Shown here: positions 1 through 64,000 of the stretch, piece by piece
How positions within the stretch are numbered: the stretch's first letter is position 1
How the letters are laid out: every line of letters starts with the position of its first letter
Assembly (NCBI GenBank): GCA_947488345.1
Contig: CANKZQ010000001.1
Span: forward strand, 486,501 to 550,500
Length of the DNA: 64,000 bases
From: an uncultured Flavobacteriaceae bacterium
Lineage (GTDB): Bacteria > Bacteroidota > Bacteroidia > Flavobacteriales > Flavobacteriaceae
Direction of reading: 5' to 3'
Notes under the pieces: generated by a model
Database searches by the model: none
Told to the model about the DNA's origin: nothing
Seen by the model: only the letters and a program-made list of their open reading frames with translations
Made by a program: the position numbers and the translations under genes

Positions 1-851
1 ATTTTAATGGCACCGCTGGTGTTTGGCGAAAAGAATGTATTATCGATGCTGGTAATTGGGAAGGCGATACCTTGACGGAAGACCTCGACCTAAGCTATAG
101 AGCACAGTTAAAAAATTGGAAATTCAAATACTTGGAAGGCGTAGAAACTCCAGCAGAACTTCCGGTGGTGATTAGTGCCGCTCGAACACAGCAATTTAGA
201 TGGAACAAAGGCGGCGCTGAAAATTTCAAGAAAATGCTCTGGAAAGTACTCAAAAACAAGAGTATTTCATCCAAAACAAAAGTTCACGGCATTCTACATT
301 TATTAAATAGTACCATGTTCTTAAATGTACTAATCGTAGGGGTTTTAAGTATTCCGATGCTCTATATTAAAAACGAGTATACCCATTTAAAAGTTTACTT
401 TTTCGTCATGAGCTTTTTTGTGATAAGTACTGTGATTTTCTTTATCTGCTATTGGTTTATGTACAAAAGTAAATATGGAGGCGGCCTTAAGAGTTTTGTA
501 CGGTATATAGGGATGTTTTTTACATTTTTCTCTATTGCAATGGGGTTCTCATTGCACAATTCTATTGCTGTTCTCGAAGGGCATTTTGGAAAGAAAAGTG
601 AATTTGTACGGACTCCAAAATTCAATATTAGTTCTTTAGCGGATAGTTGGAAAGGCAATAAATATTTACGAAAAAAAGTTTCATTAAATGTCATTTTTGA
701 GGGATTATTGGCAGCTTATTTTGCCTTCGGCATGTATAGTGCTTTTGTCGTAGGAGATACCGGTGGTGATTTTGCACTGTTTCCTTTTCATCTGATGCTT
801 TTTCTTGGATTTGGATATGTATTCTTTAAATCTTTAACTTCGAAAGCCTAA
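1..851 (+). CDS. Processive-type family 2 glycosyltransferase, C-terminal part (5' end outside window)
   Basis: The reading frame is open from base 3 to a TAA at 849-851, so the gene begins before the window. An ATG-less stretch reads FNGTAGVWR, followed by the acceptor-binding TED motif (EGDTLTEDLDL) and the QxxRW motif (QQFRW) at about 189-206. These are the signatures of membrane GT2 enzymes that use nucleotide sugars, such as cellulose, hyaluronan or poly-GlcNAc synthases. About four hydrophobic segments follow, as expected for the C-terminal membrane part. The substrate cannot be told from this fragment. The next gene downstream is another sugar-transfer membrane protein. Confidence 0.85.
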   Translation, partial: FNGTAGVWRKECIIDAGNWEGDTLTEDLDLSYRAQLKNWKFKYLEGVETPAELPVVISAARTQQFRWNKGGAENFKKMLWKVLKNKSISSKTKVHGILHLLNSTMFLNVLIVGVLSIPMLYIKNEYTHLKVYFFVMSFFVISTVIFFICYWFMYKSKYGGGLKSFVRYIGMFFTFFSIAMGFSLHNSIAVLEGHFGKKSEFVRTPKFNISSLADSWKGNKYLRKKVSLNVIFEGLLAAYFAFGMYSAFVVGDTGGDFALFPFHLMLFLGFGYVFFKSLTSKA

Positions 852-892
852 TAAGCGACCTATTTTATCTAAATTTAGCTACTCACTGAAGC

Positions 893-900
893 TATTTTTG
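893..900 (+). promoter_or_regulatory. Bacteroidota -7 box
   Basis: TATTTTTG is an exact match to TAnnTTTG, 16 bases before the ATG of the GT-C-like gene. No clear TTTG -33 box was found at the usual spacing. Confidence 0.45.
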
Positions 901-916
901 TTATTTCTTAAAAGTA

Positions 917-2320
917 ATGCCAAATCTTACCTATTTAAAAAGTATTCAAATACCCTTGTTACTGGCCATAGTAAGTGTCGCTTTCTATCTATCTTTCGGC
1001 TACGATTTACAGCGAACAGAATATTCCAAACTTATCTTGCTGTACGTAGGACTTTTCTTTTTGTTCTATAAATTGCTGCAAATAGTTAAAAATGACTTTA
1101 AATTTTTAGTCTTTCTATCAGTAGTATTCAGGCTCTTGTTCTTATTCTCAATTCCGAATTTATCACAAGATTTTTATCGTTTCATATGGGACGGACGCAT
1201 GATTCTAGAAGGTTTCAACCCATATCTATACACAGTCGATTCATTTATACAAAATGGTCAGACTCCTGTTAATCAAGCCTTAGAATTGCATGCAGGTATG
1301 GGCGCACTCAGTGCTGGTCACTATACAAACTACCCTCCTATTAATCAACTCTGTTTTGTCATAGCAGGACTTTTCTCAGGTACCAACATTTTGGGTTCTG
1401 TTATCGTTATGCGTTTGCTCATTATCATGGCAGATATCGGTATTCTTTATTTTGGTAAGAAGCTACTTACAAATTTAAAACTACCGGTTCATCATATATT
1501 TTGGTATTTGTTGAATCCATTTATAATTATTGAATTAACAGGTAACTTACATTTTGAGGCCGTTATGATTTTCTTTTTAATATGGGCTCTATATTTACTC
1601 CAAAAAGGAAATTGGAAACTAGCGGCAATTGTATTTGCATTTTCAGTTTCTGTTAAATTGATACCACTGATATTTTTGCCTGTATTCTTTCAATATTTCA
1701 TGCAAAAAAAACATCCGTTCCTAAACGAACCAAACGCTCCAACAACGTTGATCTCAAGGCTTTTAAGACTCAGCAGTTTTTACCTCATCATTATTGCGGT
1801 AGTTGCGCTTTTATTTTTACCATTTCTTTCTTCAGAATTTCTCAGCAATTATGCAGAGACAGTAGGTCTCTGGTTTCGAAATTTTGAATTTAACGCAAGT
1901 ATCTATTATGTAGCACGAGCCTACGGTTATACCTTCAGAGGGTTTAATGAAATTGCCGTTATCGGAAAAATAATTCCAATTGTTGTGCTAGGTGTCACAT
2001 TAATTATTACTTTTTTCAGAAAAAACAAGACGACTATACAGCTCATAGCCGCCCTACTATTTGTACTTACGTTCTATTATTTTACGGCAACTACAGTACA
2101 CCCGTGGTATTTGGCAACACCACTTATTCTCTCCATTTTTACACGCTATAAATTTCCATTGGTATGGAGTTTTATGATCATTATAAGCTACCTAGCTTAC
2201 GCAAATACGAATAACACAGAAAATTTATGGATTATAGGTTTAGAATATAGTATTGTTTACGGGGTATTTATTTGGGAGGTTTTTATTAAGAAAAGGATGG
2301 TTCAAGTCAATAAAGAATAG
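917..2320 (+). CDS. GT-C-type membrane glycosyltransferase (GT87/DUF2029-like mannosyltransferase family)
   Basis: A 467-residue, very hydrophobic protein with about ten or more membrane segments. Near residues 85-105 it has the loop SQDFYRFIWDG...GFNPY, the typical first-loop signature of polyprenol-phosphate-sugar dependent GT-C enzymes, with the acidic residue expected to be catalytic. A second conserved patch, TTVHPWYLATP, lies near residue 390, as in other family members. It probably transfers a sugar from a lipid-linked donor on the outer face of the inner membrane. It follows the GT2 gene by 65 bases with its own TAnnTTTG box. The sugar and the acceptor are unknown. Confidence 0.7.
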   Translation: MPNLTYLKSIQIPLLLAIVSVAFYLSFGYDLQRTEYSKLILLYVGLFFLFYKLLQIVKNDFKFLVFLSVVFRLLFLFSIPNLSQDFYRFIWDGRMILEGFNPYLYTVDSFIQNGQTPVNQALELHAGMGALSAGHYTNYPPINQLCFVIAGLFSGTNILGSVIVMRLLIIMADIGILYFGKKLLTNLKLPVHHIFWYLLNPFIIIELTGNLHFEAVMIFFLIWALYLLQKGNWKLAAIVFAFSVSVKLIPLIFLPVFFQYFMQKKHPFLNEPNAPTTLISRLLRLSSFYLIIIAVVALLFLPFLSSEFLSNYAETVGLWFRNFEFNASIYYVARAYGYTFRGFNEIAVIGKIIPIVVLGVTLIITFFRKNKTTIQLIAALLFVLTFYYFTATTVHPWYLATPLILSIFTRYKFPLVWSFMIIISYLAYANTNNTENLWIIGLEYSIVYGVFIWEVFIKKRMVQVNKE

Positions 2321-2423
2321 AGATTGCTGCAACATAAATATAGCCTAAGGTTATGATTGCTAGAGTGAATCCGAAATTTTCAATCTTATCGATGGTTTTA
2401 TTTGACTTAAATATTTTTTTCAT
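2307..2423 (-). CDS. Possible 38-residue single-pass membrane protein
   Basis: On the minus strand an ATG at 2423 opens a 39-codon frame ending in TGA at 2307-2309. The peptide starts MKKIFKSNKTIDKIEN and continues into about 20 hydrophobic residues ending SILY, i.e. a basic head and one C-terminal membrane segment. It overlaps the last 14 bases of the convergent GT-C gene. No strong promoter or ribosome site is visible. A minus-strand terminator (2501-2547) lies just upstream, so it would need its own promoter in 2424-2500. The family is not recognised. It may be a chance frame. Confidence 0.4.
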   Translation of the reverse strand: MKKIFKSNKTIDKIENFGFTLAIITLGYIYVAAISILY

Positions 2424-2500
2424 TCGTATAATGATTTAAAAGAAATACAATTATGAAATATGTGTAAATAAATGGTTTCAAAAAAAGATAACATGCAAAC

Positions 2501-2547
2501 AATAAAAAACCGCTAGTCTCAATAGGGAAGTAAACCTTAACTAGCGG
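2501..2547 (-). terminator. Rho-independent terminator (minus strand)
   Basis: The 8-bp stem CCGCTAGT (2510-2517) / ACTAGCGG (2540-2547) is followed on the minus strand by TTTTTTATT. It lies 213 bases beyond the stop codon of the response regulator, the nearest minus-strand gene upstream of it. Confidence 0.65.
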
Positions 2548-2723
2548 CATTTATGTTCAAAGCGCACTAATACAATTAATTTACTTTGCATTCATTACCA
2601 TTGAAAAATCATAAATAAACCCCTTTAATTATTTCAAAACAATGGTAAAATTATTATTCCAAATATCCGCTAGCAAATAAAGAGCATTCTGATGAAATGT
2701 ATTGTAGTAGTACTTTGTATTTT

Positions 2724-2746
2724 CTTGTAGTTGTTTCAACTACAAG
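2724..2746. other. Perfect hairpin after the response regulator
   Basis: CTTGTAGTTG - TTT - CAACTACAAG, a perfect 10-bp stem with a 3-base loop, 14 bases past the stop codon of the minus-strand gene. There is no U-tract on either strand, so it is an RNA-stability or processing hairpin, or a binding palindrome, rather than a classical terminator. Confidence 0.5.
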
Positions 2747-2759
2747 CCAAAAATATCTC

Positions 2760-3386
2760 TTATGAAATATTATGGTCAATGGCGTAACGTACTAGAGCGG
2801 CATTATTTTTTAGATTCATTTTTTGTAAGATGCGACTTCGGTACGTGCTCACTGTATTAACACTTAATGAAACCTCCTTGGCAATTTCAGATACCGTCTT
2901 ACCTTTGGCTATTAATTCAAGCACCTGTAACTCTCGGTCTGATAATAACTCGTGCAATGCCGATACAGGTTTATTACCAACAGCGTCTACCAACATATCA
3001 GCAAGCACAGAAGAGATATACTTCTTGCCTGAAAGGACCTTTTTCACAGCACCTAATAGTTCTTCTGGCGGACTATCTTTACTCAAAAATCCGTAAGCCC
3101 CTGCTTTTAATGCTCGTAGGGCATACTGTTCTTCTGGTTGCGCACTTAACATAATGATTGGAGTATCAATTTCCAATACGTTGGCTTGCTTCAACATCTC
3201 AAGACCATTTAATTTCGGCATTGCCACATCTAGAAGTGCCAGCGACACTTCATTATTTCTTAGTATAGAAAGACCTTCAATACCATTTGACGCTTCCAAA
3301 AAAACACCATCCGGATATTCATCGCGAAGAATTTCAATGAGTCCCATTCTCAATATGGCATGGTCATCAACTAATAATATATTCAT
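2760..3386 (-). CDS. LuxR/NarL-family response regulator (orphan)
   Basis: 208 residues with an N-terminal receiver domain (about 1-120) and a C-terminal LuxR-type helix-turn-helix (about 148-205: LSDRELQVLELIAKG...VNTVSTYRSRI). The acidic pocket D7/D8 (VDDH) and the phospho-acceptor D53 (ALLDVAMP) are present, and K104 (FLSKDSP) fits the conserved lysine. This is a normal NarL-type length. No histidine kinase lies next to it, so its partner is elsewhere or it responds to a kinase encoded in another locus, for example the one at 42.5-44.4 kb. The targets are unknown. The start ATG at 3386 begins the canonical MNILLVDDH. Confidence 0.9.
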   Translation of the reverse strand: MNILLVDDHAILRMGLIEILRDEYPDGVFLEASNGIEGLSILRNNEVSLALLDVAMPKLNGLEMLKQANVLEIDTPIIMLSAQPEEQYALRALKAGAYGFLSKDSPPEELLGAVKKVLSGKKYISSVLADMLVDAVGNKPVSALHELLSDRELQVLELIAKGKTVSEIAKEVSLSVNTVSTYRSRILQKMNLKNNAALVRYAIDHNIS

Positions 3387-3450
3387 TCTATTTTACTTTC
3401 AGATATGCTGGTGCAAGTTAGTAATAAAAAGTAGGCAAGAAAATCTCAAA

Positions 3451-3813
3451 TTAATACTGATCTGTGGCCAGTAACACTAAATTACAGGCAATCTCAGCAT
3501 CAATATTATGTTCTCTAAGTAATCTTACAAATTCCATGTTTTCGGTACCTGGATTAAAAATTACCCGCTTCGGTTGTAATGATATGATATACTCATAATA
3601 GGCTGGTTGACGACTTGGGTTTATATATAAGGTTACGGTATCAATACCTATAAATTGAGGGTTGTCGGTTCTTATTTCAACCTGTCCTATCTCCCCTGCC
3701 CTCAAACCTATTGCTTTGACTTCATGACCTTTATCGATTAATCTTTTAATCACAATATGAGAATATCTATGTGCTTTCATAGAAGCGCCAATGACCAATG
3801 TTCGTTTTGTCAT
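3451..3813 (-). CDS. CoA-binding domain protein (YccU-like, CoA_binding_2)
   Basis: A 120-residue single Rossmann domain. The N-terminus TLVIGASMKAHRYS and the later PKRVIFNPGTEN are the two conserved stretches of the small CoA-binding family related to the nucleotide-binding part of succinyl-CoA synthetase. No catalytic domain is fused. The cellular role of this family is not established. It is transcribed on the minus strand 65 bases upstream of the response regulator, behind an exact TAnnTTTG box at 3851-3858, and the two may share a transcript. Confidence 0.8.
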   Translation of the reverse strand: MTKRTLVIGASMKAHRYSHIVIKRLIDKGHEVKAIGLRAGEIGQVEIRTDNPQFIGIDTVTLYINPSRQPAYYEYIISLQPKRVIFNPGTENMEFVRLLREHNIDAEIACNLVLLATDQY

Positions 3814-3850
3814 TTGTTAAAGTCTGTTAATCATTTGTTAATCGGTGTTA

Positions 3851-3858
3851 CAAATATA
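3851..3858 (-). promoter_or_regulatory. -7 box of the CoA-binding gene
   Basis: On the minus strand TATATTTG matches TAnnTTTG exactly, 37 bases before the ATG at 3813. No clear -33 box. Confidence 0.5.
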
Positions 3859-3937
3859 CAAAGCCCACGTCATATGGATAATGTATAATTTAAGAAGATA
3901 CTTTTTTTAAAATATATACATTCTCATTTTGGTTTTT

Positions 3938-3973
3938 AAAACCCTCTATTCGGTGAATCTGATGGAGGGTTTT
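3938..3973 (+). other. Leader hairpin upstream of the AGCS symporter
   Basis: Stem AAAACCCTC (3938-3946) / GAGGGTTTT (3965-3973), 9 bp, with an 18-base loop. No plus-strand gene precedes it for 1.6 kb, so it probably belongs to the 5' leader of the symporter and not to an upstream 3' end. Confidence 0.5.
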
Positions 3974-3991
3974 ATGTTTCTCACTTCCTTC

Positions 3992-4038
3992 AGTTACCAA
4001 CATTTAGTGGACAAAATTTGTGGTAACTCCTTTTTTTT
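3992..4038 (+). terminator. Terminator-like hairpin in the AGCS leader (possible attenuator)
   Basis: Stem AGTTACCA (3992-3999) / TGGTAACT (4021-4028), then CC and a run of eight T (4031-4038). It ends 41 bases before the ATG at 4080 and has no plus-strand gene upstream to terminate. Together with the hairpin at 3938-3973 it has the layout of an attenuator or riboswitch expression platform. Confidence 0.55.
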
Positions 4039-4079
4039 ATGATATTGCAGCTCCCAATAAAAAATTAACTCAATTAATT

Positions 4080-5696
4080 ATGAAGAAAAAACTGCTTTCA
4101 ATGCTATTGATACTAACACCACTTCTAACCTTTGCACAAGATAAAGGGCTCGATGAACGAATAAATGATTGGTTCATGCCCATAGCCTCGGCTTGGGAAG
4201 GTTTTGTTCTAACCAAAGTGCCTTTAGGTCAATATGATATTCCTTTAGTGGTATTGCTTTTAGTAATAGGTGCCACTTTTTTTACTATTTATTTTGGCGT
4301 CCCTGGTGTTAAAAGGTTCCCTTTAGCTATTAATACTGTACGAGGCAAATATGACGAAATTGAAGGTCATGGAATAGAAAAAACGGAGTTAGCCGTTGAT
4401 GGTGATATTCCAGATACGATTAGAGATGAAAGTAAAGAAGGTGAAGTTTCACACTTCCAAGCCCTTGCAACGGCAGTTTCAGGTACCGTTGGTTTGGGTA
4501 ATATTGCTGGGGTGGCCGTGGCAATTGCACTCGGTGGTCCTGGTGCCACATTTTGGATGATTGTTTGTGGACTAATTGGAATGTCAACAAAATTTGTAGA
4601 ATGTACCTTAGGTGTTAAATACAGAGATGTAGGACCAGATGGTACTGTATATGGTGGCCCGATGTACTACCTTTCTAAAGGATTAAAAGAAAGAAACATG
4701 AGTGGATTAGGAAAAGTACTTGGTGCTTTGTTCGCGATCTTATGTGTTGGTGCTTCATTTGGGGGTGGTAACGCCTTTCAATCTAATCAGGCGGCGGTAC
4801 AATTAAGTACACTTTTCAATTTAGAAGGAGGTGCAACAGGAGTTATTATAGGTATTATTTTAGCAGTACTCGTTGGTATTGTTATCATTGGTGGTATCAA
4901 GAGAATCGCCAGCATAACAGAAAAAATAGTTCCATTTATGGCCGGTATTTATGTACTCGCTTGTTTGGTCATCATTTTTGCTAATTTTAGTTCTATTGGT
5001 GATGCATTTGGACTAATATTTAGTGGAGCTTTTACTCCAATGGCGGGTCTAGGTGGTTTAGTAGGTGTACTTATTGTTGGTTTCCAAAGAGCGGCGTTCT
5101 CGAATGAAGCTGGTGCTGGTTCTGCCGCAATTGCCCATTCTGCAGTAAAAACAAAATATCCAGCGTCTGAAGGTGTAGTTGCTTTATTAGAACCATTTAT
5201 AGATACTGTGGTAATTTGTACAATGACTGCTTTAGTTATTATATTCTTTAATATAGATGGCGCTAATATGCAAAGTGTATTTGCCTATGGAGGTGATGGA
5301 AGTAATGTTATTTTAAATGATGGTGGAGCTTCAATCGGTGGCGTAGATTTAACGTCTATGGCTTTTGATTCTGTTATTCCTGGTTTTTCATACATACTCA
5401 CTATTGCAATTGTTCTATTTGCTTTTTCTACCATGATTTCATGGTCTTATTATGGTTTACAATCTTGGAAGTACCTTTTTGGAAAAGGGAAAAAAGCCGA
5501 TTTAGTATATAAAATTTTGTTTTTATTATTTGTAGTCATAGGAGCTGCCGCTACATTAGATGCGGTAATTAAGTTCTCTGATGCCATGATTTTGGCCTTA
5601 GTATTCCCGAATATGATAGGATTATTCTTCTTGTTTCCGCGAGTTAAGGAAGAAATGAGTAAATACTTAAGTGCAATTAAAAGCTCGAAAGAATAA
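4080..5696 (+). CDS. Alanine/glycine:cation symporter (AGCS family)
   Basis: 538 residues from the ATG at 4080. A frame-extending GTG at 4020 lies inside the terminator hairpin and is not favoured. The N-terminus MKKKLLSMLLILTPLLTFAQ looks like a cleavable signal, common in flavobacterial AGCS proteins. About ten membrane segments follow. Family stretches visible are SGTVGLGNIAGVA (about 140), GGPMYYLSKGL, GFQRAAFSNEAGAGSA (about 335) and the C-terminal TMISWSYYGLQSW. It imports alanine or glycine with Na+ or H+ across the inner membrane. It is followed 12 bases later by the HhH protein. The structured leader suggests regulation by premature termination. Confidence 0.92.
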   Translation: MKKKLLSMLLILTPLLTFAQDKGLDERINDWFMPIASAWEGFVLTKVPLGQYDIPLVVLLLVIGATFFTIYFGVPGVKRFPLAINTVRGKYDEIEGHGIEKTELAVDGDIPDTIRDESKEGEVSHFQALATAVSGTVGLGNIAGVAVAIALGGPGATFWMIVCGLIGMSTKFVECTLGVKYRDVGPDGTVYGGPMYYLSKGLKERNMSGLGKVLGALFAILCVGASFGGGNAFQSNQAAVQLSTLFNLEGGATGVIIGIILAVLVGIVIIGGIKRIASITEKIVPFMAGIYVLACLVIIFANFSSIGDAFGLIFSGAFTPMAGLGGLVGVLIVGFQRAAFSNEAGAGSAAIAHSAVKTKYPASEGVVALLEPFIDTVVICTMTALVIIFFNIDGANMQSVFAYGGDGSNVILNDGGASIGGVDLTSMAFDSVIPGFSYILTIAIVLFAFSTMISWSYYGLQSWKYLFGKGKKADLVYKILFLLFVVIGAAATLDAVIKFSDAMILALVFPNMIGLFFLFPRVKEEMSKYLSAIKSSKE

Positions 5697-5708
5697 GAAC
5701 TACGCTTA

Positions 5709-6581
5709 ATGAAAAATTTAAAATCCCATTTCTGGTATAACAAAAACCAACGAAATGGGATTTTCTTTTTAGCGCTCATTATTGTTATCTTACAACTACT
5801 CTATTTGTTTGTGAGTTCTTCTGGACGTACTACGTCTGATTTGAATTTAGAAAGGATCAATCGTCACAGACAAGAAATTGATTCTTTGAGAGCTATTCAA
5901 TTGGAAAGTAAAAAGCCAAAGATTTTTCCATTTAATCCGAGTTTCATCGACGATTTTAAGGGCTACCAACTAGGGATGTCTACTGATGAAATTGATCGAC
6001 TAATACAACATCGAACTGATGGGAATTATATCAATTCGATCAGTGAATTTCAACAAGTGACCAAGGTTTCAGATAGCTTACTTGCCATAATCTCACCTTA
6101 TTTTAAATTTCCTGAATGGATAACCAATAAAATCAGTAAAAAGAACATTCAAATACAAAAATCAAACACATCAAGGGTCTCAAAAACGGATATCAATTCC
6201 GCCACTATCGATGTACTAAAAGAGATCAACGGTATAGGACAGGTATTAGGAAGACGTATTATTAGTTACCGGAATAAATTAGGTGGCTTTTCTGTTAATG
6301 AACAATTATATGAGGTCTATGGCCTTGAATCTCGAATCGCAGACCAAGTATTAGAGCGGTTTATGGTTATAAAAAAGCCGCAAATAAAAAAGCTAAACCT
6401 AAATGAAGCAACATTTAAAGAAGTGTTATCTATAGTCTATATTGATTATCAATTAACTAAAAAGATATTTGAATATCGTGATGAAGTAGCAGAAATTCAA
6501 TCATTAGAAGAATTGAAAAAAATTGAAGGATTCCCATTGGAAAAATTTGACAGAATAGCCTTATATTTGACCGTCAAATAG
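5709..6581 (+). CDS. Helix-hairpin-helix (ComEA-like) membrane-anchored protein
   Basis: 290 residues. A short cytoplasmic N-terminus is followed by one hydrophobic segment (about 17-38), then a soluble region with repeated HhH motifs: one around residues 158-215 (DINSATIDVLKEINGIGQVLGRRI) and a second, degenerate set near 225-285 (LNLNEATFKEVLSI). This resembles ComEA-type DNA-binding repeats, which bind the DNA backbone non-specifically. It lies 12 bases behind the symporter and 8 before the acyl-CoA dehydrogenase, probably one transcript. Whether it has a role in DNA uptake here is unknown, as no other competence gene is near. Confidence 0.75.
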   Translation: MKNLKSHFWYNKNQRNGIFFLALIIVILQLLYLFVSSSGRTTSDLNLERINRHRQEIDSLRAIQLESKKPKIFPFNPSFIDDFKGYQLGMSTDEIDRLIQHRTDGNYINSISEFQQVTKVSDSLLAIISPYFKFPEWITNKISKKNIQIQKSNTSRVSKTDINSATIDVLKEINGIGQVLGRRIISYRNKLGGFSVNEQLYEVYGLESRIADQVLERFMVIKKPQIKKLNLNEATFKEVLSIVYIDYQLTKKIFEYRDEVAEIQSLEELKKIEGFPLEKFDRIALYLTVK

Positions 6582-6589
6582 ACTTGCTT

Positions 6590-7756
6590 ATGAGTAGTAT
6601 GTATTTTACTGAAGAACACCATTCTTTTCGACAAAGTTTCAAAGAATTTCTTCAAAAAGAAGTTGTTCCACATATTGAAAAATGGGAAAAAGAAGGAACG
6701 ATCGAACGATTTATCTGGAAGAAAGTTGGTGAAATGGGTTATTTCGGACTCAATACTCCAGAAGCTTATGGCGGTTTGGATCTTGATTTATTTTATACCG
6801 TTATTTTTCTTGAAGAACTTCAAAAGATTAATTCAGGTGGATTCGCTGCAGCCATGTGGGCACATGCTTATTTGGCCATGACACATTTGAATAAAGAAGG
6901 TGACGAACGCATTAAAAAAGAGTATTTAGTTCCAAGTGTCGAAGGTGAAAAAATCGGTTGCCTATGCATTAGCGAACCTTTTGGTGGCTCTGATGTTGCG
7001 GGTATGCGAACTACTGCAATTAAAAAAGGAGATTCATATATTCTAAACGGCTCAAAAACATTTATTACGAATGCCGTCTATTCCGATTATATGGTTGTAG
7101 CTGCAAAGACACAACCAGAACTTGGTAATAAAGGCATGAGTATTTTTGTAATTGATAGCAAAACCGCTGGAATATCAGTGACTAAACTAGACAAACTCGG
7201 ATGGCGTGCTTCCGACACCGGTGAGATTGCCTTTGATAATGTTGAGATTCCTGCTGCAAATTTAATGGGAGAAGAAGGAAAAGGCTTTCCATACATCATG
7301 CAACATTTTGCATTAGAACGTTTAGTTATGGGTATCAATGCGCATGCAAGATCTGAATATGCCATTGAGTATGTATTACAATATATGAGTGAACGAATGG
7401 CTTTTGGCAAAACAATCGATAAGTTTCAAGCATTACGTCACAAAGTGGCAGATATGGCAAGTGAGGTTGAAGTTTGTAAGGTATTTAATTATGCCACTGC
7501 CAAACGATTAAATGACGGTGAATATGTGGTGAAAGAAGCCAGCATGTCTAAATTAGTGTCTACTAAAGTTGCGGATCAAGTGGCCTACGATTGTCTACAG
7601 CTTTTGGGTGGATATGGCTATATGGAAGACTACCCTATGGCGCGATTATTACGTGATAGTCGTCTAGGACCTATAGGTGGTGGTACCTCTGAAATTTTAA
7701 GAGAAATTATCGCCAAAATGATTATAGATAAGAAAGACTATAAACCAGCAACCTAG
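6590..7756 (+). CDS. Acyl-CoA dehydrogenase
   Basis: 388 residues from the ATG at 6590; a TTG at 6584 in the same frame is less likely. This is a full-length FAD enzyme: helical N-terminal domain, middle beta domain (CISEPFGGSDVAGM, about 125-139; WRASDTGEI) and C-terminal four-helix domain with AFGKTIDKFQALRH and QLLGGYGYMEDYP. At the end, GGGTSEI has Gly at the position where medium- and short-chain enzymes carry the catalytic Glu. A Glu is instead present in ALERLVMG (E243), the position used by isovaleryl-CoA and long-chain enzymes. It oxidises an acyl-CoA to the 2-enoyl-CoA. The chain specificity is not certain. Confidence 0.92.
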   Translation: MSSMYFTEEHHSFRQSFKEFLQKEVVPHIEKWEKEGTIERFIWKKVGEMGYFGLNTPEAYGGLDLDLFYTVIFLEELQKINSGGFAAAMWAHAYLAMTHLNKEGDERIKKEYLVPSVEGEKIGCLCISEPFGGSDVAGMRTTAIKKGDSYILNGSKTFITNAVYSDYMVVAAKTQPELGNKGMSIFVIDSKTAGISVTKLDKLGWRASDTGEIAFDNVEIPAANLMGEEGKGFPYIMQHFALERLVMGINAHARSEYAIEYVLQYMSERMAFGKTIDKFQALRHKVADMASEVEVCKVFNYATAKRLNDGEYVVKEASMSKLVSTKVADQVAYDCLQLLGGYGYMEDYPMARLLRDSRLGPIGGGTSEILREIIAKMIIDKKDYKPAT

Positions 7757-7849
7757 TATATTAATCGGTACTTTGACAAAAATATTTTTTGTGATTGGCA
7801 AAATGGCTAGAGAGAAAAATTATCATAAGCTTGCTACTAACTTTTTATT

Positions 7850-8581
7850 TTGAAAATTTATAGAAACACAAGAAAAAACTCCCTAAGTAACAGAAATATT
7901 TTCGGTTATCTCATGTATGGAATTGGAGAAATTCTACTTGTTGTTATTGGAATTTTGATTGCGGTTGCCTTGAATAACTGGAATGAAAAAGAACGTGAAA
8001 AAAAGGAATTAAATAATATCCTATTAACAATCCATAAAAATTTAAAAAATGACATTCTAGAAATTGATAAAATTTTAGAGTTTCATGAAAGTACTGCTCC
8101 TTTATATGATAAAATTCTTAGTGGCTCAATAACCAAAAAAGACTATCAGGATGCTCAAGATATTCGTCTACACTTTTTAATTTTAGGATACCCCGAAATT
8201 TCTTTTGATAAACGAGGGTATAATTTACTAAGTACTTATAATAGTAATAATGAAACTACTAAAGATACCTTAGCTGCTCACATTGCAGATTTCTATACAG
8301 AACGCTTATTAGAAATCAAAGTTGATGATGAATTCAGAGCCCTAGATTTTAAAAACAACTATGAGTATTGGAAAAACAACTACGATTGGTGGGCCAACTA
8401 TATTACAAGAAAAGATTTTGACGGATTCGAAACGTATGCGTTAAATAGTCCTGATTACAAAAATAGGGTTGCGAATGCTTATTTTTTAACCTATGATATT
8501 TTCTTACCAGAATTAAGAATTTTCAAAGAGCAGGCACTAATTATTATAAAAGCGATTGAACAAAGAGCACTAGAAAAATGA
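7850..8581 (+). CDS. DUF6090 family membrane protein
   Basis: 243 residues. An N-terminal basic stretch is followed by the family hallmark YGIGEILLVVIGILIAVALNN (in part) at about 24-44, a single membrane segment ending in NNWNE, then a mostly helical soluble domain. This matches the flavobacterial DUF6090 family, whose function is unknown. The frame has a stop at 7838-7840, and the only usable start before the conserved segment is TTG at 7850 (or ATT at 7847), so a non-ATG start is likely. It overlaps the next gene by 4 bases (ATGA), so the two are co-translated. Confidence 0.75.
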   Translation: MKIYRNTRKNSLSNRNIFGYLMYGIGEILLVVIGILIAVALNNWNEKEREKKELNNILLTIHKNLKNDILEIDKILEFHESTAPLYDKILSGSITKKDYQDAQDIRLHFLILGYPEISFDKRGYNLLSTYNSNNETTKDTLAAHIADFYTERLLEIKVDDEFRALDFKNNYEYWKNNYDWWANYITRKDFDGFETYALNSPDYKNRVANAYFLTYDIFLPELRIFKEQALIIIKAIEQRALEK

Positions 8582-8901
8582 GTTCATTAACATTTAATTT
8601 ATTTAAACATAAAAAAATCATAGCCGTTATCATAGCGGTTATCATTTACTTTACCTTGACTTATGCGACTAATGAGCAACAAATAGCATATGAAAAAGAG
8701 GTAATTGCTTTAGACACCAATAAAGACGGGATCTATAGCGATGATGAAGTGAACGAAGAACAAAAACAAATCATTGAAAAAATGGAAAGCGGAACAGGAG
8801 GACGAATTGCTCCATATACGCTAGTTCCTTTCGCTTTCTTTTGCGGCATCTTTGTTTTCTTCACGCTGAGAGCTGTTGAAAATTTTAAAAATAAGAGTTA
8901 A
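8578..8901 (+). CDS. Small two-helix membrane protein with an EF-hand-like loop
   Basis: 107 residues with a hydrophobic segment near 13-31 and another near 80-98. Between them lies DTNKDGIYSDDE, which follows the DxNxDGxxxxxE spacing of an EF-hand calcium loop and is likely periplasmic. Start and stop overlap with the preceding DUF6090 gene (ATGA), so the two products probably work together. I do not recognise a named family. Calcium binding is inference from the loop only. Confidence 0.65.
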   Translation: MSSLTFNLFKHKKIIAVIIAVIIYFTLTYATNEQQIAYEKEVIALDTNKDGIYSDDEVNEEQKQIIEKMESGTGGRIAPYTLVPFAFFCGIFVFFTLRAVENFKNKS

Positions 8902-8990
8902 ATTACTCATTTTCTTATTGTTAAATAGGCATTAATCCTTCTGTAATTTTCAGTTTGTAATCTTTCAAGATTTAGTTCGACCTATGAACT

Positions 8991-10205
8991 ATGTCGAAAT
9001 ATCCGTTCAATAAAACGAATTTATATATAGCCTTGCAGTATTTAACTACGCGCAAAAAACAAACTATTCTTGCAATTATCGGAGTATTGTTAGGGGTTGC
9101 TACTTTTATTGTAATGATCAATTTTATGACCGGTGTAAATAATTTTCTTGATGACGCTGTGTTTAAAGGTAATCCAGACATTGTTATAAAACCAATATCG
9201 CACCAAAAGACGAACAAACTTCCTTTTAGCATCGGGCCAACCACTATTGAAAATCTTGAAGAAATTAGCAACGAACTAGAAGCAAATGAAAATGTAAGAG
9301 CTTTTGCTAATCAAACGATCTCGCCAGCGATTTTGACCAGCAATTACCAGCAATTACCGGGAAGTGTGAATGGTATTTTTCCTCTTGAGGAAATGCATAT
9401 GGTAGATTTAAATAAAAGATTAATCGCAGGAACTGGGTTTAGTGAGTTATCTCAAAATAACATCATAATCGGCATAAGTCTCGCGAAACGTCTAGGCGTT
9501 TCGGTTAAAGATACCGTGACAATAATACTTCCAAATGGAAAAAGTACGAGTCTATTTGTATCTGGAATTTTCAGTTTTGGAATTACCACAATTGACAATG
9601 TTCGCACATACATGTCTGCAAAAACACTTCAAAACCTCTTGGGACTATCAAAAAATATCACTCATATAAATGTAAAGTTAAAAGATCGCAATAACCTTGA
9701 TTTAAAATCATTGTTACTTCAGCAATCAAAAGAAATTGAAATAGAAGATTGGAAAGAGAATAACAAAACTATTGTTATTGGCAATAAAGTTCGTGATATT
9801 CTTACTTGGTCCGTTTCACTCGCCTTGTTATTAGTTGCAGGATTCGGTATTTACAATATTCAAAATAGTGCGGTTTTTGAAAAAAGAAAAGATATTGCTG
9901 TATTGAAAACCATAGGCTACTCTAGTTCTGATATCATTTTTATTTTTCTAGTTCAGGCGCTCATAATAGGTGTTTTAGGTGCTTTCTTAGCGCTTGGCCT
10001 TGGGTATCTGATTAGTTTTATAATATCAATTACTCCTTTAGATACTTCTGATTTTATCATCGTAAAAACCTATCCCGTTAATTTTAACAAAGCTCATTTT
10101 ATTCTTGGGTTTTCATTTGGTGTACTTACCACTGTTCTATCTGGGTATTTCCCTTCTAGAAAAGCCAGTAAAGTGGACCCAGTAACGATAATAAGAGGCG
10201 TATGA
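8991..10205 (+). CDS. FtsX/LolC-type ABC transporter permease
   Basis: 404 residues with an N-terminal membrane segment (about 24-48), a large periplasmic MacB_PCD-like domain (about 50-265), and three C-terminal membrane segments typical of FtsX permeases. The motif EKRKDIAVLKTIGYSSSDI, with the coupling helix before the second segment, and the closing SRKASKVDPVTIIRG are diagnostic. It overlaps the ATPase gene by 4 bases. Together they form a mechanotransmission-type exporter (LolCDE/MacB class). Cargo could be a lipoprotein, peptide or lipid; it cannot be told from sequence. Confidence 0.88.
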   Translation: MSKYPFNKTNLYIALQYLTTRKKQTILAIIGVLLGVATFIVMINFMTGVNNFLDDAVFKGNPDIVIKPISHQKTNKLPFSIGPTTIENLEEISNELEANENVRAFANQTISPAILTSNYQQLPGSVNGIFPLEEMHMVDLNKRLIAGTGFSELSQNNIIIGISLAKRLGVSVKDTVTIILPNGKSTSLFVSGIFSFGITTIDNVRTYMSAKTLQNLLGLSKNITHINVKLKDRNNLDLKSLLLQQSKEIEIEDWKENNKTIVIGNKVRDILTWSVSLALLLVAGFGIYNIQNSAVFEKRKDIAVLKTIGYSSSDIIFIFLVQALIIGVLGAFLALGLGYLISFIISITPLDTSDFIIVKTYPVNFNKAHFILGFSFGVLTTVLSGYFPSRKASKVDPVTIIRGV

Positions 10206-10870
10206 TTTTAGAGGCTAAACATATAAATAAGAATTTCTCAACACCAAAAATACACCGCGTGTTAGATGATATTTCATTAACCATTAATCAAGGAGAGTTA
10301 ATCTCATTATATGGTGAATCGGGTAGCGGAAAATCAACATTACTTTACATTCTATCTACGCTTGATTCGGCATTTGAAGGTAGTTTAAAAATACATGGAC
10401 AAGAAACGACCGAATTATCACCAAAAAATTTAGCCGATTTCAGGAATGAACATATAGGTTTCATATATCAATTTCATTATTTATTACCAGAATTCAGTGT
10501 GCTACAAAACATAGCATTACCCGCACAAAAACTTGGTGTAAAAAATAAAAAAGAAATTAACGCAGATGCAGCACAACTGCTTGAAGAGTTAGACATAGCT
10601 TCTTTAGCAGCATACCCGACTTATAAATTATCAGGTGGTCAGCAACAACGAGTAGCCATCGGGAGAGCACTCATCAATAATCCAACGTTTATTATTGCCG
10701 ATGAACCCACTGGAAACCTCGATGAAAAGAATTCAGATTTAATATTTAACATTCTTAAGGATATTACCGAAAGAAGAAAAAATACTGTATTAATGGCTAC
10801 TCATAACCGTAAATTTTACGAAAATTCTCATCGTGCCATTGAAATGATTAACGGTAAGTTACGACTATAG
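10202..10870 (+). CDS. ABC transporter ATPase (LolD/MacB class)
   Basis: 222 residues, a stand-alone nucleotide-binding domain. Walker A GESGSGKST (about 40-48), Q-loop YQFHYLLPEF, signature LSGGQQQR (about 146-153), Walker B FIIADEPTGNLD (about 166-177) and the switch His in ATHNRKF are all intact. The sequence class is the LolD/FtsE/MacB type. ATG overlaps the stop of the permease gene, so subunit stoichiometry is coupled. It could also energise the permease pair at 13.8-16.3 kb, which has no ATPase beside it. Confidence 0.92.
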   Translation: MILEAKHINKNFSTPKIHRVLDDISLTINQGELISLYGESGSGKSTLLYILSTLDSAFEGSLKIHGQETTELSPKNLADFRNEHIGFIYQFHYLLPEFSVLQNIALPAQKLGVKNKKEINADAAQLLEELDIASLAAYPTYKLSGGQQQRVAIGRALINNPTFIIADEPTGNLDEKNSDLIFNILKDITERRKNTVLMATHNRKFYENSHRAIEMINGKLRL

Positions 10871-10896
10871 TACTAATAAATTTTAGAAAGATAAAA

Positions 10897-11283
10897 ATGA
10901 TAAATTCATCAAAACAGAGCGATATCATATTCGATGGAGAGTGTAATTTATGTAACGGCGTAGTAGGCTGGTTGATGAAATTCGCACCTAAAGACATTTT
11001 TCACTTTGTTCCTTTTCAATCACCAAAAGGACAAGCCTTGCTGAAAAGCAAAGGGTATCCTACAAAGCAATTGGAAACGGTCATTTTAATCGATGAGAAA
11101 GGTTGGCACACCCATTCTGATGGATTTCTTAAAATTATTTCTAAAATACCTAAATGGAGACTGGTTGCGGCCCTCTTAGCTTTTATACCTCGAATCATTA
11201 GAGATAGTATCTACAATTTAGCTTCAAAAAATAGGGTCAAATGGTTCGGACAATCGAACATTTGTACCATCAATTTTAAGTAA
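10897..11283 (+). CDS. Thiol-disulfide oxidoreductase DCC family protein (DUF393)
   Basis: 128 residues. The motif IIFDGECNLCN with C16 and C19 defines the DCC (YuxK) family, a thioredoxin-like fold with a D-x-x-C-x-x-C centre. There is no signal peptide, so it is probably cytoplasmic or membrane-associated; a hydrophobic patch lies near residue 90. It is 26 bases behind the ABC ATPase and overlaps the next gene by 1 base (TAATG), so the four genes 8991-12683 form one likely operon. The physiological substrate of the family is not known. Confidence 0.85.
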   Translation: MINSSKQSDIIFDGECNLCNGVVGWLMKFAPKDIFHFVPFQSPKGQALLKSKGYPTKQLETVILIDEKGWHTHSDGFLKIISKIPKWRLVAALLAFIPRIIRDSIYNLASKNRVKWFGQSNICTINFK

Positions 11284-12683
11284 TGACTATCTTCTATTCG
11301 AACATAATACTTTTACTTAGTTTATTTCTACTAAATATATCTTCGTATGACGTGTCGAATATCACGGCTTTGACCGCTGAACGCACCCCAAATAAACAGG
11401 AAATTCAATATTTTATTGATCTTGTAGATGCTGAAGATGAAACCACGATAAAAAGCGCAATTGATTATATCAATAGTAATTGGAAATCTCAATATGAAAT
11501 AATGGTATTGGAATTACTATACTTTAATCTGAATAATTATAAATTATATATCAGACTAGTGGCTTTGCTGCAAGTGAACACTGGTAAAAGTTTCGGAACT
11601 GATTTTAATAAATGGTATGAATACATTTGGAATAAGGATCAAAAACTGATATCAAATTATCATTTATTTAAAGCCGCATTACATAAAAAAATCGACAGTA
11701 GGTTTGAAACTTATTTTTTGAATAGACAAAATCAAACAACTATACGACTCGATGAAATTAGATGGGGTGGCGTACTTCAAGACGGTATTCCACCATTACG
11801 AAATCCTAAAATGATATCGACTTCACAAGCGAACTACCTTAACGATAGTGACGTTATTTTCGGTATTGAAGTGAATGGAGATGCTAGAGCTTATCCAAAA
11901 CGTATCTTAGCCTGGCACGAAATGTTTACAGATATTGTTGGAGGTGTTTCAGTAACTGGTGTTTACTGTACCTTGTGCGGCACTGTTATTTTATATAACA
12001 ATAAACATAAAGAAACAACGTATGAATTAGGAACCAGTGGTTTTTTATACCGATCTAACAAACTTATGTATGATAAAAAAACACAATCTTTATGGAATAC
12101 TTTATGGGGAACACCTGTTGTCGGGCCATTGGTGGGAAAAGATATTCAACTCGATTATATGAGCGTTGTAACAACCACTTGGGGTGAATGGAAGTTAAGG
12201 CATGAAAACACAAAAGTTTTATCCTTAGAAACAGGACATACAAGAGATTATAGAGAAGGCGTTGCCTATAAATCATACTTTGCCAACGATGATTTGATGT
12301 TTAATGTACCTAAACTGCATAAAAAGCTTAAGAATAAACAATTAATTTTAGCGATTCGATTACCAAAGTATCCTGAGCAACCTTATGCAATTTCGGTAAA
12401 GTTTTTAAAAAAGAACCCATTATATGCATTAACCATAGCACAAACCAATATGATTGTTTTAACCGATAAAACGGGAGCTAATAGAGTATACGATGTGGGA
12501 AAGACAAAATTTACCTCGTACAATCAATTTAGAAAACTCATTGATACTGGCGGTGACACCTGGACATTGTCAGAAAATAAATTGACAAACAAACGGGGCA
12601 AAGAATTGCCCCGTATTCATACTTTTAATGCATTTTGGTTTGGATGGAAAGCAGCATATCCAAATACTAAACTTGTCCAATAA
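11283..12683 (+). CDS. DUF3179 domain protein with N-terminal signal
   Basis: 466 residues. There is a signal-like N-terminus (about 1-20), a mostly helical region of about 150 residues, then the DUF3179 domain (about 175-460). Conserved family stretches are NPKMISTSQANYL, GIEVNGDARAYPKRIL, WHEMFTDIVGG and VTGVYCTLCGTVILY with a CxxC. The gene begins on the stop codon of the DCC gene, which makes a shared redox role attractive but unproven. Function of DUF3179 is unknown. A terminator for the convergent operon sits inside its 3' end (12593-12614). Confidence 0.8.
   Translation: MTIFYSNIILLLSLFLLNISSYDVSNITALTAERTPNKQEIQYFIDLVDAEDETTIKSAIDYINSNWKSQYEIMVLELLYFNLNNYKLYIRLVALLQVNTGKSFGTDFNKWYEYIWNKDQKLISNYHLFKAALHKKIDSRFETYFLNRQNQTTIRLDEIRWGGVLQDGIPPLRNPKMISTSQANYLNDSDVIFGIEVNGDARAYPKRILAWHEMFTDIVGGVSVTGVYCTLCGTVILYNNKHKETTYELGTSGFLYRSNKLMYDKKTQSLWNTLWGTPVVGPLVGKDIQLDYMSVVTTTWGEWKLRHENTKVLSLETGHTRDYREGVAYKSYFANDDLMFNVPKLHKKLKNKQLILAIRLPKYPEQPYAISVKFLKKNPLYALTIAQTNMIVLTDKTGANRVYDVGKTKFTSYNQFRKLIDTGGDTWTLSENKLTNKRGKELPRIHTFNAFWFGWKAAYPNTKLVQ
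12581..12614 (-). terminator. Terminator of the MacA/MacB-like operon, inside the DUF3179 gene
   Basis: ACGGGGCAA (12593-12601) - AGAA - TTGCCCCGT (12606-12614), a perfect 9-bp stem. On the minus strand it is followed by TTGTTTGTCAATTTATT. It lies 72 bases beyond the stop codon at 12686 and within codons of the convergent DUF3179 gene. Confidence 0.55.
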
Positions 12684-12685
12684 CC

Positions 12686-13807
12686 TTAACTATTGCCGTT
12701 TTGGCCATCTTCATCTTTTTCGATCTCATTCCACACCTTAATGGCATCATCTTTCGAAACTCCTTCTTTGATCTCTACATGAATACCATCACTTACACCT
12801 AGTGTAATATTTTTTCGCTCAAAACTGTCGCCGTTTTTAATTTCTACAAATGGCGCTTTTGTCTCTTTATCAAATTGTACTAAGGCTTCTTTTATCGCTA
12901 AGACACTATCTGCTTTTGCCAAAATTATAGATGCATTCGCGCTCAGACCTACACGAACGAACGTTGTATCCTGTTTCTTCAATGTTCCTTTTATCTCGAA
13001 TTGGATGGCTCCATTTTCTAATTTACCCTTCGGAGCAATATAATCTAATACAGCATCGAAAACCGTGTTCTCAACCGCTCCCACCGTAATTTCTAAGGGT
13101 AAGCCTTCTTTTACTTTACCCACATCCGATTCATCGATTTTACCTTCAAAAATCAACTTGTTTACATCGGCTAAAGAGGCAATGGTCGTACCTTCATTAA
13201 AATTATTGCTTTCGATAACTTGGTTACCAACCTCAACTGGGACTTCTAATACCATTCCAGAGACCGTAGATCGAATCAATGTATTTGCCGAACTACCTAA
13301 GCCTCGGGTAGACCCTGTTCGAACAATATCATAATTTCTGTTAGCGGCATTAAAAGACTGTTGCGCTTGTTGATATGCCACCTCAGCGCGCTCAACATCT
13401 TGTCTAGAAATTACACCTTTATCAAACAATGATTTTTGACGATCGTAATTTCTTTTTTGATCATCTAATCCGATCTTATTTCGTTGAATTTCGTTTCTTG
13501 CATTATTTAATGATGATAGATTAGGAATCACTTTGATTTTCGCAATCAAATCACCTTTTTTTACTATATCTCCACCTTTTACATATACCTCCTGGATCAC
13601 ACCCGAAATATTTGGTTTGATAAATACCTCTTCTAACGGTAAGATACTTCCCGTGGCAACGGTTTTCTTCACAATTGATTTCGTAGAGGCCTTGTCGGTT
13701 TCATACACAACAGGATCTTCTGCATTCTTTGAATATAAATAATACATAGCGCCGCCAAAGCTGACAACGATAAAAATTAATATAAATATGGTAACTGATT
13801 TTTTCAT
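12686..13807 (-). CDS. Periplasmic adaptor subunit (MacA/HlyD-like membrane fusion protein)
   Basis: 373 residues. An N-terminal signal anchor (about 5-25) is followed by half of the lipoyl domain (GSILPLEEVFIKPNISGVI), a coiled-coil hairpin (about 100-160, rich in Q, R and N: QRNKIGLDDQKRNYDRQKSL), the second lipoyl half (RSTVSGMVLEVPVEVGNQV), and beta-barrel and membrane-proximal domains. It links inner-membrane permeases to an outer-membrane TolC-type channel. It is the last gene of the operon with two MacB-type permeases. No TolC gene is present in the window. Confidence 0.88.
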   Translation of the reverse strand: MKKSVTIFILIFIVVSFGGAMYYLYSKNAEDPVVYETDKASTKSIVKKTVATGSILPLEEVFIKPNISGVIQEVYVKGGDIVKKGDLIAKIKVIPNLSSLNNARNEIQRNKIGLDDQKRNYDRQKSLFDKGVISRQDVERAEVAYQQAQQSFNAANRNYDIVRTGSTRGLGSSANTLIRSTVSGMVLEVPVEVGNQVIESNNFNEGTTIASLADVNKLIFEGKIDESDVGKVKEGLPLEITVGAVENTVFDAVLDYIAPKGKLENGAIQFEIKGTLKKQDTTFVRVGLSANASIILAKADSVLAIKEALVQFDKETKAPFVEIKNGDSFERKNITLGVSDGIHVEIKEGVSKDDAIKVWNEIEKDEDGQNGNS

Positions 13808-13830
13808 TTGTTTTGTTCTTTATTGATTGA

Positions 13831-15099
13831 TTAATCTGTTCTTAAGGCTTCTATTGGTTTTATTTTAATAGCATTTTGCGCGGGAATAAATCCTGCAAAT
13901 AATCCTGAAATAATAAGAATCGTAAGTGCCGATGTGACGACACCTAAATTCACACTCGGATTTGCAAACATATCGACAGGGCCACTGCTCTCCATCGCTA
14001 GATTTATGAGAAAAATTAGAAAGGAAGAAAAAACGATTCCCGCCATTCCTGAGATGATCGTTAGAAATACTGATTCTGTCAAAATTTGCCCTCTGATATT
14101 CCATGGAGAAGCGCCTAATGCTCTTCGAATTCCGATTTCTCTTGTTCTTTCTTTTACAACAATGAGCATAATATTACTCACTCCAATAATACCAGATAAT
14201 AAGACTAGAATACCCACGAAATAGGCAATTACACGGATCGCAACAAACAAACGTTGTACTCTACTATATTCTTGAAATAAATCAAAGTGACCTACGGCCC
14301 TTTCATCATCTGGATGAATCTTATGGTTCTTTCTTACAATATTAAATATTTGTTGCTTGATATTGGTAATGGGTGTACCGTCTATGGCTGTAATTGCCAT
14401 CCACCCCACACGATCACCTCTATTAAATGCTTGAGAGAAGGCCGTAAATGGCACATAGATTTGCTTTTGCCCTTCTTCTCCATCCCCGTCGTTGTTTTTT
14501 TTCTTGTAGGTACCAATAACCATAAAATTGACCCCTTGTATTTTGATATATGAACCTAAAATTTCTTCATCCTTTTCATAAAGACTGCTGCGCACCCCTT
14601 CTCCAATAATGGCCACTTTTCGATTCTGATTGATATCATTATAATTGATAAACCGACCAGAAGTAATATCCATAGGTTCTTGTTTAATAATCTCCGGATA
14701 ATCGCCGTAAATATCAAATCCACCAGTTTTTATACCTCTTACGACATTATTAGATCCATTAAAACCCCCTAATTGATTTCTTGGCGAAACATATCGAAGA
14801 TCTTTTACGTTTTGACGAATATCTTCAACGTCACTCAAATTATAGTTAAATCGTCTATTTTTTGGCATTCCTTGGTATGCCTTGGTGGCCGTTCTTGTCC
14901 ACATGAACATAGTATTCGTAGCCGTATCACCAAATTCCATATTTACACCATTCTCAAAGCCTTTTCCTGCGGCTAATAAAATGATCAAAATAAAAATACC
15001 CCAAAATACTCCAAAGGCCGTAAGTACCGTTCTGAACCAATTGCCCGACAATACTTCTATAATTTCTTTCCAGCGATCTCTACTAAATAACTTATTCAT
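13831..15099 (-). CDS. MacB-type ABC permease (second of pair)
   Basis: 422 residues with one N-terminal membrane segment (about 20-42), a periplasmic MacB_PCD domain and three C-terminal membrane segments (about 285-415). Family stretches include LLSGIIGVSNIMLIVVKERTREIGIRRALGASP (in part) and the final IKPIEALRTD. It lacks an ATPase domain, unlike E. coli MacB, where ATPase and permease are fused. Its ATG lies within the last 8 bases of the preceding permease gene. The two may form a heterodimer powered by a separate ATPase. Confidence 0.88.
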   Translation of the reverse strand: MNKLFSRDRWKEIIEVLSGNWFRTVLTAFGVFWGIFILIILLAAGKGFENGVNMEFGDTATNTMFMWTRTATKAYQGMPKNRRFNYNLSDVEDIRQNVKDLRYVSPRNQLGGFNGSNNVVRGIKTGGFDIYGDYPEIIKQEPMDITSGRFINYNDINQNRKVAIIGEGVRSSLYEKDEEILGSYIKIQGVNFMVIGTYKKKNNDGDGEEGQKQIYVPFTAFSQAFNRGDRVGWMAITAIDGTPITNIKQQIFNIVRKNHKIHPDDERAVGHFDLFQEYSRVQRLFVAIRVIAYFVGILVLLSGIIGVSNIMLIVVKERTREIGIRRALGASPWNIRGQILTESVFLTIISGMAGIVFSSFLIFLINLAMESSGPVDMFANPSVNLGVVTSALTILIISGLFAGFIPAQNAIKIKPIEALRTD

Positions 15100-16336
15100 C
15101 TCTTAGGGCTTCTATAGGTTGTATTTTTGCTGCTCTCCATGCAGGGAAGAAGCCTGCGAGGGCACCTGCAATGATTAATAAAATAACCATGGTCATAGCT
15201 ATTGAAAAGTTCACTGTTGGATTCGAAATATAATCCACTTCCACATTGGGTCCAACAATTTCTAATAAACCCATGCTAAATATCAATCCGGCAAATCCGG
15301 AAACCGCCGTCACAAAAACAGCTTCATGTAAGATCATCCCGATAATTGACCAAGGTTTGGCTCCTAAGGCCTTTCGTATGCCAATTTCTCGAGTTCTATC
15401 TTTGACAATAATGAGCATGATATTGCTTACGCCAACGATCCCTGCGATAATAGTACAAATACCTACAAACCAAAAGAAAGCCGCAATATTGCTTGTTAAG
15501 GTGTAGTATCTCTTTGCCTCTTCTTGTGCACTAAAGACACCAATAGCACTATCATCGGGAGCCACCTGATGTACTTGTTGTAAATATTTTTTTATTTTAT
15601 TCTTGAATTTCATCGATGTAAAAACCGATTCATCAAAAGTCTCTTCCCGGTTTATCGTAAATGACATGTTTGCCACTTTGTTCTGACCATTAAAAACGGC
15701 TTGGGCAGTCGTAATCGGAATATACATTCTATTCTCTTCTCTTTCGCCACCTTCATCTGCATACACCCCGACAATCTTATAGTTGATACCAGATAGCTGC
15801 AAATACTCATTGAGCGGATTCTCAACTTTCTTCATCAGTTCTCTTTTTATCTTCCTTGAGATAACGACTACTTTGTTTAAGTTATCCTGATCCAATTGAT
15901 TTAGAAAACGACCTGTAACCATTTTCATATTTTCAATTTTCTGATAATCGGGACCCACACCTTGAATCCCATACGCACCTGACTCTTTTTTATAATTAAT
16001 CGTAACGCCTCTCACTCTGAATATACTCGATTTATATTCAATATCTTTAGCAAAGGCCTCATTCGCATAATCGAAATTTGAATTATCTAATTGAATACGT
16101 CGACCCGGATTTAAACCGTTATGTTCTTTTGTAGTTGATTGGGTCCATACCCATACACGATTGGTGGCATCAGCTTCAAATTCTTTGCGAATTCCGTTCT
16201 GAAAGCCTTGACCAAATCCTAATAAAATAACAAGTATAAAAATACCAGAAGCAACTGAAAGTCCTGTGAGGAAAGTTCGCAACTTATTTTTACGGATGGT
16301 GTCGAATATCTCTTGCCAACGATCTATATCAAACAT
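15092..16336 (-). CDS. MacB-type ABC permease (first of pair)
   Basis: 414 residues, same architecture as its downstream neighbour: an N-terminal membrane segment (about 20-42), a periplasmic domain, and three C-terminal segments with IAGIVGVSNIMLIIVKDRTREIG (in part) and a final KIQPIEALRDE. The two are clear paralogues. It starts the minus-strand operon and is divergent from the TetR gene, with 170 bases between them that contain a TetR-type palindrome. No ATPase gene lies upstream as one would expect in comparable flavobacterial operons. Confidence 0.88.
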   Translation of the reverse strand: MFDIDRWQEIFDTIRKNKLRTFLTGLSVASGIFILVILLGFGQGFQNGIRKEFEADATNRVWVWTQSTTKEHNGLNPGRRIQLDNSNFDYANEAFAKDIEYKSSIFRVRGVTINYKKESGAYGIQGVGPDYQKIENMKMVTGRFLNQLDQDNLNKVVVISRKIKRELMKKVENPLNEYLQLSGINYKIVGVYADEGGEREENRMYIPITTAQAVFNGQNKVANMSFTINREETFDESVFTSMKFKNKIKKYLQQVHQVAPDDSAIGVFSAQEEAKRYYTLTSNIAAFFWFVGICTIIAGIVGVSNIMLIIVKDRTREIGIRKALGAKPWSIIGMILHEAVFVTAVSGFAGLIFSMGLLEIVGPNVEVDYISNPTVNFSIAMTMVILLIIAGALAGFFPAWRAAKIQPIEALRDE

Positions 16337-16460
16337 TGGGGTTTATTTTTTGATTAAAATTTGAGTATTAATAGAGTTGCTTTTATAATAGACGACGGGT
16401 GAGGTAAGTTTGTTACAATAAAAAAGCAGAAATTAAAAAATATTTTTTGCTAACATTAAA

Positions 16461-16474
16461 ATAGACAAGTCTGT
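16461..16474. promoter_or_regulatory. Probable TetR operator 1
   Basis: ATAGACAAGTCTGT is an AGAC-AA-GTCT palindrome that matches, in inverted orientation, the perfect palindrome ACAGACTTGTCTGT at 17090-17103 with one mismatch. It sits 33 bases before the TetR start codon and 125 bases before the divergent permease gene, just upstream of a TATATTCG box. Confidence 0.65.
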
Positions 16475-16506
16475 CTGTTTTTAAAAATATTTAGTATATT
16501 CGCAGC

Positions 16507-17070
16507 ATGAAACATGCATTGGTAAGAGATACGATTGTACATACGGCTTCCGATTTATTTTATAAAAATGGGTATAACTTAACGGGAATCAATGAGATAA
16601 TTAAAGAGGCTGGTATTGCAAAAGCTACACTCTACAATCATTTTAGTTCGAAAGAAGAGATATGTTTGGCTTATCTAAAACATAAAAATGTTACTTTTTT
16701 AAAGCAAATTGAAACGTTCGCTTTGAAAGCTCCTGAGGGAAAAGATCAACTCCTTGCTCTCTTCGATTTTTTAGTACTCTTTTTTAACGGAAAAGAATTT
16801 AATGGATGCTGGTGTATCAGGACCGTTGCCGAAATACCTTTAGAAAATGAAATGATCAGAACTGAAATACAGCATCAAAAAAATGATTTCATCGCTGTTA
16901 TCGAACGATTAGTCGCATCGAACATTCCGAAGATTTCAACCCATAAAAGTAAGCATATCGCCAAACAGATATATGTATTGTATGAAGGCGCCGTTGCCGA
17001 AAGTCATTTACACCGAGATGTTTGGCCCATAGAGGCGGCCAAAGAGATTTGCGGTAAATTATTTATATAA
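16507..17070 (+). CDS. TetR/AcrR-family transcriptional repressor
   Basis: 187 residues. The N-terminal helix-turn-helix (about 8-50) reads FYKNGYNLTGINEIIKEAG and KATLYNHFSSKEE, the standard TetR recognition helix with the Y-N-H-F core. The C-terminal ligand and dimer domain is helical. Matching palindromes occur before this gene and before the following SDR gene, which points to autoregulation and control of the SDR-oxidase-MFS genes. The divergent MacB-like operon shares the intergenic space and may also be controlled. The inducer is unknown. Confidence 0.92.
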   Translation: MKHALVRDTIVHTASDLFYKNGYNLTGINEIIKEAGIAKATLYNHFSSKEEICLAYLKHKNVTFLKQIETFALKAPEGKDQLLALFDFLVLFFNGKEFNGCWCIRTVAEIPLENEMIRTEIQHQKNDFIAVIERLVASNIPKISTHKSKHIAKQIYVLYEGAVAESHLHRDVWPIEAAKEICGKLFI

Positions 17071-17089
17071 AAAATTTAGTTAATTAAAG

Positions 17090-17103
17090 ACAGACTTGTC
17101 TGT
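17090..17103. promoter_or_regulatory. Probable TetR operator 2
   Basis: ACAGACTTGTCTGT, a perfect 14-base palindrome (6-2-6 counting the central TT as spacer), 27 bases before the SDR start codon at 17131. It matches operator 1 in reverse orientation. Confidence 0.7.
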
Positions 17104-17130
17104 TCATTATTCACATTAAAAACAATTAAT

Positions 17131-17877
17131 ATGTCAGAATTTAAAAACAAAACGGCCTTAATTATAGGAGGCACTAGTGGAATCGGCCATGCCACGGCTC
17201 AAACGTTATTAAGCGAAGGTGCCAAAGTTCACATCGTTGGTAGATCAACAGATAAGGTAGTAGACGCTCCCAACTTAACTAAGCACAAAGTAAATATTAC
17301 TGATGCCAATGATGTTGAAGCGCTGATAGCTACTATAAATAACCTTGAAAATTTAGATCATTTGGTTAATGCCTCGGGTATATTTGGTCCTAAACCTTTT
17401 TTAGACCATACCAAAGCCGATTATGATTCTTACCTTGATTTAAACCGAGGTTTCTTTTTCATCACACAAGCTGCAGCAAAAAAAATGAAAGCAACAAATG
17501 GCGGCGCAATCGTAAACGTTGGATCTATGTGGGCTCAACAAGCAGTAAAAGCAACGCCTTCTTCGGCCTATTCTATGCAAAAAGCAGGATTACATTCACT
17601 AACCCAGCATTTGGCCATGGAATTAGCCGATGATCATATTAGAGTAAATGCTGTTTCACCTGCGGTTGTAAACACTCCTGTTTATCACGGTGTTTTTGGA
17701 GGAAAAGATGAAGCTCAAAAAGCATTAGAAGGCTTCAACGCATTTCATCCAATTGGCAGAAATGGAACTCCTCAAGACGTTGCAAATAGTATTACATTTT
17801 TACTTTCAGATAAAGCTTCTTGGGTTACAGGTGCTATTTGGGACACTGATGGCGGCGTTAGGGCGGGTAGAAATTAA
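17131..17877 (+). CDS. Short-chain dehydrogenase/reductase
   Basis: 248 residues, a classical SDR. Cofactor loop GGTSGIG at 13-19, the NAS version of NNAG at 80-82, catalytic S132, Y147 and K151 (SAYSMQK), and PAVVNTP after the active site. The residues after beta-2 (VGRST, about 36-40), including an Arg, would suit NADP(H) as much as NAD(H). The substrate is unknown. It is the first of three plus-strand genes behind TetR operator 2, followed by an amine oxidase and an MFS transporter. Confidence 0.92.
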
Positions 17878-17893
17878 CTAGATTTGTCATTAA

Positions 17894-18940
17894 ATGAGTA
17901 TCAAACATTCAAAATATATAATTATTGGTGCTGGCTTATCTGGTTTAACCACGGCGTATCAATTACTAAAATATGGCGAATCTGATTTTAAAGTTTTAGA
18001 AGGTCGTGATCATGTGGGTGGGAGAATTGACACCTCAAATGGTGTTGATTTAGGCGCTACTTGGTTGCAAGACCATCATCAATATCTCCGGCAATTGATG
18101 ACCGACCTAAGGCTTAAAAAATTCGAACAATACAATCAGGATCGGAGTATTTTGGTCTATAACTCCATGGCTCCAGCGCACTATTTTGAACATAGCTCTA
18201 ATGAACCATCGGCATATAGAATTGTTGATGGTTCAATGGCTTTGATAGATGCACTAGTGCATTCATGTCATGATAAAATCGTGCTTAATTCGAAAGTAAT
18301 AAGCGTTTCCGACAAGGGTGAAAAATTATTTCTCAACACACACAATGAAACATACAGCTGTGAACAATTAATTGTAACTACGCCTCCGAAACTGGCAAGT
18401 ACAATAGCTTTTGAGCCTCAATTGCCTGATGACCTTATTGAAGTCATGATTCGCACACATACTTGGATGAGCAATGCCATAAAAATCGGTATCACTTTTC
18501 AATTACCTTTTTGGCGTAACAGAAATTTATCAGGTACGATTATAAGTCAGGTGAGTCCAATAACAGAATTATATGATCATTGCGATTATCAACAAACCAC
18601 CTTTAGCTTAATGGGATTTGCCAATGAAGCCCTGCGAGATGAAACCATGGCAAATAGAAAAGAAGCAATTTTAAGTTATCTCGAAAAATATTTAGGTTCG
18701 GAAATTAGAAATTATATCAACTATGTAGAAAAGGATTGGTCGACCGATAGCTATACTTCAAACGAACAATTGAAGTCGATATATATGAGTCCGCATTATG
18801 GAAACCCATTATTTCAGCGCTTTTACTTAGGAGATAAGGTACTCTTTTCTGGAACAGAGACCTCTCAAATTCATGGAGGTTATATGGAAGGTGCGGTATA
18901 TAGTGGAATAAATGCCGTAAATAAGTTATTAAACAATTAA
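17894..18940 (+). CDS. FAD-dependent amine oxidase family protein
   Basis: 348 residues. The N-terminal dinucleotide motif IIGAGLSGLTTAYQLLK, the VGGRID motif that follows, and the C-terminal FSGTETSQIHGGYMEGAVYSG define the flavin amine oxidase (NAD-binding 8/Amino_oxidase) family. It is shorter than eukaryotic monoamine oxidases (about 500). It may oxidise an amine or desaturate a small molecule. It lies 16 bases behind the SDR and 41 before the MFS gene, consistent with a small TetR-controlled catabolic or detoxifying operon. Confidence 0.85.
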   Translation: MSIKHSKYIIIGAGLSGLTTAYQLLKYGESDFKVLEGRDHVGGRIDTSNGVDLGATWLQDHHQYLRQLMTDLRLKKFEQYNQDRSILVYNSMAPAHYFEHSSNEPSAYRIVDGSMALIDALVHSCHDKIVLNSKVISVSDKGEKLFLNTHNETYSCEQLIVTTPPKLASTIAFEPQLPDDLIEVMIRTHTWMSNAIKIGITFQLPFWRNRNLSGTIISQVSPITELYDHCDYQQTTFSLMGFANEALRDETMANRKEAILSYLEKYLGSEIRNYINYVEKDWSTDSYTSNEQLKSIYMSPHYGNPLFQRFYLGDKVLFSGTETSQIHGGYMEGAVYSGINAVNKLLNN

Positions 18941-18981
18941 TTAGTTATTTTTAACGCTTCCTTTATTAAGTCTTTCATACA

Positions 18982-20145
18982 ATGAAGCATCCAAAATGGG
19001 TACTACCTATTATTGTCATTTCACAATTCTTATGTACATCTCTTTGGTTTGCTGGCAATGCTGTGATCGATGATTTAACACATGTTTTTAGTTTATCTGA
19101 AAGTGCTATTGGCCATTTAACTTCTGCCGTTCAATTTGGTTTTATTTGTGGTACTTTTATTTTTGCGCTATTGGCCATCGCTGATCGTTTTTCACCTTCA
19201 CGGATATTTTTTATAAGCGCCATTCTCGCTTCTACATTTAATTTTGCACTCATTTATGAGCAAAACACGTTGGTAAGCCTATTATCCTTTCGTTTTTTAA
19301 CTGGTTTTTTTCTTGCCGGTATATATCCTGTTGGAATGAAAATAGCATCCGACTACTACGAAAAAGGACTGGGTAAATCACTAGGTTTTTTAGTAGGTGC
19401 TCTAGTTCTTGGCACAGCTTTTCCTCATTTTTTACAAGGATTTTCGATTCAACTATCTTGGTCTACAGTACTATTATCTACCTCAACTATTGCCGTGTTA
19501 GGAGGGTTTTTTATGCTCTTTGTTAAAGATGGTCCTTTTAGAAAAAAACATCCCAACTTAGAGTTGTCTAGTTTTTTACACGTATTCAGGCGTAAGAAAT
19601 TTAGGGGTGCCGCGTTTGGATATTTTGGACACATGTGGGAACTCTATGCTTTTTGGACTTTTGTACCTTTATTATTATCTACCTATCAAAAGCTCCATCC
19701 AACAATCTTACTCAATATCTCACTGTGGTCATTTTTAATTATTGGCCTAGGAGGATTCGCCTGTGTGCTGTCCGGGTATCTTTCCTCCCTCTTTGGTGCA
19801 AAAAAAATTGCCTCGATTTCTCTGACATTATCCTGTTGCTGTTGTTTAGTATCTCCCCTACTATTTTATACAAACCCTTATCTGTTTTTAGCTTTTCTTA
19901 TATTTTGGGGGCTGGTTGTGATTGCTGACTCTCCTCTTTTTTCTGCATTAGTGGCAAAAAATGCCCCATCCGAAAATAGAGGCACGGCCTTAACGATTGT
20001 GAATTGTTTAGGTTTTGCAATTACCATTATTAGTATTCAACTAATTAACTTTCTTACGACCATATTAGATATACATTTATTATTTATGGTATTGGCCTTT
20101 GGTCCTATACTTGGGTTATTACACCTTTACAAGAAAAACTCATGA
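18982..20145 (+). CDS. Major facilitator superfamily transporter
   Basis: 387 residues, about twelve membrane segments. The second-loop region LLAIADRFSPSRIFF is a relaxed form of the MFS A-motif, and the N- and C-terminal halves have six segments each. The substrate is unknown. As the last gene of the TetR-SDR-oxidase group it is a candidate exporter or importer for the compound that the enzymes handle. It ends 61 bases before a separate lipoprotein gene. Confidence 0.82.
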   Translation: MKHPKWVLPIIVISQFLCTSLWFAGNAVIDDLTHVFSLSESAIGHLTSAVQFGFICGTFIFALLAIADRFSPSRIFFISAILASTFNFALIYEQNTLVSLLSFRFLTGFFLAGIYPVGMKIASDYYEKGLGKSLGFLVGALVLGTAFPHFLQGFSIQLSWSTVLLSTSTIAVLGGFFMLFVKDGPFRKKHPNLELSSFLHVFRRKKFRGAAFGYFGHMWELYAFWTFVPLLLSTYQKLHPTILLNISLWSFLIIGLGGFACVLSGYLSSLFGAKKIASISLTLSCCCCLVSPLLFYTNPYLFLAFLIFWGLVVIADSPLFSALVAKNAPSENRGTALTIVNCLGFAITIISIQLINFLTTILDIHLLFMVLAFGPILGLLHLYKKNS

Positions 20146-20206
20146 TACACTGCGCAACTGAATGAGATGAATTACATCTATTCAATAACTTCCAAGCTAC
20201 ACCAAC

Positions 20207-20719
20207 ATGAAAAAATCAATATTTCTTTGCCTTTTATTAGTTTTTACTACCTCCGTATTTGTTGCTTGTTCATCGGACGAACTAGTTCAAATAAATGATG
20301 AAAAATTATATGGAGTATGGTTTGAAAACTTTACGATAGAAGATAAGAATCAAACATCCAGATTAGAATATCGATTTAATGTAGATAACACATACGAAGT
20401 TGTGCGAATGCGCATTGACAACGTCAATGGTAGTATCCTAGGTTATCGCTATCGTGAATTAGGTACTTTTAATTTACGAAACAATACCTTATTCTTTTCA
20501 GATATAAGAAGATATGTTAGTGACGATACGGGGCAAGAAGAAGTATCTGAAATCGAGAATTTACAATTGGTTAGTCCAGATTCTAATACCATTATTTCAC
20601 ATAAAATAGAACTTAGAGATAATGAAAGAATACTTGAATTCATAACACCTCCATGCAATGATACCGGAAACTGTCTCGCGCTGCCTTTGTTAAAAAAAGT
20701 AGAAGTAACTATTTTTTGA
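20207..20719 (+). CDS. Lipocalin-like lipoprotein
   Basis: 170 residues. The N-terminus MKKSIFLCLLLVFTT ends in the lipobox VFVACS (Cys21), so it is a lipoprotein, with SSDE after the Cys. The body has a short alternating beta pattern starting with LYGVWFENF, the GxW signature of lipocalin-like proteins, with FRYRELGTFNL-like strands. C-terminal cysteines (PPCNDTGNC) may form a disulfide. Role unknown. It is single, with its stop converging on the NTF2-like gene 24 bases away. Confidence 0.72.
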   Translation: MKKSIFLCLLLVFTTSVFVACSSDELVQINDEKLYGVWFENFTIEDKNQTSRLEYRFNVDNTYEVVRMRIDNVNGSILGYRYRELGTFNLRNNTLFFSDIRRYVSDDTGQEEVSEIENLQLVSPDSNTIISHKIELRDNERILEFITPPCNDTGNCLALPLLKKVEVTIF

Positions 20720-20743
20720 CTTCACCATTCAGTACGTTTAGAT

Positions 20744-21136
20744 TTACTTCTTAAGCGCCTCTAACAATTCACCCATTTTTTGGTGAATTAAATGCACCGC
20801 TTTTAATGGACGTAACATAACTTTGAACTCTGTTATCTTACCAGCATTATTCCACCGTATCATATCTACCCCATTGATAATAATTCCATCTATTTCTACA
20901 GTAAATTCTAACATCGCATTATAATCATCTTCAATTTCTCGTACATAGGTAAATGAATCATCAAAAAATACTTTAAACGCTGCCCCTAAATAAAGCATAG
21001 TATCTTTCTTACCAACTTGAGGTGTATGCACTACCGGAGAATGAAACACCACATTTTCATCTAGTAGCTCATTTAGCTTGATAAGATCTTTTTCGGCCAC
21101 TATTTGATGCCATTTCTCAATTGTACTCGATTCCAT
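20744..21136 (-). CDS. NTF2-like/SnoaL-like protein
   Basis: 130 residues with the cone-shaped NTF2 fold pattern: an N-terminal helix (IEKWHQIVAEKDLIKLNELLDENVVFHSP), strand-rich middle (TYVREIEDDYNAMLEFTVEIDG) and a terminal strand region (MIRWNNAGKITEFKVMLRP). NTF2-like proteins are either small enzymes or ligand-binding proteins, and the fold does not reveal which. It is 18 bases behind the CCA-adding enzyme gene on the same strand, so it is probably the last gene of the tsaC-CCA transcript. Confidence 0.75.
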   Translation of the reverse strand: MESSTIEKWHQIVAEKDLIKLNELLDENVVFHSPVVHTPQVGKKDTMLYLGAAFKVFFDDSFTYVREIEDDYNAMLEFTVEIDGIIINGVDMIRWNNAGKITEFKVMLRPLKAVHLIHQKMGELLEALKK

Positions 21137-21154
21137 AGAAATACCTTATTTTAT

Positions 21155-22579
21155 TTAGTTCGCCTTAGTTAAACCTAATTTTTCTGCTTGCACCAGCATA
21201 TATTGATAGGCTTCGTCATAATCATTCTTTATTTCACCCTCCAATATTGCTTCCTTGACAGCCTCTTTGAGTATCCCTATTTCTCTACATGGTTTTAGGT
21301 CGAATGTTTTCATAATTAATTCACCAGAAATTGGGGGTTGAAAATTACGCACTCGATCACGCTCTTCTACTTCTTTAATTTTTTGACGAACCAATTTGAA
21401 ATTGTTATGGTATTGCTTAAATTTCTTCGCATTCTTTGTCGTGATATCCGCTTCGCAATGCGTCATTAAATCTTCAATATCATCTCCTGCATCGAAAATT
21501 AATCTTCGTATCGCTGAATCGGTAACTTCTTCGGCCAAAATGACTGGGCGAGAACTTAACAGCACCAACTTTTGAACATATTTCATTTTATCGTTCAAGG
21601 GCATTTTTAACCGTTTGAACAATTTATATACCATTTTTGAGCCTACGAATTCATGGGCATGAAACGTCCAACCATTTTTTTTGTCAAATCGTTTCGTTGG
21701 AGCTTTTCCAATATCATGTAATAATGCCGACCAACGCAACCAAAGATTATCTGTTTTTTCTGATATATTATCGACAACTTCTAAGGTATGATAAAAATTA
21801 TCTTTGTGTTTTTGACCTTGCACTTCATCAATACCCTTCAATGCTATCAATTCGGGTAAAAACCGTTTCAGCAAGCCGGTTTTTTCTAATAATATAAACC
21901 CTTTTGAAGGTTTGTCAGCCAATAATATTTTATGCAATTCTTCGACGATTCGCTCTTTAGTGATGATATCTATTCTTGCAGCGTTCTTGGTAATGGCATC
22001 TAGTGAGTTCTGCTCAATAGTAAAATCTAATTGTGTCGCGAATCGAATCGCTCTCATCATCCGTAATGGGTCGTCAGAATAGGTAATATCAGGGTCTAAC
22101 GGTGTTTTTATAATTCCTTTTTCTAAATCTTTACTTCCGTTAAACGGATCTAATATATTACCATAAGTAGAACGAGATAAACTGATCGCCAAAGCATTAA
22201 TGGTGAAGTCACGTCTATTTTGATCTTCTTCTAGAGTGCCTGCTTCGACTTCTGGATTTCTACTGTCTTTTGTATATGACTCTCTTCGAGCACCCACAAA
22301 TTCTACTTCTATATCTTCAAAACGTAACATGGCCGTTCCATAGGTTTTAAAAACTTGAACTTTTGGCTTATTCGGTAATAATTTCGCGACTTTTTGAGCT
22401 AATTCAATACCACTACCCACCGTTACTATGTCGATATCTTTCGCAACCTTTTTGCGCTGAAGTAAAAAATCTCGTACAAAACCACCGATTACATATGATT
22501 CTAAATTTAAGTGCTCAGAGGCCTCAGAAACGTAGTCGAATATGCGATGTGCAAGTGCTTTCTTATAATTTCGCTGCAT
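21155..22579 (-). CDS. cca: CCA-adding enzyme/tRNA nucleotidyltransferase with HD domain
   Basis: 474 residues. The class II nucleotidyltransferase head contains YVIGGFVRDFLL and the metal-binding KDIDIV pair (about 33-60), followed by the RRDFTINALA motif that binds the template region, the neck and body, and an HD phosphohydrolase domain (LLHDIGKAPTKRF, about 285). It adds or repairs the 3' CCA of tRNAs. The HD domain is typical of bacterial members. It starts 4 bases after the stop of tsaC, so it is co-transcribed with another tRNA-modification gene. A pure poly(A) polymerase is less likely. Confidence 0.9.
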   Translation of the reverse strand: MQRNYKKALAHRIFDYVSEASEHLNLESYVIGGFVRDFLLQRKKVAKDIDIVTVGSGIELAQKVAKLLPNKPKVQVFKTYGTAMLRFEDIEVEFVGARRESYTKDSRNPEVEAGTLEEDQNRRDFTINALAISLSRSTYGNILDPFNGSKDLEKGIIKTPLDPDITYSDDPLRMMRAIRFATQLDFTIEQNSLDAITKNAARIDIITKERIVEELHKILLADKPSKGFILLEKTGLLKRFLPELIALKGIDEVQGQKHKDNFYHTLEVVDNISEKTDNLWLRWSALLHDIGKAPTKRFDKKNGWTFHAHEFVGSKMVYKLFKRLKMPLNDKMKYVQKLVLLSSRPVILAEEVTDSAIRRLIFDAGDDIEDLMTHCEADITTKNAKKFKQYHNNFKLVRQKIKEVEERDRVRNFQPPISGELIMKTFDLKPCREIGILKEAVKEAILEGEIKNDYDEAYQYMLVQAEKLGLTKAN

Positions 22580-22583
22580 ACAA

Positions 22584-23153
22584 TTATTCTCTAATAATTT
22601 CTAATGTTCCGTCTTTCAAAACTTTGACAATTCTTGAAGGCGTAGTCATCATTTTATCCTGATACAAATTTACTATATAATCAACGGCATTCAAAATAGG
22701 TGTCTCAATTTGATCAAAAGATGTTGGTGTTGGTCGTTCACTAATATTAGCCGATGTTGACACCAATGGACTCCCTAATTTCTCAATCAATTTTTGGCAA
22801 AATTTGTCTTGCACAATTCGCACCGCAACGGTATTATCACGTGCGATAAGGTTTGCCGCCAATCCTGTAGGGTTATCATAAATAATTGTAGTCGGTTTCG
22901 TTGCATCATCAATAAGTTGCAGTGCCTCTTGCGGAATGTAACTAATATAACTTTCTAACATCTCTATGTTATTGACTAAAATCACGAGACTTTTACTCTC
23001 ATCTCTCTTTTTAGCCTGGTATATCTTAGCAACGGCAGCTTCATTTGTGGCGTCACATCCCAATCCCCAAACAGTATCTGTGGGATAGAGAATAATCCCT
23101 CCTTTTTGAAGTATCTCAAATGCCTTATTAACTTCTTTAGGTATCATTAACAT
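22584..23153 (-). CDS. L-threonylcarbamoyladenylate synthase (Sua5/YciO/YrdC family)
   Basis: 189 residues, YrdC domain only. The conserved KGGIILYPTDTVWGLGCDA and KKRDESKSLVILV stretches form the nucleotide and carbamate site, and STSANISERPTPTS closes the fold. It makes threonylcarbamoyl-AMP from threonine, bicarbonate and ATP, the first step of t6A37 in ANN-decoding tRNAs; the second step enzyme TsaD is encoded at 60 kb. Two starts are possible (ATG at 23153 or 23147). It heads the tsaC-cca-NTF2 transcript. Confidence 0.9.
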   Translation of the reverse strand: MLMIPKEVNKAFEILQKGGIILYPTDTVWGLGCDATNEAAVAKIYQAKKRDESKSLVILVNNIEMLESYISYIPQEALQLIDDATKPTTIIYDNPTGLAANLIARDNTVAVRIVQDKFCQKLIEKLGSPLVSTSANISERPTPTSFDQIETPILNAVDYIVNLYQDKMMTTPSRIVKVLKDGTLEIIRE

Positions 23154-23241
23154 ATTAAATATTCGGAAGTAAAAATACGATTAGTTTCATGAGTATAGTG
23201 TGGTGCGCTAGCTGTTTCCTTTTTTAAAATAAGCTAGTTTA

Positions 23242-24186
23242 TTATTTCATCCGTTTTTCTAACCAGGGAAGTATATAATTCAAAATTGGGGGCGGACAAA
23301 GATCTAGGCTCTGTAAACCAAGAAACAATTTCCTTTTTCCTTTAGTATTCAATTTGTACTTATACCAAAATAGTGGTTTTTTATATGACCTAAAATACAT
23401 CAATTGTAGATCACTCTTAAACATACATGTTCCATTTTTTATTTCAATATGATTGGCTAAACCTTGTGGAGTAAATTGTGCTTTATCTCTAAATTTATAC
23501 CTGATGTTTTCGACAAAAACTTCCTTGTTTTCTTTAAAGTAATTTTCGAAAGTTGATTTTCTCATGGGATGAGGAGTATGTCTAAAATTATAATACCTTT
23601 TAAACCCTAAGAGTTGCGCAGCCTTTTGTTGAGCGGCCTTGTGACCATACCTTACTTTTTTAAACTTTTTATAAAATATATCTTTATCGAATTTTTGCCA
23701 TTTTCCTCTTAAAACAGGTAGGCCGTTTTTATAAAAATCAGTAGGTTTAGTCTCATTTATAAGAAAAAAGTCATCGTTAAAATAAACAAAATGTTCTGCC
23801 AAATTGGGTATTCTATAGATGCATGTCTCTATAGGTCTACAATTAAAAGTGGGTAAAAACTGTTCGTATCCTGTAAAGATATCTTTGTGATCAATAATAG
23901 ATACTTTTTTATACTCATTAGTGCCGTTTTCCTTCGTTAGAAAATAAGGTGTTTGCTCATCGGTAACAATATAAATATTTCTGATAAATGATGCATACTT
24001 AATGATAGAGTCTATGGTGAATTTGATTTCATTTACTTGATCAAATCGGGTTCTAAACTTCTTTGTACCAATTGTTTTTGTATCCTTTACGTAAGGACGA
24101 ATTTTTTCTTTGTGCTTCTCATCATTGCCATCAACCCATAAAATGACAGCATCTATCGGGTGTTCTTTATGATTATCTTTTGTCAT
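23242..24186 (-). CDS. Stealth-family sugar-phosphate transferase
   Basis: 314 residues. Conserved regions in order: CR1 near the N-terminus (IDAVILWVDGNDEKH), CR2 (RTRFDQVNEIKFTIDSI, with YIVTDEQTP and HFVYFNDDFFLIN), CR3 with FRHTPHPMRKS and CR4 near the end. This order defines the Stealth family, which includes capsule hexose-1-phosphate transferases of pathogens and eukaryotic GlcNAc-phosphotransferase. It likely builds phosphodiester-linked surface glycan. It is the last gene of a minus-strand group with TupA-type and GT2 genes. Confidence 0.85.
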   Translation of the reverse strand: MTKDNHKEHPIDAVILWVDGNDEKHKEKIRPYVKDTKTIGTKKFRTRFDQVNEIKFTIDSIIKYASFIRNIYIVTDEQTPYFLTKENGTNEYKKVSIIDHKDIFTGYEQFLPTFNCRPIETCIYRIPNLAEHFVYFNDDFFLINETKPTDFYKNGLPVLRGKWQKFDKDIFYKKFKKVRYGHKAAQQKAAQLLGFKRYYNFRHTPHPMRKSTFENYFKENKEVFVENIRYKFRDKAQFTPQGLANHIEIKNGTCMFKSDLQLMYFRSYKKPLFWYKYKLNTKGKRKLFLGLQSLDLCPPPILNYILPWLEKRMK

Positions 24187-24210
24187 AATTTAGTACATTA
24201 ACCTAAACAA

Positions 24211-25125
24211 CTAGCTTACCTCTGTGATATACTGTTTATTAGGATCAATTTTTGGAAGGTGAATAAAATCTCCCAATACTTTATTGTATTCTTCTGGATG
24301 CATGTCTTTTCTTCCATCCGACGGATAAAATGTCATTTCACCAAAAATGGACCTTCCTTTAATCGAATAAAAATCAACTCGTACAAAAGGGAAATTGGCT
24401 GCTAGTGTTTCCGACAATTTCATCATTTCAATAAAATTACTTGGTTTTTCGACTTCCGTTGAGATAGTTTTCTCAGCAGAAACATAACGGTAAGGCAATC
24501 TATTAAAATCTAAATCATAAAAAGCCCGTTTATGATTTTCTATTCTGTCTAGGTGCACTTCCATTAATTTCGCAACACCATTAAAACAATAAAATTTATA
24601 ATCTATTAAAGACGTAACTCCATCATCTTTCAAAAATTTTTCAGCTATCAACCTTGGCTTTACATCTTTATAAGCCCACTCCTGCCCCATACGATAATAC
24701 TGGTTTATACTGAGCCATTTTTTAAACAGCGTACTGATCTTTTTTTGATTGAGTTTGTCTTTATCTGTCACTATTAAATTATAACTGCTGGCATGTGTCG
24801 CTTTAATAACAAACTTCTGAGGCAACTCGTCATATATTATTTCATCTGGCGCATCGTACACCCCATAAATTTCATTAAGATATTGAGCCCCGATTTTTTC
24901 TTCAACGTAGGTTCGTACCGCATATTTATCAACTAATTGAGTTAATATTTTTGGGTGGTAAAACACCTTAAGCCATTGAATTTTTTCATTGAACTCTTTT
25001 GGGTTTTCTAGATTTAGTTTTTTTCCAGTAAAATATTCATAATGATACTTTGCATATATTTTGGGCGGCAAGAAGCGCATTTTTCGCATCATTCGCGCAA
25101 TGAACTTTCGTACTGTTTTTATCAT
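24211..25125 (-). CDS. TupA-like ATP-grasp protein of glycan assembly
   Basis: 304 residues from the ATG at 25125. A frame-extending ATG at 25173 lies upstream of an exact TAnnTTTG box (25143-25150), so it would not be on the transcript. The N-terminal region has the family signature KIYAKYHYEYFTGKKLNLENP and FNEKIQWLKV, followed by an ATP-grasp core (FVIKATHASSYN; PRLIAEKFL; FYCFNGVAKLMEV; VRVDFYSIKG). Members sit in capsule and teichuronopeptide clusters and ligate amino acids or similar groups to sugar acids. The exact substrate is unknown. It is 24 bases upstream of the Stealth gene. Confidence 0.82.
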   Translation of the reverse strand: MIKTVRKFIARMMRKMRFLPPKIYAKYHYEYFTGKKLNLENPKEFNEKIQWLKVFYHPKILTQLVDKYAVRTYVEEKIGAQYLNEIYGVYDAPDEIIYDELPQKFVIKATHASSYNLIVTDKDKLNQKKISTLFKKWLSINQYYRMGQEWAYKDVKPRLIAEKFLKDDGVTSLIDYKFYCFNGVAKLMEVHLDRIENHKRAFYDLDFNRLPYRYVSAEKTISTEVEKPSNFIEMMKLSETLAANFPFVRVDFYSIKGRSIFGEMTFYPSDGRKDMHPEEYNKVLGDFIHLPKIDPNKQYITEVS

Positions 25126-25142
25126 AATTTGAATAATTTTGA

Positions 25143-25150
25143 CAAAGGTA
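25143..25150 (-). promoter_or_regulatory. -7 box of the TupA-like gene
   Basis: TACCTTTG on the minus strand, exact TAnnTTTG, 17 bases before the ATG at 25125. It decides the start of this gene against the longer frame. Confidence 0.5.
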
Positions 25151-25184
25151 ATATGCTCAATTGAGAAGTACACTTTAACACCAT

Positions 25185-26030
25185 TTACTTCTTGTTTTTA
25201 TATAATAACCATAACTTCACATACCTTGTAAAAACACCATACGCATGGTGATTTGCCAATACAAAGCCCGGAAAACCATCTAAAAACCCAAATCGTAAAA
25301 CATAATGTGAAAAAAATCGATAAATTGGTTTAATCGTGACATGATAGGCATTTACCTTGCGATTTTTTTTAAATAATTCTTCCGCCTGAAGTGATGTATA
25401 TTGATCTAGTTTAATTGAATAATAATCATAATTTTGATATGAATAATGTTCAATTTTGTTCTTTAAAAAACCTATTTCCCCATCATATTCAATCAACTCA
25501 TGAACCAACTTTCCGTCATACTTACATTTATCTTTTCTAAATAATCGGATGACTTTATCGCGCTGCCAGCCTCCATAATTAATTTTTCTATCGAAAAAAT
25601 AGAATGCGCGATAGATATAAAAACCAACACAATCATTCGGGCTTTTAATGGCATGTAAGATTTCATCTTTTAGTGCTAAGTTCACTCTTTCATCGGCATC
25701 TAAAATATAAATCCAGTTATGTTTTGCAAGATGAATCGCATGATTCTTTTGAGACGAGAAATTATCAAATTCTCTTTGAATTACCCGAGCACCAAGCCTT
25801 TTTGCAAGTGTCACTGTCTGATCATCACTAAAAGAATCAATCACGATAATTTCATCAGCAAATCCAACAGACTTTATAGCATCTTCAATATTAAACTCTT
25901 CGTTCAATGTAGGGATGATAGCTGTTATTTTTATGGACTCTTTCAATACCTCTTTTTTGTAGGTCGTAAATTTAGTATTTGTTTTTATCAATCTACATAA
26001 TAAATTACTTATAAATGTTATTTTTGCCAA
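25185..26030 (-). CDS. Family 2 glycosyltransferase, WaaE/KdtX-like
   Basis: 281 residues as a TTG-started frame. No ATG precedes the conserved start KITAIIPTLNEE (about 34-45), so the true start may be a TTG at 26030, 25991 or 25946. The GT-A fold shows the DEIIVIDSFSDDQT and YILDADERV (DxD) motifs, then LRFGFLDGFPGF near the end, typical of LPS-core beta-1,4-glucosyltransferase WaaE relatives. It probably adds a core sugar of lipopolysaccharide. Divergent from the Kdo-kinase-like gene, with which it shares the tiny promoter region. Confidence 0.85.
   Translation of the reverse strand: MAKITFISNLLCRLIKTNTKFTTYKKEVLKESIKITAIIPTLNEEFNIEDAIKSVGFADEIIVIDSFSDDQTVTLAKRLGARVIQREFDNFSSQKNHAIHLAKHNWIYILDADERVNLALKDEILHAIKSPNDCVGFYIYRAFYFFDRKINYGGWQRDKVIRLFRKDKCKYDGKLVHELIEYDGEIGFLKNKIEHYSYQNYDYYSIKLDQYTSLQAEELFKKNRKVNAYHVTIKPIYRFFSHYVLRFGFLDGFPGFVLANHHAYGVFTRYVKLWLLYKNKK
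26019..26026 (+). promoter_or_regulatory. -7 box abutting the Kdo-kinase-like gene
   Basis: TATTTTTG, exact TAnnTTTG, with only four bases (CCAA) before the ATG at 26031. The transcript would start at or next to the start codon. Confidence 0.5.
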
Positions 26031-26798
26031 ATGGGAATTTACGTTAGTAACAAATACGAATCATTTAAAGATGATATTTTAAAGATTATTGCAGATTTTG
26101 ATACGTACGACAACTCTTTTGATACAGGTAAACGTAACTCTATAAAAAAGGTTGAGATAAAAGGAACAACCTTCGTCATTAAGTCTTTTAAGAAGCCGTT
26201 GTTTTTTAATCAATTCATCTACAAATACTTTCGAAAATCTAAAGCAAAACGTTCATTTGAATATGCAAGTAGTCTATTAGAATTAGGTATAAAGACACCA
26301 CCTTCGGTAGCCTATATTGAACATTTTAATTTTTTGGGTTTACAGAACAGTTATTATATCAGCGAGTTTATTCCTTATGATATTACGTTTCGAACACTCA
26401 TTGACGAACCTGATTATCCAGATCATAAAAATATCGTCGAAGGTTTTACAAAATTTACCTTCAACCTTCATGAAAAGGGAGTTGAGTTTTTAGACCATTC
26501 ACCTGGAAATACGTTAATTGTCAAAAAGGAAGACCACTATGATTTCTATCTCGTCGACCTCAATCGTATGAAGTTTGGTGAACTAGATTATGAACAACGC
26601 CTTAAAAATTTCGCAAGATTAACACGAAAAAAATCTTTGATAGAACAAATTGCTACTACGTACGCTCCATTAGTTCATAAGGATGCCGTCGAAGTTTTTG
26701 AAAAAATGTGGTCTTACAACCAACAGTTTCATAAAAAATTCGACAACGAAAAACGCATTAAAAGTATTCTACTCAATAGAAAATACGACCTTAAATAG
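26031..26798 (+). CDS. Lipopolysaccharide core kinase (Kdo/heptose kinase-like, InaA family)
   Basis: 255 residues with a protein-kinase-like fold. Visible are a lysine strand (FVIKSFKKP), the hinge-like YISEFIPYD, the catalytic loop HEKGVEFLDHSPGNTL (catalytic Asp and metal-binding Asn) and VDLNRMKFG in place of DFG. This pattern is that of KdkA/WaaP lipopolysaccharide kinases, which phosphorylate Kdo or heptose on the inner core using ATP at the cytoplasmic face. The neighbouring WaaE-like transferase supports LPS core biosynthesis. It stops 1 base before the convergent dapD gene. Confidence 0.85.
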   Translation: MGIYVSNKYESFKDDILKIIADFDTYDNSFDTGKRNSIKKVEIKGTTFVIKSFKKPLFFNQFIYKYFRKSKAKRSFEYASSLLELGIKTPPSVAYIEHFNFLGLQNSYYISEFIPYDITFRTLIDEPDYPDHKNIVEGFTKFTFNLHEKGVEFLDHSPGNTLIVKKEDHYDFYLVDLNRMKFGELDYEQRLKNFARLTRKKSLIEQIATTYAPLVHKDAVEVFEKMWSYNQQFHKKFDNEKRIKSILLNRKYDLK

Positions 26799-26799
26799 G

Positions 26800-27615
26800 C
26801 TATACTGCTACATCATATTCGCGCAGCGCATCATTTAAGGATGTCTTTTTATTTGTACTTTCTTTACGCTTTCCTATAATTAAGGCACAGGGTACTTGAT
26901 AATCTCCAGCTGCGAATTTTTTGGTATAACTTCCAGGAATTACTACCGATCTAGCGGGTACTCTCCCTTTCATTTCTAACGGTTCATTACCAGTAACATC
27001 TATAATTTTAGTACTCATTGTCAGTACTACATTCGCTCCTAAAACGGCTTCTTTCTCTACTCTCACCCCTTCAACAACAATACATCTCGAACCTATAAAT
27101 GCACCGTCTTCTATAATAACTGGTGCAGCTTGCAAAGGTTCTAAGACACCTCCAATACCAACACCTCCACTCAAATGTACATTTTTACCTATCTGCGCAC
27201 AGCTTCCAACAGTTGCCCACGTATCGACCATCGTTCCTTCATCAACATAAGCTCCAATATTTACATAACTCGGCATTAAAATCGTACCTCCAGAAATATA
27301 CGCACCATGTCGTGCTACCGCATTTGGCACCACACGAATACCCTTCGATTCATAACCCCGCTTCAACGGAATCTTATCATGATATTCAAAAATACCAGCT
27401 TCTAATACTTCCATTTTTTGAATTGGAAAATACAATACGACAGCTTTTTTCACCCATTCATTTACCTGCCATCCATCATCTGTAGGCTCAGCAACACGTA
27501 ATTCTCCAACATCTAATAAGTCTACTACTTTTCTTATTGCATTTATCGTAGTATCATCCGATAATAAGGCTCTATTATCCCAAGCATTCTCTATGATCTT
27601 TTGTAATTCTGTCAT
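26800..27615 (-). CDS. dapD: Tetrahydrodipicolinate N-succinyltransferase
   Basis: 271 residues, the normal DapD length. A helical N-terminal domain (about 1-95) is followed by left-handed beta-helix hexapeptide repeats (GTILMPSYVNIGAYVDEG, GSCAQIGKNVHLSGG, about 130-230) and the conserved MPSYVN and SRCIVVEGV stretches. It transfers succinyl from succinyl-CoA to tetrahydrodipicolinate in the lysine/diaminopimelate pathway. The ATG at 27615 lies 17 bases after an exact TATATTTG box. It stands alone rather than in a lysine operon. Confidence 0.95.
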   Translation of the reverse strand: MTELQKIIENAWDNRALLSDDTTINAIRKVVDLLDVGELRVAEPTDDGWQVNEWVKKAVVLYFPIQKMEVLEAGIFEYHDKIPLKRGYESKGIRVVPNAVARHGAYISGGTILMPSYVNIGAYVDEGTMVDTWATVGSCAQIGKNVHLSGGVGIGGVLEPLQAAPVIIEDGAFIGSRCIVVEGVRVEKEAVLGANVVLTMSTKIIDVTGNEPLEMKGRVPARSVVIPGSYTKKFAAGDYQVPCALIIGKRKESTNKKTSLNDALREYDVAV

Positions 27616-27631
27616 GAAATTAATTTTTGAA

Positions 27632-27639
27632 CAAATATA
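27632..27639 (-). promoter_or_regulatory. -7 box of dapD
   Basis: TATATTTG on the minus strand, exact TAnnTTTG, 16 bases before the dapD ATG. Confidence 0.5.
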
Positions 27640-27691
27640 ATCGCTTCATTTAATAATGGCATAATATTTTCTATAGTTCTAACATAAAAGT

Positions 27692-27699
27692 TATTTTTG
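27692..27699 (+). promoter_or_regulatory. -7 box of the ruvX operon
   Basis: TATTTTTG, exact match, 14 bases before the ATG at 27714. Its last G is the first base of an alternative GTG start, which therefore would lie upstream of the mRNA start. Confidence 0.5.
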
Positions 27700-27713
27700 T
27701 GCAAAATTTCAAC

Positions 27714-28130
27714 ATGGGGCGTATTTTAGCAATAGATTATGGTAAAAAAAGGACTGGACTAGCAATAACTGATGAACTACAATTGATTGCTTCTGGTTTG
27801 ACCACTGTTGATACGGCGTCATTCTTTTTATATATAAAAGAATATCTAAAAAATGAACAGGTCGAGTTATTTTTGGTTGGTGAACCAAAACAAATGGATA
27901 ATACGCCATCTGAAAGCGAAGCGCTTATTGTACCATTCATAAAAAAATTGGAGCTCGAGTTTCCGCAAATACCTATCAAAAGAATTGATGAACGTTTTAC
28001 TTCAAAAATGGCCTTTCAAACAATGATCGATAGTGGACTCAAAAAAAAACAACGTCAAAACAAAGCATTAATTGATGAAATTAGCGCGACTATTATATTA
28101 CAATCGTATCTTTACGGACTGAAAAAATAA
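27714..28130 (+). CDS. ruvX: Holliday junction resolvase-like RuvX (YqgF)
   Basis: 138 residues from the ATG at 27714, chosen because a longer GTG-started frame begins inside the -7 box. RNase-H fold: MGRILAIDYGKKRTGLAITDE with the first Asp, LFLVGEPKQMDN in the middle, and RIDERFTSKMA with the next acidic residues. Members cleave branched DNA and act in pre-16S rRNA end processing in some bacteria. It is the first gene of a four-gene run with def, the DUF5606 gene and mazG, all closely spaced. Confidence 0.92.
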   Translation: MGRILAIDYGKKRTGLAITDELQLIASGLTTVDTASFFLYIKEYLKNEQVELFLVGEPKQMDNTPSESEALIVPFIKKLELEFPQIPIKRIDERFTSKMAFQTMIDSGLKKKQRQNKALIDEISATIILQSYLYGLKK

Positions 28131-28137
28131 TTTTAAA

Positions 28138-28716
28138 ATGGTATTACCAATCATTGCATATGGCCATCCTGTATTACGAAAAGTAGGGATTAATATAGAT
28201 CAAGATTATCCTGACCTGGAGAAACTTATTGCTAATATGAAAGACACCATGAAAAATGCCCGAGGTGTTGGTTTGGCTGCTCCTCAAATTGGAAAGGCGA
28301 TTCGCTTATTTTTAGTCGATACTGCTCCTTTTGCCGAAGATGACGCGCTTGATGAAAAAGAACGTAATTTTTTAAAGGGCTATAAAAAAGTTTTCATCAA
28401 TGCCAAAATATTAAAAGAAGAAGGTGCTAAATGGTCTTTCAGTGAAGGATGTTTGAGCATTCCTGGTATCAATGAAGACGTATCTAGAGAAGAAACGGTT
28501 ACCATTGAATATCGAGATGAAAACTTTAAAAAACACACTGAAACAGTTAGTGGACTTGCTGCAAGAGTCATTCAACATGAATATGACCATATAGAAGGCA
28601 TTTTGTTTACTGATAAATTATCTTCTCTAAAGAAGAGATTATTGAAAAAGAAACTAGAAAATATATCTAAAGGAAAAGTTGATGCGGAATATCGTATGAA
28701 GTTTCCAAAAAAATAA
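28138..28716 (+). CDS. def: Peptide deformylase
   Basis: 192 residues. All three motifs are intact: GVGLAAPQIG (43-52), EGCLSIPG with metal-binding C105 (103-110), and QHEYDHIEG with H147, E148 and H151. It removes the N-formyl group from new polypeptides using a divalent metal, probably Fe2+. It is slightly longer than E. coli Def (169), with an insertion between motifs 1 and 2, which is common in Bacteroidota. It lies 7 bases behind ruvX in the same operon. Confidence 0.95.
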   Translation: MVLPIIAYGHPVLRKVGINIDQDYPDLEKLIANMKDTMKNARGVGLAAPQIGKAIRLFLVDTAPFAEDDALDEKERNFLKGYKKVFINAKILKEEGAKWSFSEGCLSIPGINEDVSREETVTIEYRDENFKKHTETVSGLAARVIQHEYDHIEGILFTDKLSSLKKRLLKKKLENISKGKVDAEYRMKFPKK

Positions 28717-28724
28717 AACATTAT

Positions 28725-29150
28725 ATGAGTTTAGAAAAAATTGTAGCGGTATCTGGCAAACCTGGTTTGTATGAAATTATATCTCAATCGAAAGCAGGTT
28801 TAATTGTATCTTCTTTAATCGACAAGAAGAAATTACCTATCAATGCCATGCACAACGTAAGTGTGTTGAATGATATCGCTATATATACCTACGAAGAAGA
28901 AGTGCCTTTGCGTAATGTAATCAAAACAATTGCAGATAAACACGAGAACAAAGAGGCCCTTAGTCATAAAGAAAGTAATGAGAAGTTACTTTCCTTTTTT
29001 GGTGAAATTCTACCTGATTTTGACGAAGAGCGTGTATATGCCTCTAACGTGAAGAAAATTGTACAATGGTACAATATATTATCAAAATCTGAATTTGATT
29101 TCTCCTCTATCAAAGAAGAAGCAGAAGAAGAAAACGAAGAAGAGGCATAG
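28725..29150 (+). CDS. DUF5606 family protein
   Basis: 141 residues. The start SLEKIVAVSGKPGLYEII and the later DFDEERVYASNVKKIVQWYNIL are the conserved parts of this Bacteroidota-only family. The C-terminus is very acidic, a run of Glu that ends the protein. It is soluble and probably cytoplasmic. The function is not known. Its fixed place between def and mazG, with gaps of 8 and 2 bases, suggests a link to translation or nucleotide metabolism, but this is inference. Confidence 0.85.
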   Translation: MSLEKIVAVSGKPGLYEIISQSKAGLIVSSLIDKKKLPINAMHNVSVLNDIAIYTYEEEVPLRNVIKTIADKHENKEALSHKESNEKLLSFFGEILPDFDEERVYASNVKKIVQWYNILSKSEFDFSSIKEEAEEENEEEA

Positions 29151-29152
29151 GT

Positions 29153-29932
29153 ATGAATTCTAGAAAGGAGCATTTACAAGCATTCAATCGTCTTTTGGAT
29201 ATAATGGACGAGCTACGCGAAAAATGCCCTTGGGATAAAAAACAAACGCTCCAGTCTTTACGACATTTAACCATTGAAGAAACATATGAGTTAGGTGATG
29301 CTATTTTGGATAATGATTTACCCGAAATAAAAAAAGAGCTTGGTGATTTACTATTGCATATCATTTTTTATGCAAAAATAGGTTCTGAAACGGGAGATTT
29401 TGATATCGCTGATGTTGCAAATAGCATCTCTCAAAAGTTAATCGATCGCCACCCACATGTATATGGAGATTTAGAGGTGAAAAATGAGGACGAAGTCAAG
29501 CAAAACTGGGAAAACCTTAAACTAAAAGAAGGTAAAAAAAGCGTACTTGAGGGCGTTCCAAAAAGCTTGCCAGCAATGGTCAAGGCAAATAGAATTCAAG
29601 ATAAAGTCGCGGGGGTTGGTTTTGACTGGGAAGAACCTCATCAAGTTTTTGACAAAGTAAAAGAAGAGCTCTCAGAACTCACTTCAGAGATAGTAAAGGG
29701 TACTCAAGACACTATAGAAAGTGAGTTTGGTGATGTCTTATTCTCACTAATTAATTACGCACGTTTTATTAAAGTAGATCCCGAAAGTGCTTTAGAACGC
29801 ACAAATAAAAAATTTATAAAACGCTTTCAGTTCCTTGAAGAAGCGGCTAAAAAAGAAAGCAAACCTCTGTCAGAAATGACCCTTGCTGAAATGGATGTGC
29901 ATTGGAATGCTTCAAAGAAGTATTTCAAATAA
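29153..29932 (+). CDS. mazG: Nucleoside triphosphate pyrophosphohydrolase MazG
   Basis: 259 residues with two MazG domains. The first (about 10-125) has EETYELGDAI and KKELGDLLLHI acidic metal-binding helices, and the second (about 140-250) has KVKEELSELTSEI and SEFGDVLFSLINYARF. It hydrolyses NTPs to NMP and PPi, and house-cleaning of non-canonical nucleotides is the usual role. The last ten codons (WNASKKYFK stop) lie in the first unit of a 38-bp tandem repeat that continues for four more units downstream. Confidence 0.93.
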   Translation: MNSRKEHLQAFNRLLDIMDELREKCPWDKKQTLQSLRHLTIEETYELGDAILDNDLPEIKKELGDLLLHIIFYAKIGSETGDFDIADVANSISQKLIDRHPHVYGDLEVKNEDEVKQNWENLKLKEGKKSVLEGVPKSLPAMVKANRIQDKVAGVGFDWEEPHQVFDKVKEELSELTSEIVKGTQDTIESEFGDVLFSLINYARFIKVDPESALERTNKKFIKRFQFLEEAAKKESKPLSEMTLAEMDVHWNASKKYFK

Positions 29933-30090
29933 AACAAGATTGGAATGCTTCAAAGAAGTATTTCAAATAGTAACATATTGGGAAAAGTCGAAAAACTTTT
30001 TCAAATAAAACAAGATTGGAATGCTTCAAAGAAGTATTTCAAATAAAACAAGATTGGAATGCTTCAAAGAAGCATTTCAAATAGTAACAA
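29901..30090 (+). repeat. Five-unit 38-bp tandem repeat made from the 3' end of mazG
   Basis: Five units of exactly 38 bases: 29901-29938, 29939-29976, 29977-30014, 30015-30052, 30053-30090. All begin ATTGG and contain TTTCAAATA. Unit 1 holds the last codons of mazG. Units 1, 3 and 4 end in AAAACAAG, units 2 and 5 in AGTAACA(T/A). Units 1, 2, 4 and 5 form the same 10-bp hairpin (GGAATGCTTC aaa GAAG(T/C)ATTTC). Unit 3 differs in about half of the inner bases yet can form an 8-bp hairpin and still encodes a similar peptide end. There are no spacers, so it is not CRISPR. Confidence 0.9.
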
Positions 30091-30122
30091 CTTTCTAAAA
30101 GATTTTGGCTATATTTATCCTT

Positions 30123-30533
30123 ATGGCCGGTTATTCTCAAACACCATTAGCGAAAAAATTAGGTATTAAGGAAGGTTTTATAGTAAAACTTGTAAATGAA
30201 CCGATACACTACTTAAGTCTGTTTTCTGACTTCCCAGAAGATGTTACCTTCACCAACGAAGCTCTTAAAAATTCTATAGATTTCATACATTTCTTTTGTA
30301 AAAGTTTTGACGAATTAATGGATACTATGCCAGATTTGATGAATCAATTAAAAAAGAGCGGTTTGATCTGGGTAAGTTGGCCTAAACAAAGTTCTAGCAT
30401 TCGTACAGATCTTAAGAGAGATCCTATTCGTGACTACGTGCTCAGAATTGGACTTGTTGATGTAAAAGTATGTGCGGTTGACGATGATTGGAGCGGACTC
30501 AAATTTGTATACCGATTAAAAGATAGAACCTAA
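30123..30533 (+). CDS. DUF3052 family protein
   Basis: 136 residues from the ATG at 30123. The alternative TTG at 30105 gives six extra hydrophobic residues and is not favoured, as the family starts with MAGYS-T-PL. Conserved stretches are AGYSQTPLAKKLGIKEG and GLIWVSWPKQSS, followed by VDVKVCAVDDDWSGLKF. It is a small soluble protein whose role is not established. It begins 32 bases after the tandem repeat and precedes the VOC gene by 12 bases, probably one transcript. Confidence 0.85.
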   Translation: MAGYSQTPLAKKLGIKEGFIVKLVNEPIHYLSLFSDFPEDVTFTNEALKNSIDFIHFFCKSFDELMDTMPDLMNQLKKSGLIWVSWPKQSSSIRTDLKRDPIRDYVLRIGLVDVKVCAVDDDWSGLKFVYRLKDRT

Positions 30534-30545
30534 AAACATGTGCTT

Positions 30546-30917
30546 ATGAAAGGCTACCTCCAAGAAATTCATCCTGTTCTGCCTGTTAAAAATGTAGTTA
30601 AAGCCTTAGAATTTTATGTGAAAAATTTAGGCTTTGAAATCGCTTTCGCGGATGATGATACCAAACCTTTCTATGCTGGGGTAAGACGTGATAATATTGA
30701 AATCCATTTGCAATGGCACGATGAAAAAGAATGGAAAGCCGTTGATAGACCTTCTTTACGATTTGTGACACAACATATTGAAGCCTTGTTTGATGAATTT
30801 AAAACCAAAGACGTATTTCACAAAAATACATCACTTAAAAAAACTACTTGGGGAACTCGAGAATTTGCTTTTTATGATCTCTATCAAAACGGGTTGACTT
30901 TTTATCAAGATCTTTAA
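30546..30917 (+). CDS. VOC-family (glyoxalase/bleomycin-resistance fold) protein
   Basis: 123 residues from the ATG at 30546; an in-frame GTG at 30540 is also possible. Two beta-alpha-beta-beta-beta modules: VLPVKNVVKALEFYVKNLGFEI in the first, SLRFVTQHIEALFDEF in the second, ending AFYDLYQNGLTFYQDL. The metal-ligand pattern is incomplete (H-x-Q in IEIHLQWHD), so it may be a binding protein and not an enzyme. Its stop overlaps by 4 bases the end of a convergent small gene. Confidence 0.8.
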   Translation: MKGYLQEIHPVLPVKNVVKALEFYVKNLGFEIAFADDDTKPFYAGVRRDNIEIHLQWHDEKEWKAVDRPSLRFVTQHIEALFDEFKTKDVFHKNTSLKKTTWGTREFAFYDLYQNGLTFYQDL

Positions 30918-31039
30918 TCGTCTTTTTGGTCAGTATCCTCATCTTCTTTCTTCATTTTTATATAACCCGTTACCAGACGTACTCCTAATCGCGCAAAAAG
31001 AATAATGGCAATAACCATTACGATGTCAAATCCGTTCAT
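30914..31039 (-). CDS. Small 41-residue membrane protein
   Basis: An ATG at 31039 opens 42 codons ending in TAA at 30914-30916. The peptide begins MNGFDIVMVIAIILFARLG, one membrane segment, then a basic-to-acidic tail (KMKKEDEDTDQKDD). It lies 16 bases behind the gene at 31056-31508 on the same strand, so it is probably the second cistron. The hydrophobic head and highly charged tail look like a real small protein. Family not recognised. Confidence 0.6.
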   Translation of the reverse strand: MNGFDIVMVIAIILFARLGVRLVTGYIKMKKEDEDTDQKDD

Positions 31040-31055
31040 GATTTCATCCTACTTA

Positions 31056-31508
31056 TTAATAAACTACTTCAAATTTATACACCGGATTTTCTTTTTCATA
31101 TTCAAATATCTTCGAATAGTCCATAACATTAGAAATGCCATCTAATTCGCATAAAAAAGAAACCACAGCCGACAAACCATTAAATAAAATTTCTTTATTT
31201 CTAACATTCTTAGGTTTTGGATTGTAATGGCACAAAGGGAGTTTAAACCCACATGCCTCCAAAAACACTTTTTCAATCTGCAAGATTTCGAGTGGTGCAT
31301 ATCCATTAAACGTCTTTCCCGACTTCTGATGAACACTTCCTACATACGTTAACTTTAGCGAGCCGTGGGCTATTGAAAAATCTTTCCAACTATCATCATT
31401 ATCCAAGATATTTCCAACGGCACATGCCGAACAACATTCTGGGTTTAATTCATCATTATGAAAGGTATTATACAATTTTATCAAAGCTTGCTCCAATCGC
31501 TGTGTCAT
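31056..31508 (-). CDS. Conserved flavobacterial protein of unknown function
   Basis: 150 residues, soluble. Near residues 23-32 it has PECCSACAVGNIL, a C-C-x-x-C cluster; other patches are HGSLKLTYVGSVH, FNGYAPLEILQIEKVFLEACG, ILFNGLSAVVSFLCELDG and NVMDYSKIFEYE. From memory, similar flavobacterial proteins are often labelled as NADH-quinone reductase subunit F, but no FAD, NADH or 2Fe-2S domain of NqrF is visible here, so that label is not supported. The cysteine cluster could bind metal. Followed by a small membrane protein gene. Confidence 0.7.
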   Translation of the reverse strand: MTQRLEQALIKLYNTFHNDELNPECCSACAVGNILDNDDSWKDFSIAHGSLKLTYVGSVHQKSGKTFNGYAPLEILQIEKVFLEACGFKLPLCHYNPKPKNVRNKEILFNGLSAVVSFLCELDGISNVMDYSKIFEYEKENPVYKFEVVY

Positions 31509-31592
31509 AAATATTCCTTTTTTTTAGAACAAAAAGATACAAAAAAATTTCAGTAAAATCGTGTACCTTTAAGGCCAAACTAAAAATGTGTT

Positions 31593-32687
31593 ATGACTGT
31601 AAAAGACATATCTAATGCAATCGAAGAATTGGCTCCGTTACAATATGCTGAAGATTTCGATAATGTAGGTTTATTGACGGGTACCTACGACACCAAAGTT
31701 ACAGGTGTACTTGTGACCTTAGACACATTAGAAAATGTTGTTGATGAAGCCATTGAAAACAACTGTAATTTAATTGTAAGTTTTCACCCTATTATTTTTT
31801 CTGGTTTAAAAAGAATAACAGGTAGTTCTTACGTAGAAAGGGTGATACTAAAGGCCATAAAAAATGATATTGCCATTTATGCCACTCACACGGCTTTGGA
31901 TAATTCAATCGAGGGTGTTTCGGCAAAAATGGCAGAAGTATTGGGATTAAACAAAACTAAGATTCTACTACCCAAATCAGGACTCATCAAAAAGTTGACG
32001 ACCTACGCACCTCAAAAAGATGCCGAAAAAGTTCGCAAAGCCCTGCGTAGTGCAGGTGCGGGTAGTATAGGAAACTATAGTGATTGTAGTTTTAATGCGC
32101 AGGGTCAAGGAACCTATAGAGGTAATGATAATTCGAATCCGACGCTTGGTAAAAAAGGAGAACTCCATACAGAGAATGAAACGTTCATTAGTGTTGTTTT
32201 TGAAAAACATTTAGAACAAAATATTCTAAAGGCACTCCATAAACAGCATCCCTATGAAGAAGTGGCTTATGATATCGTGACTACAGACAATGTGCATCAA
32301 CATATCGGAATGGGCATGATTGGAGAATTGCCTGAAGAACTATCGGAAAAAGATTTTTTTATTCTTTTAAAAGAGCAATTCAAATTACAAGCTATTCGTC
32401 ATTCTAAATTATTGCAAAAACCGATAAAAAAAGTAGCCGTACTTGGTGGCTCAGGAAGTTTCGCTATTGATGCGGCAAAACGTGCAGGAGCTGACGTTTA
32501 TATTTCAGCCGATTTTAAATATCATGAGTTTTACAAGGCCGAAAATGAACTTGTTTTAGCAGATATTGGTCATTATGAAAGCGAGCAGTTCACAAAAAAC
32601 CTTTTAGCCGATTATCTTACAAAAAAATTCCGTAATTTTGCAATCATTTTATCAAAAAGCAATACAAATCCTATCAATTACCTATAA
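31593..32687 (+). CDS. Nif3-like dinuclear metal-centre protein (YbgI family)
   Basis: 364 residues, the long bacterial form. The metal-binding motifs are present: SFHPIIFSG (about 65), ATHTALDN (about 105) and DIGHYESEQF (about 330). An insert of about 120 residues between the halves is a CutA/PII-like domain, as in other long members. It forms a hexameric ring with a two-metal centre. Proposed GTP cyclohydrolase activity is disputed for the family. It is 3 bases upstream of the coiled-coil protein gene, a pairing seen in many bacteria. Confidence 0.9.
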   Translation: MTVKDISNAIEELAPLQYAEDFDNVGLLTGTYDTKVTGVLVTLDTLENVVDEAIENNCNLIVSFHPIIFSGLKRITGSSYVERVILKAIKNDIAIYATHTALDNSIEGVSAKMAEVLGLNKTKILLPKSGLIKKLTTYAPQKDAEKVRKALRSAGAGSIGNYSDCSFNAQGQGTYRGNDNSNPTLGKKGELHTENETFISVVFEKHLEQNILKALHKQHPYEEVAYDIVTTDNVHQHIGMGMIGELPEELSEKDFFILLKEQFKLQAIRHSKLLQKPIKKVAVLGGSGSFAIDAAKRAGADVYISADFKYHEFYKAENELVLADIGHYESEQFTKNLLADYLTKKFRNFAIILSKSNTNPINYL

Positions 32688-32690
32688 GAG

Positions 32691-33464
32691 ATGGCAAAAA
32701 CGAAAGAAGTTACCGTAGAAGATAAATTAAGAGCCCTATACGATTTACAATTGATCGATTCTAGAATAGATGAAATTAAGAATACTCGTGGTGAATTACC
32801 TCTAGAAGTTGAAGATTTAGAAGATGAAATCGAAGGTTTGAATACAAGATTGGCTAATTTCAATAATGATATTGAAAACTTAGAAACGAGTATCAAAAAT
32901 AGAAAACAAACTATCGAGGAGGCAAACGCACTAATCAAAAAGTATACTACGCAGCAAAAGAATGTTAGAAATAACAGAGAATTTGATTCTTTGAGTAAAG
33001 AGATAGAATTTCAAGAACTTGAAACTCAATTAGCTGAAAAACACATCAAAGAGTTTTCAGCAAAAATTGAACAAAAGAATGAAATTATTAGTGCAGCGAA
33101 AGAAAAGATTAAAGAAAGAAATAATCATTTAAAGATTAAAAAAGAAGAGCTTGACGCTATCATGGCCGAAACTGAAAAAGAAGAAAAGTTATTAAACAAG
33201 AAATCTGAAGAGTTTGGTAAATTAATTGATGAGCGCTTGTTGAATGCTTATAAAAGAATCCGTGCTAAAGTGCGTAACGGTTTAGCAGTAGTACCTATTC
33301 AAAGAGGTGCATCTGGTGGCTCTTTCTTTACCATTCCTCCACAAAAACAAATGGAAATTGCAAATCGTAAAAAAATTACCTCTGACGAGCATAGTGGTCG
33401 TATCTTAGTAGATGCACAATTAGCCGAAGAAGAGCGATTGAAAATGGAGAAATTATTCTCTTAA
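32691..33464 (+). CDS. CT398-like coiled-coil protein with a cysteine-free zinc-ribbon region
   Basis: 257 residues. About 170 residues of coiled coil (27-190) are followed by the segment where the family carries a C4 zinc ribbon, here RGASGGSFFTIPPQ and SDEHSGRILVD. The expected CxxC pairs are replaced by A/S and D/S; the protein has no cysteine at all, so it cannot bind zinc there. Related to the zinc-ribbon coiled-coil protein of Chlamydia and Helicobacter, which binds sigma-54 or flagellar parts. Its role here is unknown. Linked to nif3 and terminated at 33482-33517. Confidence 0.82.
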   Translation: MAKTKEVTVEDKLRALYDLQLIDSRIDEIKNTRGELPLEVEDLEDEIEGLNTRLANFNNDIENLETSIKNRKQTIEEANALIKKYTTQQKNVRNNREFDSLSKEIEFQELETQLAEKHIKEFSAKIEQKNEIISAAKEKIKERNNHLKIKKEELDAIMAETEKEEKLLNKKSEEFGKLIDERLLNAYKRIRAKVRNGLAVVPIQRGASGGSFFTIPPQKQMEIANRKKITSDEHSGRILVDAQLAEEERLKMEKLFS

Positions 33465-33481
33465 TTCAATACTAAATATGT

Positions 33482-33517
33482 AAAAAAGCCTTTCAAAAAT
33501 TTGAAAGGCTTTTTTTA
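33482..33517 (+). terminator. Terminator of the nif3 operon
   Basis: AAAAAAGCCTTTCAAA (33482-33497) pairs with TTTGAAAGGCTTTTTT (33500-33515), leaving a 2-base gap that opens to a 4-base loop when the last pair frays. The T-tract continues to 33516. It starts 18 bases after the stop codon at 33464 and is A/T-flanked on both sides, so it may also act on the minus strand. Confidence 0.85.
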
Positions 33518-33563
33518 TGAGTTATTGATAAATCTAGTATATTGTCTGTTCATAATCTTCGCT

Positions 33564-35075
33564 ATGAACGTTTCAAAATTTATTGTTTATACCTTTATAT
33601 TTGCCCTTATCTCTTGCGGTGCACCATCGGCTAAAAAACAAGCCGCATTATATGAACGACAATGCGCGAGCTGTCACCTCGCTCCTTCAATTTCTCACCT
33701 TCCTAAGGATATTTGGGCAACAAAAATCTTACCAGATATGGGAGCTCGAATGGGGATGAAAGATTCTACATTTAACCCGCTGGCTGGTGTTCCGTACAAC
33801 GAAGCAATTGCAATTTTTAAAAGTGGTATCTATCCACCAAGACCAACCATGGCCGAAAAAGATTGGAAATTACTTAAAGAATATATTATTTCAATGGCGC
33901 CTGATTCTTTGCCATCCATTAATTATGAAAGAAAAAGTACTGAACTCGATCAATTCATTCCAACCCCTATTTCAATAGATGATAATAAAGGCTCTTTTAT
34001 CACATTTTTAAAGTACACAGATGAAAATAACGGTCTTTTGATAGGTGATATTCAAGGTAATTTATCAACATACCATGTTACTAAAAATAAAAATACCCCT
34101 ATCAAACAGTTCACGAGTGCCGTTGTTGACCATTCTAAAAGAGAAGGCATCTCCTACACCACCATCATTGGCAAGTTAGATCCTTCAGATATTCCCTCAG
34201 GAAACATTGTTTCGGTAAAAAATGACACCATCAAAAACATCCCAGAAACGTTTCACAGGCCAGTACATAACTTAGTCAATGATCTCAACAATGATGGTAC
34301 TGATGAATTGGTAGTTAGTGAATTTGGGAACCTTACGGGAAGCCTATCCTTGCTTTCTAAAAATGAAAACACATCGTACAACAAGAAAATTCTTTTAAAT
34401 CAACCAGGAACAATACGTGTTCTGGCGAAAGATATGGATAAGGATGGGAAAAAAGATCTCATTGCGTTGACTTCTCAAGGAGATGAGACTATCACTATTT
34501 TATACCAACAGGAGAATTTGAGTTTTATTCCCGAAAAGGTTCTACGTTTTAGTCCAATTTATGGTACTAGTTGGTTTGAATTAATTGATTATGATGGAGA
34601 TGGAGATGATGATATTATTACTGTAAATGGTGACAATGCCGATAAATCGTATGTGCAAAAACCATATCACGGTCTACGAATTCATATCAATGACGGTTCT
34701 AATAATTTTGAAGAGACTTATTTCTATCCACTTAATGGGGCTACCCGACTGATTGGTAGAGATTTTGATCAAGATGGAGACATCGATTTTGGGGTGCTTT
34801 CTACGTTTCCTGACTATGAGAAACATCCTGAATTTTCTTTTGTTTATCTAGAAAACAATAATGCCGCTACCTATGACTTCGCTCCTCACACTTTTAAAAA
34901 CTCCAATCTAGGACGCTGGTTTTTAATGGACGCTGGTGACGTCGACAATGATGGAGACGAAGATATTATCCTCAGTTCTTTTACCTACGTTTTTACGCCT
35001 GTTCCAACAGACTTATCTAAACTTTGGGATGAGCGAAATGTTGATATTATGATCTTAGAAAATACCTTAAAATAG
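33564..35075 (+). CDS. Lipoprotein with c-type heme motif and FG-GAP repeats
   Basis: 503 residues from the ATG at 33564; an upstream ATG at 33501 lies inside the terminator hairpin and is not used. Signal MNVSKFIVYTFIFALISC with lipid Cys18, then a CASCH heme site (C34, C37, H38) in a short cytochrome-like region to about 110. Further on come several calcium-type FG-GAP/VCBS loops (DMDKDGKKD, DYDGDGDDD, DFDQDGDID, DVDNDGDED), the units of a seven-blade beta-propeller. It is probably an outer-membrane-attached redox protein. Substrate unknown. Confidence 0.82.
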   Translation: MNVSKFIVYTFIFALISCGAPSAKKQAALYERQCASCHLAPSISHLPKDIWATKILPDMGARMGMKDSTFNPLAGVPYNEAIAIFKSGIYPPRPTMAEKDWKLLKEYIISMAPDSLPSINYERKSTELDQFIPTPISIDDNKGSFITFLKYTDENNGLLIGDIQGNLSTYHVTKNKNTPIKQFTSAVVDHSKREGISYTTIIGKLDPSDIPSGNIVSVKNDTIKNIPETFHRPVHNLVNDLNNDGTDELVVSEFGNLTGSLSLLSKNENTSYNKKILLNQPGTIRVLAKDMDKDGKKDLIALTSQGDETITILYQQENLSFIPEKVLRFSPIYGTSWFELIDYDGDGDDDIITVNGDNADKSYVQKPYHGLRIHINDGSNNFEETYFYPLNGATRLIGRDFDQDGDIDFGVLSTFPDYEKHPEFSFVYLENNNAATYDFAPHTFKNSNLGRWFLMDAGDVDNDGDEDIILSSFTYVFTPVPTDLSKLWDERNVDIMILENTLK

Positions 35076-35885
35076 CACCAATAACAACCAAATTATTGGA
35101 ATACTCTCTACAAAAAAAGCACTGTAGTATTTATGTTGATCTGCAGTTGAACGTATTAAGAACATTAAAGATATGAGTGCGATAACAAAAGTAGTTTTTA
35201 ACTGATCAATGTCATGAAGCAAAAACGCCAATCCGAGAAAACACATCAACAGCAGCAAGCCTAATTTCTTAGACTTTACAACACCAATTATTTGAGGGAT
35301 CGTTTTTAAATGATCGTCATCATGCGAGAGATCTCTTATATCAAATGGAAGGGTAATGACAATAATAAATAGGAAGCGCTGTACACAAATAATAATCACC
35401 TCAGATGTTATTGCAATATCATAATTTAATAGTGGAAATAGCACCGTGACACCTGCCCAACAAAATGCGATAAGAAAGATCTTAATCCCAGCAATGGTTC
35501 TTAGAGACATATGAAGAGAAAACAACCGCCCATAAGGAAACGCATAAAAAAAGGTCGCTATAAAAAAAGGCACCAAACTTAGTATTGCTTTTTTTCGAAG
35601 TTCAATTCCCAGATAACACATCGCCATGAATGAGACTAATGACAGCCCTACTATGACCATTTTATGTGTATCAATCCAACTCGAAAACCAAGATTTCATA
35701 GTTGGTTTCCGTGATAAGCGAATATAATTATAAGCTACTATAGTTGAAAAAAAAACAAATAAAGGCACTTCATTTTGCTCATTACCAACAAATAACAAAC
35801 TAATTTTCGTTAACGAAAATGTTGCTAACGCCACATGAATATTTGCAAAAATATAGAAATCAAACAGCCTTGAAATAATGCGCAT
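35067..35885 (-). CDS. UbiA-like prenyltransferase-related membrane protein
   Basis: 272 residues, about eight membrane segments. The stretch LPFDIRDLSHDDDHLKTIPQIIG (in part; about 178-200) resembles the second Asp-rich motif of UbiA prenyltransferases (DxxDxxxDxxxxxxTlP). The first motif, NxxxDxxxD, is not visible (the corresponding region reads AYNYIRLSR). This makes prenyl-diphosphate transfer doubtful; a UbiA-like homologue of changed function is possible. It overlaps the convergent cytochrome gene by 9 bases, and its -7 box abuts its start codon. Confidence 0.6.
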   Translation of the reverse strand: MRIISRLFDFYIFANIHVALATFSLTKISLLFVGNEQNEVPLFVFFSTIVAYNYIRLSRKPTMKSWFSSWIDTHKMVIVGLSLVSFMAMCYLGIELRKKAILSLVPFFIATFFYAFPYGRLFSLHMSLRTIAGIKIFLIAFCWAGVTVLFPLLNYDIAITSEVIIICVQRFLFIIVITLPFDIRDLSHDDDHLKTIPQIIGVVKSKKLGLLLLMCFLGLAFLLHDIDQLKTTFVIALISLMFLIRSTADQHKYYSAFFVESIPIIWLLLVLF

Positions 35886-35889
35886 CTAA

Positions 35890-35897
35890 CAAAAATA
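35890..35897 (-). promoter_or_regulatory. -7 box abutting the UbiA-like gene
   Basis: TATTTTTG on the minus strand, 4 bases (TTAG) before the ATG at 35885, with TTTG 17 bases further upstream. A leaderless transcript is likely. Confidence 0.6.
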
Positions 35898-35938
35898 AAC
35901 AAAACAAATTTGGCCAAAAAATAATCGTTCATCTACCG

Positions 35939-35968
35939 TTTGAAATAGGTAGTTTTTAGTTATTTTTG
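35939..35968 (+). promoter_or_regulatory. Complete gcvP promoter (-33 and -7)
   Basis: TTTG (35939-35942), 18 bases, then TATTTTTG (35961-35968), matching the Bacteroidota consensus at both boxes. The ATG of gcvP follows 42 bases later. Confidence 0.65.
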
Positions 35969-36010
35969 AGGTGTATAATTCATCCCATTAAAATCACTTA
36001 AATCGAAACG

Positions 36011-38860
36011 ATGAAAACAGATTCTTTTGCGTTAAGACACTTAGGTCCAAGAGAAAACGAAATCAACCAAATGCTATCTACAATTGGAGTAGATTCTTTA
36101 GAACAACTCATCAATAACACCATACCCTCGCATATTCAACTTGAAAAGGCACTTGATTTACCCGAGCCTATGAGTGAATTTGAATTTAGCACTCATATCC
36201 AAGGCTTGGCTTCAAAAAACAAGCAATATAAATCTTATATTGGTTTAGGATATCATCCTACTATTTTACCCGCTGTTATTCAGAGGAATATTTTCGAAAA
36301 CCCGAGTTGGTACACCTCTTACACTCCGTATCAGGCTGAGATTTCGCAAGGAAGAGCAGAAGCGCTATTGAATTATCAAACAATGGTGGCAGAATTGACC
36401 GGCATGGAATTGGCCAATTCATCACTTTTAGATGAAGGTACAGCTGCCGCTGAAGCGATGGCCTTACTTTTTAGCAATCGCTCACGCCCCCAAAAGAAAG
36501 AAGGGGCAAATCAGTTTTTTGTATCGATTGAAGTCTTACCCCAAACGATCTCTATATTAAAAACACGTTCAAAACCCATTGGTATTGAACTTGTATTTGG
36601 TGATCATGAAACTTTTGAATTTACTTCGAACGTGTTCGGAGCACTGGTACAATATCCAGCGAAACACGGACAAGTGTATGATTATACCAACTTTATTAGT
36701 GCAGCACATGCGAATGATTCGAAAGTTGTCGTCGCAGCCGACCTATTGAGTTTGGCTATTTTAAAATCTCCTGGTGAAATGGGAGCCGATGTTACCGTGG
36801 GTACTTCTCAAAGATTTGGAATTCCATTAGGATATGGTGGACCACACGCTGGTTATTTTGCAACGAAAGAAGCCTACAAACGTTCAATTCCAGGACGTAT
36901 TATTGGAGTCACCATAGACGCAAATGGGAATCGTGCACTCCGTATGGCACTCCAAACTCGTGAACAACACATCAAAAGAGAAAAAGCAACGTCAAATATT
37001 TGTACAGCGCAAGTATTATTGGCCGTTATGGCTGGAATGTACGGCGTATATCATGGTGCTGATGGATTAAAATATATTGCCAATAAAATACAGTCTTTAA
37101 CGACAACGCTACACGAAGCTCTTACAAAAATGGGCTTACAACAAGTGAATTCAGTGGCTTTTGATACACTTCGTGTTCAAGTCGCTTCCGCGGAAGCAAT
37201 AAAAAAAATAGCCTTAGAAAAGGAAATCAACTTATTATATATTGATGCCACGACCATTGGTATTTCATTGAACGAAACGTCATCGCTAGATGATGTGAAT
37301 GAACTCATTGAGTTGTTTGCAACTGCTGAGGGTTTAGAGTTCTTTGAGTTGAATTCTCTTTCAACGTCGTCAATCATCCCACAAGATCTGAAAAGAACTT
37401 CTGCCTTTATGGTTAATGAAGTTTTTGCGTCTTATCATTCAGAAACCGAAATGATGCGTTACATAAAAAGATTGGAGCGTAAAGACATTTCCTTAACGGA
37501 TAGTATGATTTCTCTCGGTTCATGTACAATGAAATTGAACGCGGCCTCAGAAATGCTACCCTTGAGTTCTAGTCAATGGAATAGCTTACACCCTTTTATA
37601 CCATTAGATCAGGCACAAGGCTATCAGGAAATGCTGAAAGGTTTAGAGACCGCTTTGAATACTATTACTGGCTTTTATGCTACCTCACTACAACCAAATT
37701 CAGGTGCACAAGGAGAATATGCCGGGTTAATGGTTATTAGAGCTTATCATAGATCAAGAGATGAGGCACATCGTAATATCTGTATAATACCGGCTTCGGC
37801 GCATGGTACAAATCCAGCATCCGCAGTCATGGCCGGAATGAAAGTAGTAGTAACCAAAACTTCGGAAAACGGCAACATTGATGTCGATGATTTAAGAGAA
37901 AAAGCTGAATTACATAAGGACAATTTAGCTGCCTTAATGGTCACGTATCCTTCAACACATGGAGTTTTTGAAAGTGCTATTCAGGATATTACTAAAATTA
38001 TTCATGATAATGGCGGGCAAGTATACATGGACGGTGCAAATATGAATGCGCAGGTTGGCTTGACGAACCCTGCGACCATCGGTGCCGATGTTTGTCACCT
38101 AAACTTACACAAAACTTTTGCCATACCTCATGGAGGTGGTGGCCCAGGTGTCGGACCTATTTGCGTTGTAGAACATTTAGCAGAATTCTTACCTACGAAT
38201 CCAATTATTAAAACAGGGGGTAAAAACGCCATTTCTTCGATTTCCGCAGCACCATGGGGATCAGCAATGGTAGATATAATTTCCTACGCTTATATCAAAA
38301 TGTTAGGTAGCAAGGGGCTTACAGATGCCACCATATATGCCATTTTAAATGCTAACTATATCAAGACTCGATTAGAACAACATTACAAGATATTGTATAC
38401 TGGCGAAATGGGTTTTGCGGCACATGAAATGATTGTAGATTTTAGAGAATTCAAAGCAAGAGGTATTGAAGTTACTGATATTGCCAAGCGTTTAATGGAC
38501 TATGGTTTCCATGCGCCTACCTTGTCTTTTCCTGTTGCAGGAACCTTGATGATAGAACCAACAGAAAGCGAGAACAAACAAGAACTAGATCGTTTTTGTG
38601 ATGCCTTGATACAGATCAAAGAAGAAATTGAAGCCTACGTCGATGGGGAAGATTCTGTTTTGAAAAATGCGCCGCATACACAGGCAATGATTACCGCCGA
38701 TGATTGGGCATATAGTTACTCGAGACAAGAAGCAGCTTTTCCATTAGATTATGTTCGTGACAATAAGTTTTGGCCACCAGTAAGGCGTGTAGATGATGCT
38801 TATGGTGATCGCCATTTGGTATGTTCTTGTAATCCTATCGAAGATTATATAGAGGCTTAA
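36011..38860 (+). CDS. gcvP: Glycine dehydrogenase (decarboxylating), P protein
   Basis: 949 residues, the full-length fused form with N- and C-terminal halves. The PLP lysine lies in LHKTFAIPHGGGGPG (about 700), preceded by the glycine-rich loop of the C-half (QPNSGAQGEYAG). The N-half carries YIGLGYHPT and NSSLLDEGTAAAEAM. It decarboxylates glycine and passes the aminomethyl group to lipoyl-GcvH. It stands alone with its own promoter; gcvT and gcvH are not in the window. No glycine-riboswitch-like sequence was seen upstream. Confidence 0.96.
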   Translation: MKTDSFALRHLGPRENEINQMLSTIGVDSLEQLINNTIPSHIQLEKALDLPEPMSEFEFSTHIQGLASKNKQYKSYIGLGYHPTILPAVIQRNIFENPSWYTSYTPYQAEISQGRAEALLNYQTMVAELTGMELANSSLLDEGTAAAEAMALLFSNRSRPQKKEGANQFFVSIEVLPQTISILKTRSKPIGIELVFGDHETFEFTSNVFGALVQYPAKHGQVYDYTNFISAAHANDSKVVVAADLLSLAILKSPGEMGADVTVGTSQRFGIPLGYGGPHAGYFATKEAYKRSIPGRIIGVTIDANGNRALRMALQTREQHIKREKATSNICTAQVLLAVMAGMYGVYHGADGLKYIANKIQSLTTTLHEALTKMGLQQVNSVAFDTLRVQVASAEAIKKIALEKEINLLYIDATTIGISLNETSSLDDVNELIELFATAEGLEFFELNSLSTSSIIPQDLKRTSAFMVNEVFASYHSETEMMRYIKRLERKDISLTDSMISLGSCTMKLNAASEMLPLSSSQWNSLHPFIPLDQAQGYQEMLKGLETALNTITGFYATSLQPNSGAQGEYAGLMVIRAYHRSRDEAHRNICIIPASAHGTNPASAVMAGMKVVVTKTSENGNIDVDDLREKAELHKDNLAALMVTYPSTHGVFESAIQDITKIIHDNGGQVYMDGANMNAQVGLTNPATIGADVCHLNLHKTFAIPHGGGGPGVGPICVVEHLAEFLPTNPIIKTGGKNAISSISAAPWGSAMVDIISYAYIKMLGSKGLTDATIYAILNANYIKTRLEQHYKILYTGEMGFAAHEMIVDFREFKARGIEVTDIAKRLMDYGFHAPTLSFPVAGTLMIEPTESENKQELDRFCDALIQIKEEIEAYVDGEDSVLKNAPHTQAMITADDWAYSYSRQEAAFPLDYVRDNKFWPPVRRVDDAYGDRHLVCSCNPIEDYIEA

Positions 38861-39122
38861 ATTTTGAAGCAGATTCGAATTTTGCGAATTATTCAAGTAA
38901 TTTTTCGTTTGAGTTTCGGTGCTGGTATGTGTGCTATTTGATTAGTACATTAGAACAAAAATGTTGAATCTAAACCGTTTAATGCGTGTTTAAATTTATG
39001 CGCAATTACTAGTTTCTAAGACTACTATAACGATATATAAATAAATTGTCATCTTTCTTTTCTAGCTATTTCTAAAATAGTATTTTTGTAATTACGTTTG
39101 TATATATTTACATATTTCTATT
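38861..39122 (+). other. 262-base region between gcvP and pdhA
   Basis: A small inverted repeat, ATTCG...CGAAT, lies just after gcvP and could be a weak terminator. The downstream part is promoter-like for pdhA. No reading frame longer than about 15 codons was found. Confidence 0.4.
39081..39088 (+). promoter_or_regulatory. -7 box of the pdhA-pdhC operon
   Basis: TATTTTTG, exact TAnnTTTG, 34 bases before the pdhA ATG at 39123. The -33 region reads TTTT in place of TTTG. Confidence 0.5.
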
Positions 39123-40121
39123 ATGAAAAAAATAACTAAGGAAACCTATTTAAACTGGTATAAAGACATGCTATTTTGGCGCAAGTTTGAAGACAAGTTA
39201 GCTGCTGTTTATATTCAACAAAAAGTACGAGGTTTTTTACACTTATACAATGGTCAAGAAGCTGTATTAGCTGGTTCGCTGCACGCGATGGACCTTACCA
39301 AAGATAAAATGATAACTGCATACCGTAATCACGTTCAGCCAATTGGTATGGGCGTTGATCCTAAACGTGTCATGGCCGAATTATATGGTAAAGTAACAGG
39401 TACCTCAATGGGTATGGGAGGTTCAATGCATATATTTTCTAAAGAGCACCGTTTTTATGGAGGTCATGGAATTGTAGGAGGTCAAATTCCGTTAGGAGCG
39501 GGTATTGCCTTTGGAGATAAATACCATGATATAGATGCTGTAACCCTCACCTATTTTGGTGATGGTGCTGCTCGCCAAGGGTCTTTGCATGAAACGTTCA
39601 ATATGGCGATGCTTTGGAAATTACCAGTGGTTTTCGTTGTTGAAAACAACGGATATGCCATGGGTACTTCGGTAGAAAGAACCGCAAACCATGAAGATAT
39701 CTGGAAATTAGGATTGGGATATGAAATGCCTTGTAGACCTGTAGATGGTATGAATCCGGTAAAAGTTGCGGAAGCCATGTATGAAGCGATTGAACATGCT
39801 CGCAAAGGTAACGGTCCGACTTTTTTAGAAATGAAAACCTATCGTTATAGAGGGCATTCAATGAGTGATGCGCAGCATTATAGAACGAAAGATGAAGTTG
39901 CCGAATACAAGAAAATCGATCCTATAACGCAGGTCTTAGACATCATTAAAGAGAAAAAATACGCAACCGATGCTGAAATAGAAGCGACGAATAAAGAAGT
40001 GAAAGCACTTGTTGCCGAATGTGAGAAATTTGCTGAAGAATCTCCGTTTCCAGAAAAGCAACAATTATATGATGTTGTATACGAGCAAGATGATTATCCG
40101 TTTTTAAAACACCGATTATAA
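39123..40121 (+). CDS. pdhA: Pyruvate dehydrogenase E1 component, alpha subunit
   Basis: 332 residues, the alpha chain of a two-chain E1. The thiamine-diphosphate motif runs from GDGAARQG (about 141) to VVENNGYAMGTS (about 173). RYRGHSMSD near 243 is the regulatory and active-site loop conserved in alpha chains. It decarboxylates pyruvate with the beta chain, whose gene is not adjacent and must be elsewhere. E2 follows after 89 bases, so the alpha and E2 subunits are co-transcribed. A branched-chain 2-oxoacid dehydrogenase is less likely. Confidence 0.93.
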   Translation: MKKITKETYLNWYKDMLFWRKFEDKLAAVYIQQKVRGFLHLYNGQEAVLAGSLHAMDLTKDKMITAYRNHVQPIGMGVDPKRVMAELYGKVTGTSMGMGGSMHIFSKEHRFYGGHGIVGGQIPLGAGIAFGDKYHDIDAVTLTYFGDGAARQGSLHETFNMAMLWKLPVVFVVENNGYAMGTSVERTANHEDIWKLGLGYEMPCRPVDGMNPVKVAEAMYEAIEHARKGNGPTFLEMKTYRYRGHSMSDAQHYRTKDEVAEYKKIDPITQVLDIIKEKKYATDAEIEATNKEVKALVAECEKFAEESPFPEKQQLYDVVYEQDDYPFLKHRL

Positions 40122-40210
40122 AAAAATAACAAATCTCAGAAGACAGGTCTTTGTATTGATTTTTGGATGTTGTTTTTTGGATTTATTTAATTTTAAAAAA
40201 ATTAAACTTT

Positions 40211-41842
40211 ATGGCAGAAATAATTAACATGCCGAGGCTGAGTGACACCATGGAAGAAGGGGTTGTTGCAAAATGGTTAAAAAATGTGGGAGATACTATT
40301 GAAGAAGGCGATATTCTAGCAGAAATAGAAACAGACAAAGCCGTGATGGAATTTGAATCTTTCCATGAAGGCGTTTTGTTACACATTGGCATTTCTGAGG
40401 GTGAATCTGCCAAGGTAGATTCATTACTCGCAGTGATTGGTGAAAAAGGTGAAGATGTTTCTGCCCTTATAGAAAGTGCTTCGAAAGAAGCAGCCGCAGC
40501 AAAAGTTGAAGCGACTAAGGAAGAAGTGAAAGCGATAGAAGAAAAACCAACTCAAGAAGACACTTCATCGGCAAACTTACCAGACGGTGTAGAAATTATT
40601 ACGATGCCACGCCTAAGCGATACAATGACTGAAGGTACCGTTGCAACTTGGTTAAAAAATGTAGGAGACGATATTAGTGAAGGCGATATTCTAGCCGAAA
40701 TAGAAACTGATAAAGCCACCATGGAATTTGAATCTTTCTATGAAGGAAATTTATTATACATTGGTGTAAATGAAGGTGAATCTGCCATAGTTGATAGTGT
40801 ATTAGCGGTAATTGGCAGCAAAGGAACCGACATTTCTGGTGTGATAGAAGATATTAAAAAAGGTGCTTATTCGAAAGCGGCTTCATCGAATAAAGAAACG
40901 TCTGAACCTGTTAAAACCGACGTACCTTCTGTAAAGGAAACACCAATTATTGCTGCACCAGCTGCGATTACAAAAACCAACGAAGGAGGTAGAATTTTTG
41001 CCTCTCCTTTGGCGAAGAAAATAGCACAAGAAAAAGGCATTAATTTAGCACAAGTTCAAGGTACTGGTGAAAATGGAAGAATCGTAAAGAGCGATATTGA
41101 GAATTTCACACCGAGTACTGGCGGAAGCGCTGCAGTACCTTTTGTTCCTTCTGGACAAGAGAGTTCTGAAGAAACGCCTAACTCGCAAATGCGTAAAGTT
41201 ATTGCACGTCGTTTAGGAGAATCTAAATTCACGGCACCACATTACTATTTGAATGTTGAATTCAATATGGATAACGCCATTGCCTTTAGACAACAATTTA
41301 ATTCAATGCCAGATACCAAAATTTCATTTAATGATATTGTCGTAAAGGCAACAGCATTAGCATTGAAACAACATCCGCAAGTGAATTCTCAATGGTTCGA
41401 TGATAAAATTAAAAAGAATCATCATGTACATATTGGAGTTGCCGTCGCTGTTGAAGATGGCTTACTCGTACCTGTGGTGCGTTTTGCTAATGAGCAAACT
41501 TTACCGCAAATTGGAGCGCAAGTGAAAGAATATGCTGGGAAAGCACGTAATAAGAAACTAACGCCGCAAGAAATGGAAGGAAGTACCTTTACCATTTCTA
41601 ATTTAGGAATGTTTGGTATTACTGACTTCACCTCTATTATCAATCAACCAAATTCAGCCATCTTATCTGTTGGAGCAATTGTTCAAAAACCAATTGTAAA
41701 AGACGGACAAATAGTAGTTGGGAATACGATGAAACTCACGATGGCATGTGACCATAGAACAGTCGATGGAGCAACTGGAGCACAATTCTTGCAAACGTTA
41801 AGAGGTTTTATTGAAAATCCGGTGACAATGTTGGTTTCATAA
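40211..41842 (+). CDS. pdhC: Dihydrolipoamide acetyltransferase (PDH E2) with two lipoyl domains
   Basis: 543 residues from the ATG at 40211, which starts the canonical MAEIINMPRLSDTM; the longer frame from 40163 adds an unrelated hydrophobic lead. Two lipoyl domains (about 1-78 and 130-205), each with EIETDKA and a lipoyl lysine (K43 in the first), then a subunit-binding domain (ASPLAKKIAQEKGI) and the acetyltransferase core ending in CDHRTVDGA with the catalytic His. It transfers acetyl to CoA. The two lipoyl domains are near-identical in part, indicating an internal duplication. Confidence 0.93.
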   Translation: MAEIINMPRLSDTMEEGVVAKWLKNVGDTIEEGDILAEIETDKAVMEFESFHEGVLLHIGISEGESAKVDSLLAVIGEKGEDVSALIESASKEAAAAKVEATKEEVKAIEEKPTQEDTSSANLPDGVEIITMPRLSDTMTEGTVATWLKNVGDDISEGDILAEIETDKATMEFESFYEGNLLYIGVNEGESAIVDSVLAVIGSKGTDISGVIEDIKKGAYSKAASSNKETSEPVKTDVPSVKETPIIAAPAAITKTNEGGRIFASPLAKKIAQEKGINLAQVQGTGENGRIVKSDIENFTPSTGGSAAVPFVPSGQESSEETPNSQMRKVIARRLGESKFTAPHYYLNVEFNMDNAIAFRQQFNSMPDTKISFNDIVVKATALALKQHPQVNSQWFDDKIKKNHHVHIGVAVAVEDGLLVPVVRFANEQTLPQIGAQVKEYAGKARNKKLTPQEMEGSTFTISNLGMFGITDFTSIINQPNSAILSVGAIVQKPIVKDGQIVVGNTMKLTMACDHRTVDGATGAQFLQTLRGFIENPVTMLVS

Positions 41843-41865
41843 ACCTACATTCAACAATATACCAG

Positions 41866-41901
41866 AAGGCTTGTTAATTCAATTTAGCAAGCCTTTTTCT
41901 A
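41866..41901 (+). terminator. Terminator of pdhC
   Basis: AAGGCTTG (41866-41873) / CAAGCCTT (41888-41895), then TTTCT. It starts 23 bases after the pdhC stop and overlaps the final codons of the convergent response regulator. Confidence 0.75.
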
Positions 41902-42517
41902 TGGCCGTTTTTATGATGCCTACACTATTTTTTGCCCCGAGTTTACTCATCAAATTCATGCGATGTGTTTCTACCGTTTTCGGACTAATAAATAATTTCT
42001 CAGAAATTTCTTGTGTGGTCAATTCTTCCGAAATTGCCTGCAAAACTTCCTCTTCTCTTCGCGTCAATTTTGTGAATAAGGAGTTCTCTGTTTTTTTTCC
42101 TAAAGTTTGATTCAATAACTTCTTCTGAATATCTTTTTGCAAATATTGCTCTCCAGACAAAACCGTCTTGAAAGCTTCCAACAATTCTAATCTGTCTGTA
42201 TTCTTCAACAAATAACCGCTTGCTCCATTATTTAGCATTCTTTTTACAAAAGAAATTTCGTCAAAATTTGAAATAGCAATAATCTTTAGTAGCTCATTAT
42301 TTTTTTTGAGTTTTTTACAAAGATCAATACCATTCATATCTGGCAAATTGATATCCAATAATAAAATATCTGGTTGGTCTTTTTCAATACGATCAATAGT
42401 CTCTGTTGCATTATTATAGACACCAACAAACGTAACCTCTTTTGTATCGGCCAACATAGATTGAATACCTTTCAGTACCATGGGATGATCATCCGTTAAG
42501 GCAATTTTTATGGTCAT
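41879..42517 (-). CDS. LuxR/NarL-family response regulator
   Basis: 212 residues with receiver domain (D9 and D10 in TDDHP, phospho-acceptor D55 in LLLDINLPD) and C-terminal LuxR helix-turn-helix (LTRREEEVLQAISEELTTQEIS...KTVETHRMNLMSKL, about 148-205). Its start overlaps by 4 bases the stop of the histidine kinase, so it is the cognate partner. The transcript also carries a lipoprotein gene and begins with promoter element A, which also precedes two neighbouring transcripts. It is the best candidate for the protein that binds the palindrome. Confidence 0.92.
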   Translation of the reverse strand: MTIKIALTDDHPMVLKGIQSMLADTKEVTFVGVYNNATETIDRIEKDQPDILLLDINLPDMNGIDLCKKLKKNNELLKIIAISNFDEISFVKRMLNNGASGYLLKNTDRLELLEAFKTVLSGEQYLQKDIQKKLLNQTLGKKTENSLFTKLTRREEEVLQAISEELTTQEISEKLFISPKTVETHRMNLMSKLGAKNSVGIIKTAIEKGLLN

Positions 42518-44442
42518 ACTAATTCGTTTGTATTGATATCTATAATATACGAAGTTCCTTTGTTATTAGAATCAAAATCTAACTTCGCATTTAGATAATC
42601 GACTCTTGATTGGATGTTTTGCAAGCCTATGCCCCCATTCTTAACTTTTTCTTTATCAAAGCCTTTTCCATTATCTTCTACCGTTAGCTGAATCACATTT
42701 TCCCGGTGACTAATTTGAACCGCAATTTCGGTAGCCTCGGCATGTTTGACACTATTATTCACCAATTCTTGTACAATTCTAAAAATATTTACCTCTGCTT
42801 TTTTAGAAATATGAATAGCCTCCCCTATATGGTTAAATGTAACCTCTTGTGTATGCAAATTATTCGTCGTCGTACAAAAATCTTCTATGGTTTCTATCAA
42901 ACTAAAGTCTTTCAAGGAAGGAGGAATTAAATTATGAGAAATTGCCCTTACCTGTTCACATGACTTGTCAATCATTGATACGGCCTCATTGATGACTTCA
43001 TTATTTTTTTCTAACAAAGATGTTAGTTTATACTTTATAGCAGATAAGTCTACATTTACACCATCGTGTAGTTCCTTGGCAATGCGCAAGCGTTCTTTTT
43101 CCTCTCCTTCCATCAATGATTCTAAGGTTTGTACTTGTTGCTCTCTCTTTAAGGCTATAATTTCTTGATCCTTACGCTTTTGACGTTGTTGATATAAAAA
43201 CCATAACAAAACAGAACCTACTCCTACTACTAACAGTGCTCCTGTCATATAACTATACTGTGTTTTCTTCTTTTGAAGTTCCAGCTCATTTTTCTCAATA
43301 GCTAATTTTTGCTCAGCTAATTCTTTATCTTTCTTTTCTGAATCAAATTTCGCATCTGCATCCGCTAAAAGCGCTCTATTTTCAACTGTGACAACCGAAT
43401 CTTTAATGATAACATACTTTTTTAATAATCGTGTTGCTTCCTTAAAATTACCTCTTTCCATTTCAAAATCAGCCCAATATCTGAACTCGCTCATTCCGAC
43501 ATTACCGAAATAAATACTATCATACAATTTCTCAAATTTTTCATAATTCTTTTTTGAACTTTTATAGTTGCCTAAGAAACCTTCTACCCTTCCTAAATAC
43601 ATATAGCTTCGCAATATATCGTCTGGAGCATTCCTAATCTCAGCAAATCTCTTGGTATTAAGAACGTAAGTCTTCGCCAGTTTATAATTCTCTTCTTCTA
43701 AGTAAAGTTCGCCTAGCATTAGATTCACAATATGACATATTTGAGGGTTCGAATCTTCTTGGCAAATTCTAATACCTTTCTGCAAATAATACTTTGCACT
43801 ATCCTTTTGTTGATTTGTATTAAATAGGTGCCCAAGTCCAGCCAACGCATAACCTTCCACTCTTTTATCACCCGACATGGAGGCCTTAATATATGCTAAT
43901 TTTAAGTATTTTTTTGCTTCGCTATAAAGTTCTAAATCCAGATAAAAACTAGCCAAATTGAAATAAAGCAAACAGACTTCCGCTTCATTATCTTTTACAA
44001 GATCAATACCTTTCTTAAGGTATTCTATCGCCTTATTCAACTCTCGTTTTTTCTGGAGTAAGGTTGAATAATTCGTATATATTGTTGATGTTTCAATTGG
44101 ATTAAAATTCTCCTTCGCTAATCCTAATGCTTTTTTAAAATAAAATTCAGCAGAATCTAATTTATTTTGATACATGAACTTTAGACCCTTTGCATCATAA
44201 ATTCGAGCCAACTTAAAGTTGTTATTTTTTAAAGAAACTTCTTCTAATGCATCTATATACTTCGCAAAACTATCTAAATCAATAGACATATACTCTCTTG
44301 CTATTAACCAATAATTATTTAATAGTATAGTATCCTGATTTTTTAAATTAACAGATGCTTTTAAGCTATCTAAAATTTTTGACTGAGCATTACCATTCCA
44401 AATAACAGAATATAAAATGAGTAGGCACGTAATTTTCTTCAA
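42514..44442 (-). CDS. TPR-containing sensor histidine kinase (HisKA_3 type)
   Basis: 642 residues. Signal peptide MKKITCLLILYSVIWNGNAQ, a periplasmic region of about 370 residues with several tetratricopeptide repeats (for example AEFYFKKALGLAKE, AIEYLKKGIDL, AKKYLKLAYIKA), a membrane segment near 400-420, then a HisKA_3 dimerisation domain with the phospho-acceptor His in AKELHDGVNVDLS and a HATPase (VNNSVKHAEATE, VEDNGKGFD). The TPR domain probably senses a periplasmic protein or peptide. It lies 25 bases behind the lipoprotein gene. Confidence 0.93.
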   Translation of the reverse strand: MKKITCLLILYSVIWNGNAQSKILDSLKASVNLKNQDTILLNNYWLIAREYMSIDLDSFAKYIDALEEVSLKNNNFKLARIYDAKGLKFMYQNKLDSAEFYFKKALGLAKENFNPIETSTIYTNYSTLLQKKRELNKAIEYLKKGIDLVKDNEAEVCLLYFNLASFYLDLELYSEAKKYLKLAYIKASMSGDKRVEGYALAGLGHLFNTNQQKDSAKYYLQKGIRICQEDSNPQICHIVNLMLGELYLEEENYKLAKTYVLNTKRFAEIRNAPDDILRSYMYLGRVEGFLGNYKSSKKNYEKFEKLYDSIYFGNVGMSEFRYWADFEMERGNFKEATRLLKKYVIIKDSVVTVENRALLADADAKFDSEKKDKELAEQKLAIEKNELELQKKKTQYSYMTGALLVVGVGSVLLWFLYQQRQKRKDQEIIALKREQQVQTLESLMEGEEKERLRIAKELHDGVNVDLSAIKYKLTSLLEKNNEVINEAVSMIDKSCEQVRAISHNLIPPSLKDFSLIETIEDFCTTTNNLHTQEVTFNHIGEAIHISKKAEVNIFRIVQELVNNSVKHAEATEIAVQISHRENVIQLTVEDNGKGFDKEKVKNGGIGLQNIQSRVDYLNAKLDFDSNNKGTSYIIDINTNELV

Positions 44443-44467
44443 AGCAGTTGATTTTTAAGTAAATATA

Positions 44468-44938
44468 CTAATTTAGAAGCTTTTCTAAATGTAAAATTTC
44501 GGGTGTATTATTGCTAATTCGTTCTTCAAATTCTATTTTATCAGCATTATTTAATACTTTTTTCACAATCCATTCTTCACTTAAATCTTGAAGATCACCA
44601 TCTCCGGGATTAACCGTATTAGAAAAATTGACCTTTGCTATCCAAGATGCTGAACCATTTATTGTTTCTTGAAATACATTTAATATACCTAACTCAGTAG
44701 TACCATTGCTTTTTACCCAAACGCTTTCTTCTTCAAAATCGAAGGTAAATTCATAACCACTAAACTCTTGTGTTCTTTGGGCATTTTCATCAGAGAAAAA
44801 ACTAATGCGCCATGTTCCATCCAATAATTCTGGTGAAAATTTAATGTTTAAATTATCTGAACCGTCGTCATCATTACTACAATTCACGAGAAAAAACACT
44901 ACTACAATTAGACTTGTGAGCTTACTTATTTTATTCAT
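44468..44938 (-). CDS. Lipocalin-like lipoprotein of the HK-RR operon
   Basis: 156 residues. Signal with lipobox LVNC (Cys20), then an acidic DDDGSD spacer. The body starts LLDGTWRISFFSDEN, the GxW pattern of lipocalin-like proteins, with further strands (YEFTFDFEEESVWV, WIAKVNFSNTV). It is first in the transcript with the TPR kinase and regulator, so it may be a sensor partner or output of the system. Its ATG is 24 bases from TAGCTTGC of element A. Confidence 0.75.
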   Translation of the reverse strand: MNKISKLTSLIVVVFFLVNCSNDDDGSDNLNIKFSPELLDGTWRISFFSDENAQRTQEFSGYEFTFDFEEESVWVKSNGTTELGILNVFQETINGSASWIAKVNFSNTVNPGDGDLQDLSEEWIVKKVLNNADKIEFEERISNNTPEILHLEKLLN

Positions 44939-44962
44939 TTTTTGCTAGTTTTAATTATACTC

Positions 44963-45034
44963 GCAAGCTATCAACACATTCTATAAAATAAGTAAGGGCA
45001 TTCCTTGATTTTAAAAAATCAGGGAATACCCTTA
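44963..45034 (-). promoter_or_regulatory. Regulatory element A (palindrome plus TAGCTTGC box)
   Basis: Read on the minus strand: a 42-bp inverted repeat at 45034-44993 (TAAGGGTATTCCCTGATTTT pairing with AAAATCAAGGAATGCCCTTA), then 22 bases, then TAGCTTGC (44970-44963), then 24 bases to the ATG. The same order and spacing recur at 46712 and 48095. TAGCTTGC resembles the -7 box TAnnTTTG. The palindrome sits where an activator would bind. It may also end the LRR transcript that stops 16 bases upstream. Confidence 0.8.
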
Positions 45035-45050
45035 GAAAATTCAAGCAATC

Positions 45051-45962
45051 TTAAAAGCAAAGGAACCAATTGTCAATATAAACAATTGTCTGTCTCTTGG
45101 AATTTAATTCACAGACTTGTTGGGGCATGCTATTCAAATTTAAATTACCTCTTAGATCAATAAATTCGATACTCTCTAAACTCCCTATTTGGTATGGTAC
45201 ACTTAATATATTATTTTGGTGTAAATACAGTTTTTTTAGATAGCTTAAATACGAAATTTCTTTTGGAATTGAAGTAAGATTATTTCGACCCAAATTAAGA
45301 TCAATTAGGGTAAGCTTTAGATATTTTATATCTGAGGAAACACTCGAAATATTATTTTTGAACAATCCTAAAATTTCTAAGTTGGGTAATTTATACATAG
45401 AGGGAAGAATCGAATTTATTTCATTGTGGGATGCATTAAAAACCCTTAAACTCTTCATTTTGCCTATTACTCCTGGAATTTCAATAAAATTATTAAAGCT
45501 CATATGTAAATCGGTCAGTTTAGTTAAATGAACCATTCTATCCGGTAAATTGCTCAACTCATTTCCTTGAATATAAAGCTGCTGTAAGCTACTAACTTTC
45601 CCTATTTGGGCTGGTAATGAGTTTAGGTTATTTCCGTTAAGATATAATGTAGTTACAGATGATAAATAAGCAATCTCTGACGGTAAAACATCTAAATTTT
45701 TGTTACTCAAGTTTAAATGAATGACCTCTCCCGAACTGTTTGTAATAACACCATTCCAATTATTAATATTTGTATCTGATACATCCCAATCTAAGGTGTT
45801 ATTAGGATTCGCATAATAGATTGCCTCTAAAGCCTTTTTTTGAATATCCGTAGCTTTTGTGTTTAACTCTATTTCTACGCTTTCCTTTTTAATTAGAAAT
45901 TCATCACTATTACATGAAATTACCAAATACATTAATGATACGTACACCAAAATCTTTTTCAT
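45051..45962 (-). CDS. Leucine-rich-repeat lipoprotein
   Basis: 303 residues. Lipoprotein signal ending in LVISC (Cys17), then about 60 residues containing LEAIYYANPNNTLDWD, then about nine LRR units of 23 residues with the pattern L-x-x-L-x-L-x-x-N-x-L-x-x-L-P (for example VTTLYLNGNNLNSLP, LQQLYIQGNELSNLP). It ends in VCELNSKRQTIVYIDNWFLCF with possible capping Cys residues. Extracellular LRR proteins usually bind proteins. It lies 17 bases behind the barrel gene in the same transcript. Confidence 0.85.
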   Translation of the reverse strand: MKKILVYVSLMYLVISCNSDEFLIKKESVEIELNTKATDIQKKALEAIYYANPNNTLDWDVSDTNINNWNGVITNSSGEVIHLNLSNKNLDVLPSEIAYLSSVTTLYLNGNNLNSLPAQIGKVSSLQQLYIQGNELSNLPDRMVHLTKLTDLHMSFNNFIEIPGVIGKMKSLRVFNASHNEINSILPSMYKLPNLEILGLFKNNISSVSSDIKYLKLTLIDLNLGRNNLTSIPKEISYLSYLKKLYLHQNNILSVPYQIGSLESIEFIDLRGNLNLNSMPQQVCELNSKRQTIVYIDNWFLCF

Positions 45963-45979
45963 AATACTTTCTTTAATTC

Positions 45980-46672
45980 TTAGAAGGTGTAAAAGAGACT
46001 TATATTGAAAACACCTGTTTTAATTTCAAAACCTTGTCTAAATTCTTCGTCAACCTCTTTGGAACTCAACGTAGAATGCTCTTTTCTTTCACTAAGATTA
46101 AGTGAAAAATCATAAATATCAGTCAATCCTAAGTTGTATCTTACAGCTAACCCAAAGCCATTATCTAACTGGTAACCCGCACCTAAATTTAAACTAATGT
46201 TAGAGCCCTTCAACAATCTTTTGGCGTCACTTTCAAACTTTTCACCATCTTCTTCTTCTTTAAACTTTGCATTCATTAAAAAACCAAGCTGAGGCCCAAC
46301 TTCTAAATTTAATTTTTCAGTCATATAATATTTTGATACAACCGACACATTCAAATAATCTAAAGCTGCGGTCACTTTATAATCTTCATCAGAATACTTT
46401 TTACTTACACCTTCTTGAGAGTAAGTAACTTCGCCTTGTAATGAGATTTTTTTAGACAACGAGTAGTCCACAAACCCACCTAGAGATATCCCGAATCTGG
46501 TTTCTCCCCCAGGTTCACCCAAAAATCTATCAATACCATTTCCTGTTGCATTCGCAAAATTTACTCCTCCTTTTATGCCAAATTTGATTTTCTCACTTTG
46601 TAGTTTATCATCTTGTGCATTGATAACGTAACAGAAACATACTGCAAGGGCAGTTAATACTAACTTTTTCAT
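45980..46672 (-). CDS. PorT-like outer-membrane beta-barrel protein
   Basis: 230 residues from the ATG at 46672. The frame is open to 46726, but element B's TAGCTTGC (46719-46712) lies inside that extension, so the mRNA cannot include it. Signal MKKLVLTALAVCFCYVINAQ, then IKFGIKGGVNFANATG, the start of OMP_b-brl_2/PorT-type barrels, and amphipathic strands to a terminal aromatic (ISLFYTF). It is probably an eight-stranded barrel. Co-transcribed with the LRR lipoprotein, which could be its surface partner. Confidence 0.85.
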   Translation of the reverse strand: MKKLVLTALAVCFCYVINAQDDKLQSEKIKFGIKGGVNFANATGNGIDRFLGEPGGETRFGISLGGFVDYSLSKKISLQGEVTYSQEGVSKKYSDEDYKVTAALDYLNVSVVSKYYMTEKLNLEVGPQLGFLMNAKFKEEEDGEKFESDAKRLLKGSNISLNLGAGYQLDNGFGLAVRYNLGLTDIYDFSLNLSERKEHSTLSSKEVDEEFRQGFEIKTGVFNISLFYTF

Positions 46673-46711
46673 AGATTTTACATTTTTTAAATTATTAATT
46701 AGTCTATACAT

Positions 46712-46780
46712 GCAAGCTACCACCACCTTCTAAAAAAAAAGTAAGGGCATTCCTTGATTTTAAAAAATCAGGGAAAACCC
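46712..46780 (-). promoter_or_regulatory. Regulatory element B
   Basis: Minus strand: a palindrome (46780-46742) whose outer arm is worn (AAAACCCC in place of AATACCCTTA on the plus strand), 22 bases, then TAGCTTGC (46719-46712), 39 bases before the ATG at 46672. The 30-base offset from palindrome edge to box is the same as in A and C. A separate terminator (46786-46827) serves the gene upstream. Confidence 0.78.
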
Positions 46781-46785
46781 CGAAA

Positions 46786-46827
46786 TTAAAAAAGGTGTTA
46801 AAAGAATATATATCCTTTAACACCTTT
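46786..46827 (-). terminator. Terminator of the alpha/beta hydrolase gene
   Basis: AAAGGTGTTAAA (46791-46802) / TTTAACACCTTT (46816-46827); on the minus strand the stem is followed by TTTAATTTC. It begins 27 bases after the stop at 46854. Confidence 0.8.
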
Positions 46828-46853
46828 ACAAGTGATTGTTAACCATTTAAACA

Positions 46854-47795
46854 TCACTTAACTAATTCAAATTCATATATTGGTTCTATAATAAATTCAA
46901 CAACTCGCTCCAGAATTTTCTTAGATCTTAAATTATGTCCTAATCCTTTGGTTTGTATATATTCTAATGATGGCACCGCTGTAATTAACCTCCTCGGTTC
47001 ACTTCTAGGAACAACCACATCAGCAATATCATAGATAAGCAAACTCTTCATATTCAACTTTTTAAAATGCTTGATGATTGAAATGTCATGTACTGAATAA
47101 CCACCATAATTTGAGAAATTATTTTTCAGACTATCTATGATTTCAGCAGTAAACCCCATACACTTCGCAAATTTATTGATCAAGACTTCACTCGTGGCAA
47201 ATGTATTCATCATCACAAATTTGTTGGGGTGGTATTGTGGTTTTAACTCACTCATACCTACAACACTTACTAATCCTGCAATAGAATGTGTAATTACGGC
47301 ATGCCATGTTGTTTGAGATCGTAGTATTTGCTTGATTCCTTTTATATAAAGAGATAAGGTTAAAAAATAGCCTGAAGCACTCCCATGACCTGGTGCATCG
47401 ACAATCACCACCTTATAGCCTGAACGCACCAATTTATGTACATACTCTTTCCAACGTGCTGCGTTGCTGCCCCAACCATGCAACAATAAAATAGCAGGTC
47501 CTTCACCATAACTATAACTAATAAAGGTAGCATTCGCAATTTTGTATGTCTTTCTTGTTCCGTTATTGAAGAATTCAAGATCACTCAAGGATAATTTTCT
47601 TCGATTTGCAATAGACAATACTTTCATAGCCAGCCAACGAGACGTCGTCGGAAAGAAGGCATATAATGCATTTATACTATGCGTAATTTTAAAGAGATAG
47701 GCAGGGAAAAATTTCTTACCCAGTAACTTCGCCTTTACCTTCTCCTGTTTAGAAACTATGTTGTTTGATATTGTGGGTATCGCGGCATTTTTCAT
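46854..47795 (-). CDS. Alpha/beta hydrolase
   Basis: 313 residues. The hydrolase core begins after about 75 residues: AILLLHGWGSNAARW (oxyanion loop, about 105), VVIVDAPGHGSASG, then AVITHSIAGLVSV, where the nucleophile elbow reads H-S-I-A-G with the usual Ser, IYDIADVVVPRSE with the acid, and GLGHNLRSKK with the catalytic His. The triad looks complete. There is no signal peptide, but an N-terminal helical lead (FLPAYLFKIT) may associate with the membrane. It is the second gene behind element C, so it is probably part of the regulon. The substrate is unknown. Confidence 0.85.
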   Translation of the reverse strand: MKNAAIPTISNNIVSKQEKVKAKLLGKKFFPAYLFKITHSINALYAFFPTTSRWLAMKVLSIANRRKLSLSDLEFFNNGTRKTYKIANATFISYSYGEGPAILLLHGWGSNAARWKEYVHKLVRSGYKVVIVDAPGHGSASGYFLTLSLYIKGIKQILRSQTTWHAVITHSIAGLVSVVGMSELKPQYHPNKFVMMNTFATSEVLINKFAKCMGFTAEIIDSLKNNFSNYGGYSVHDISIIKHFKKLNMKSLLIYDIADVVVPRSEPRRLITAVPSLEYIQTKGLGHNLRSKKILERVVEFIIEPIYEFELVK

Positions 47796-47834
47796 AAGTG
47801 CTGTAATTTTTGTAGTTCATCAAATCTTCCGGTC

Positions 47835-48068
47835 TTATTTTCCGGTATTCCTTTTGATGACAAATACATTTAAATTACTGAAATCGATGTTTGATATTTT
47901 GCCCACATCTTTGACGACAATGTTTGCATAATAGCCAATCAGTAATAGAATTTCGATACCAATAAACAACCAAGGATTTACGTCCTTAATAAGGATAGCT
48001 ATCGCTTGAGAGACTAAAGCAGTCGTGTTGAATAAAATTAAAATGATAAGAATAATTGAAGTTTTCAT
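47835..48068 (-). CDS. Small two-helix membrane protein
   Basis: 77 residues with two hydrophobic segments (about 4-27 and 33-50) and a short soluble tail (KDVGKISNIDFSNLNVFVIKR). No named family recognised. The ATG at 48068 lies 26 bases behind TAGCTTGC of element C. It is the first gene of the transcript with the alpha/beta hydrolase (39-base gap). It may be a membrane partner for the hydrolase or a small stress protein of the regulon. Confidence 0.7.
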   Translation of the reverse strand: MKTSIILIILILFNTTALVSQAIAILIKDVNPWLFIGIEILLLIGYYANIVVKDVGKISNIDFSNLNVFVIKRNTGK

Positions 48069-48094
48069 AGCTCGTATTTTTTACAATTTTTCTT

Positions 48095-48166
48095 GCAAGC
48101 TACCTCAACATCATAGAAAAAAAGTAAGGGCATTCCATGATTTTGAAAAATCAGGGAATACCCTTA
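48095..48166 (-). promoter_or_regulatory. Regulatory element C
   Basis: Minus strand: a 42-bp palindrome (48166-48125, TAAGGG...CCCTTA), 22 bases, TAGCTTGC (48102-48095), 26 bases to the ATG at 48068. It matches element A at all but a few positions in the palindrome (T to A and A to G changes near the centre). A separate terminator for the LysM gene lies directly upstream (48170-48197). Confidence 0.8.
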
Positions 48167-48169
48167 CTC

Positions 48170-48197
48170 AAAAAAAAGTGCTCAAAACGCACCTTTT
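48170..48197 (-). terminator. Terminator of the LysM/PBP1-like gene
   Basis: On the minus strand AAAAGGTGC - GTTTTGA - GCACTTTTTTTTGAG: a GTGC/GCAC stem, extended by A-T pairs over one bulged G, with a run of eight T. It begins 19 bases after the stop codon at 48217. Confidence 0.7.
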
Positions 48198-48216
48198 CGG
48201 CTATTTAAATCTGTAG

Positions 48217-50142
48217 CTACTCTGTTTCTGTAGCCATCGTTTCTTCAACTTTCACGATGTGTAAACCATCATATTTCATTAAATGTATACCTTGATTTAC
48301 GAAGCCCTTTCCTGTCTCACTTTTAACATATTCAAATTTAGAGGACGCTCTTGTGGAGTAACCTGCATTTAAAGCTCCGTTTGTATTCGAATATGTAGCA
48401 AAGCGCAATAACATATCATAGGTAACATCAAAACCTCTAAAGGCGTATTCTGATGGTTTACTATAATTCTTATGACTATACATGGTTACAAAATCTTTCA
48501 CAAGATCATCTTCATAATCAATATAATTGCTCGCGGTATAATGAAAATTGACGCGTGCTAGGTCATTATCATTTACATTCTTAAAATTTGAGCCTTTGTT
48601 AAATCCAAATAGTGTAATCTTTACTTTTTCAGACATTGAACCTAAATTTTGAACAACATCTGTAGTCACAATACCATCATTACTTAACAAAATCACAAAA
48701 TTATCTCTTTTTTCTACCACCTTTTCCATAAACAAATCACGTTTGATATATCCTTTCTCAGGTTTTAAAACAGTTATTTTATTCAAAGAATCTAAGGGTT
48801 GTAACTCTTTTAACATCTTGGCCACTTTTAACGAAGAAGTTGCTAAGGTATCCGTCACAATAACAATATTCTCATCTTTATAAGTACGTTTGATATGCTC
48901 CATTACATTCGTGATCATCTTATCCTCACTTGCGGCGCTTTGTACTAATTTACTATTGGCAATTAACCCATGATCTTTCTGCGATAATGGTGAAACGATT
49001 GTCACTTCTTTATTTTTCAGAATACTAGCGACAAATTGTACATTTCCAAAAAACAAGGGCCCTATCATAACATCAGCACCTCCTAGGTTTCCGCTGGCTA
49101 ATAAACTACTTATGACCTTCTTATTATTTTGTGTGTCAAAAACTTTCATATCTACAGATAAGCCCATCTTTTTTACCGAATCCAATGCCATCATAGCACC
49201 GAGATAAAAATCGGTTGCTATATCGGCAGTTCTATTTTTCGAAAAATCAACGGTCGGTTTATGACTCATTAATGGCAACATTAAAATTGCTTTTATTTCT
49301 TTTCCAACTGAAACCGACGGTATGAAGGCCGAGGTATTATTTTTTTCGTTTAACGGAATCTTTATGAGCATTCCTTCCTGGACACCTTCACGTAATTCAG
49401 GATTCGCAGCTATCAATTCTTCTTCTGTCATTTCGAAGAGCTGTCCAAGTCTGAATAAATTTTCTCCTTTTTCCACCTTGTGATAAGAAAATCCTTCTTC
49501 AGGGTCAGGAATTTCTTGAGTATCTGGCACCCAGATAATGTCGGTCATCTTAATTCCAGCTTCTTTTATTTGCGGATTTAATTCTTCCAACTTTTCTATG
49601 GAAATACCATACCTTCGAGAAATACCATATTTGGTTTCTTTTGGTCTTACTAAATAGGGCTTAGTGGCCATTGACAATTGCTCTTCAACCGCATCTTGTT
49701 TATAATTTCTCGGTACTGGAAACTTAATAATTTGCCCAGCTTTTAAGTCTTCGACTCTGAGAATAGGATTGTATTTTCTTAGAATTCTTTTTGAAACTCC
49801 AAATTCTTTCCTCAATCTAAAAAAGGTTTCCTTTGGCAGCACTTTATGTATCAGCATACCATTTTCGACATAATCTTTTCCATCATCTATAGCCGCTGAA
49901 GCAGGATTGTAATTTTTATTGGGTACAATTAAAATTTTTCCTTCAACAAGCGCATCATTTTCGGCAAGCTCTGGATTTAACTTTAGTAACTTATACGGAG
50001 TAATAACAAATTTTCTTGCGATACTTTGTAAGGTTTCTCCCTGTTGAACGGTATATGTTTCATATTTTTTATTCTGACTGAACATCGTACATGTCGCCAA
50101 AACAAAAAACAGAACCACTAACTTCAATTTTTTTATTCTCAT
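48217..50142 (-). CDS. LysM-repeat protein with a periplasmic-binding (PBP1/LivJ-like) domain
   Basis: 641 residues. Signal peptide at 1-22, then four LysM repeats (YTVQQGETLQSIARKF, HKVLPKETFFRLRKEF, YLVRPKETKYGISRRY, HKVEKGENLFRLGQLF; about 28-255), then a type 1 periplasmic-binding fold (about 280-625: ILMLPLMSH, DFYLGAMMALDSV, NIVIVTDT). This combination is common in Bacteroidetes next to guaA. It is anchored to peptidoglycan by LysM; ligand and partner are unknown. It is 57 bases downstream of guaA with two small hairpins between. Confidence 0.85.
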   Translation of the reverse strand: MRIKKLKLVVLFFVLATCTMFSQNKKYETYTVQQGETLQSIARKFVITPYKLLKLNPELAENDALVEGKILIVPNKNYNPASAAIDDGKDYVENGMLIHKVLPKETFFRLRKEFGVSKRILRKYNPILRVEDLKAGQIIKFPVPRNYKQDAVEEQLSMATKPYLVRPKETKYGISRRYGISIEKLEELNPQIKEAGIKMTDIIWVPDTQEIPDPEEGFSYHKVEKGENLFRLGQLFEMTEEELIAANPELREGVQEGMLIKIPLNEKNNTSAFIPSVSVGKEIKAILMLPLMSHKPTVDFSKNRTADIATDFYLGAMMALDSVKKMGLSVDMKVFDTQNNKKVISSLLASGNLGGADVMIGPLFFGNVQFVASILKNKEVTIVSPLSQKDHGLIANSKLVQSAASEDKMITNVMEHIKRTYKDENIVIVTDTLATSSLKVAKMLKELQPLDSLNKITVLKPEKGYIKRDLFMEKVVEKRDNFVILLSNDGIVTTDVVQNLGSMSEKVKITLFGFNKGSNFKNVNDNDLARVNFHYTASNYIDYEDDLVKDFVTMYSHKNYSKPSEYAFRGFDVTYDMLLRFATYSNTNGALNAGYSTRASSKFEYVKSETGKGFVNQGIHLMKYDGLHIVKVEETMATETE

Positions 50143-50176
50143 AATTATATCAATTAATCTACCTCTACATTGGTAG

Positions 50177-50196
50177 ATCCTGATCTTTATCAGGAT
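50177..50196 (-). other. Hairpin between guaA and the LysM gene
   Basis: ATCCTGAT - CTTT - ATCAGGAT, a perfect 8-bp stem directly after the guaA stop codon, without a U-tract. A second small stem, CTACC...GGTAG, lies next to it. It may stabilise the guaA mRNA end or slow read-through. Confidence 0.4.
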
Positions 50197-50199
50197 ACA

Positions 50200-51732
50200 T
50201 TATTCCCATTCGATTGTTGCAGGGGGTTTAGAACTGATATCATATACAACTCTGTTGACCCCTTTTACATTATTTATAATTCTATTCGATGTTTCTTGTA
50301 AAAACTCATATGGTAAATTCACCCAATCAGCAGTCATACCATCAGTTGAAGAAACGGCTCTCAAAGCTACAACTTTTTCATAAGTTCTCTCGTCACCCAT
50401 TACGCCTACAGAATTCACTGGCAACAACATTGCTCCAGCCTGCCAAACATCATTATATAAATTCCACTTCTTTAATCCTTCAACAAATACAGCATCTACC
50501 TCTTGTAAAATTCGTACTTTTTCAGCGGTTACGTCCCCTAAAATACGAATTCCAAGTCCGGGCCCTGGAAAAGGGTGCCTGCCCAACAATTCAGCATCAA
50601 TTCCCATTGATTTTCCAACTCTACGCACCTCATCTTTAAAAATCATCCGTAAAGGTTCTACAATTTTCAACTTCATAAAATCAGGTAATCCACCTACATT
50701 ATGATGACTTTTTATTGTTGCTGAAGGGCCTCCTGTCACAGAAACCGATTCAATTACATCGGGATAAATAGTACCTTGCCCTAACCATACCACATCTTTT
50801 ATTTTATGTGCTTCATCATCAAATACTTCAATAAAAGTATTTCCTATAGCTTTCCGTTTTTGTTCAGGATCAGCAATTCCTTCAAGAGCTTTCAAAAAAC
50901 GTGCCGAAGCATCTACACCTTTAACGTTCAAGCCCATTCCTTTGTATTGTTCTAATACACTTTGAAACTCATTTTTACGTAATAAGCCGTTATTCACAAA
51001 AATACAATATAGATTTTTGCCAATGGCCTTGTCTAACAACACTGCTGCTACCGTAGAGTCAACGCCTCCAGACAGACCTAATACAACTTTGTCATCACCT
51101 ACCTGCTGCTGTAGTTTTTCTACTGTAGTATCTACGAAAGAATCGGGTGTCCAGTTCTGAGCTACACCGGCTATTTGCACTAAGAAATTTTCTAGTAATT
51201 GCTTACCATCTGTTGAGTGATATACTTCAGGATGAAACTGTATGGCATAGGTGTCTTCATCTTCAATTTTATAAGCTGCGTACTCTACATCATGTGTACT
51301 GGCAATTTTCTTATAGTGATCTGGTAAAGCTAAAATGGTATCCGAATGACTCATCCAGACTTGGCTTCCTTGCTTAATATTCTTAAACAAGGCATTTTCA
51401 CTTTCAATAAAAGATAAATTTGCTCTCCCATATTCTCTTGTATTCGATGCACCCACTTTACCGTCAAAAAAATGCACTAAGTACTGTGCTCCATAGCAGA
51501 CACCGAGTAATGGCTTGTGCCCTTTAATTTTTGATAAATCTGGTTGGGGAGCAATGTCACTATTTACAGAATGTGGGCTTCCTGATAAAATAACAGCCTT
51601 AAAATCATCAGCATCAAATTTGTCGCTGTTATAAGGGTGAATTTCACAATAAATGTTGAGTTCTCTAATACGGCGAGCAATCAATTGAGTGAATTGCGAT
51701 CCGAAATCTAAAATAAGTACCTTTTCTTGCAT
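50200..51732 (-). CDS. guaA: GMP synthase (glutamine-hydrolysing)
   Basis: 510 residues from the ATG at 51732; a TTG at 51738 in the same frame overlaps the -7 box. The class I amidotransferase domain (about 1-190) has the Cys nucleophile C79 (GVCYGAQ) and the His/Glu (FHPEVYH). The ATP-pyrophosphatase domain carries the PP-loop LSGGVDST (about 223-230), and the dimer domain has [15 protein letters not shown]. It converts XMP to GMP in purine synthesis. Its promoter box is only 3 bases from the ATG. Confidence 0.97.
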
Positions 51733-51735
51733 TTG

Positions 51736-51743
51736 CAAAAGTA
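51736..51743 (-). promoter_or_regulatory. -7 box abutting guaA
   Basis: TACTTTTG on the minus strand, exact TAnnTTTG, then CAA and the ATG at 51732. The transcript would start at or inside the start codon. No clear -33 box. Confidence 0.45.
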
Positions 51744-51784
51744 AAATTTAATTAAGAATTCACATACGATTTTCAACTAATTTT

Positions 51785-52639
51785 TTACAAAAAAACTTTC
51801 GACGCCTCCAGGTAAGCGCTCTCAAAGTGAGTGGTATCTACACCGATGTCTATTGCTTCTTCGTGAAAATAATCAAGTAATTTTTCGGTGGGCATATTTC
51901 CTGTTAATTCATCTTTCGCCATCGGGCAACCCCCATAGCCCTTGATGGCTCCATCGAAACGAAAACAACCCGAAGTATATGCGGCATCAACTTTTTCTCT
52001 CCAAGTTGTAGGCGTTGTATGTAAATGAGCACCAAACTCAATATTTGGATACTGTGGAATTAAATTAGAAAACAAATAAGAAATGATATCTGGAGTAGAA
52101 CTTCCAATGGTATCAGATAACGAAAGTATCTTAACCCCCATCTTGGCTAACTTTTCTGTCCAATTAGCCACAATATCGACATTCCAAGGGTCACCATACG
52201 GATTTCCAAAACCCATTGATAAATATGCAACCACCTCTTTGTTGGTCTTAATAGCTATATTTAATATTTCATCAAGTGTCACAATAGATTCGGCTATTGT
52301 CTTGCTCGTATTACGCATTTGGAAGTTTTCTGAAATAGAAAAGGGATATCCCAAATAATCTATCTCATCAAATTGGGCAGCATCATTTGCACCACGTATA
52401 TTCGCGATAATGGCGAGTAATTTACTTCTTGACGTTGACAATTCTAATTGCCCGAGTACAGCGGCCGTATCTCTCATTTGCGGAATTGCCTTTGGGGAAA
52501 CAAAACTACCAAAATCGATGGTATCGAAACCAACCTTTAATAATTGATTGATGTACCTCGCTTTTATTTCAGTAGAAATAAAGGGTTTGATACCTTGCAT
52601 TGCATCACGTGGACATTCTATAATTTTAACTGTACCCAT
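51785..52639 (-). CDS. Hydroxymethylglutaryl-CoA lyase
   Basis: 284 residues, HMGL-like TIM barrel. The N-terminus has VKIIECPRDAMQG with the catalytic Arg, the metal ligands lie in GAHLHTTP, and the flexible-loop Cys in GYGGCPMAKDELTGN (about 237). It splits HMG-CoA into acetoacetate and acetyl-CoA, the last step of leucine degradation. An exact TAnnTTTG box lies 9 bases before its ATG, so it has its own transcript. The acyl-CoA dehydrogenase at 6.6 kb has the isovaleryl-CoA-type active site but is not linked. Confidence 0.88.
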   Translation of the reverse strand: MGTVKIIECPRDAMQGIKPFISTEIKARYINQLLKVGFDTIDFGSFVSPKAIPQMRDTAAVLGQLELSTSRSKLLAIIANIRGANDAAQFDEIDYLGYPFSISENFQMRNTSKTIAESIVTLDEILNIAIKTNKEVVAYLSMGFGNPYGDPWNVDIVANWTEKLAKMGVKILSLSDTIGSSTPDIISYLFSNLIPQYPNIEFGAHLHTTPTTWREKVDAAYTSGCFRFDGAIKGYGGCPMAKDELTGNMPTEKLLDYFHEEAIDIGVDTTHFESAYLEASKVFL

Positions 52640-52647
52640 TTAGAATT

Positions 52648-52655
52648 CAAAGATA
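52648..52655 (-). promoter_or_regulatory. -7 box of the HMG-CoA lyase gene
   Basis: TATCTTTG on the minus strand, exact TAnnTTTG, 8 bases before the ATG at 52639. Confidence 0.5.
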
Positions 52656-52672
52656 CAATTTGAACGCACTAT

Positions 52673-53299
52673 TTAATCTGAAAATAATATAAAAATCGCA
52701 ATCCCAATAAATACGGTAATTTGAAGCCATTTTAGCACATTTCCAATGGTCGAATTCTGTCTTAATTTGGTTGATATAGCTCCAGCCAACAAAGCAATTA
52801 AAGAAAAAATCACTAATGAAACACCCATAAATACAAAGCCTAAGACAAAAAATTGACTAACCGTCGACATGGAGTCACTAAATAAAAACCCAGGAAAAAG
52901 TGCCAGAAAAAAAATGGAAACTTTAGGATTTAAAATATTCATGATAAATCCTTGACGGAATAGCTGACCTAGAGTTTTCTTTGGCCCAATTACTTCTGCA
53001 TCGACAGAAATATTTGCTTCGCTTTTAAACACTTTATAAGCTAAAAAAAACAAATAAGCCGCTCCAAAAACCTTTAATGTCAGGTATAAATTCTCATTTG
53101 ATTTAATAATCGCAGAAGCACCAAAAGCTACGAGTGACGTATGTACAATGCAACCTGAAATTAATCCTAAAACAGTTGCAAGACCATATTTTACACCATT
53201 GGTAATACTCTGAATCAGTACAAAAATATTATCCGGACCTGGAGAGATAGACAAAAGTGCCGTGGCTCCTATAAAAGAAAGTAAAATAGTCGTATCCAA
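52673..53299 (-). CDS. LysE/RhtB-family amino-acid exporter
   Basis: 208 residues, about six membrane segments. The N-terminal ISPGPDNIFVL and GLISGCIVHTSLVAFG are the conserved LysE-family stretches. The family exports amino acids or homoserine lactones. The start is TTG at 53299 (LDTTILLSFIG); no ATG is available before the conserved region. It is directly behind the terminator of gapA, so its promoter must overlap that terminator or it depends on read-through. Confidence 0.85.
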   Translation of the reverse strand: MDTTILLSFIGATALLSISPGPDNIFVLIQSITNGVKYGLATVLGLISGCIVHTSLVAFGASAIIKSNENLYLTLKVFGAAYLFFLAYKVFKSEANISVDAEVIGPKKTLGQLFRQGFIMNILNPKVSIFFLALFPGFLFSDSMSTVSQFFVLGFVFMGVSLVIFSLIALLAGAISTKLRQNSTIGNVLKWLQITVFIGIAIFILFSD

Positions 53300-53313
53300 A
53301 GAGAATGTTTTAA

Positions 53314-53342
53314 CAAAAAAATCCTGTCAATAGACAGGATTT
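53314..53342 (-). terminator. Terminator of the pfkA-gapA operon
   Basis: AAATCCTGTC (53319-53328) - AATA - GACAGGATTT (53333-53342), a perfect 10-bp stem. On the minus strand it continues into TTTTTTTG. It begins 23 bases after the gapA stop. Confidence 0.9.
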
Positions 53343-53365
53343 AAATATATACATTTAAATTGTAT

Positions 53366-55358
<1,993 letters not shown>

Positions 55359-55395
55359 ACTAAAATAAGCTTGGTAAAATTAATTATTATTATAT

Positions 55396-55403
55396 CAAAT
55401 GTA
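55396..55403 (-). promoter_or_regulatory. -7 box of pfkA-gapA
   Basis: TACATTTG on the minus strand, exact TAnnTTTG, 37 bases before the pfkA ATG at 55358. Confidence 0.5.
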
Positions 55404-55477
55404 GTTCAAAACGATAGTAATGTACGAAAACGTTATCGTACAATTTGCTATATAAACTGTATAAATTTAGTGGTATT

Positions 55478-58400
55478 TTATTGTTTAGCACTCTTAGTGC
55501 TATCCTTTTTAATTTGAGTGAAATTTAGAAGTTTCTTTTTTACTTTGAGAGAATCTTGAACCATCTTCTTTTGTTTCAATTTCTTTTTACCAAAAACTTT
55601 CTCTTTCAATTCCTTTCCGCTATCAAAATCTACGCGGTATGACAAGCCAATACCTTGTGTATATCCTTCTTCATCCGCCACCGTAAATTGTATATCATTC
55701 TGTCTATTGAACATTTTTAATCGGAAAGTTTCAGGTTCATTTAGTGGTCGTTCTAATTCAACTTCTCCAATAACACTTGCCTGCGTATTGCCCCCAACTG
55801 GCACCCCAACTTTACCATTATAACGCCATTTCTCACCAATTTTACCTTTGAAGGTAAAACCTAATTGATCGTCGGTGTTTAGTGCTGAGTTCAAATTTTG
55901 TCTATTGGCCACGTCATAGGTCACCCCGACTTGAAAAATATCCCCTTTACTCTTTAAAATATTGGAAAGTATATCCGATATTTTTTCAGATATCGTACCC
56001 GTCAAGGCTGCATTTCCATCGAAATTTAAATTCCCCTCATCTAAGTTGATAAATGAACCCGTTGTTAAGAGAGAAAAGAACTGAGTCATTTTTTTGTCCT
56101 CATCATTTAGTTTAAACGCTAATTCAGAATTCACCAATGAATTTGAATTTGGAATCTGTAAATCAAAATCAATCTCCGAATTTAATAGTTGTCCTGAAAT
56201 TTTTGCGACTAGGTCAATATCAATATCACGTGAACTTACATTATCTAACAAGGTTGCTGGATTTGCTTTCGTTCTATAAATGGCTGTAATATTATTTAAA
56301 TAAGCATCAAATGGATTACCATCCCAAATTACGGTACCTCCTGGTTGCACAATAAAATCTTTATTGACAATATTTCGAAATTCATAAATACCATTATCTA
56401 CCACAAAAACACCATCAATTTCGAATGTACCTTTGGTATTGATGGCAATAGACATGAAACCGTTACCACTACCTCGCAAAATACTACCGGTATTTTTATC
56501 AACTACGATTTCAGCGATTGCATCTTTGGTAACTTCAAGATCGAAGTTTAACGTCAAACCCTTGACTTGATCGAAAACAATTTCTTCAAATTTATTTTCG
56601 TCAACTCCTTTTTTAGTCTTTGTGATAAAATTGATCAATTTAGAATCGCCGACCGTACTTACATCACTTAAGGGAATGATAAATTCTGTTCCTTTTTTAG
56701 TAGTTGCGGTAGCATCAATAACAAGAGCATCAGTATATCCTTTGATACTAGCATTGGCCTTCTCACCATTCACATCGCTCCCAATAAAAATGGTACCATA
56801 ATAGGGTATATCCTCATTTTCGGTCGTATTCAATACTAAGAAATTATCTGTATTCACTTTTAAATCAAGATACCAATCTGTAAATCTGTTATGAGAGATA
56901 TCGCCAAGTAATATAGCTTCGGTATCGTGCACGGCATCAACCAACGTTGTTGGTAAAAAACGAAAGCGTTGTTTACTTAAGGCTATCTTAGAAACTCCTA
57001 TAAAATCGTAGTCTACGTTTAAGTAAGGGATTGCAATTCCCCCATTGTTAAGCTCTAAATTTCCATCAAAATCTGGGTTGCGCAGTAAACCTGTGATCAC
57101 GCCTTGACCTGAAACATCTCCTCGAATATTATCAATTACTCCTTTCCCTAAAGGATTGAAAGGTTCTAAAGAATACTCATTCAAACTAAAGTTCGCAAAT
57201 ACGGTAGGGTTTTTGGCCTCAAAATCAATTTCTCCTCTCGCTTCAATACTTTTAATCTTTTCATTCTGCAGAGAGACATCAATAATATATTTCTGTAATG
57301 AATTATCACCTAATGCATTCACGATCAAATCGCCCTGATTGATATCATTAAAATGTAAATCATTCACGATCAAATCGGCCAAAGGTAAAGGGGTTCCTTT
57401 TATCTGCTTATAATTTATAAACCCATTTACCAGTCCTTTGATATCCAGACTATCTACTTTTGGTGTAATTCCTTCGAGCTTTACATTCTTTAAATTTAGG
57501 GTAACATCCTTATCATTTTTACCAGTAAAAACACCTGCAAAATCTATTTCTTGGTCTTTAGAAACGACATGAATTTTATCAAATGCGAAGGTTCGGAACT
57601 GCTCATCAAAGACGACCTTATTTTGTCTATTATTTGAGGGGTTTACTAACCAATCATTGTTTTTAAATTGAATATTTGACTTTTTTAAACCTACTACTGA
57701 TTTATTATTTTCATTCAAGGTATGATAAAAACTTAGATCGAATTTTTCATTCAATTTTCTTCCGCCTACAAAATCAGTTCTGAAGAAAAGGGTATCATTC
57801 AGTGTTACATTTACCAAATTTAAATCGGCAATATTATAGTATTTCGTGTTGACGTTTCCGATACTCAATAGCGTATTATATAAGGGGTTTTTATTATCAA
57901 TTTGTAGTCTAATATTCTTTGCTATATTTTTATACGCCTCTACCTGCGGGGATTTGAAGGTGAGTTCAAATCTTTCATTATCGGCTTTTATTTTACCTTT
58001 TATGGAGGTATTGGATCCTAATTTTACTTCTGGAAAAAAGATCTCTATAATTTTATTATAAATTTTAAAATTAAAATCTAAAAATTGACCTGATGTTACC
58101 TTTTCAGGTTCAAAATCGGTATAGATACTTCCTAGGGAATTTCGAGCTAAGGTCTCTAACTCTTTAAATTTAAACCGACCTTTTAAGGTACCCTCTACAA
58201 TATCTGGCGAGTTGACTTTAATAACTCTTGTTGTGTCAATAAATCTTGAATTGATATTAAAGTCGGTAAAGTAATAATTGTCATTTTGATTGGTATACGA
58301 TGCATTTCTAAAGACAACAGCACCCGACATATTATCTAATGTATTTCCCTGAAGGTTGATATCCATTTTTCCTTTTAGGATTGCTTTTTCATCTCTTTTA

Positions 58401-59944
58401 AACAAGTTTAATTTATTAAACTCAGCATACGCGACATCTGCACTAAAGTTAAATCTATAAACTGCTGAAGATAGATCCGCCAATCCTCTAAACTTCATTT
58501 TTAAATGCTCATCATTTGCGATCAACTCTCCATTAAACAGCTGATTTTCGAACACTCCATTCACATCAATATTACTGTACGTATACCCTTTGTATTGATG
58601 TTTTGAGACATTTCCGTTTACCTTTGTTTTCAAGGTTTCTAATGTAAAACCTTTTCCTTTAACATCAGCAATTAACGAAAGTTTTCCAACAAGACTATCA
58701 TTAATCATTTTACCCAATTCTACATCGATAAACTCTACTTTTCCTTCATAATTTGCATTATCTATATCGTCTATATTTGTGAGCTTTAAATCGGTAAGCG
58801 TGGTACCTAATGTACTGGTCATTTCTAACTTAGCATCTACCGTTTCATTTGTTACAAATGAATTTCCTCTAATCGAAAACCTTCCGAATCTCTCAAATGA
58901 AGAAGGCAATGTTTTCCCTAAAATATTGGGCAATAATAACTTTAAGTTTTGGTAGTTTGATGATAGGCTGCTGATTTGAGCGCTTAAAGAAAACCCGTTC
59001 TCATTATTTACTGCATTCTTAAAATGAAAGGTACCATTGATGATGGAGTTTCTATTCGATTGTAATCTTAATTGATTCAACTTGAAGTCGTTCAACGTAC
59101 CCGTGAGGTTGGTCGTGAAGTGTATAATATCATTCTTTCCAAACTCATTATAAAATTTATTTAAATCACTCAAACTAACAGATGATTTATCAAAATTTGC
59201 AACTATTTGTACTTTATTATTAAAATCGGATAGCTTACCATTCTTATATTTAAATAGGATGTCACCGTTTAGTAAAGAGCCCTTTGTTTTTAACCTCGTT
59301 TTACTCAAGGTCATATTTTCTTTTGTATATGCAAAATCGGTTGTTAGATCTTCAACGGCAATTCCATGATTTTCATCAAATGCTAAACCACGAACTTTTG
59401 CATACACATTGGGTCCTTCAATTTTAAAATCTTCTATAGTGCCCTTCATATTTCTATAAAACGCCAAGGGAGTTTGCCTTTTATTCTTATCGTACAATAC
59501 ATATCTCGCGTTAGATAAGTTCAATTGAGAAGACGTTAGCAAGAAAGGAGGTGTTTCTGAAGGTCTCTCTTCTGTAGAATCAAACTTTTCGACGAAAATG
59601 CTCAAATTATCATTGCGTTCTCCTTCATAGGTTACCATATTTAAAATTAAACCGTCCATATCGACAGTGCCTAATTCTAATTTATTATCAAGAATATTCT
59701 TATAACTAAAGATAGAAGTTGTTAAGTTATCAATATAAATTAACGAATCTTTATGATGATCTCTAATATCGATTTGTTTCAATTTGACATTCCCTAAAAA
59801 GGATAGGTCAACTTTTTTAACGACGATATTCGTACCATAGGTTTTGTTTAACTTATTGGTGGCAATGGTTCCTAAATAAGTCTGTACAACCGAAAGACGT
59901 AATAAAACAACACTTATAAGCAGAAAAAGTGCTAGACATAGCAC
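55478..59944 (-). CDS. TamB-type translocation/assembly protein (DUF490)
   Basis: 1488 residues or more. One N-terminal membrane segment (about 1-18), then a very long beta-rich repeat region, and a C-terminal DUF490 domain (about 1000-1420: GTFEIDGVFVVDNGIYEFRN, GGTVIWDGNPFDAYLN), ending in a basic tail. Such proteins bridge inner and outer membrane and move phospholipid or assist barrel insertion. The frame is open upstream of the GTG at 59944 to a stop at 60001-60003 without any ATG. The extension encodes a basic stretch (SIKRAKKITKRV) that suits the start of a membrane anchor, so the true start may be a rare ATA or ATT codon. Confidence 0.88.
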   Translation of the reverse strand: MLCLALFLLISVVLLRLSVVQTYLGTIATNKLNKTYGTNIVVKKVDLSFLGNVKLKQIDIRDHHKDSLIYIDNLTTSIFSYKNILDNKLELGTVDMDGLILNMVTYEGERNDNLSIFVEKFDSTEERPSETPPFLLTSSQLNLSNARYVLYDKNKRQTPLAFYRNMKGTIEDFKIEGPNVYAKVRGLAFDENHGIAVEDLTTDFAYTKENMTLSKTRLKTKGSLLNGDILFKYKNGKLSDFNNKVQIVANFDKSSVSLSDLNKFYNEFGKNDIIHFTTNLTGTLNDFKLNQLRLQSNRNSIINGTFHFKNAVNNENGFSLSAQISSLSSNYQNLKLLLPNILGKTLPSSFERFGRFSIRGNSFVTNETVDAKLEMTSTLGTTLTDLKLTNIDDIDNANYEGKVEFIDVELGKMINDSLVGKLSLIADVKGKGFTLETLKTKVNGNVSKHQYKGYTYSNIDVNGVFENQLFNGELIANDEHLKMKFRGLADLSSAVYRFNFSADVAYAEFNKLNLFKRDEKAILKGKMDINLQGNTLDNMSGAVVFRNASYTNQNDNYYFTDFNINSRFIDTTRVIKVNSPDIVEGTLKGRFKFKELETLARNSLGSIYTDFEPEKVTSGQFLDFNFKIYNKIIEIFFPEVKLGSNTSIKGKIKADNERFELTFKSPQVEAYKNIAKNIRLQIDNKNPLYNTLLSIGNVNTKYYNIADLNLVNVTLNDTLFFRTDFVGGRKLNEKFDLSFYHTLNENNKSVVGLKKSNIQFKNNDWLVNPSNNRQNKVVFDEQFRTFAFDKIHVVSKDQEIDFAGVFTGKNDKDVTLNLKNVKLEGITPKVDSLDIKGLVNGFINYKQIKGTPLPLADLIVNDLHFNDINQGDLIVNALGDNSLQKYIIDVSLQNEKIKSIEARGEIDFEAKNPTVFANFSLNEYSLEPFNPLGKGVIDNIRGDVSGQGVITGLLRNPDFDGNLELNNGGIAIPYLNVDYDFIGVSKIALSKQRFRFLPTTLVDAVHDTEAILLGDISHNRFTDWYLDLKVNTDNFLVLNTTENEDIPYYGTIFIGSDVNGEKANASIKGYTDALVIDATATTKKGTEFIIPLSDVSTVGDSKLINFITKTKKGVDENKFEEIVFDQVKGLTLNFDLEVTKDAIAEIVVDKNTGSILRGSGNGFMSIAINTKGTFEIDGVFVVDNGIYEFRNIVNKDFIVQPGGTVIWDGNPFDAYLNNITAIYRTKANPATLLDNVSSRDIDIDLVAKISGQLLNSEIDFDLQIPNSNSLVNSELAFKLNDEDKKMTQFFSLLTTGSFINLDEGNLNFDGNAALTGTISEKISDILSNILKSKGDIFQVGVTYDVANRQNLNSALNTDDQLGFTFKGKIGEKWRYNGKVGVPVGGNTQASVIGEVELERPLNEPETFRLKMFNRQNDIQFTVADEEGYTQGIGLSYRVDFDSGKELKEKVFGKKKLKQKKMVQDSLKVKKKLLNFTQIKKDSTKSAKQ

Positions 59945-60025
59945 GACTCTTTTGGTTATTTTTTTTGCTCTTTTGATAGAATTATTTATTATAAATTTGC
60001 AACTTTAAAAGTACACATTTTATAA

Positions 60026-60047
60026 GCACAATTTTTGTGCCTTTTTT
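60026..60047 (+). other. Terminator-like hairpin in the tsaD leader
   Basis: GCACAA (60026-60031) - TTT - TTGTGC (60035-60040) then CTTTTTT. It lies 9 bases before the ATG at 60056, with no plus-strand gene upstream. Either a binding palindrome in the tamB-tsaD divergent region, or an attenuator. Confidence 0.4.
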
Positions 60048-60055
60048 CATATTTA

Positions 60056-61087
60056 ATGAACAAAAAAACAATATACATATTAGCCATAGAGTCTTCTTGC
60101 GATGATACGAGTGTTGCTGTATTAGCAAACGACGTCGTTCTATCAAATGTTGTGGCGAATCAAGAGATTCATTCGAAATACGGAGGTGTCGTTCCTGAAT
60201 TGGCCTCTAGGGCCCATCAACAAAATATCGTTCCTGTTGTTCAACAAGCTCTTGTTCAGGCTAATATTGAAAAAAAAGACCTCAGTGCTATTGCATTTAC
60301 GCGTGGTCCTGGATTGATGGGTTCGCTTCTTGTTGGCACTTCTTTTGCGAAGTCAATGGCCTTAGCGCTCAATATCCCGTTAATATCGGTCAACCATATG
60401 CAGGCACATATCTTAGCTCATTTTATAAAAGACGAAGCTCAAAAAAAACCTGAATTTCCGTTTATTTGCCTGACTATTAGCGGTGGACACACGCAACTAA
60501 TTCGTGTAAATGATTATTTTTCTATGGAAATTCTAGGAGAAACGATTGATGATGCTGTAGGGGAAGCCTTTGACAAGTCAGCAAAAATTTTAGGATTGCC
60601 GTATCCGGGAGGACCTTTTGTAGATAAGAATGCGCAGCTTGGAGACCCGACAGCTTTTGAGTTTCCAAAACCCAAAACGAAAAATGAATTGGATTTTAGC
60701 TTTAGCGGATTAAAAACGTCGATTCTATATTTCATTCGAAAAAAGGAAAAAGAGAACCCTAACTTTATCAAAGAGAACTTGCTCGATATTTGCGCTTCTA
60801 TTCAGCAAACGATTATCGACATTCTACTTATAAAATTAAAAAAAGCAGTTAAGAAAACTGGAATTACCTCAATTGCTATTGCCGGGGGAGTATCTGCAAA
60901 TTCAGGTATTAGAAAAACGCTGATTGATGCAGAAAAAAAATACCAATGGCAAACCTATATTCCTAAGTTCGAATATACCACAGATAATGCTGCTATGATT
61001 GGTATCACTGCTTATTATAAATATTTGAATGCAAATTTTGAAACAACTGCCGTTTCCGCGAAAGCGAGAATGACCGTTTTAGAATAA
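60056..61087 (+). CDS. tsaD: tRNA N6-adenosine threonylcarbamoyltransferase TsaD
   Basis: 343 residues from the ATG at 60056; an upstream ATG at 60035 overlaps the leader hairpin. ASKHA fold with YILAIESSCDDTS at the N-terminus, the metal-binding NHMQAHILAH (about 110), PFICLTISGGHTQL, and GGVSANSGIR near the end. It transfers the threonylcarbamoyl group from the adenylate made by TsaC (gene at 22.6 kb) to A37 of tRNA. Divergent from tamB. It ends at a hairpin that also terminates the convergent gene. Confidence 0.96.
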   Translation: MNKKTIYILAIESSCDDTSVAVLANDVVLSNVVANQEIHSKYGGVVPELASRAHQQNIVPVVQQALVQANIEKKDLSAIAFTRGPGLMGSLLVGTSFAKSMALALNIPLISVNHMQAHILAHFIKDEAQKKPEFPFICLTISGGHTQLIRVNDYFSMEILGETIDDAVGEAFDKSAKILGLPYPGGPFVDKNAQLGDPTAFEFPKPKTKNELDFSFSGLKTSILYFIRKKEKENPNFIKENLLDICASIQQTIIDILLIKLKKAVKKTGITSIAIAGGVSANSGIRKTLIDAEKKYQWQTYIPKFEYTTDNAAMIGITAYYKYLNANFETTAVSAKARMTVLE

Positions 61088-61118
61088 AAAAATCCGCTAC
61101 CTCTAAAAGCAACGGATT
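61087..61118 (-). terminator. Bidirectional terminator between tsaD and the AOS gene
   Basis: AATCCG (61091-61096) / CGGATT (61113-61118); on the minus strand it is followed by TTTTTTTATTC, on the plus strand by CTTAAAATT. The minus direction has the stronger T-tract. Confidence 0.7.
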
Positions 61119-61140
61119 CTTAAAATTATTGAATTCAAGT

Positions 61141-62394
61141 TTATTGTACCATCGCGGCAGCAATACGCTTATAAACGCCACCTTCCAGTTTACTACGTAT
61201 ACCAGAAAATGCTTCTATAGTTTCTTCTACATCTTGTAGCGTATGAGTCGCCGTAGGAATCAGTCTTAAAATAATCAAACCTTTAGGAATTACTGGATAG
61301 ACTACAATTGAGCAGAAAACACCATAATTCTCTCTTAAATCATTGACCATTGCCATCGCTTCTGGTATATCTCCTTTTAAAAATACTGGTGTAATACAGG
61401 TTTGGGTTGTTCCTAAATCAAAACCAGCTTCACGCAAACCACTTTGTAATGCATTCACATTCTCCCATAATTTATCTTTTAACTCCGGCATTGTACGTAT
61501 CATATCTAGACGCTTTAACGCTCCTTTCACCATTGCCATGGGAAGCGACTTAGCGAACATTTGTGAACGCATATTATATTGTAAGTATTGAATAATATCT
61601 TTATCAGCAGCAAAGAAAGCCCCAATACCAGCCATAGATTTGGCAAAGGTTGCAAAATACACATCAATATCATCTTGTACGCCTTGTTCAAAACCAGTAC
61701 CTCTACCACCTTCTCCTAGCGTACCAAACCCATGTGCGTCATCTACTAACAATCTAAAATTATACTTTTCCTTTAGTGCAGCAATTTCTTTTAAACGACC
61801 TTGCTCTCCTCGCATTCCGAAAACACCTTCAGAAATCACTAGAATTCCTCCGTTATTCTCAGTAGCCATTTTAGTTGCTCTTTGTAGGTTCTTTTCTAAA
61901 CTTTCTACGTCATTATGCTTATATACAAAGCGTTTCCCAGCATGCAAACGCACTCCATCAATGATACAGGCATGTGTATCCATATCATAGACAATAACGT
62001 CATTCTTAGACACTAAAGCATCCACAGCAGAAACGATCCCTTGGTATCCGAAGTTCACCAAATAAGCAGCTTCTTTATCAACAAACTCAGCACATTCTCG
62101 CTCTAATTGCTCGTGGTACTTGGTATGACCAGACATCATTCTAGCCCCCATTGGGTAGGCCATTCCGTGTTCAGCTGCAGCTTCACCATCAACTTTCAAT
62201 ACTTCTGGATGATTTGCCAACCCTAGATAATCGTTAATGCTCCAAGTAATGACTTTTTTGCCATTAAAATGCATTCTATTAGATATTGGTCCTTCCAATT
62301 TTGGAAAAACATAATATCCTTCAGCTTGTTTCGCCCATTTACCTAAAGGTCCTTTATCTTTTATTATTCTTTCAAATAAATCTTTCATCTCCAT
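61141..62394 (-). CDS. Alpha-oxoamine synthase, probably cysteate fatty acyltransferase of sulfonolipid synthesis
   Basis: 417 residues, PLP fold type I. Visible: SINDYLGLANHP (about 52-63), H141 in DTHACIIDG that stacks on PLP, VDDAHGFG (D218), and the PLP lysine K252 in FATFAKSMAG. The F-A-K-S lysine loop differs from BioF (GKALG) and the Bacteroides sphingolipid enzyme (SKSLA). From memory of the flavobacterial literature, this AOS type condenses acyl groups with cysteate to 3-ketocapnine. The neighbouring cysteate/cysteine-synthase-like gene supports this. Glycine C-acetyltransferase or serine palmitoyltransferase remain alternatives. Confidence 0.8.
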   Translation of the reverse strand: MEMKDLFERIIKDKGPLGKWAKQAEGYYVFPKLEGPISNRMHFNGKKVITWSINDYLGLANHPEVLKVDGEAAAEHGMAYPMGARMMSGHTKYHEQLERECAEFVDKEAAYLVNFGYQGIVSAVDALVSKNDVIVYDMDTHACIIDGVRLHAGKRFVYKHNDVESLEKNLQRATKMATENNGGILVISEGVFGMRGEQGRLKEIAALKEKYNFRLLVDDAHGFGTLGEGGRGTGFEQGVQDDIDVYFATFAKSMAGIGAFFAADKDIIQYLQYNMRSQMFAKSLPMAMVKGALKRLDMIRTMPELKDKLWENVNALQSGLREAGFDLGTTQTCITPVFLKGDIPEAMAMVNDLRENYGVFCSIVVYPVIPKGLIILRLIPTATHTLQDVEETIEAFSGIRSKLEGGVYKRIAAAMVQ

Positions 62395-62466
62395 TGATTT
62401 TTAGACAATTGCAAAGTAACCACTTTTTTAGGGCTACGCAAAAAGTATTATTCAATTTTTTTTAAC

Positions 62467-62502
62467 AAAAAAAGAGGCTCTTTTCAGCAAAGAACCTCTT
62501 TT
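62467..62502 (-). terminator. Terminator of the cysteate/cysteine-synthase-like gene
   Basis: On the minus strand AAAAGAGG (62502-62495) pairs with CCTCTTTT (62477-62470), with more stem inside (TCTTT/AAAGA), followed by TTT. It separates this gene from the AOS gene, so the two probably have separate transcripts. Confidence 0.85.
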
Positions 62503-62522
62503 AACACTGTATAAAATTGAGT

Positions 62523-63560
62523 TTATTTTATATATTCAATAACTTGTTGTGCTTCCTTTTGTGAATCGAAAAACCCTTGTTCTCTCATCCAATCATCACT
62601 ATAAATTTTCGACATATATCGCGACCCATGATCTGGAAAAATAACCACCACTTTACTATTGGCATCGAATTCACCTTTTTCTGCTAATTGTATCACGGCT
62701 TGCATCACGGCTCCACTGGTATATCCAGCAAATAGACCTTCAGTTAATGCAATTTCACGTGCTCTATGTGCACTATCTTCGTCATTTACCTTTTCAAACT
62801 TATCAATTACATCAAAATCTGTGGCCGTAGGAATTAAATTTTTCCCCAATCCTTCAATCCTGTATGGATAGCTCTCTGCTGGGTCTAATTCACCTGTTTC
62901 ATGAAATTTCTGTAATACCGATCCAAATGCGTCAACTCCAATAATCTTAATCGCAGGATTCTGTTCTTTTAAGAATCGTGCTGCACCAGAAATTGTACCT
63001 CCTGTACCACTCGCCGCCACTAAATGGGTCAATGTACCCTCACTTTGCTTCCATATCTCTGGACCTGTAGTATTGTAATGTGCTTCTAAATTTAATTCAT
63101 TAAAATATTGATTGATATATACTGAATCAGCAATCTCTGAATGCAACTTTTTAGCAACATTGTAATAAGAACGAGGATCATCAGCACTTACATGTCCAGG
63201 ACATACATATACTTTTGCTCCCATAGCCTTCAACATGTCAATCTTATCATTTGAAGATTTAGAACTTACTGCAAGAATACATTCATATCCTTTGATAATA
63301 CTTACCATAGCAATACTAAAACCAGTATTACCTGATGTAGTTTCTATAATAGTATCTCCTTTTTTAAGGATTCCTTTCTTTTCAGCTTGCTCTATAATAT
63401 GTAGTGCAATTCTGTCTTTGGTTGAATGGCCTGGGTTAAAACCTTCAAACTTTGTGTAGAATTCTCCTTCTAATCCCTCTATAATTTTATTAAGACGAAT
63501 CATTGGGGTATTACCAACGAGTTCTAACACATTTTGGTTTACACCTAAATTTTGTTTCAT
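62523..63560 (-). CDS. PLP-dependent cysteine/cysteate synthase-like enzyme (CBS family)
   Basis: 345 residues from the ATG at 63560; a TTG at 63569 extends the frame by three codons. Fold type II PLP enzyme: [10 protein letters not shown] (about 15-24), PLP lysine K48 in [22 protein letters not shown] (phosphate and substrate loop, about 74) and [14 protein letters not shown]. No heme or CBS regulatory domains. In several Bacteroidota a homologue makes L-cysteate from a serine derivative and sulfite for sulfonolipids; the adjacent AOS gene points this way. Ordinary cysteine or cystathionine synthesis cannot be excluded. Confidence 0.8.
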
Positions 63561-63591
63561 AGTAATCAAATATGATTATTATTTAATCGGG

Positions 63592-63599
63592 CAAATTTA
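63592..63599 (-). promoter_or_regulatory. -7 box of the cysteine/cysteate synthase-like gene
   Basis: TAAATTTG on the minus strand, exact TAnnTTTG, 31 bases before the ATG at 63560. Confidence 0.5.
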
Positions 63600-63614
63600 C
63601 TATTTTTTTTTTAA

Positions 63615-64000
63615 TTACTTTTTTATCCCTTCTAAATCTAAAAAGAACGCATAATCTCTCGCAGTTTCCTTCAAGGCATTAAATCTACCCGAAGCTCCAC
63701 CGTGACCAGCTTCCATGTTTGTATGCATGAGAAGAACGTTCGAATCTGTTTTATATTCTCTCAGTTTAGCCACCCATTTTGCTGGTTCGTAATACTGCAC
63801 TTGAGAATCATGTAAACCTGTCGTCACCAGCATATTAGGATATTCTTGAGCCGCCACTTGATCATAAGGTGAATATGACAACATATAATCATAGTATTCT
63901 TTCTCATTTGGATTTCCCCATTCGTCATATTCTGAAGTTGTTAAAGGAATCGATGTATCTAACATCGTTGTCATCACATCTACAAAAGGAACTGCTGCGA
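63615..64000 (-). CDS. Oligopeptidase B-like S9 peptidase, C-terminal part (5' end outside window)
   Basis: The frame is open from the window edge to the stop at 63615. The last about 128 residues of a prolyl-oligopeptidase-family serine protease are visible: [44 protein letters not shown] with the catalytic Asp, and [12 protein letters not shown] with the catalytic His. The Ser nucleophile lies upstream, outside the window. The sequence class is oligopeptidase B (PtrB), which cuts peptides after basic residues. Any signal peptide cannot be seen. Confidence 0.9.

Follow-up and report, generated by a model that had tools for sequence, protein, structure and literature searches.

A putative NarL-type operator and promoter shared by three operons, and a kinase with an exchangeable sensor domain, in Flavobacteriaceae

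In a window of 64,000 nucleotides from an uncultured Flavobacteriaceae bacterium (the whole stretch of DNA analysed here), three operons on the minus strand are preceded by the same element, a palindrome at a fixed distance from a promoter-like box. The element recurs with this geometry in other genomes and occurs together with one kinase-regulator pair, and the sensor domain of the kinase is replaced between genomes with sharp breaks. We consider it quite likely that every element comprises an operator and a core promoter, through which the adjacent regulator activates transcription in a positive loop, and that sensor and cargo are exchanged around this constant part. Binding, phosphorylation, activation and its positive sign, the signal and the mode of exchange are what we infer.

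Three elements in the window

The features are the following.

41879-42517, minus: NarL-type response regulator (Response_reg and GerE, Pfam), the proposed activator
42514-44442, minus: sensor kinase with TPR ectodomain, HisKA_3 and HATPase (Pfam; by eye also a signal peptide and a single membrane helix)
43183-44442, minus: exchangeable sensor part of the kinase, codons 1-420 (sequence comparison)
44468-44938, minus: 156-aa lipoprotein-like protein (no Pfam match)
44963-44970, minus: element A box TAGCTTGC, proposed -7 element (direct reading)
44971-44992, minus: element A spacer (direct reading)
44993-45034, minus: element A palindrome, two dyads (R1 E 3.7e-19), before the lipoprotein-kinase-regulator operon
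45051-45962, minus: LRR lipoprotein-like protein (Pfam)
45980-46672, minus: outer-membrane beta-barrel, OMP_b-brl_2 (Pfam)
46712-46719, minus: element B box TAGCTTGC (direct reading)
46720-46741, minus: element B spacer (direct reading)
46742-46783, minus: element B palindrome (R1 E 1.8e-15), before the barrel and LRR genes
46854-47795, minus: alpha/beta hydrolase-like protein (Pfam)
47835-48068, minus: 77-aa small membrane-type protein (four other genomes have relatives, also preceded by this element)
48095-48102, minus: element C box TAGCTTGC (direct reading)
48103-48124, minus: element C spacer (direct reading)
48125-48166, minus: element C palindrome (R1 E 8.4e-18), before the small membrane protein and hydrolase genes

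Direct reading of A, B and C confirms what a sequence-only reading had described: three 42-bp palindromes in the same geometry on the minus strand, a 22-base spacer between palindrome and TAGCTTGC (3/3), and an ATG 24 (A), 39 (B) and 26 (C) bases past the box. Element B is present on that strand as described, with its palindrome ending at 46783 and not at 46780, which was too short. Its outer arm is imperfect, and further ATGs stand 0 and 27 bases past its box, besides the one at 39.

The half-site TAAGGGNATTCCNTGATTTT, allowing up to 3 mismatches, has 8 matches in the window, 6 of them inside A, B and C, against a mean of 0.24 and a maximum of 2 in shuffled windows. All 3 occurrences of GCAAGCTA in the window fall in the elements as well, a count that is not significant by itself (shuffled mean 1.37; at least 3 in 17/100 shuffles). 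When the organism's own genome was scanned (3.80 Mb, 27 contigs, 95% complete), a palindrome pattern of 28 bases, 3 mismatches being tolerated at most, matched A, B and C only, with 0 matches for the reversed control, and the element model R1 at E <= 0.001 again returned only these three.

Recurrence and the fixed box offset

A scan of this genome and related ones had been proposed earlier, and it gives the three own copies and, in many genera, the element with its fixed box offset. Elements with the same offset are found in many Flavobacteriaceae and in one Cytophagales genome. At the orthologue loci the distance from the 40/41-mer to the box is 23 in 21/21 cases. Among 24 elements outside the model, 18 carry TAnnTT at the expected offset: 13/19 of those found with the element model, which are not fully independent because R1 includes the box in its scoring, and 5/5 of those found through the regulator (named loci that were found regulator-first, with enough flank and absent from the model). 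At every other offset TAnnTT occurs in at most 1/24 elements per side.

Across elements the box is of the form TAnCTTGC, and most of its changes fall at positions that are also free to change in a -7 element. Its first six positions are TAnnTT in most elements and the last two usually GC; in G157 it is the canonical TATTTTTG and in L168 TACCTTTG. Because TAnnTT stands at a fixed offset in 18/24, we read TAGCTTGC as a putative variant of the Bacteroidota -7 element. Like F. johnsoniae promoters (PMC6847099), the elements also have a T at position -18 and, around -28, a stretch rich in A and T. Ahead of ORFs here, TAnnTTTG is enriched (19 vs 5.1) and TAnnTTGC is not (4 vs 2.6).

Co-occurrence with the kinase-regulator pair

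Of 299 family genomes, all those with a regulator orthologue carry the element (18/18, partly circular because orthologue loci went into the model), as do 3/281 without one. These counts use E < 1e-8, and 16 more genomes have weaker R1 matches (E 1e-8 to 1e-3). For loci found element-first, 5/6 that could be tested adjoin an orthologous pair of HisKA_3 kinase and GerE regulator. Orphan elements with no regulator nearby occur in G118, G349, G248 (where the box is lost), at site 1 of G150, at the second site of G410 and on the second contig of G345. Of 10 loci whose regulator is 45-57% identical, one (G129, at 53%) shows a degenerate element, in which CAACTTGC stands at offset 23; use of the site may therefore extend beyond the closest orthologues.

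From this co-occurrence, the likely binder is predicted to be the NarL-type regulator of the adjacent pair (41879-44442), the same one that the sequence-only reading had named. It could also be that the operator is real and bound by another factor, as the orphan elements of G118 and G248, with no close orthologue listed there, might suggest; however, element and regulator are found together in the 18/18, 5/6 and 5/5 tests, and we regard another binder as unlikely.

It is worth noting that the variable residue of the regulator motif SKLGA(K/R)NSV is R in 7/31 loci, mostly of one clade, and that sites at R loci start with C, except one of two in G026. Sites at the K loci of G176, G108, G135, Gilvibacter and L168 start with C too, and a possible match between this residue and the first site base is suggestive only.

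Position of the site and its function

Each palindrome consists of two dyads of the CAGGG-NATN-CCCTG type near the predicted positions -42.5 and -68.5, the second 26-27 bp upstream of the proximal one, a placement that would suit an activator. That an activator site lies just upstream of the core promoter had been proposed before and is supported as the best reading by the recurrence of the element in many genera with a fixed box offset and by the positions at which the box varies; binding and activation are predictions. The adjacent regulator could instead bind there and repress, given that the sign is unreadable from sequence and that the -33 region partly overlaps the spacer. This too is unlikely, since the edge of the site is near -36 and the -7 box differs from the TAnnTTTG that is enriched ahead of ORFs here, as in a weak promoter that needs help.

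Less likely again is a reading of the palindrome as intrinsic terminator, or as some other RNA hairpin, that belongs to the gene upstream and stands before a promoter by chance. Many AAGGG-type elements do have a T run past the palindrome and often follow tpiA, and in G248 the palindrome lies behind tpiA without box or pair. Symmetric changes across the palindrome are more frequent than in shuffles: both sides are changed in 25 cells compared with 11.1, and the covariation score is 0.152 against 0.079 (0/500 shuffles), which a DNA dyad predicts equally. Yet inner pairs are often broken in the alignment of 28 rows (pair 12-30 is unpaired in 11/28), the consensus fold reaches only -6.0 kcal/mol with a covariation term of -0.01, and the T run is absent from several elements of the CAGGG type, in which the box offset is nevertheless kept. 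A scan for a stable stem with a T run calls only part of B's own palindrome terminator-like (46783-46768), and neither A nor C. A separate terminator ahead of the palindrome, earlier claimed for B and C, is found just ahead of B (46827-46791); upstream of C the scan calls none, and inspection by eye shows no more than a weak stem and a run of Ts near 48178-48198. A terminator would also leave the fixed offset and the link to the regulator unexplained. Spread with gene cassettes, in the manner of a mobile repeat or of an attC-like site for recombination, would fit the several near-identical copies per locus and the cargo that varies between species, but is very improbable, since instead of many in-gene copies with variable spacing there are three in this genome, all lying 5' of genes and with the promoter spacing fixed, copies within a genome are mostly clustered, and no transposase or integrase was noticed by eye among the ORFs listed at element loci.

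If the elements do combine operator and core promoter, the TPR sensor kinase would phosphorylate the NarL-type regulator encoded behind element A. The palindrome would be a double site, each dyad probably for one regulator dimer, and phosphorylated dimers at both dyads would bring polymerase to a promoter whose -7 box is poor. All three operons would switch on together, and as one of them encodes kinase and regulator, this would make a positive loop.

Exchange of sensor and cargo

Compared with a genome of the same genus, the kinase part is 96% and the regulator 97% identical, and the sensor domain only 21%. The breaks in the DNA are sharp, and the exported genes differ too. The replacement is supported by identities, DNA breaks, trees and two control kinases, which are without it. 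What appears to be kept in the family as a whole is the element together with the kinase part and the regulator, and the sensor ectodomain and exported genes appear to be exchanged, probably via recombination in constant flanks. Sensor and cargo are only weakly linked: the partial Mantel r is 0.110 for any cargo (reached by 55/2000 permutations) and 0.078 for the adjacent gene (176/2000). Neither the exchange nor the two-dyad make-up of the palindrome is visible from a single genome.

The three operons encode mostly exported proteins, all apparently under the same activator-type promoter. With the hydrolase as query no orthologue set was obtained, the best other match being 39%. NCBIfam effector names on the LRR cargo were taken as repeat similarity and not as function.

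Significance and comparison with known systems

For a NarL-type regulator of Bacteroidota, the analysis offers a concrete candidate for the operator sequence and for where the promoter lies; no description of this operator was found in the open-access literature, in a search that was not a census. It also points to a set of natural chimeric kinases, in which one kinase-regulator core is joined, at almost the same boundary, to very different TPR sensors; a single reporter could therefore serve to study the specificity for the signal and why the sensors are diverse. A more tentative possibility is a polymorphic recognition system of Flavobacteriaceae, in which a constant promoter and kinase-regulator chassis carries sensors and surface proteins swapped between species and even orders, their diversity being under selection and the whole forming a self-reinforcing switch. 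If so, selection might act through kin or partner recognition, or through evasion of phages or rivals directed at the sensor.

The layout resembles the quorum-sensing locus ComQXPA of Bacillus, which likewise pairs a HisKA_3 kinase (ComP, PF07730) with a NarL/FixJ-type regulator, ComA (PMC8895600). Variability there is concentrated in the N-terminal sensor part, with the regulator most conserved (PMC4008528). The locus shares a HisKA_3 kinase with a polymorphic N-terminal sensor and a conserved regulator, but is not a member. Its ectodomain is a periplasmic-type TPR and not a set of membrane helices, exported multi-domain proteins stand in place of comQ and comX, and the sensor is replaced wholesale with a weak link to cargo. 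Pfam found no comQ (prenyl transferase) or comX (peptide) among the proteins at 45980-50142, 41879-44938 and 50200-51738, a search that does not exclude very short peptides.

The promoter of the Bacteroidota primary sigma factor (-33 TTTG, -7 TAnnTTTG) has the TAnnTT core, the T at -18 and the AT-rich stretch near -28 in common with the elements, and the ATGs in the window lie a similar distance, 24-39 nt, past the box; transcription starts 4-5 nt past the -7 box in such promoters. The elements differ in that the last two box bases are usually GC, not TG, and no TTG is seen at -33. In class II activation, dimeric regulators bind near -41.5. The proximal dyad near -42.5 and its constant distance from the box are alike, whereas the second dyad is a difference. 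In autoregulated two-component operons a site lies ahead of the operon of its own regulator, and here too the site precedes the operon of its putative regulator, a HisKA_3 kinase and a GerE-domain regulator being encoded behind element A. Unlike in those systems, two more local operons share the site, and both sensor and cargo are swapped from one species to another.

The element in the window and in related genomes

On direct reading the three minus-strand elements between 44963 and 48166 (A, B and C, each a 42-bp palindrome, a 22-base spacer and a box proposed as a -7 element) are as the sequence-only reading had described them, apart from the end of B, which was placed at 46780 and is read here as 46783. 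The window's own genome (genus Aureibaculum) holds no copy of the palindrome beyond these three, by a 28-base pattern with up to three mismatches or by R1, a model of palindrome plus box built from the loci of regulator orthologues. Across 299 family genomes the same pattern at the same threshold has G175 as its sole match besides the own genome. There the element lies behind tpiA with TAGCTTGC at the same 22-nt spacing, and next come genes for an exported protein, a TPR kinase and a regulator of the same type. Orthologues of the window's NarL-type regulator (41879-42517) at 61% identity or more are found in 18 of the 299 genomes, own counted, and its TPR sensor kinase (42514-44442) has a match of at least 46% covering most of its length in four of 17 genus genomes (own, G301, G312 and G313). 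The stretches around G175 and around these regulator and kinase matches gave 21 loci. In all 21 a position matrix detected the element, and the box lies 23 nt from the palindrome 40/41-mer.

The matrix detected no element in the 10 loci whose regulators are 45-57% identical. In one of these, G129, R1 matched weakly (E 9.9e-4): a degenerate element (L110 6996-7065) with CAACTTGC at offset 23 precedes a regulator of 53% identity, and this family of sites may extend beyond the closest orthologues.

The 21 loci were aligned in 29 rows, the second row of G184 being placed at offset 23 by hand where a different offset had scored slightly better. The commonest letters are AAGGGTATTCCCTGATTTTT..AAATCAGGGAATGCCCTTACTTTTTTT and TAnCTTGC. 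Invariant in all 29 rows are GGG at 3-5, C10, C12, T13, A15, T18, C37, C38 and A42, and in the box A66, T69 and T70. Each palindrome half is itself a dyad, CAGGG-NATN-CCCTG, as the CAGGG type shows, and it occurs twice in perfect form in one G184 element. The distance from dyad to dyad is 26 or 27 bp in the 29 rows, while the box keeps a constant offset.

A further 24 elements, from loci that had not entered the model, were oriented by their palindrome score only and compared at offsets from 10 to 35. TAnnTT stands at offset 23 in 18 different elements (15 on the called side, three on the other), and at any other offset in at most one per side. Nineteen of the 24 were located by R1, whose score includes the box; by source, the count at offset 23 is 13/19 for these and 5/5 for those found by regulator protein. 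The six misses are CATCTTGC, AAACTTGC, AAGCTTGC, GATCTTGT, CAATTTGC (on the other side) and G248, which has no box.

Co-occurrence of element and regulator

R1, which like the matrix derives from orthologue loci and whose E-values are rough, matched 44 of 397 family genomes at E <= 0.001 and 28 at E < 1e-8. The 299 genomes of the regulator search are among the 397, as judged from handle numbers, and in them a match at E < 1e-8 is found in 18/18 genomes with a regulator orthologue versus 3/281 others (G118, G150 and G248). In G150 the kinase is present and the regulator is in two pieces (L156 6857-7494), in different frames or divided by a stop. Seven of the 28 genomes lie outside the 299. The orthologous pair adjoins the element in five of them (G353, G362, G410, G402 and G345); G349 has no orthologous pair by the element, and in G340 about 1.1 kb of contig remains beyond the element.

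A search of named genomes returned 60 regulator relatives, of which seven at 64% or more repeat genomes already seen. Among further loci at this level the element is present in all five with enough flank (L165, L167, L168, L173 and L175), L167 being Splendidivirga corallicola, of the Cytophagales; L169, L171 and L176 are short contigs with no element in the part covered. The remaining loci, including the partial matches L183 and L212, have no element. L212 is Gilvibacter sediminis, where only 23 regulator residues are found (9001-9069, 95.7% identical), in what looks like a decayed gene. Over 395 genomes of the class, R1 matched the own genome and three others at E <= 1e-4, the three being weak (E 9.7e-6 to 9.9e-5).

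Taken from sequence, the adjacent NarL-type regulator is quite probably the protein that binds the element. Orphan elements, with no regulator pair nearby, also exist. Those at L151 9929 and L152 9899 lie behind tpiA with no kinase-regulator pair in the stretch covered; L152 has lost the box and prmA comes next, as if the operon had been lost.

Exchange of the sensor domain

Identity between the window and G313 is 96% in the kinase part and 97% in the regulator, versus 21% in the sensor (codons 1-420); with G312 the values are 85%, 89% and 20%. G312 and G313 have a common sensor (94%) although their exported genes differ; the window and G312 have exported genes in common but not the sensor. 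Window and G313 are similar in DNA through element C as far as 1 nt past the end of its box, and again from about kinase codon 422; for window and G312 the similarity starts just before element B, stops at kinase codon 3 and returns at about codon 422. G017 and G145 agree over 8.7 kb of element and exported genes; the agreement ends 8 nt before the kinase start (as annotated by ORF) and returns at about codon 367. Among closely related species the sensor domain is replaced, with kinase part and regulator retained (window 43183-44442; L056, L057, L092, L093). Sensors may be matched to a partner, but their link to the adjacent exported gene is only weak.

Two other TPR kinases of the own genome, G312 and G313 served as controls. 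Among these three Aureibaculum genomes, one is 98-100% identical in the kinase part and 50-72% in the sensor (L222, L223, L224), the other 79-84% and 63-76%; against other genus members the ranges are 52-96% and 41-95%. For a third control kinase no match was found. Sensors elsewhere thus drift too, but not down to 21%.

Trees were made for 31 loci, G150 being left out with its regulator not intact. In the tree of kinase plus regulator the four genus members form one group (support 87, not starred), as do G017 and G145 (support 99). The sensor data reject the genus clade (AU 2e-141), G017+G145 (3e-82) and window+G313 (2e-125), in quick trees with long branches and with groups named after the identities had been seen.

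Genes behind the elements

By a crude script rule, most proteins encoded behind elements are predicted to be exported (103 of 118 listings other than kinases and regulators, with some genes listed twice); the kinase and regulator genes come after them. Among 64 of these proteins, hand-picked from this list, 11 match a T9SS sorting tail, and other matches are to LRR (up to 6), Kelch, barrel and lectin-like (4 each), DUF5018 (3), YadA head and DUF285 (2 each).

Relatives of the 77-aa window protein, at 42-48%, are encoded immediately behind an element in each of G402, G184, G345 and G410; the element is weak in G402 and G345. The G410 copy is about 187 kb from the G410 regulator. Together they form a small membrane-type family of 77-92 aa (MKTSI..., with two hydrophobic stretches as judged by eye), encoded behind the element in five genomes.

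Members of the 77-92-aa family in the window and in stretches around loci of relatives
Window 47835-48068
L150 7137-7382
L161 18455-18700
L154 10058-10291
L157 9746-10024

Elsewhere in the window, a 259-nt direct repeat (40216-40849, 73%) within an acetyltransferase-like gene reads by eye as two lipoyl domains, an ordinary arrangement.

Proposed promoter architecture

Before 57 ORFs of the window TAnnTTTG is enriched (19 vs 5.1 in shuffled sequence) and TAnnTTGC is not (4 vs 2.6). In Flavobacterium johnsoniae the -7 element extends from T-12 to G-5, probable promoters have starts 4-5 nt after it, and a -33 element is less clear than the AT-rich motifs at -18 and -28 (PMC6847099). If -12 is assigned to the first box T, arithmetic on the 29-row alignment (40-mer form) puts the favoured T of column 59 at -18, a T run at -33 to -27, and the palindrome at -36 to -75, with dyad centres at -42.5 and -68.5. 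A poor -7 box together with a site near -42 would fit an activator-dependent promoter.
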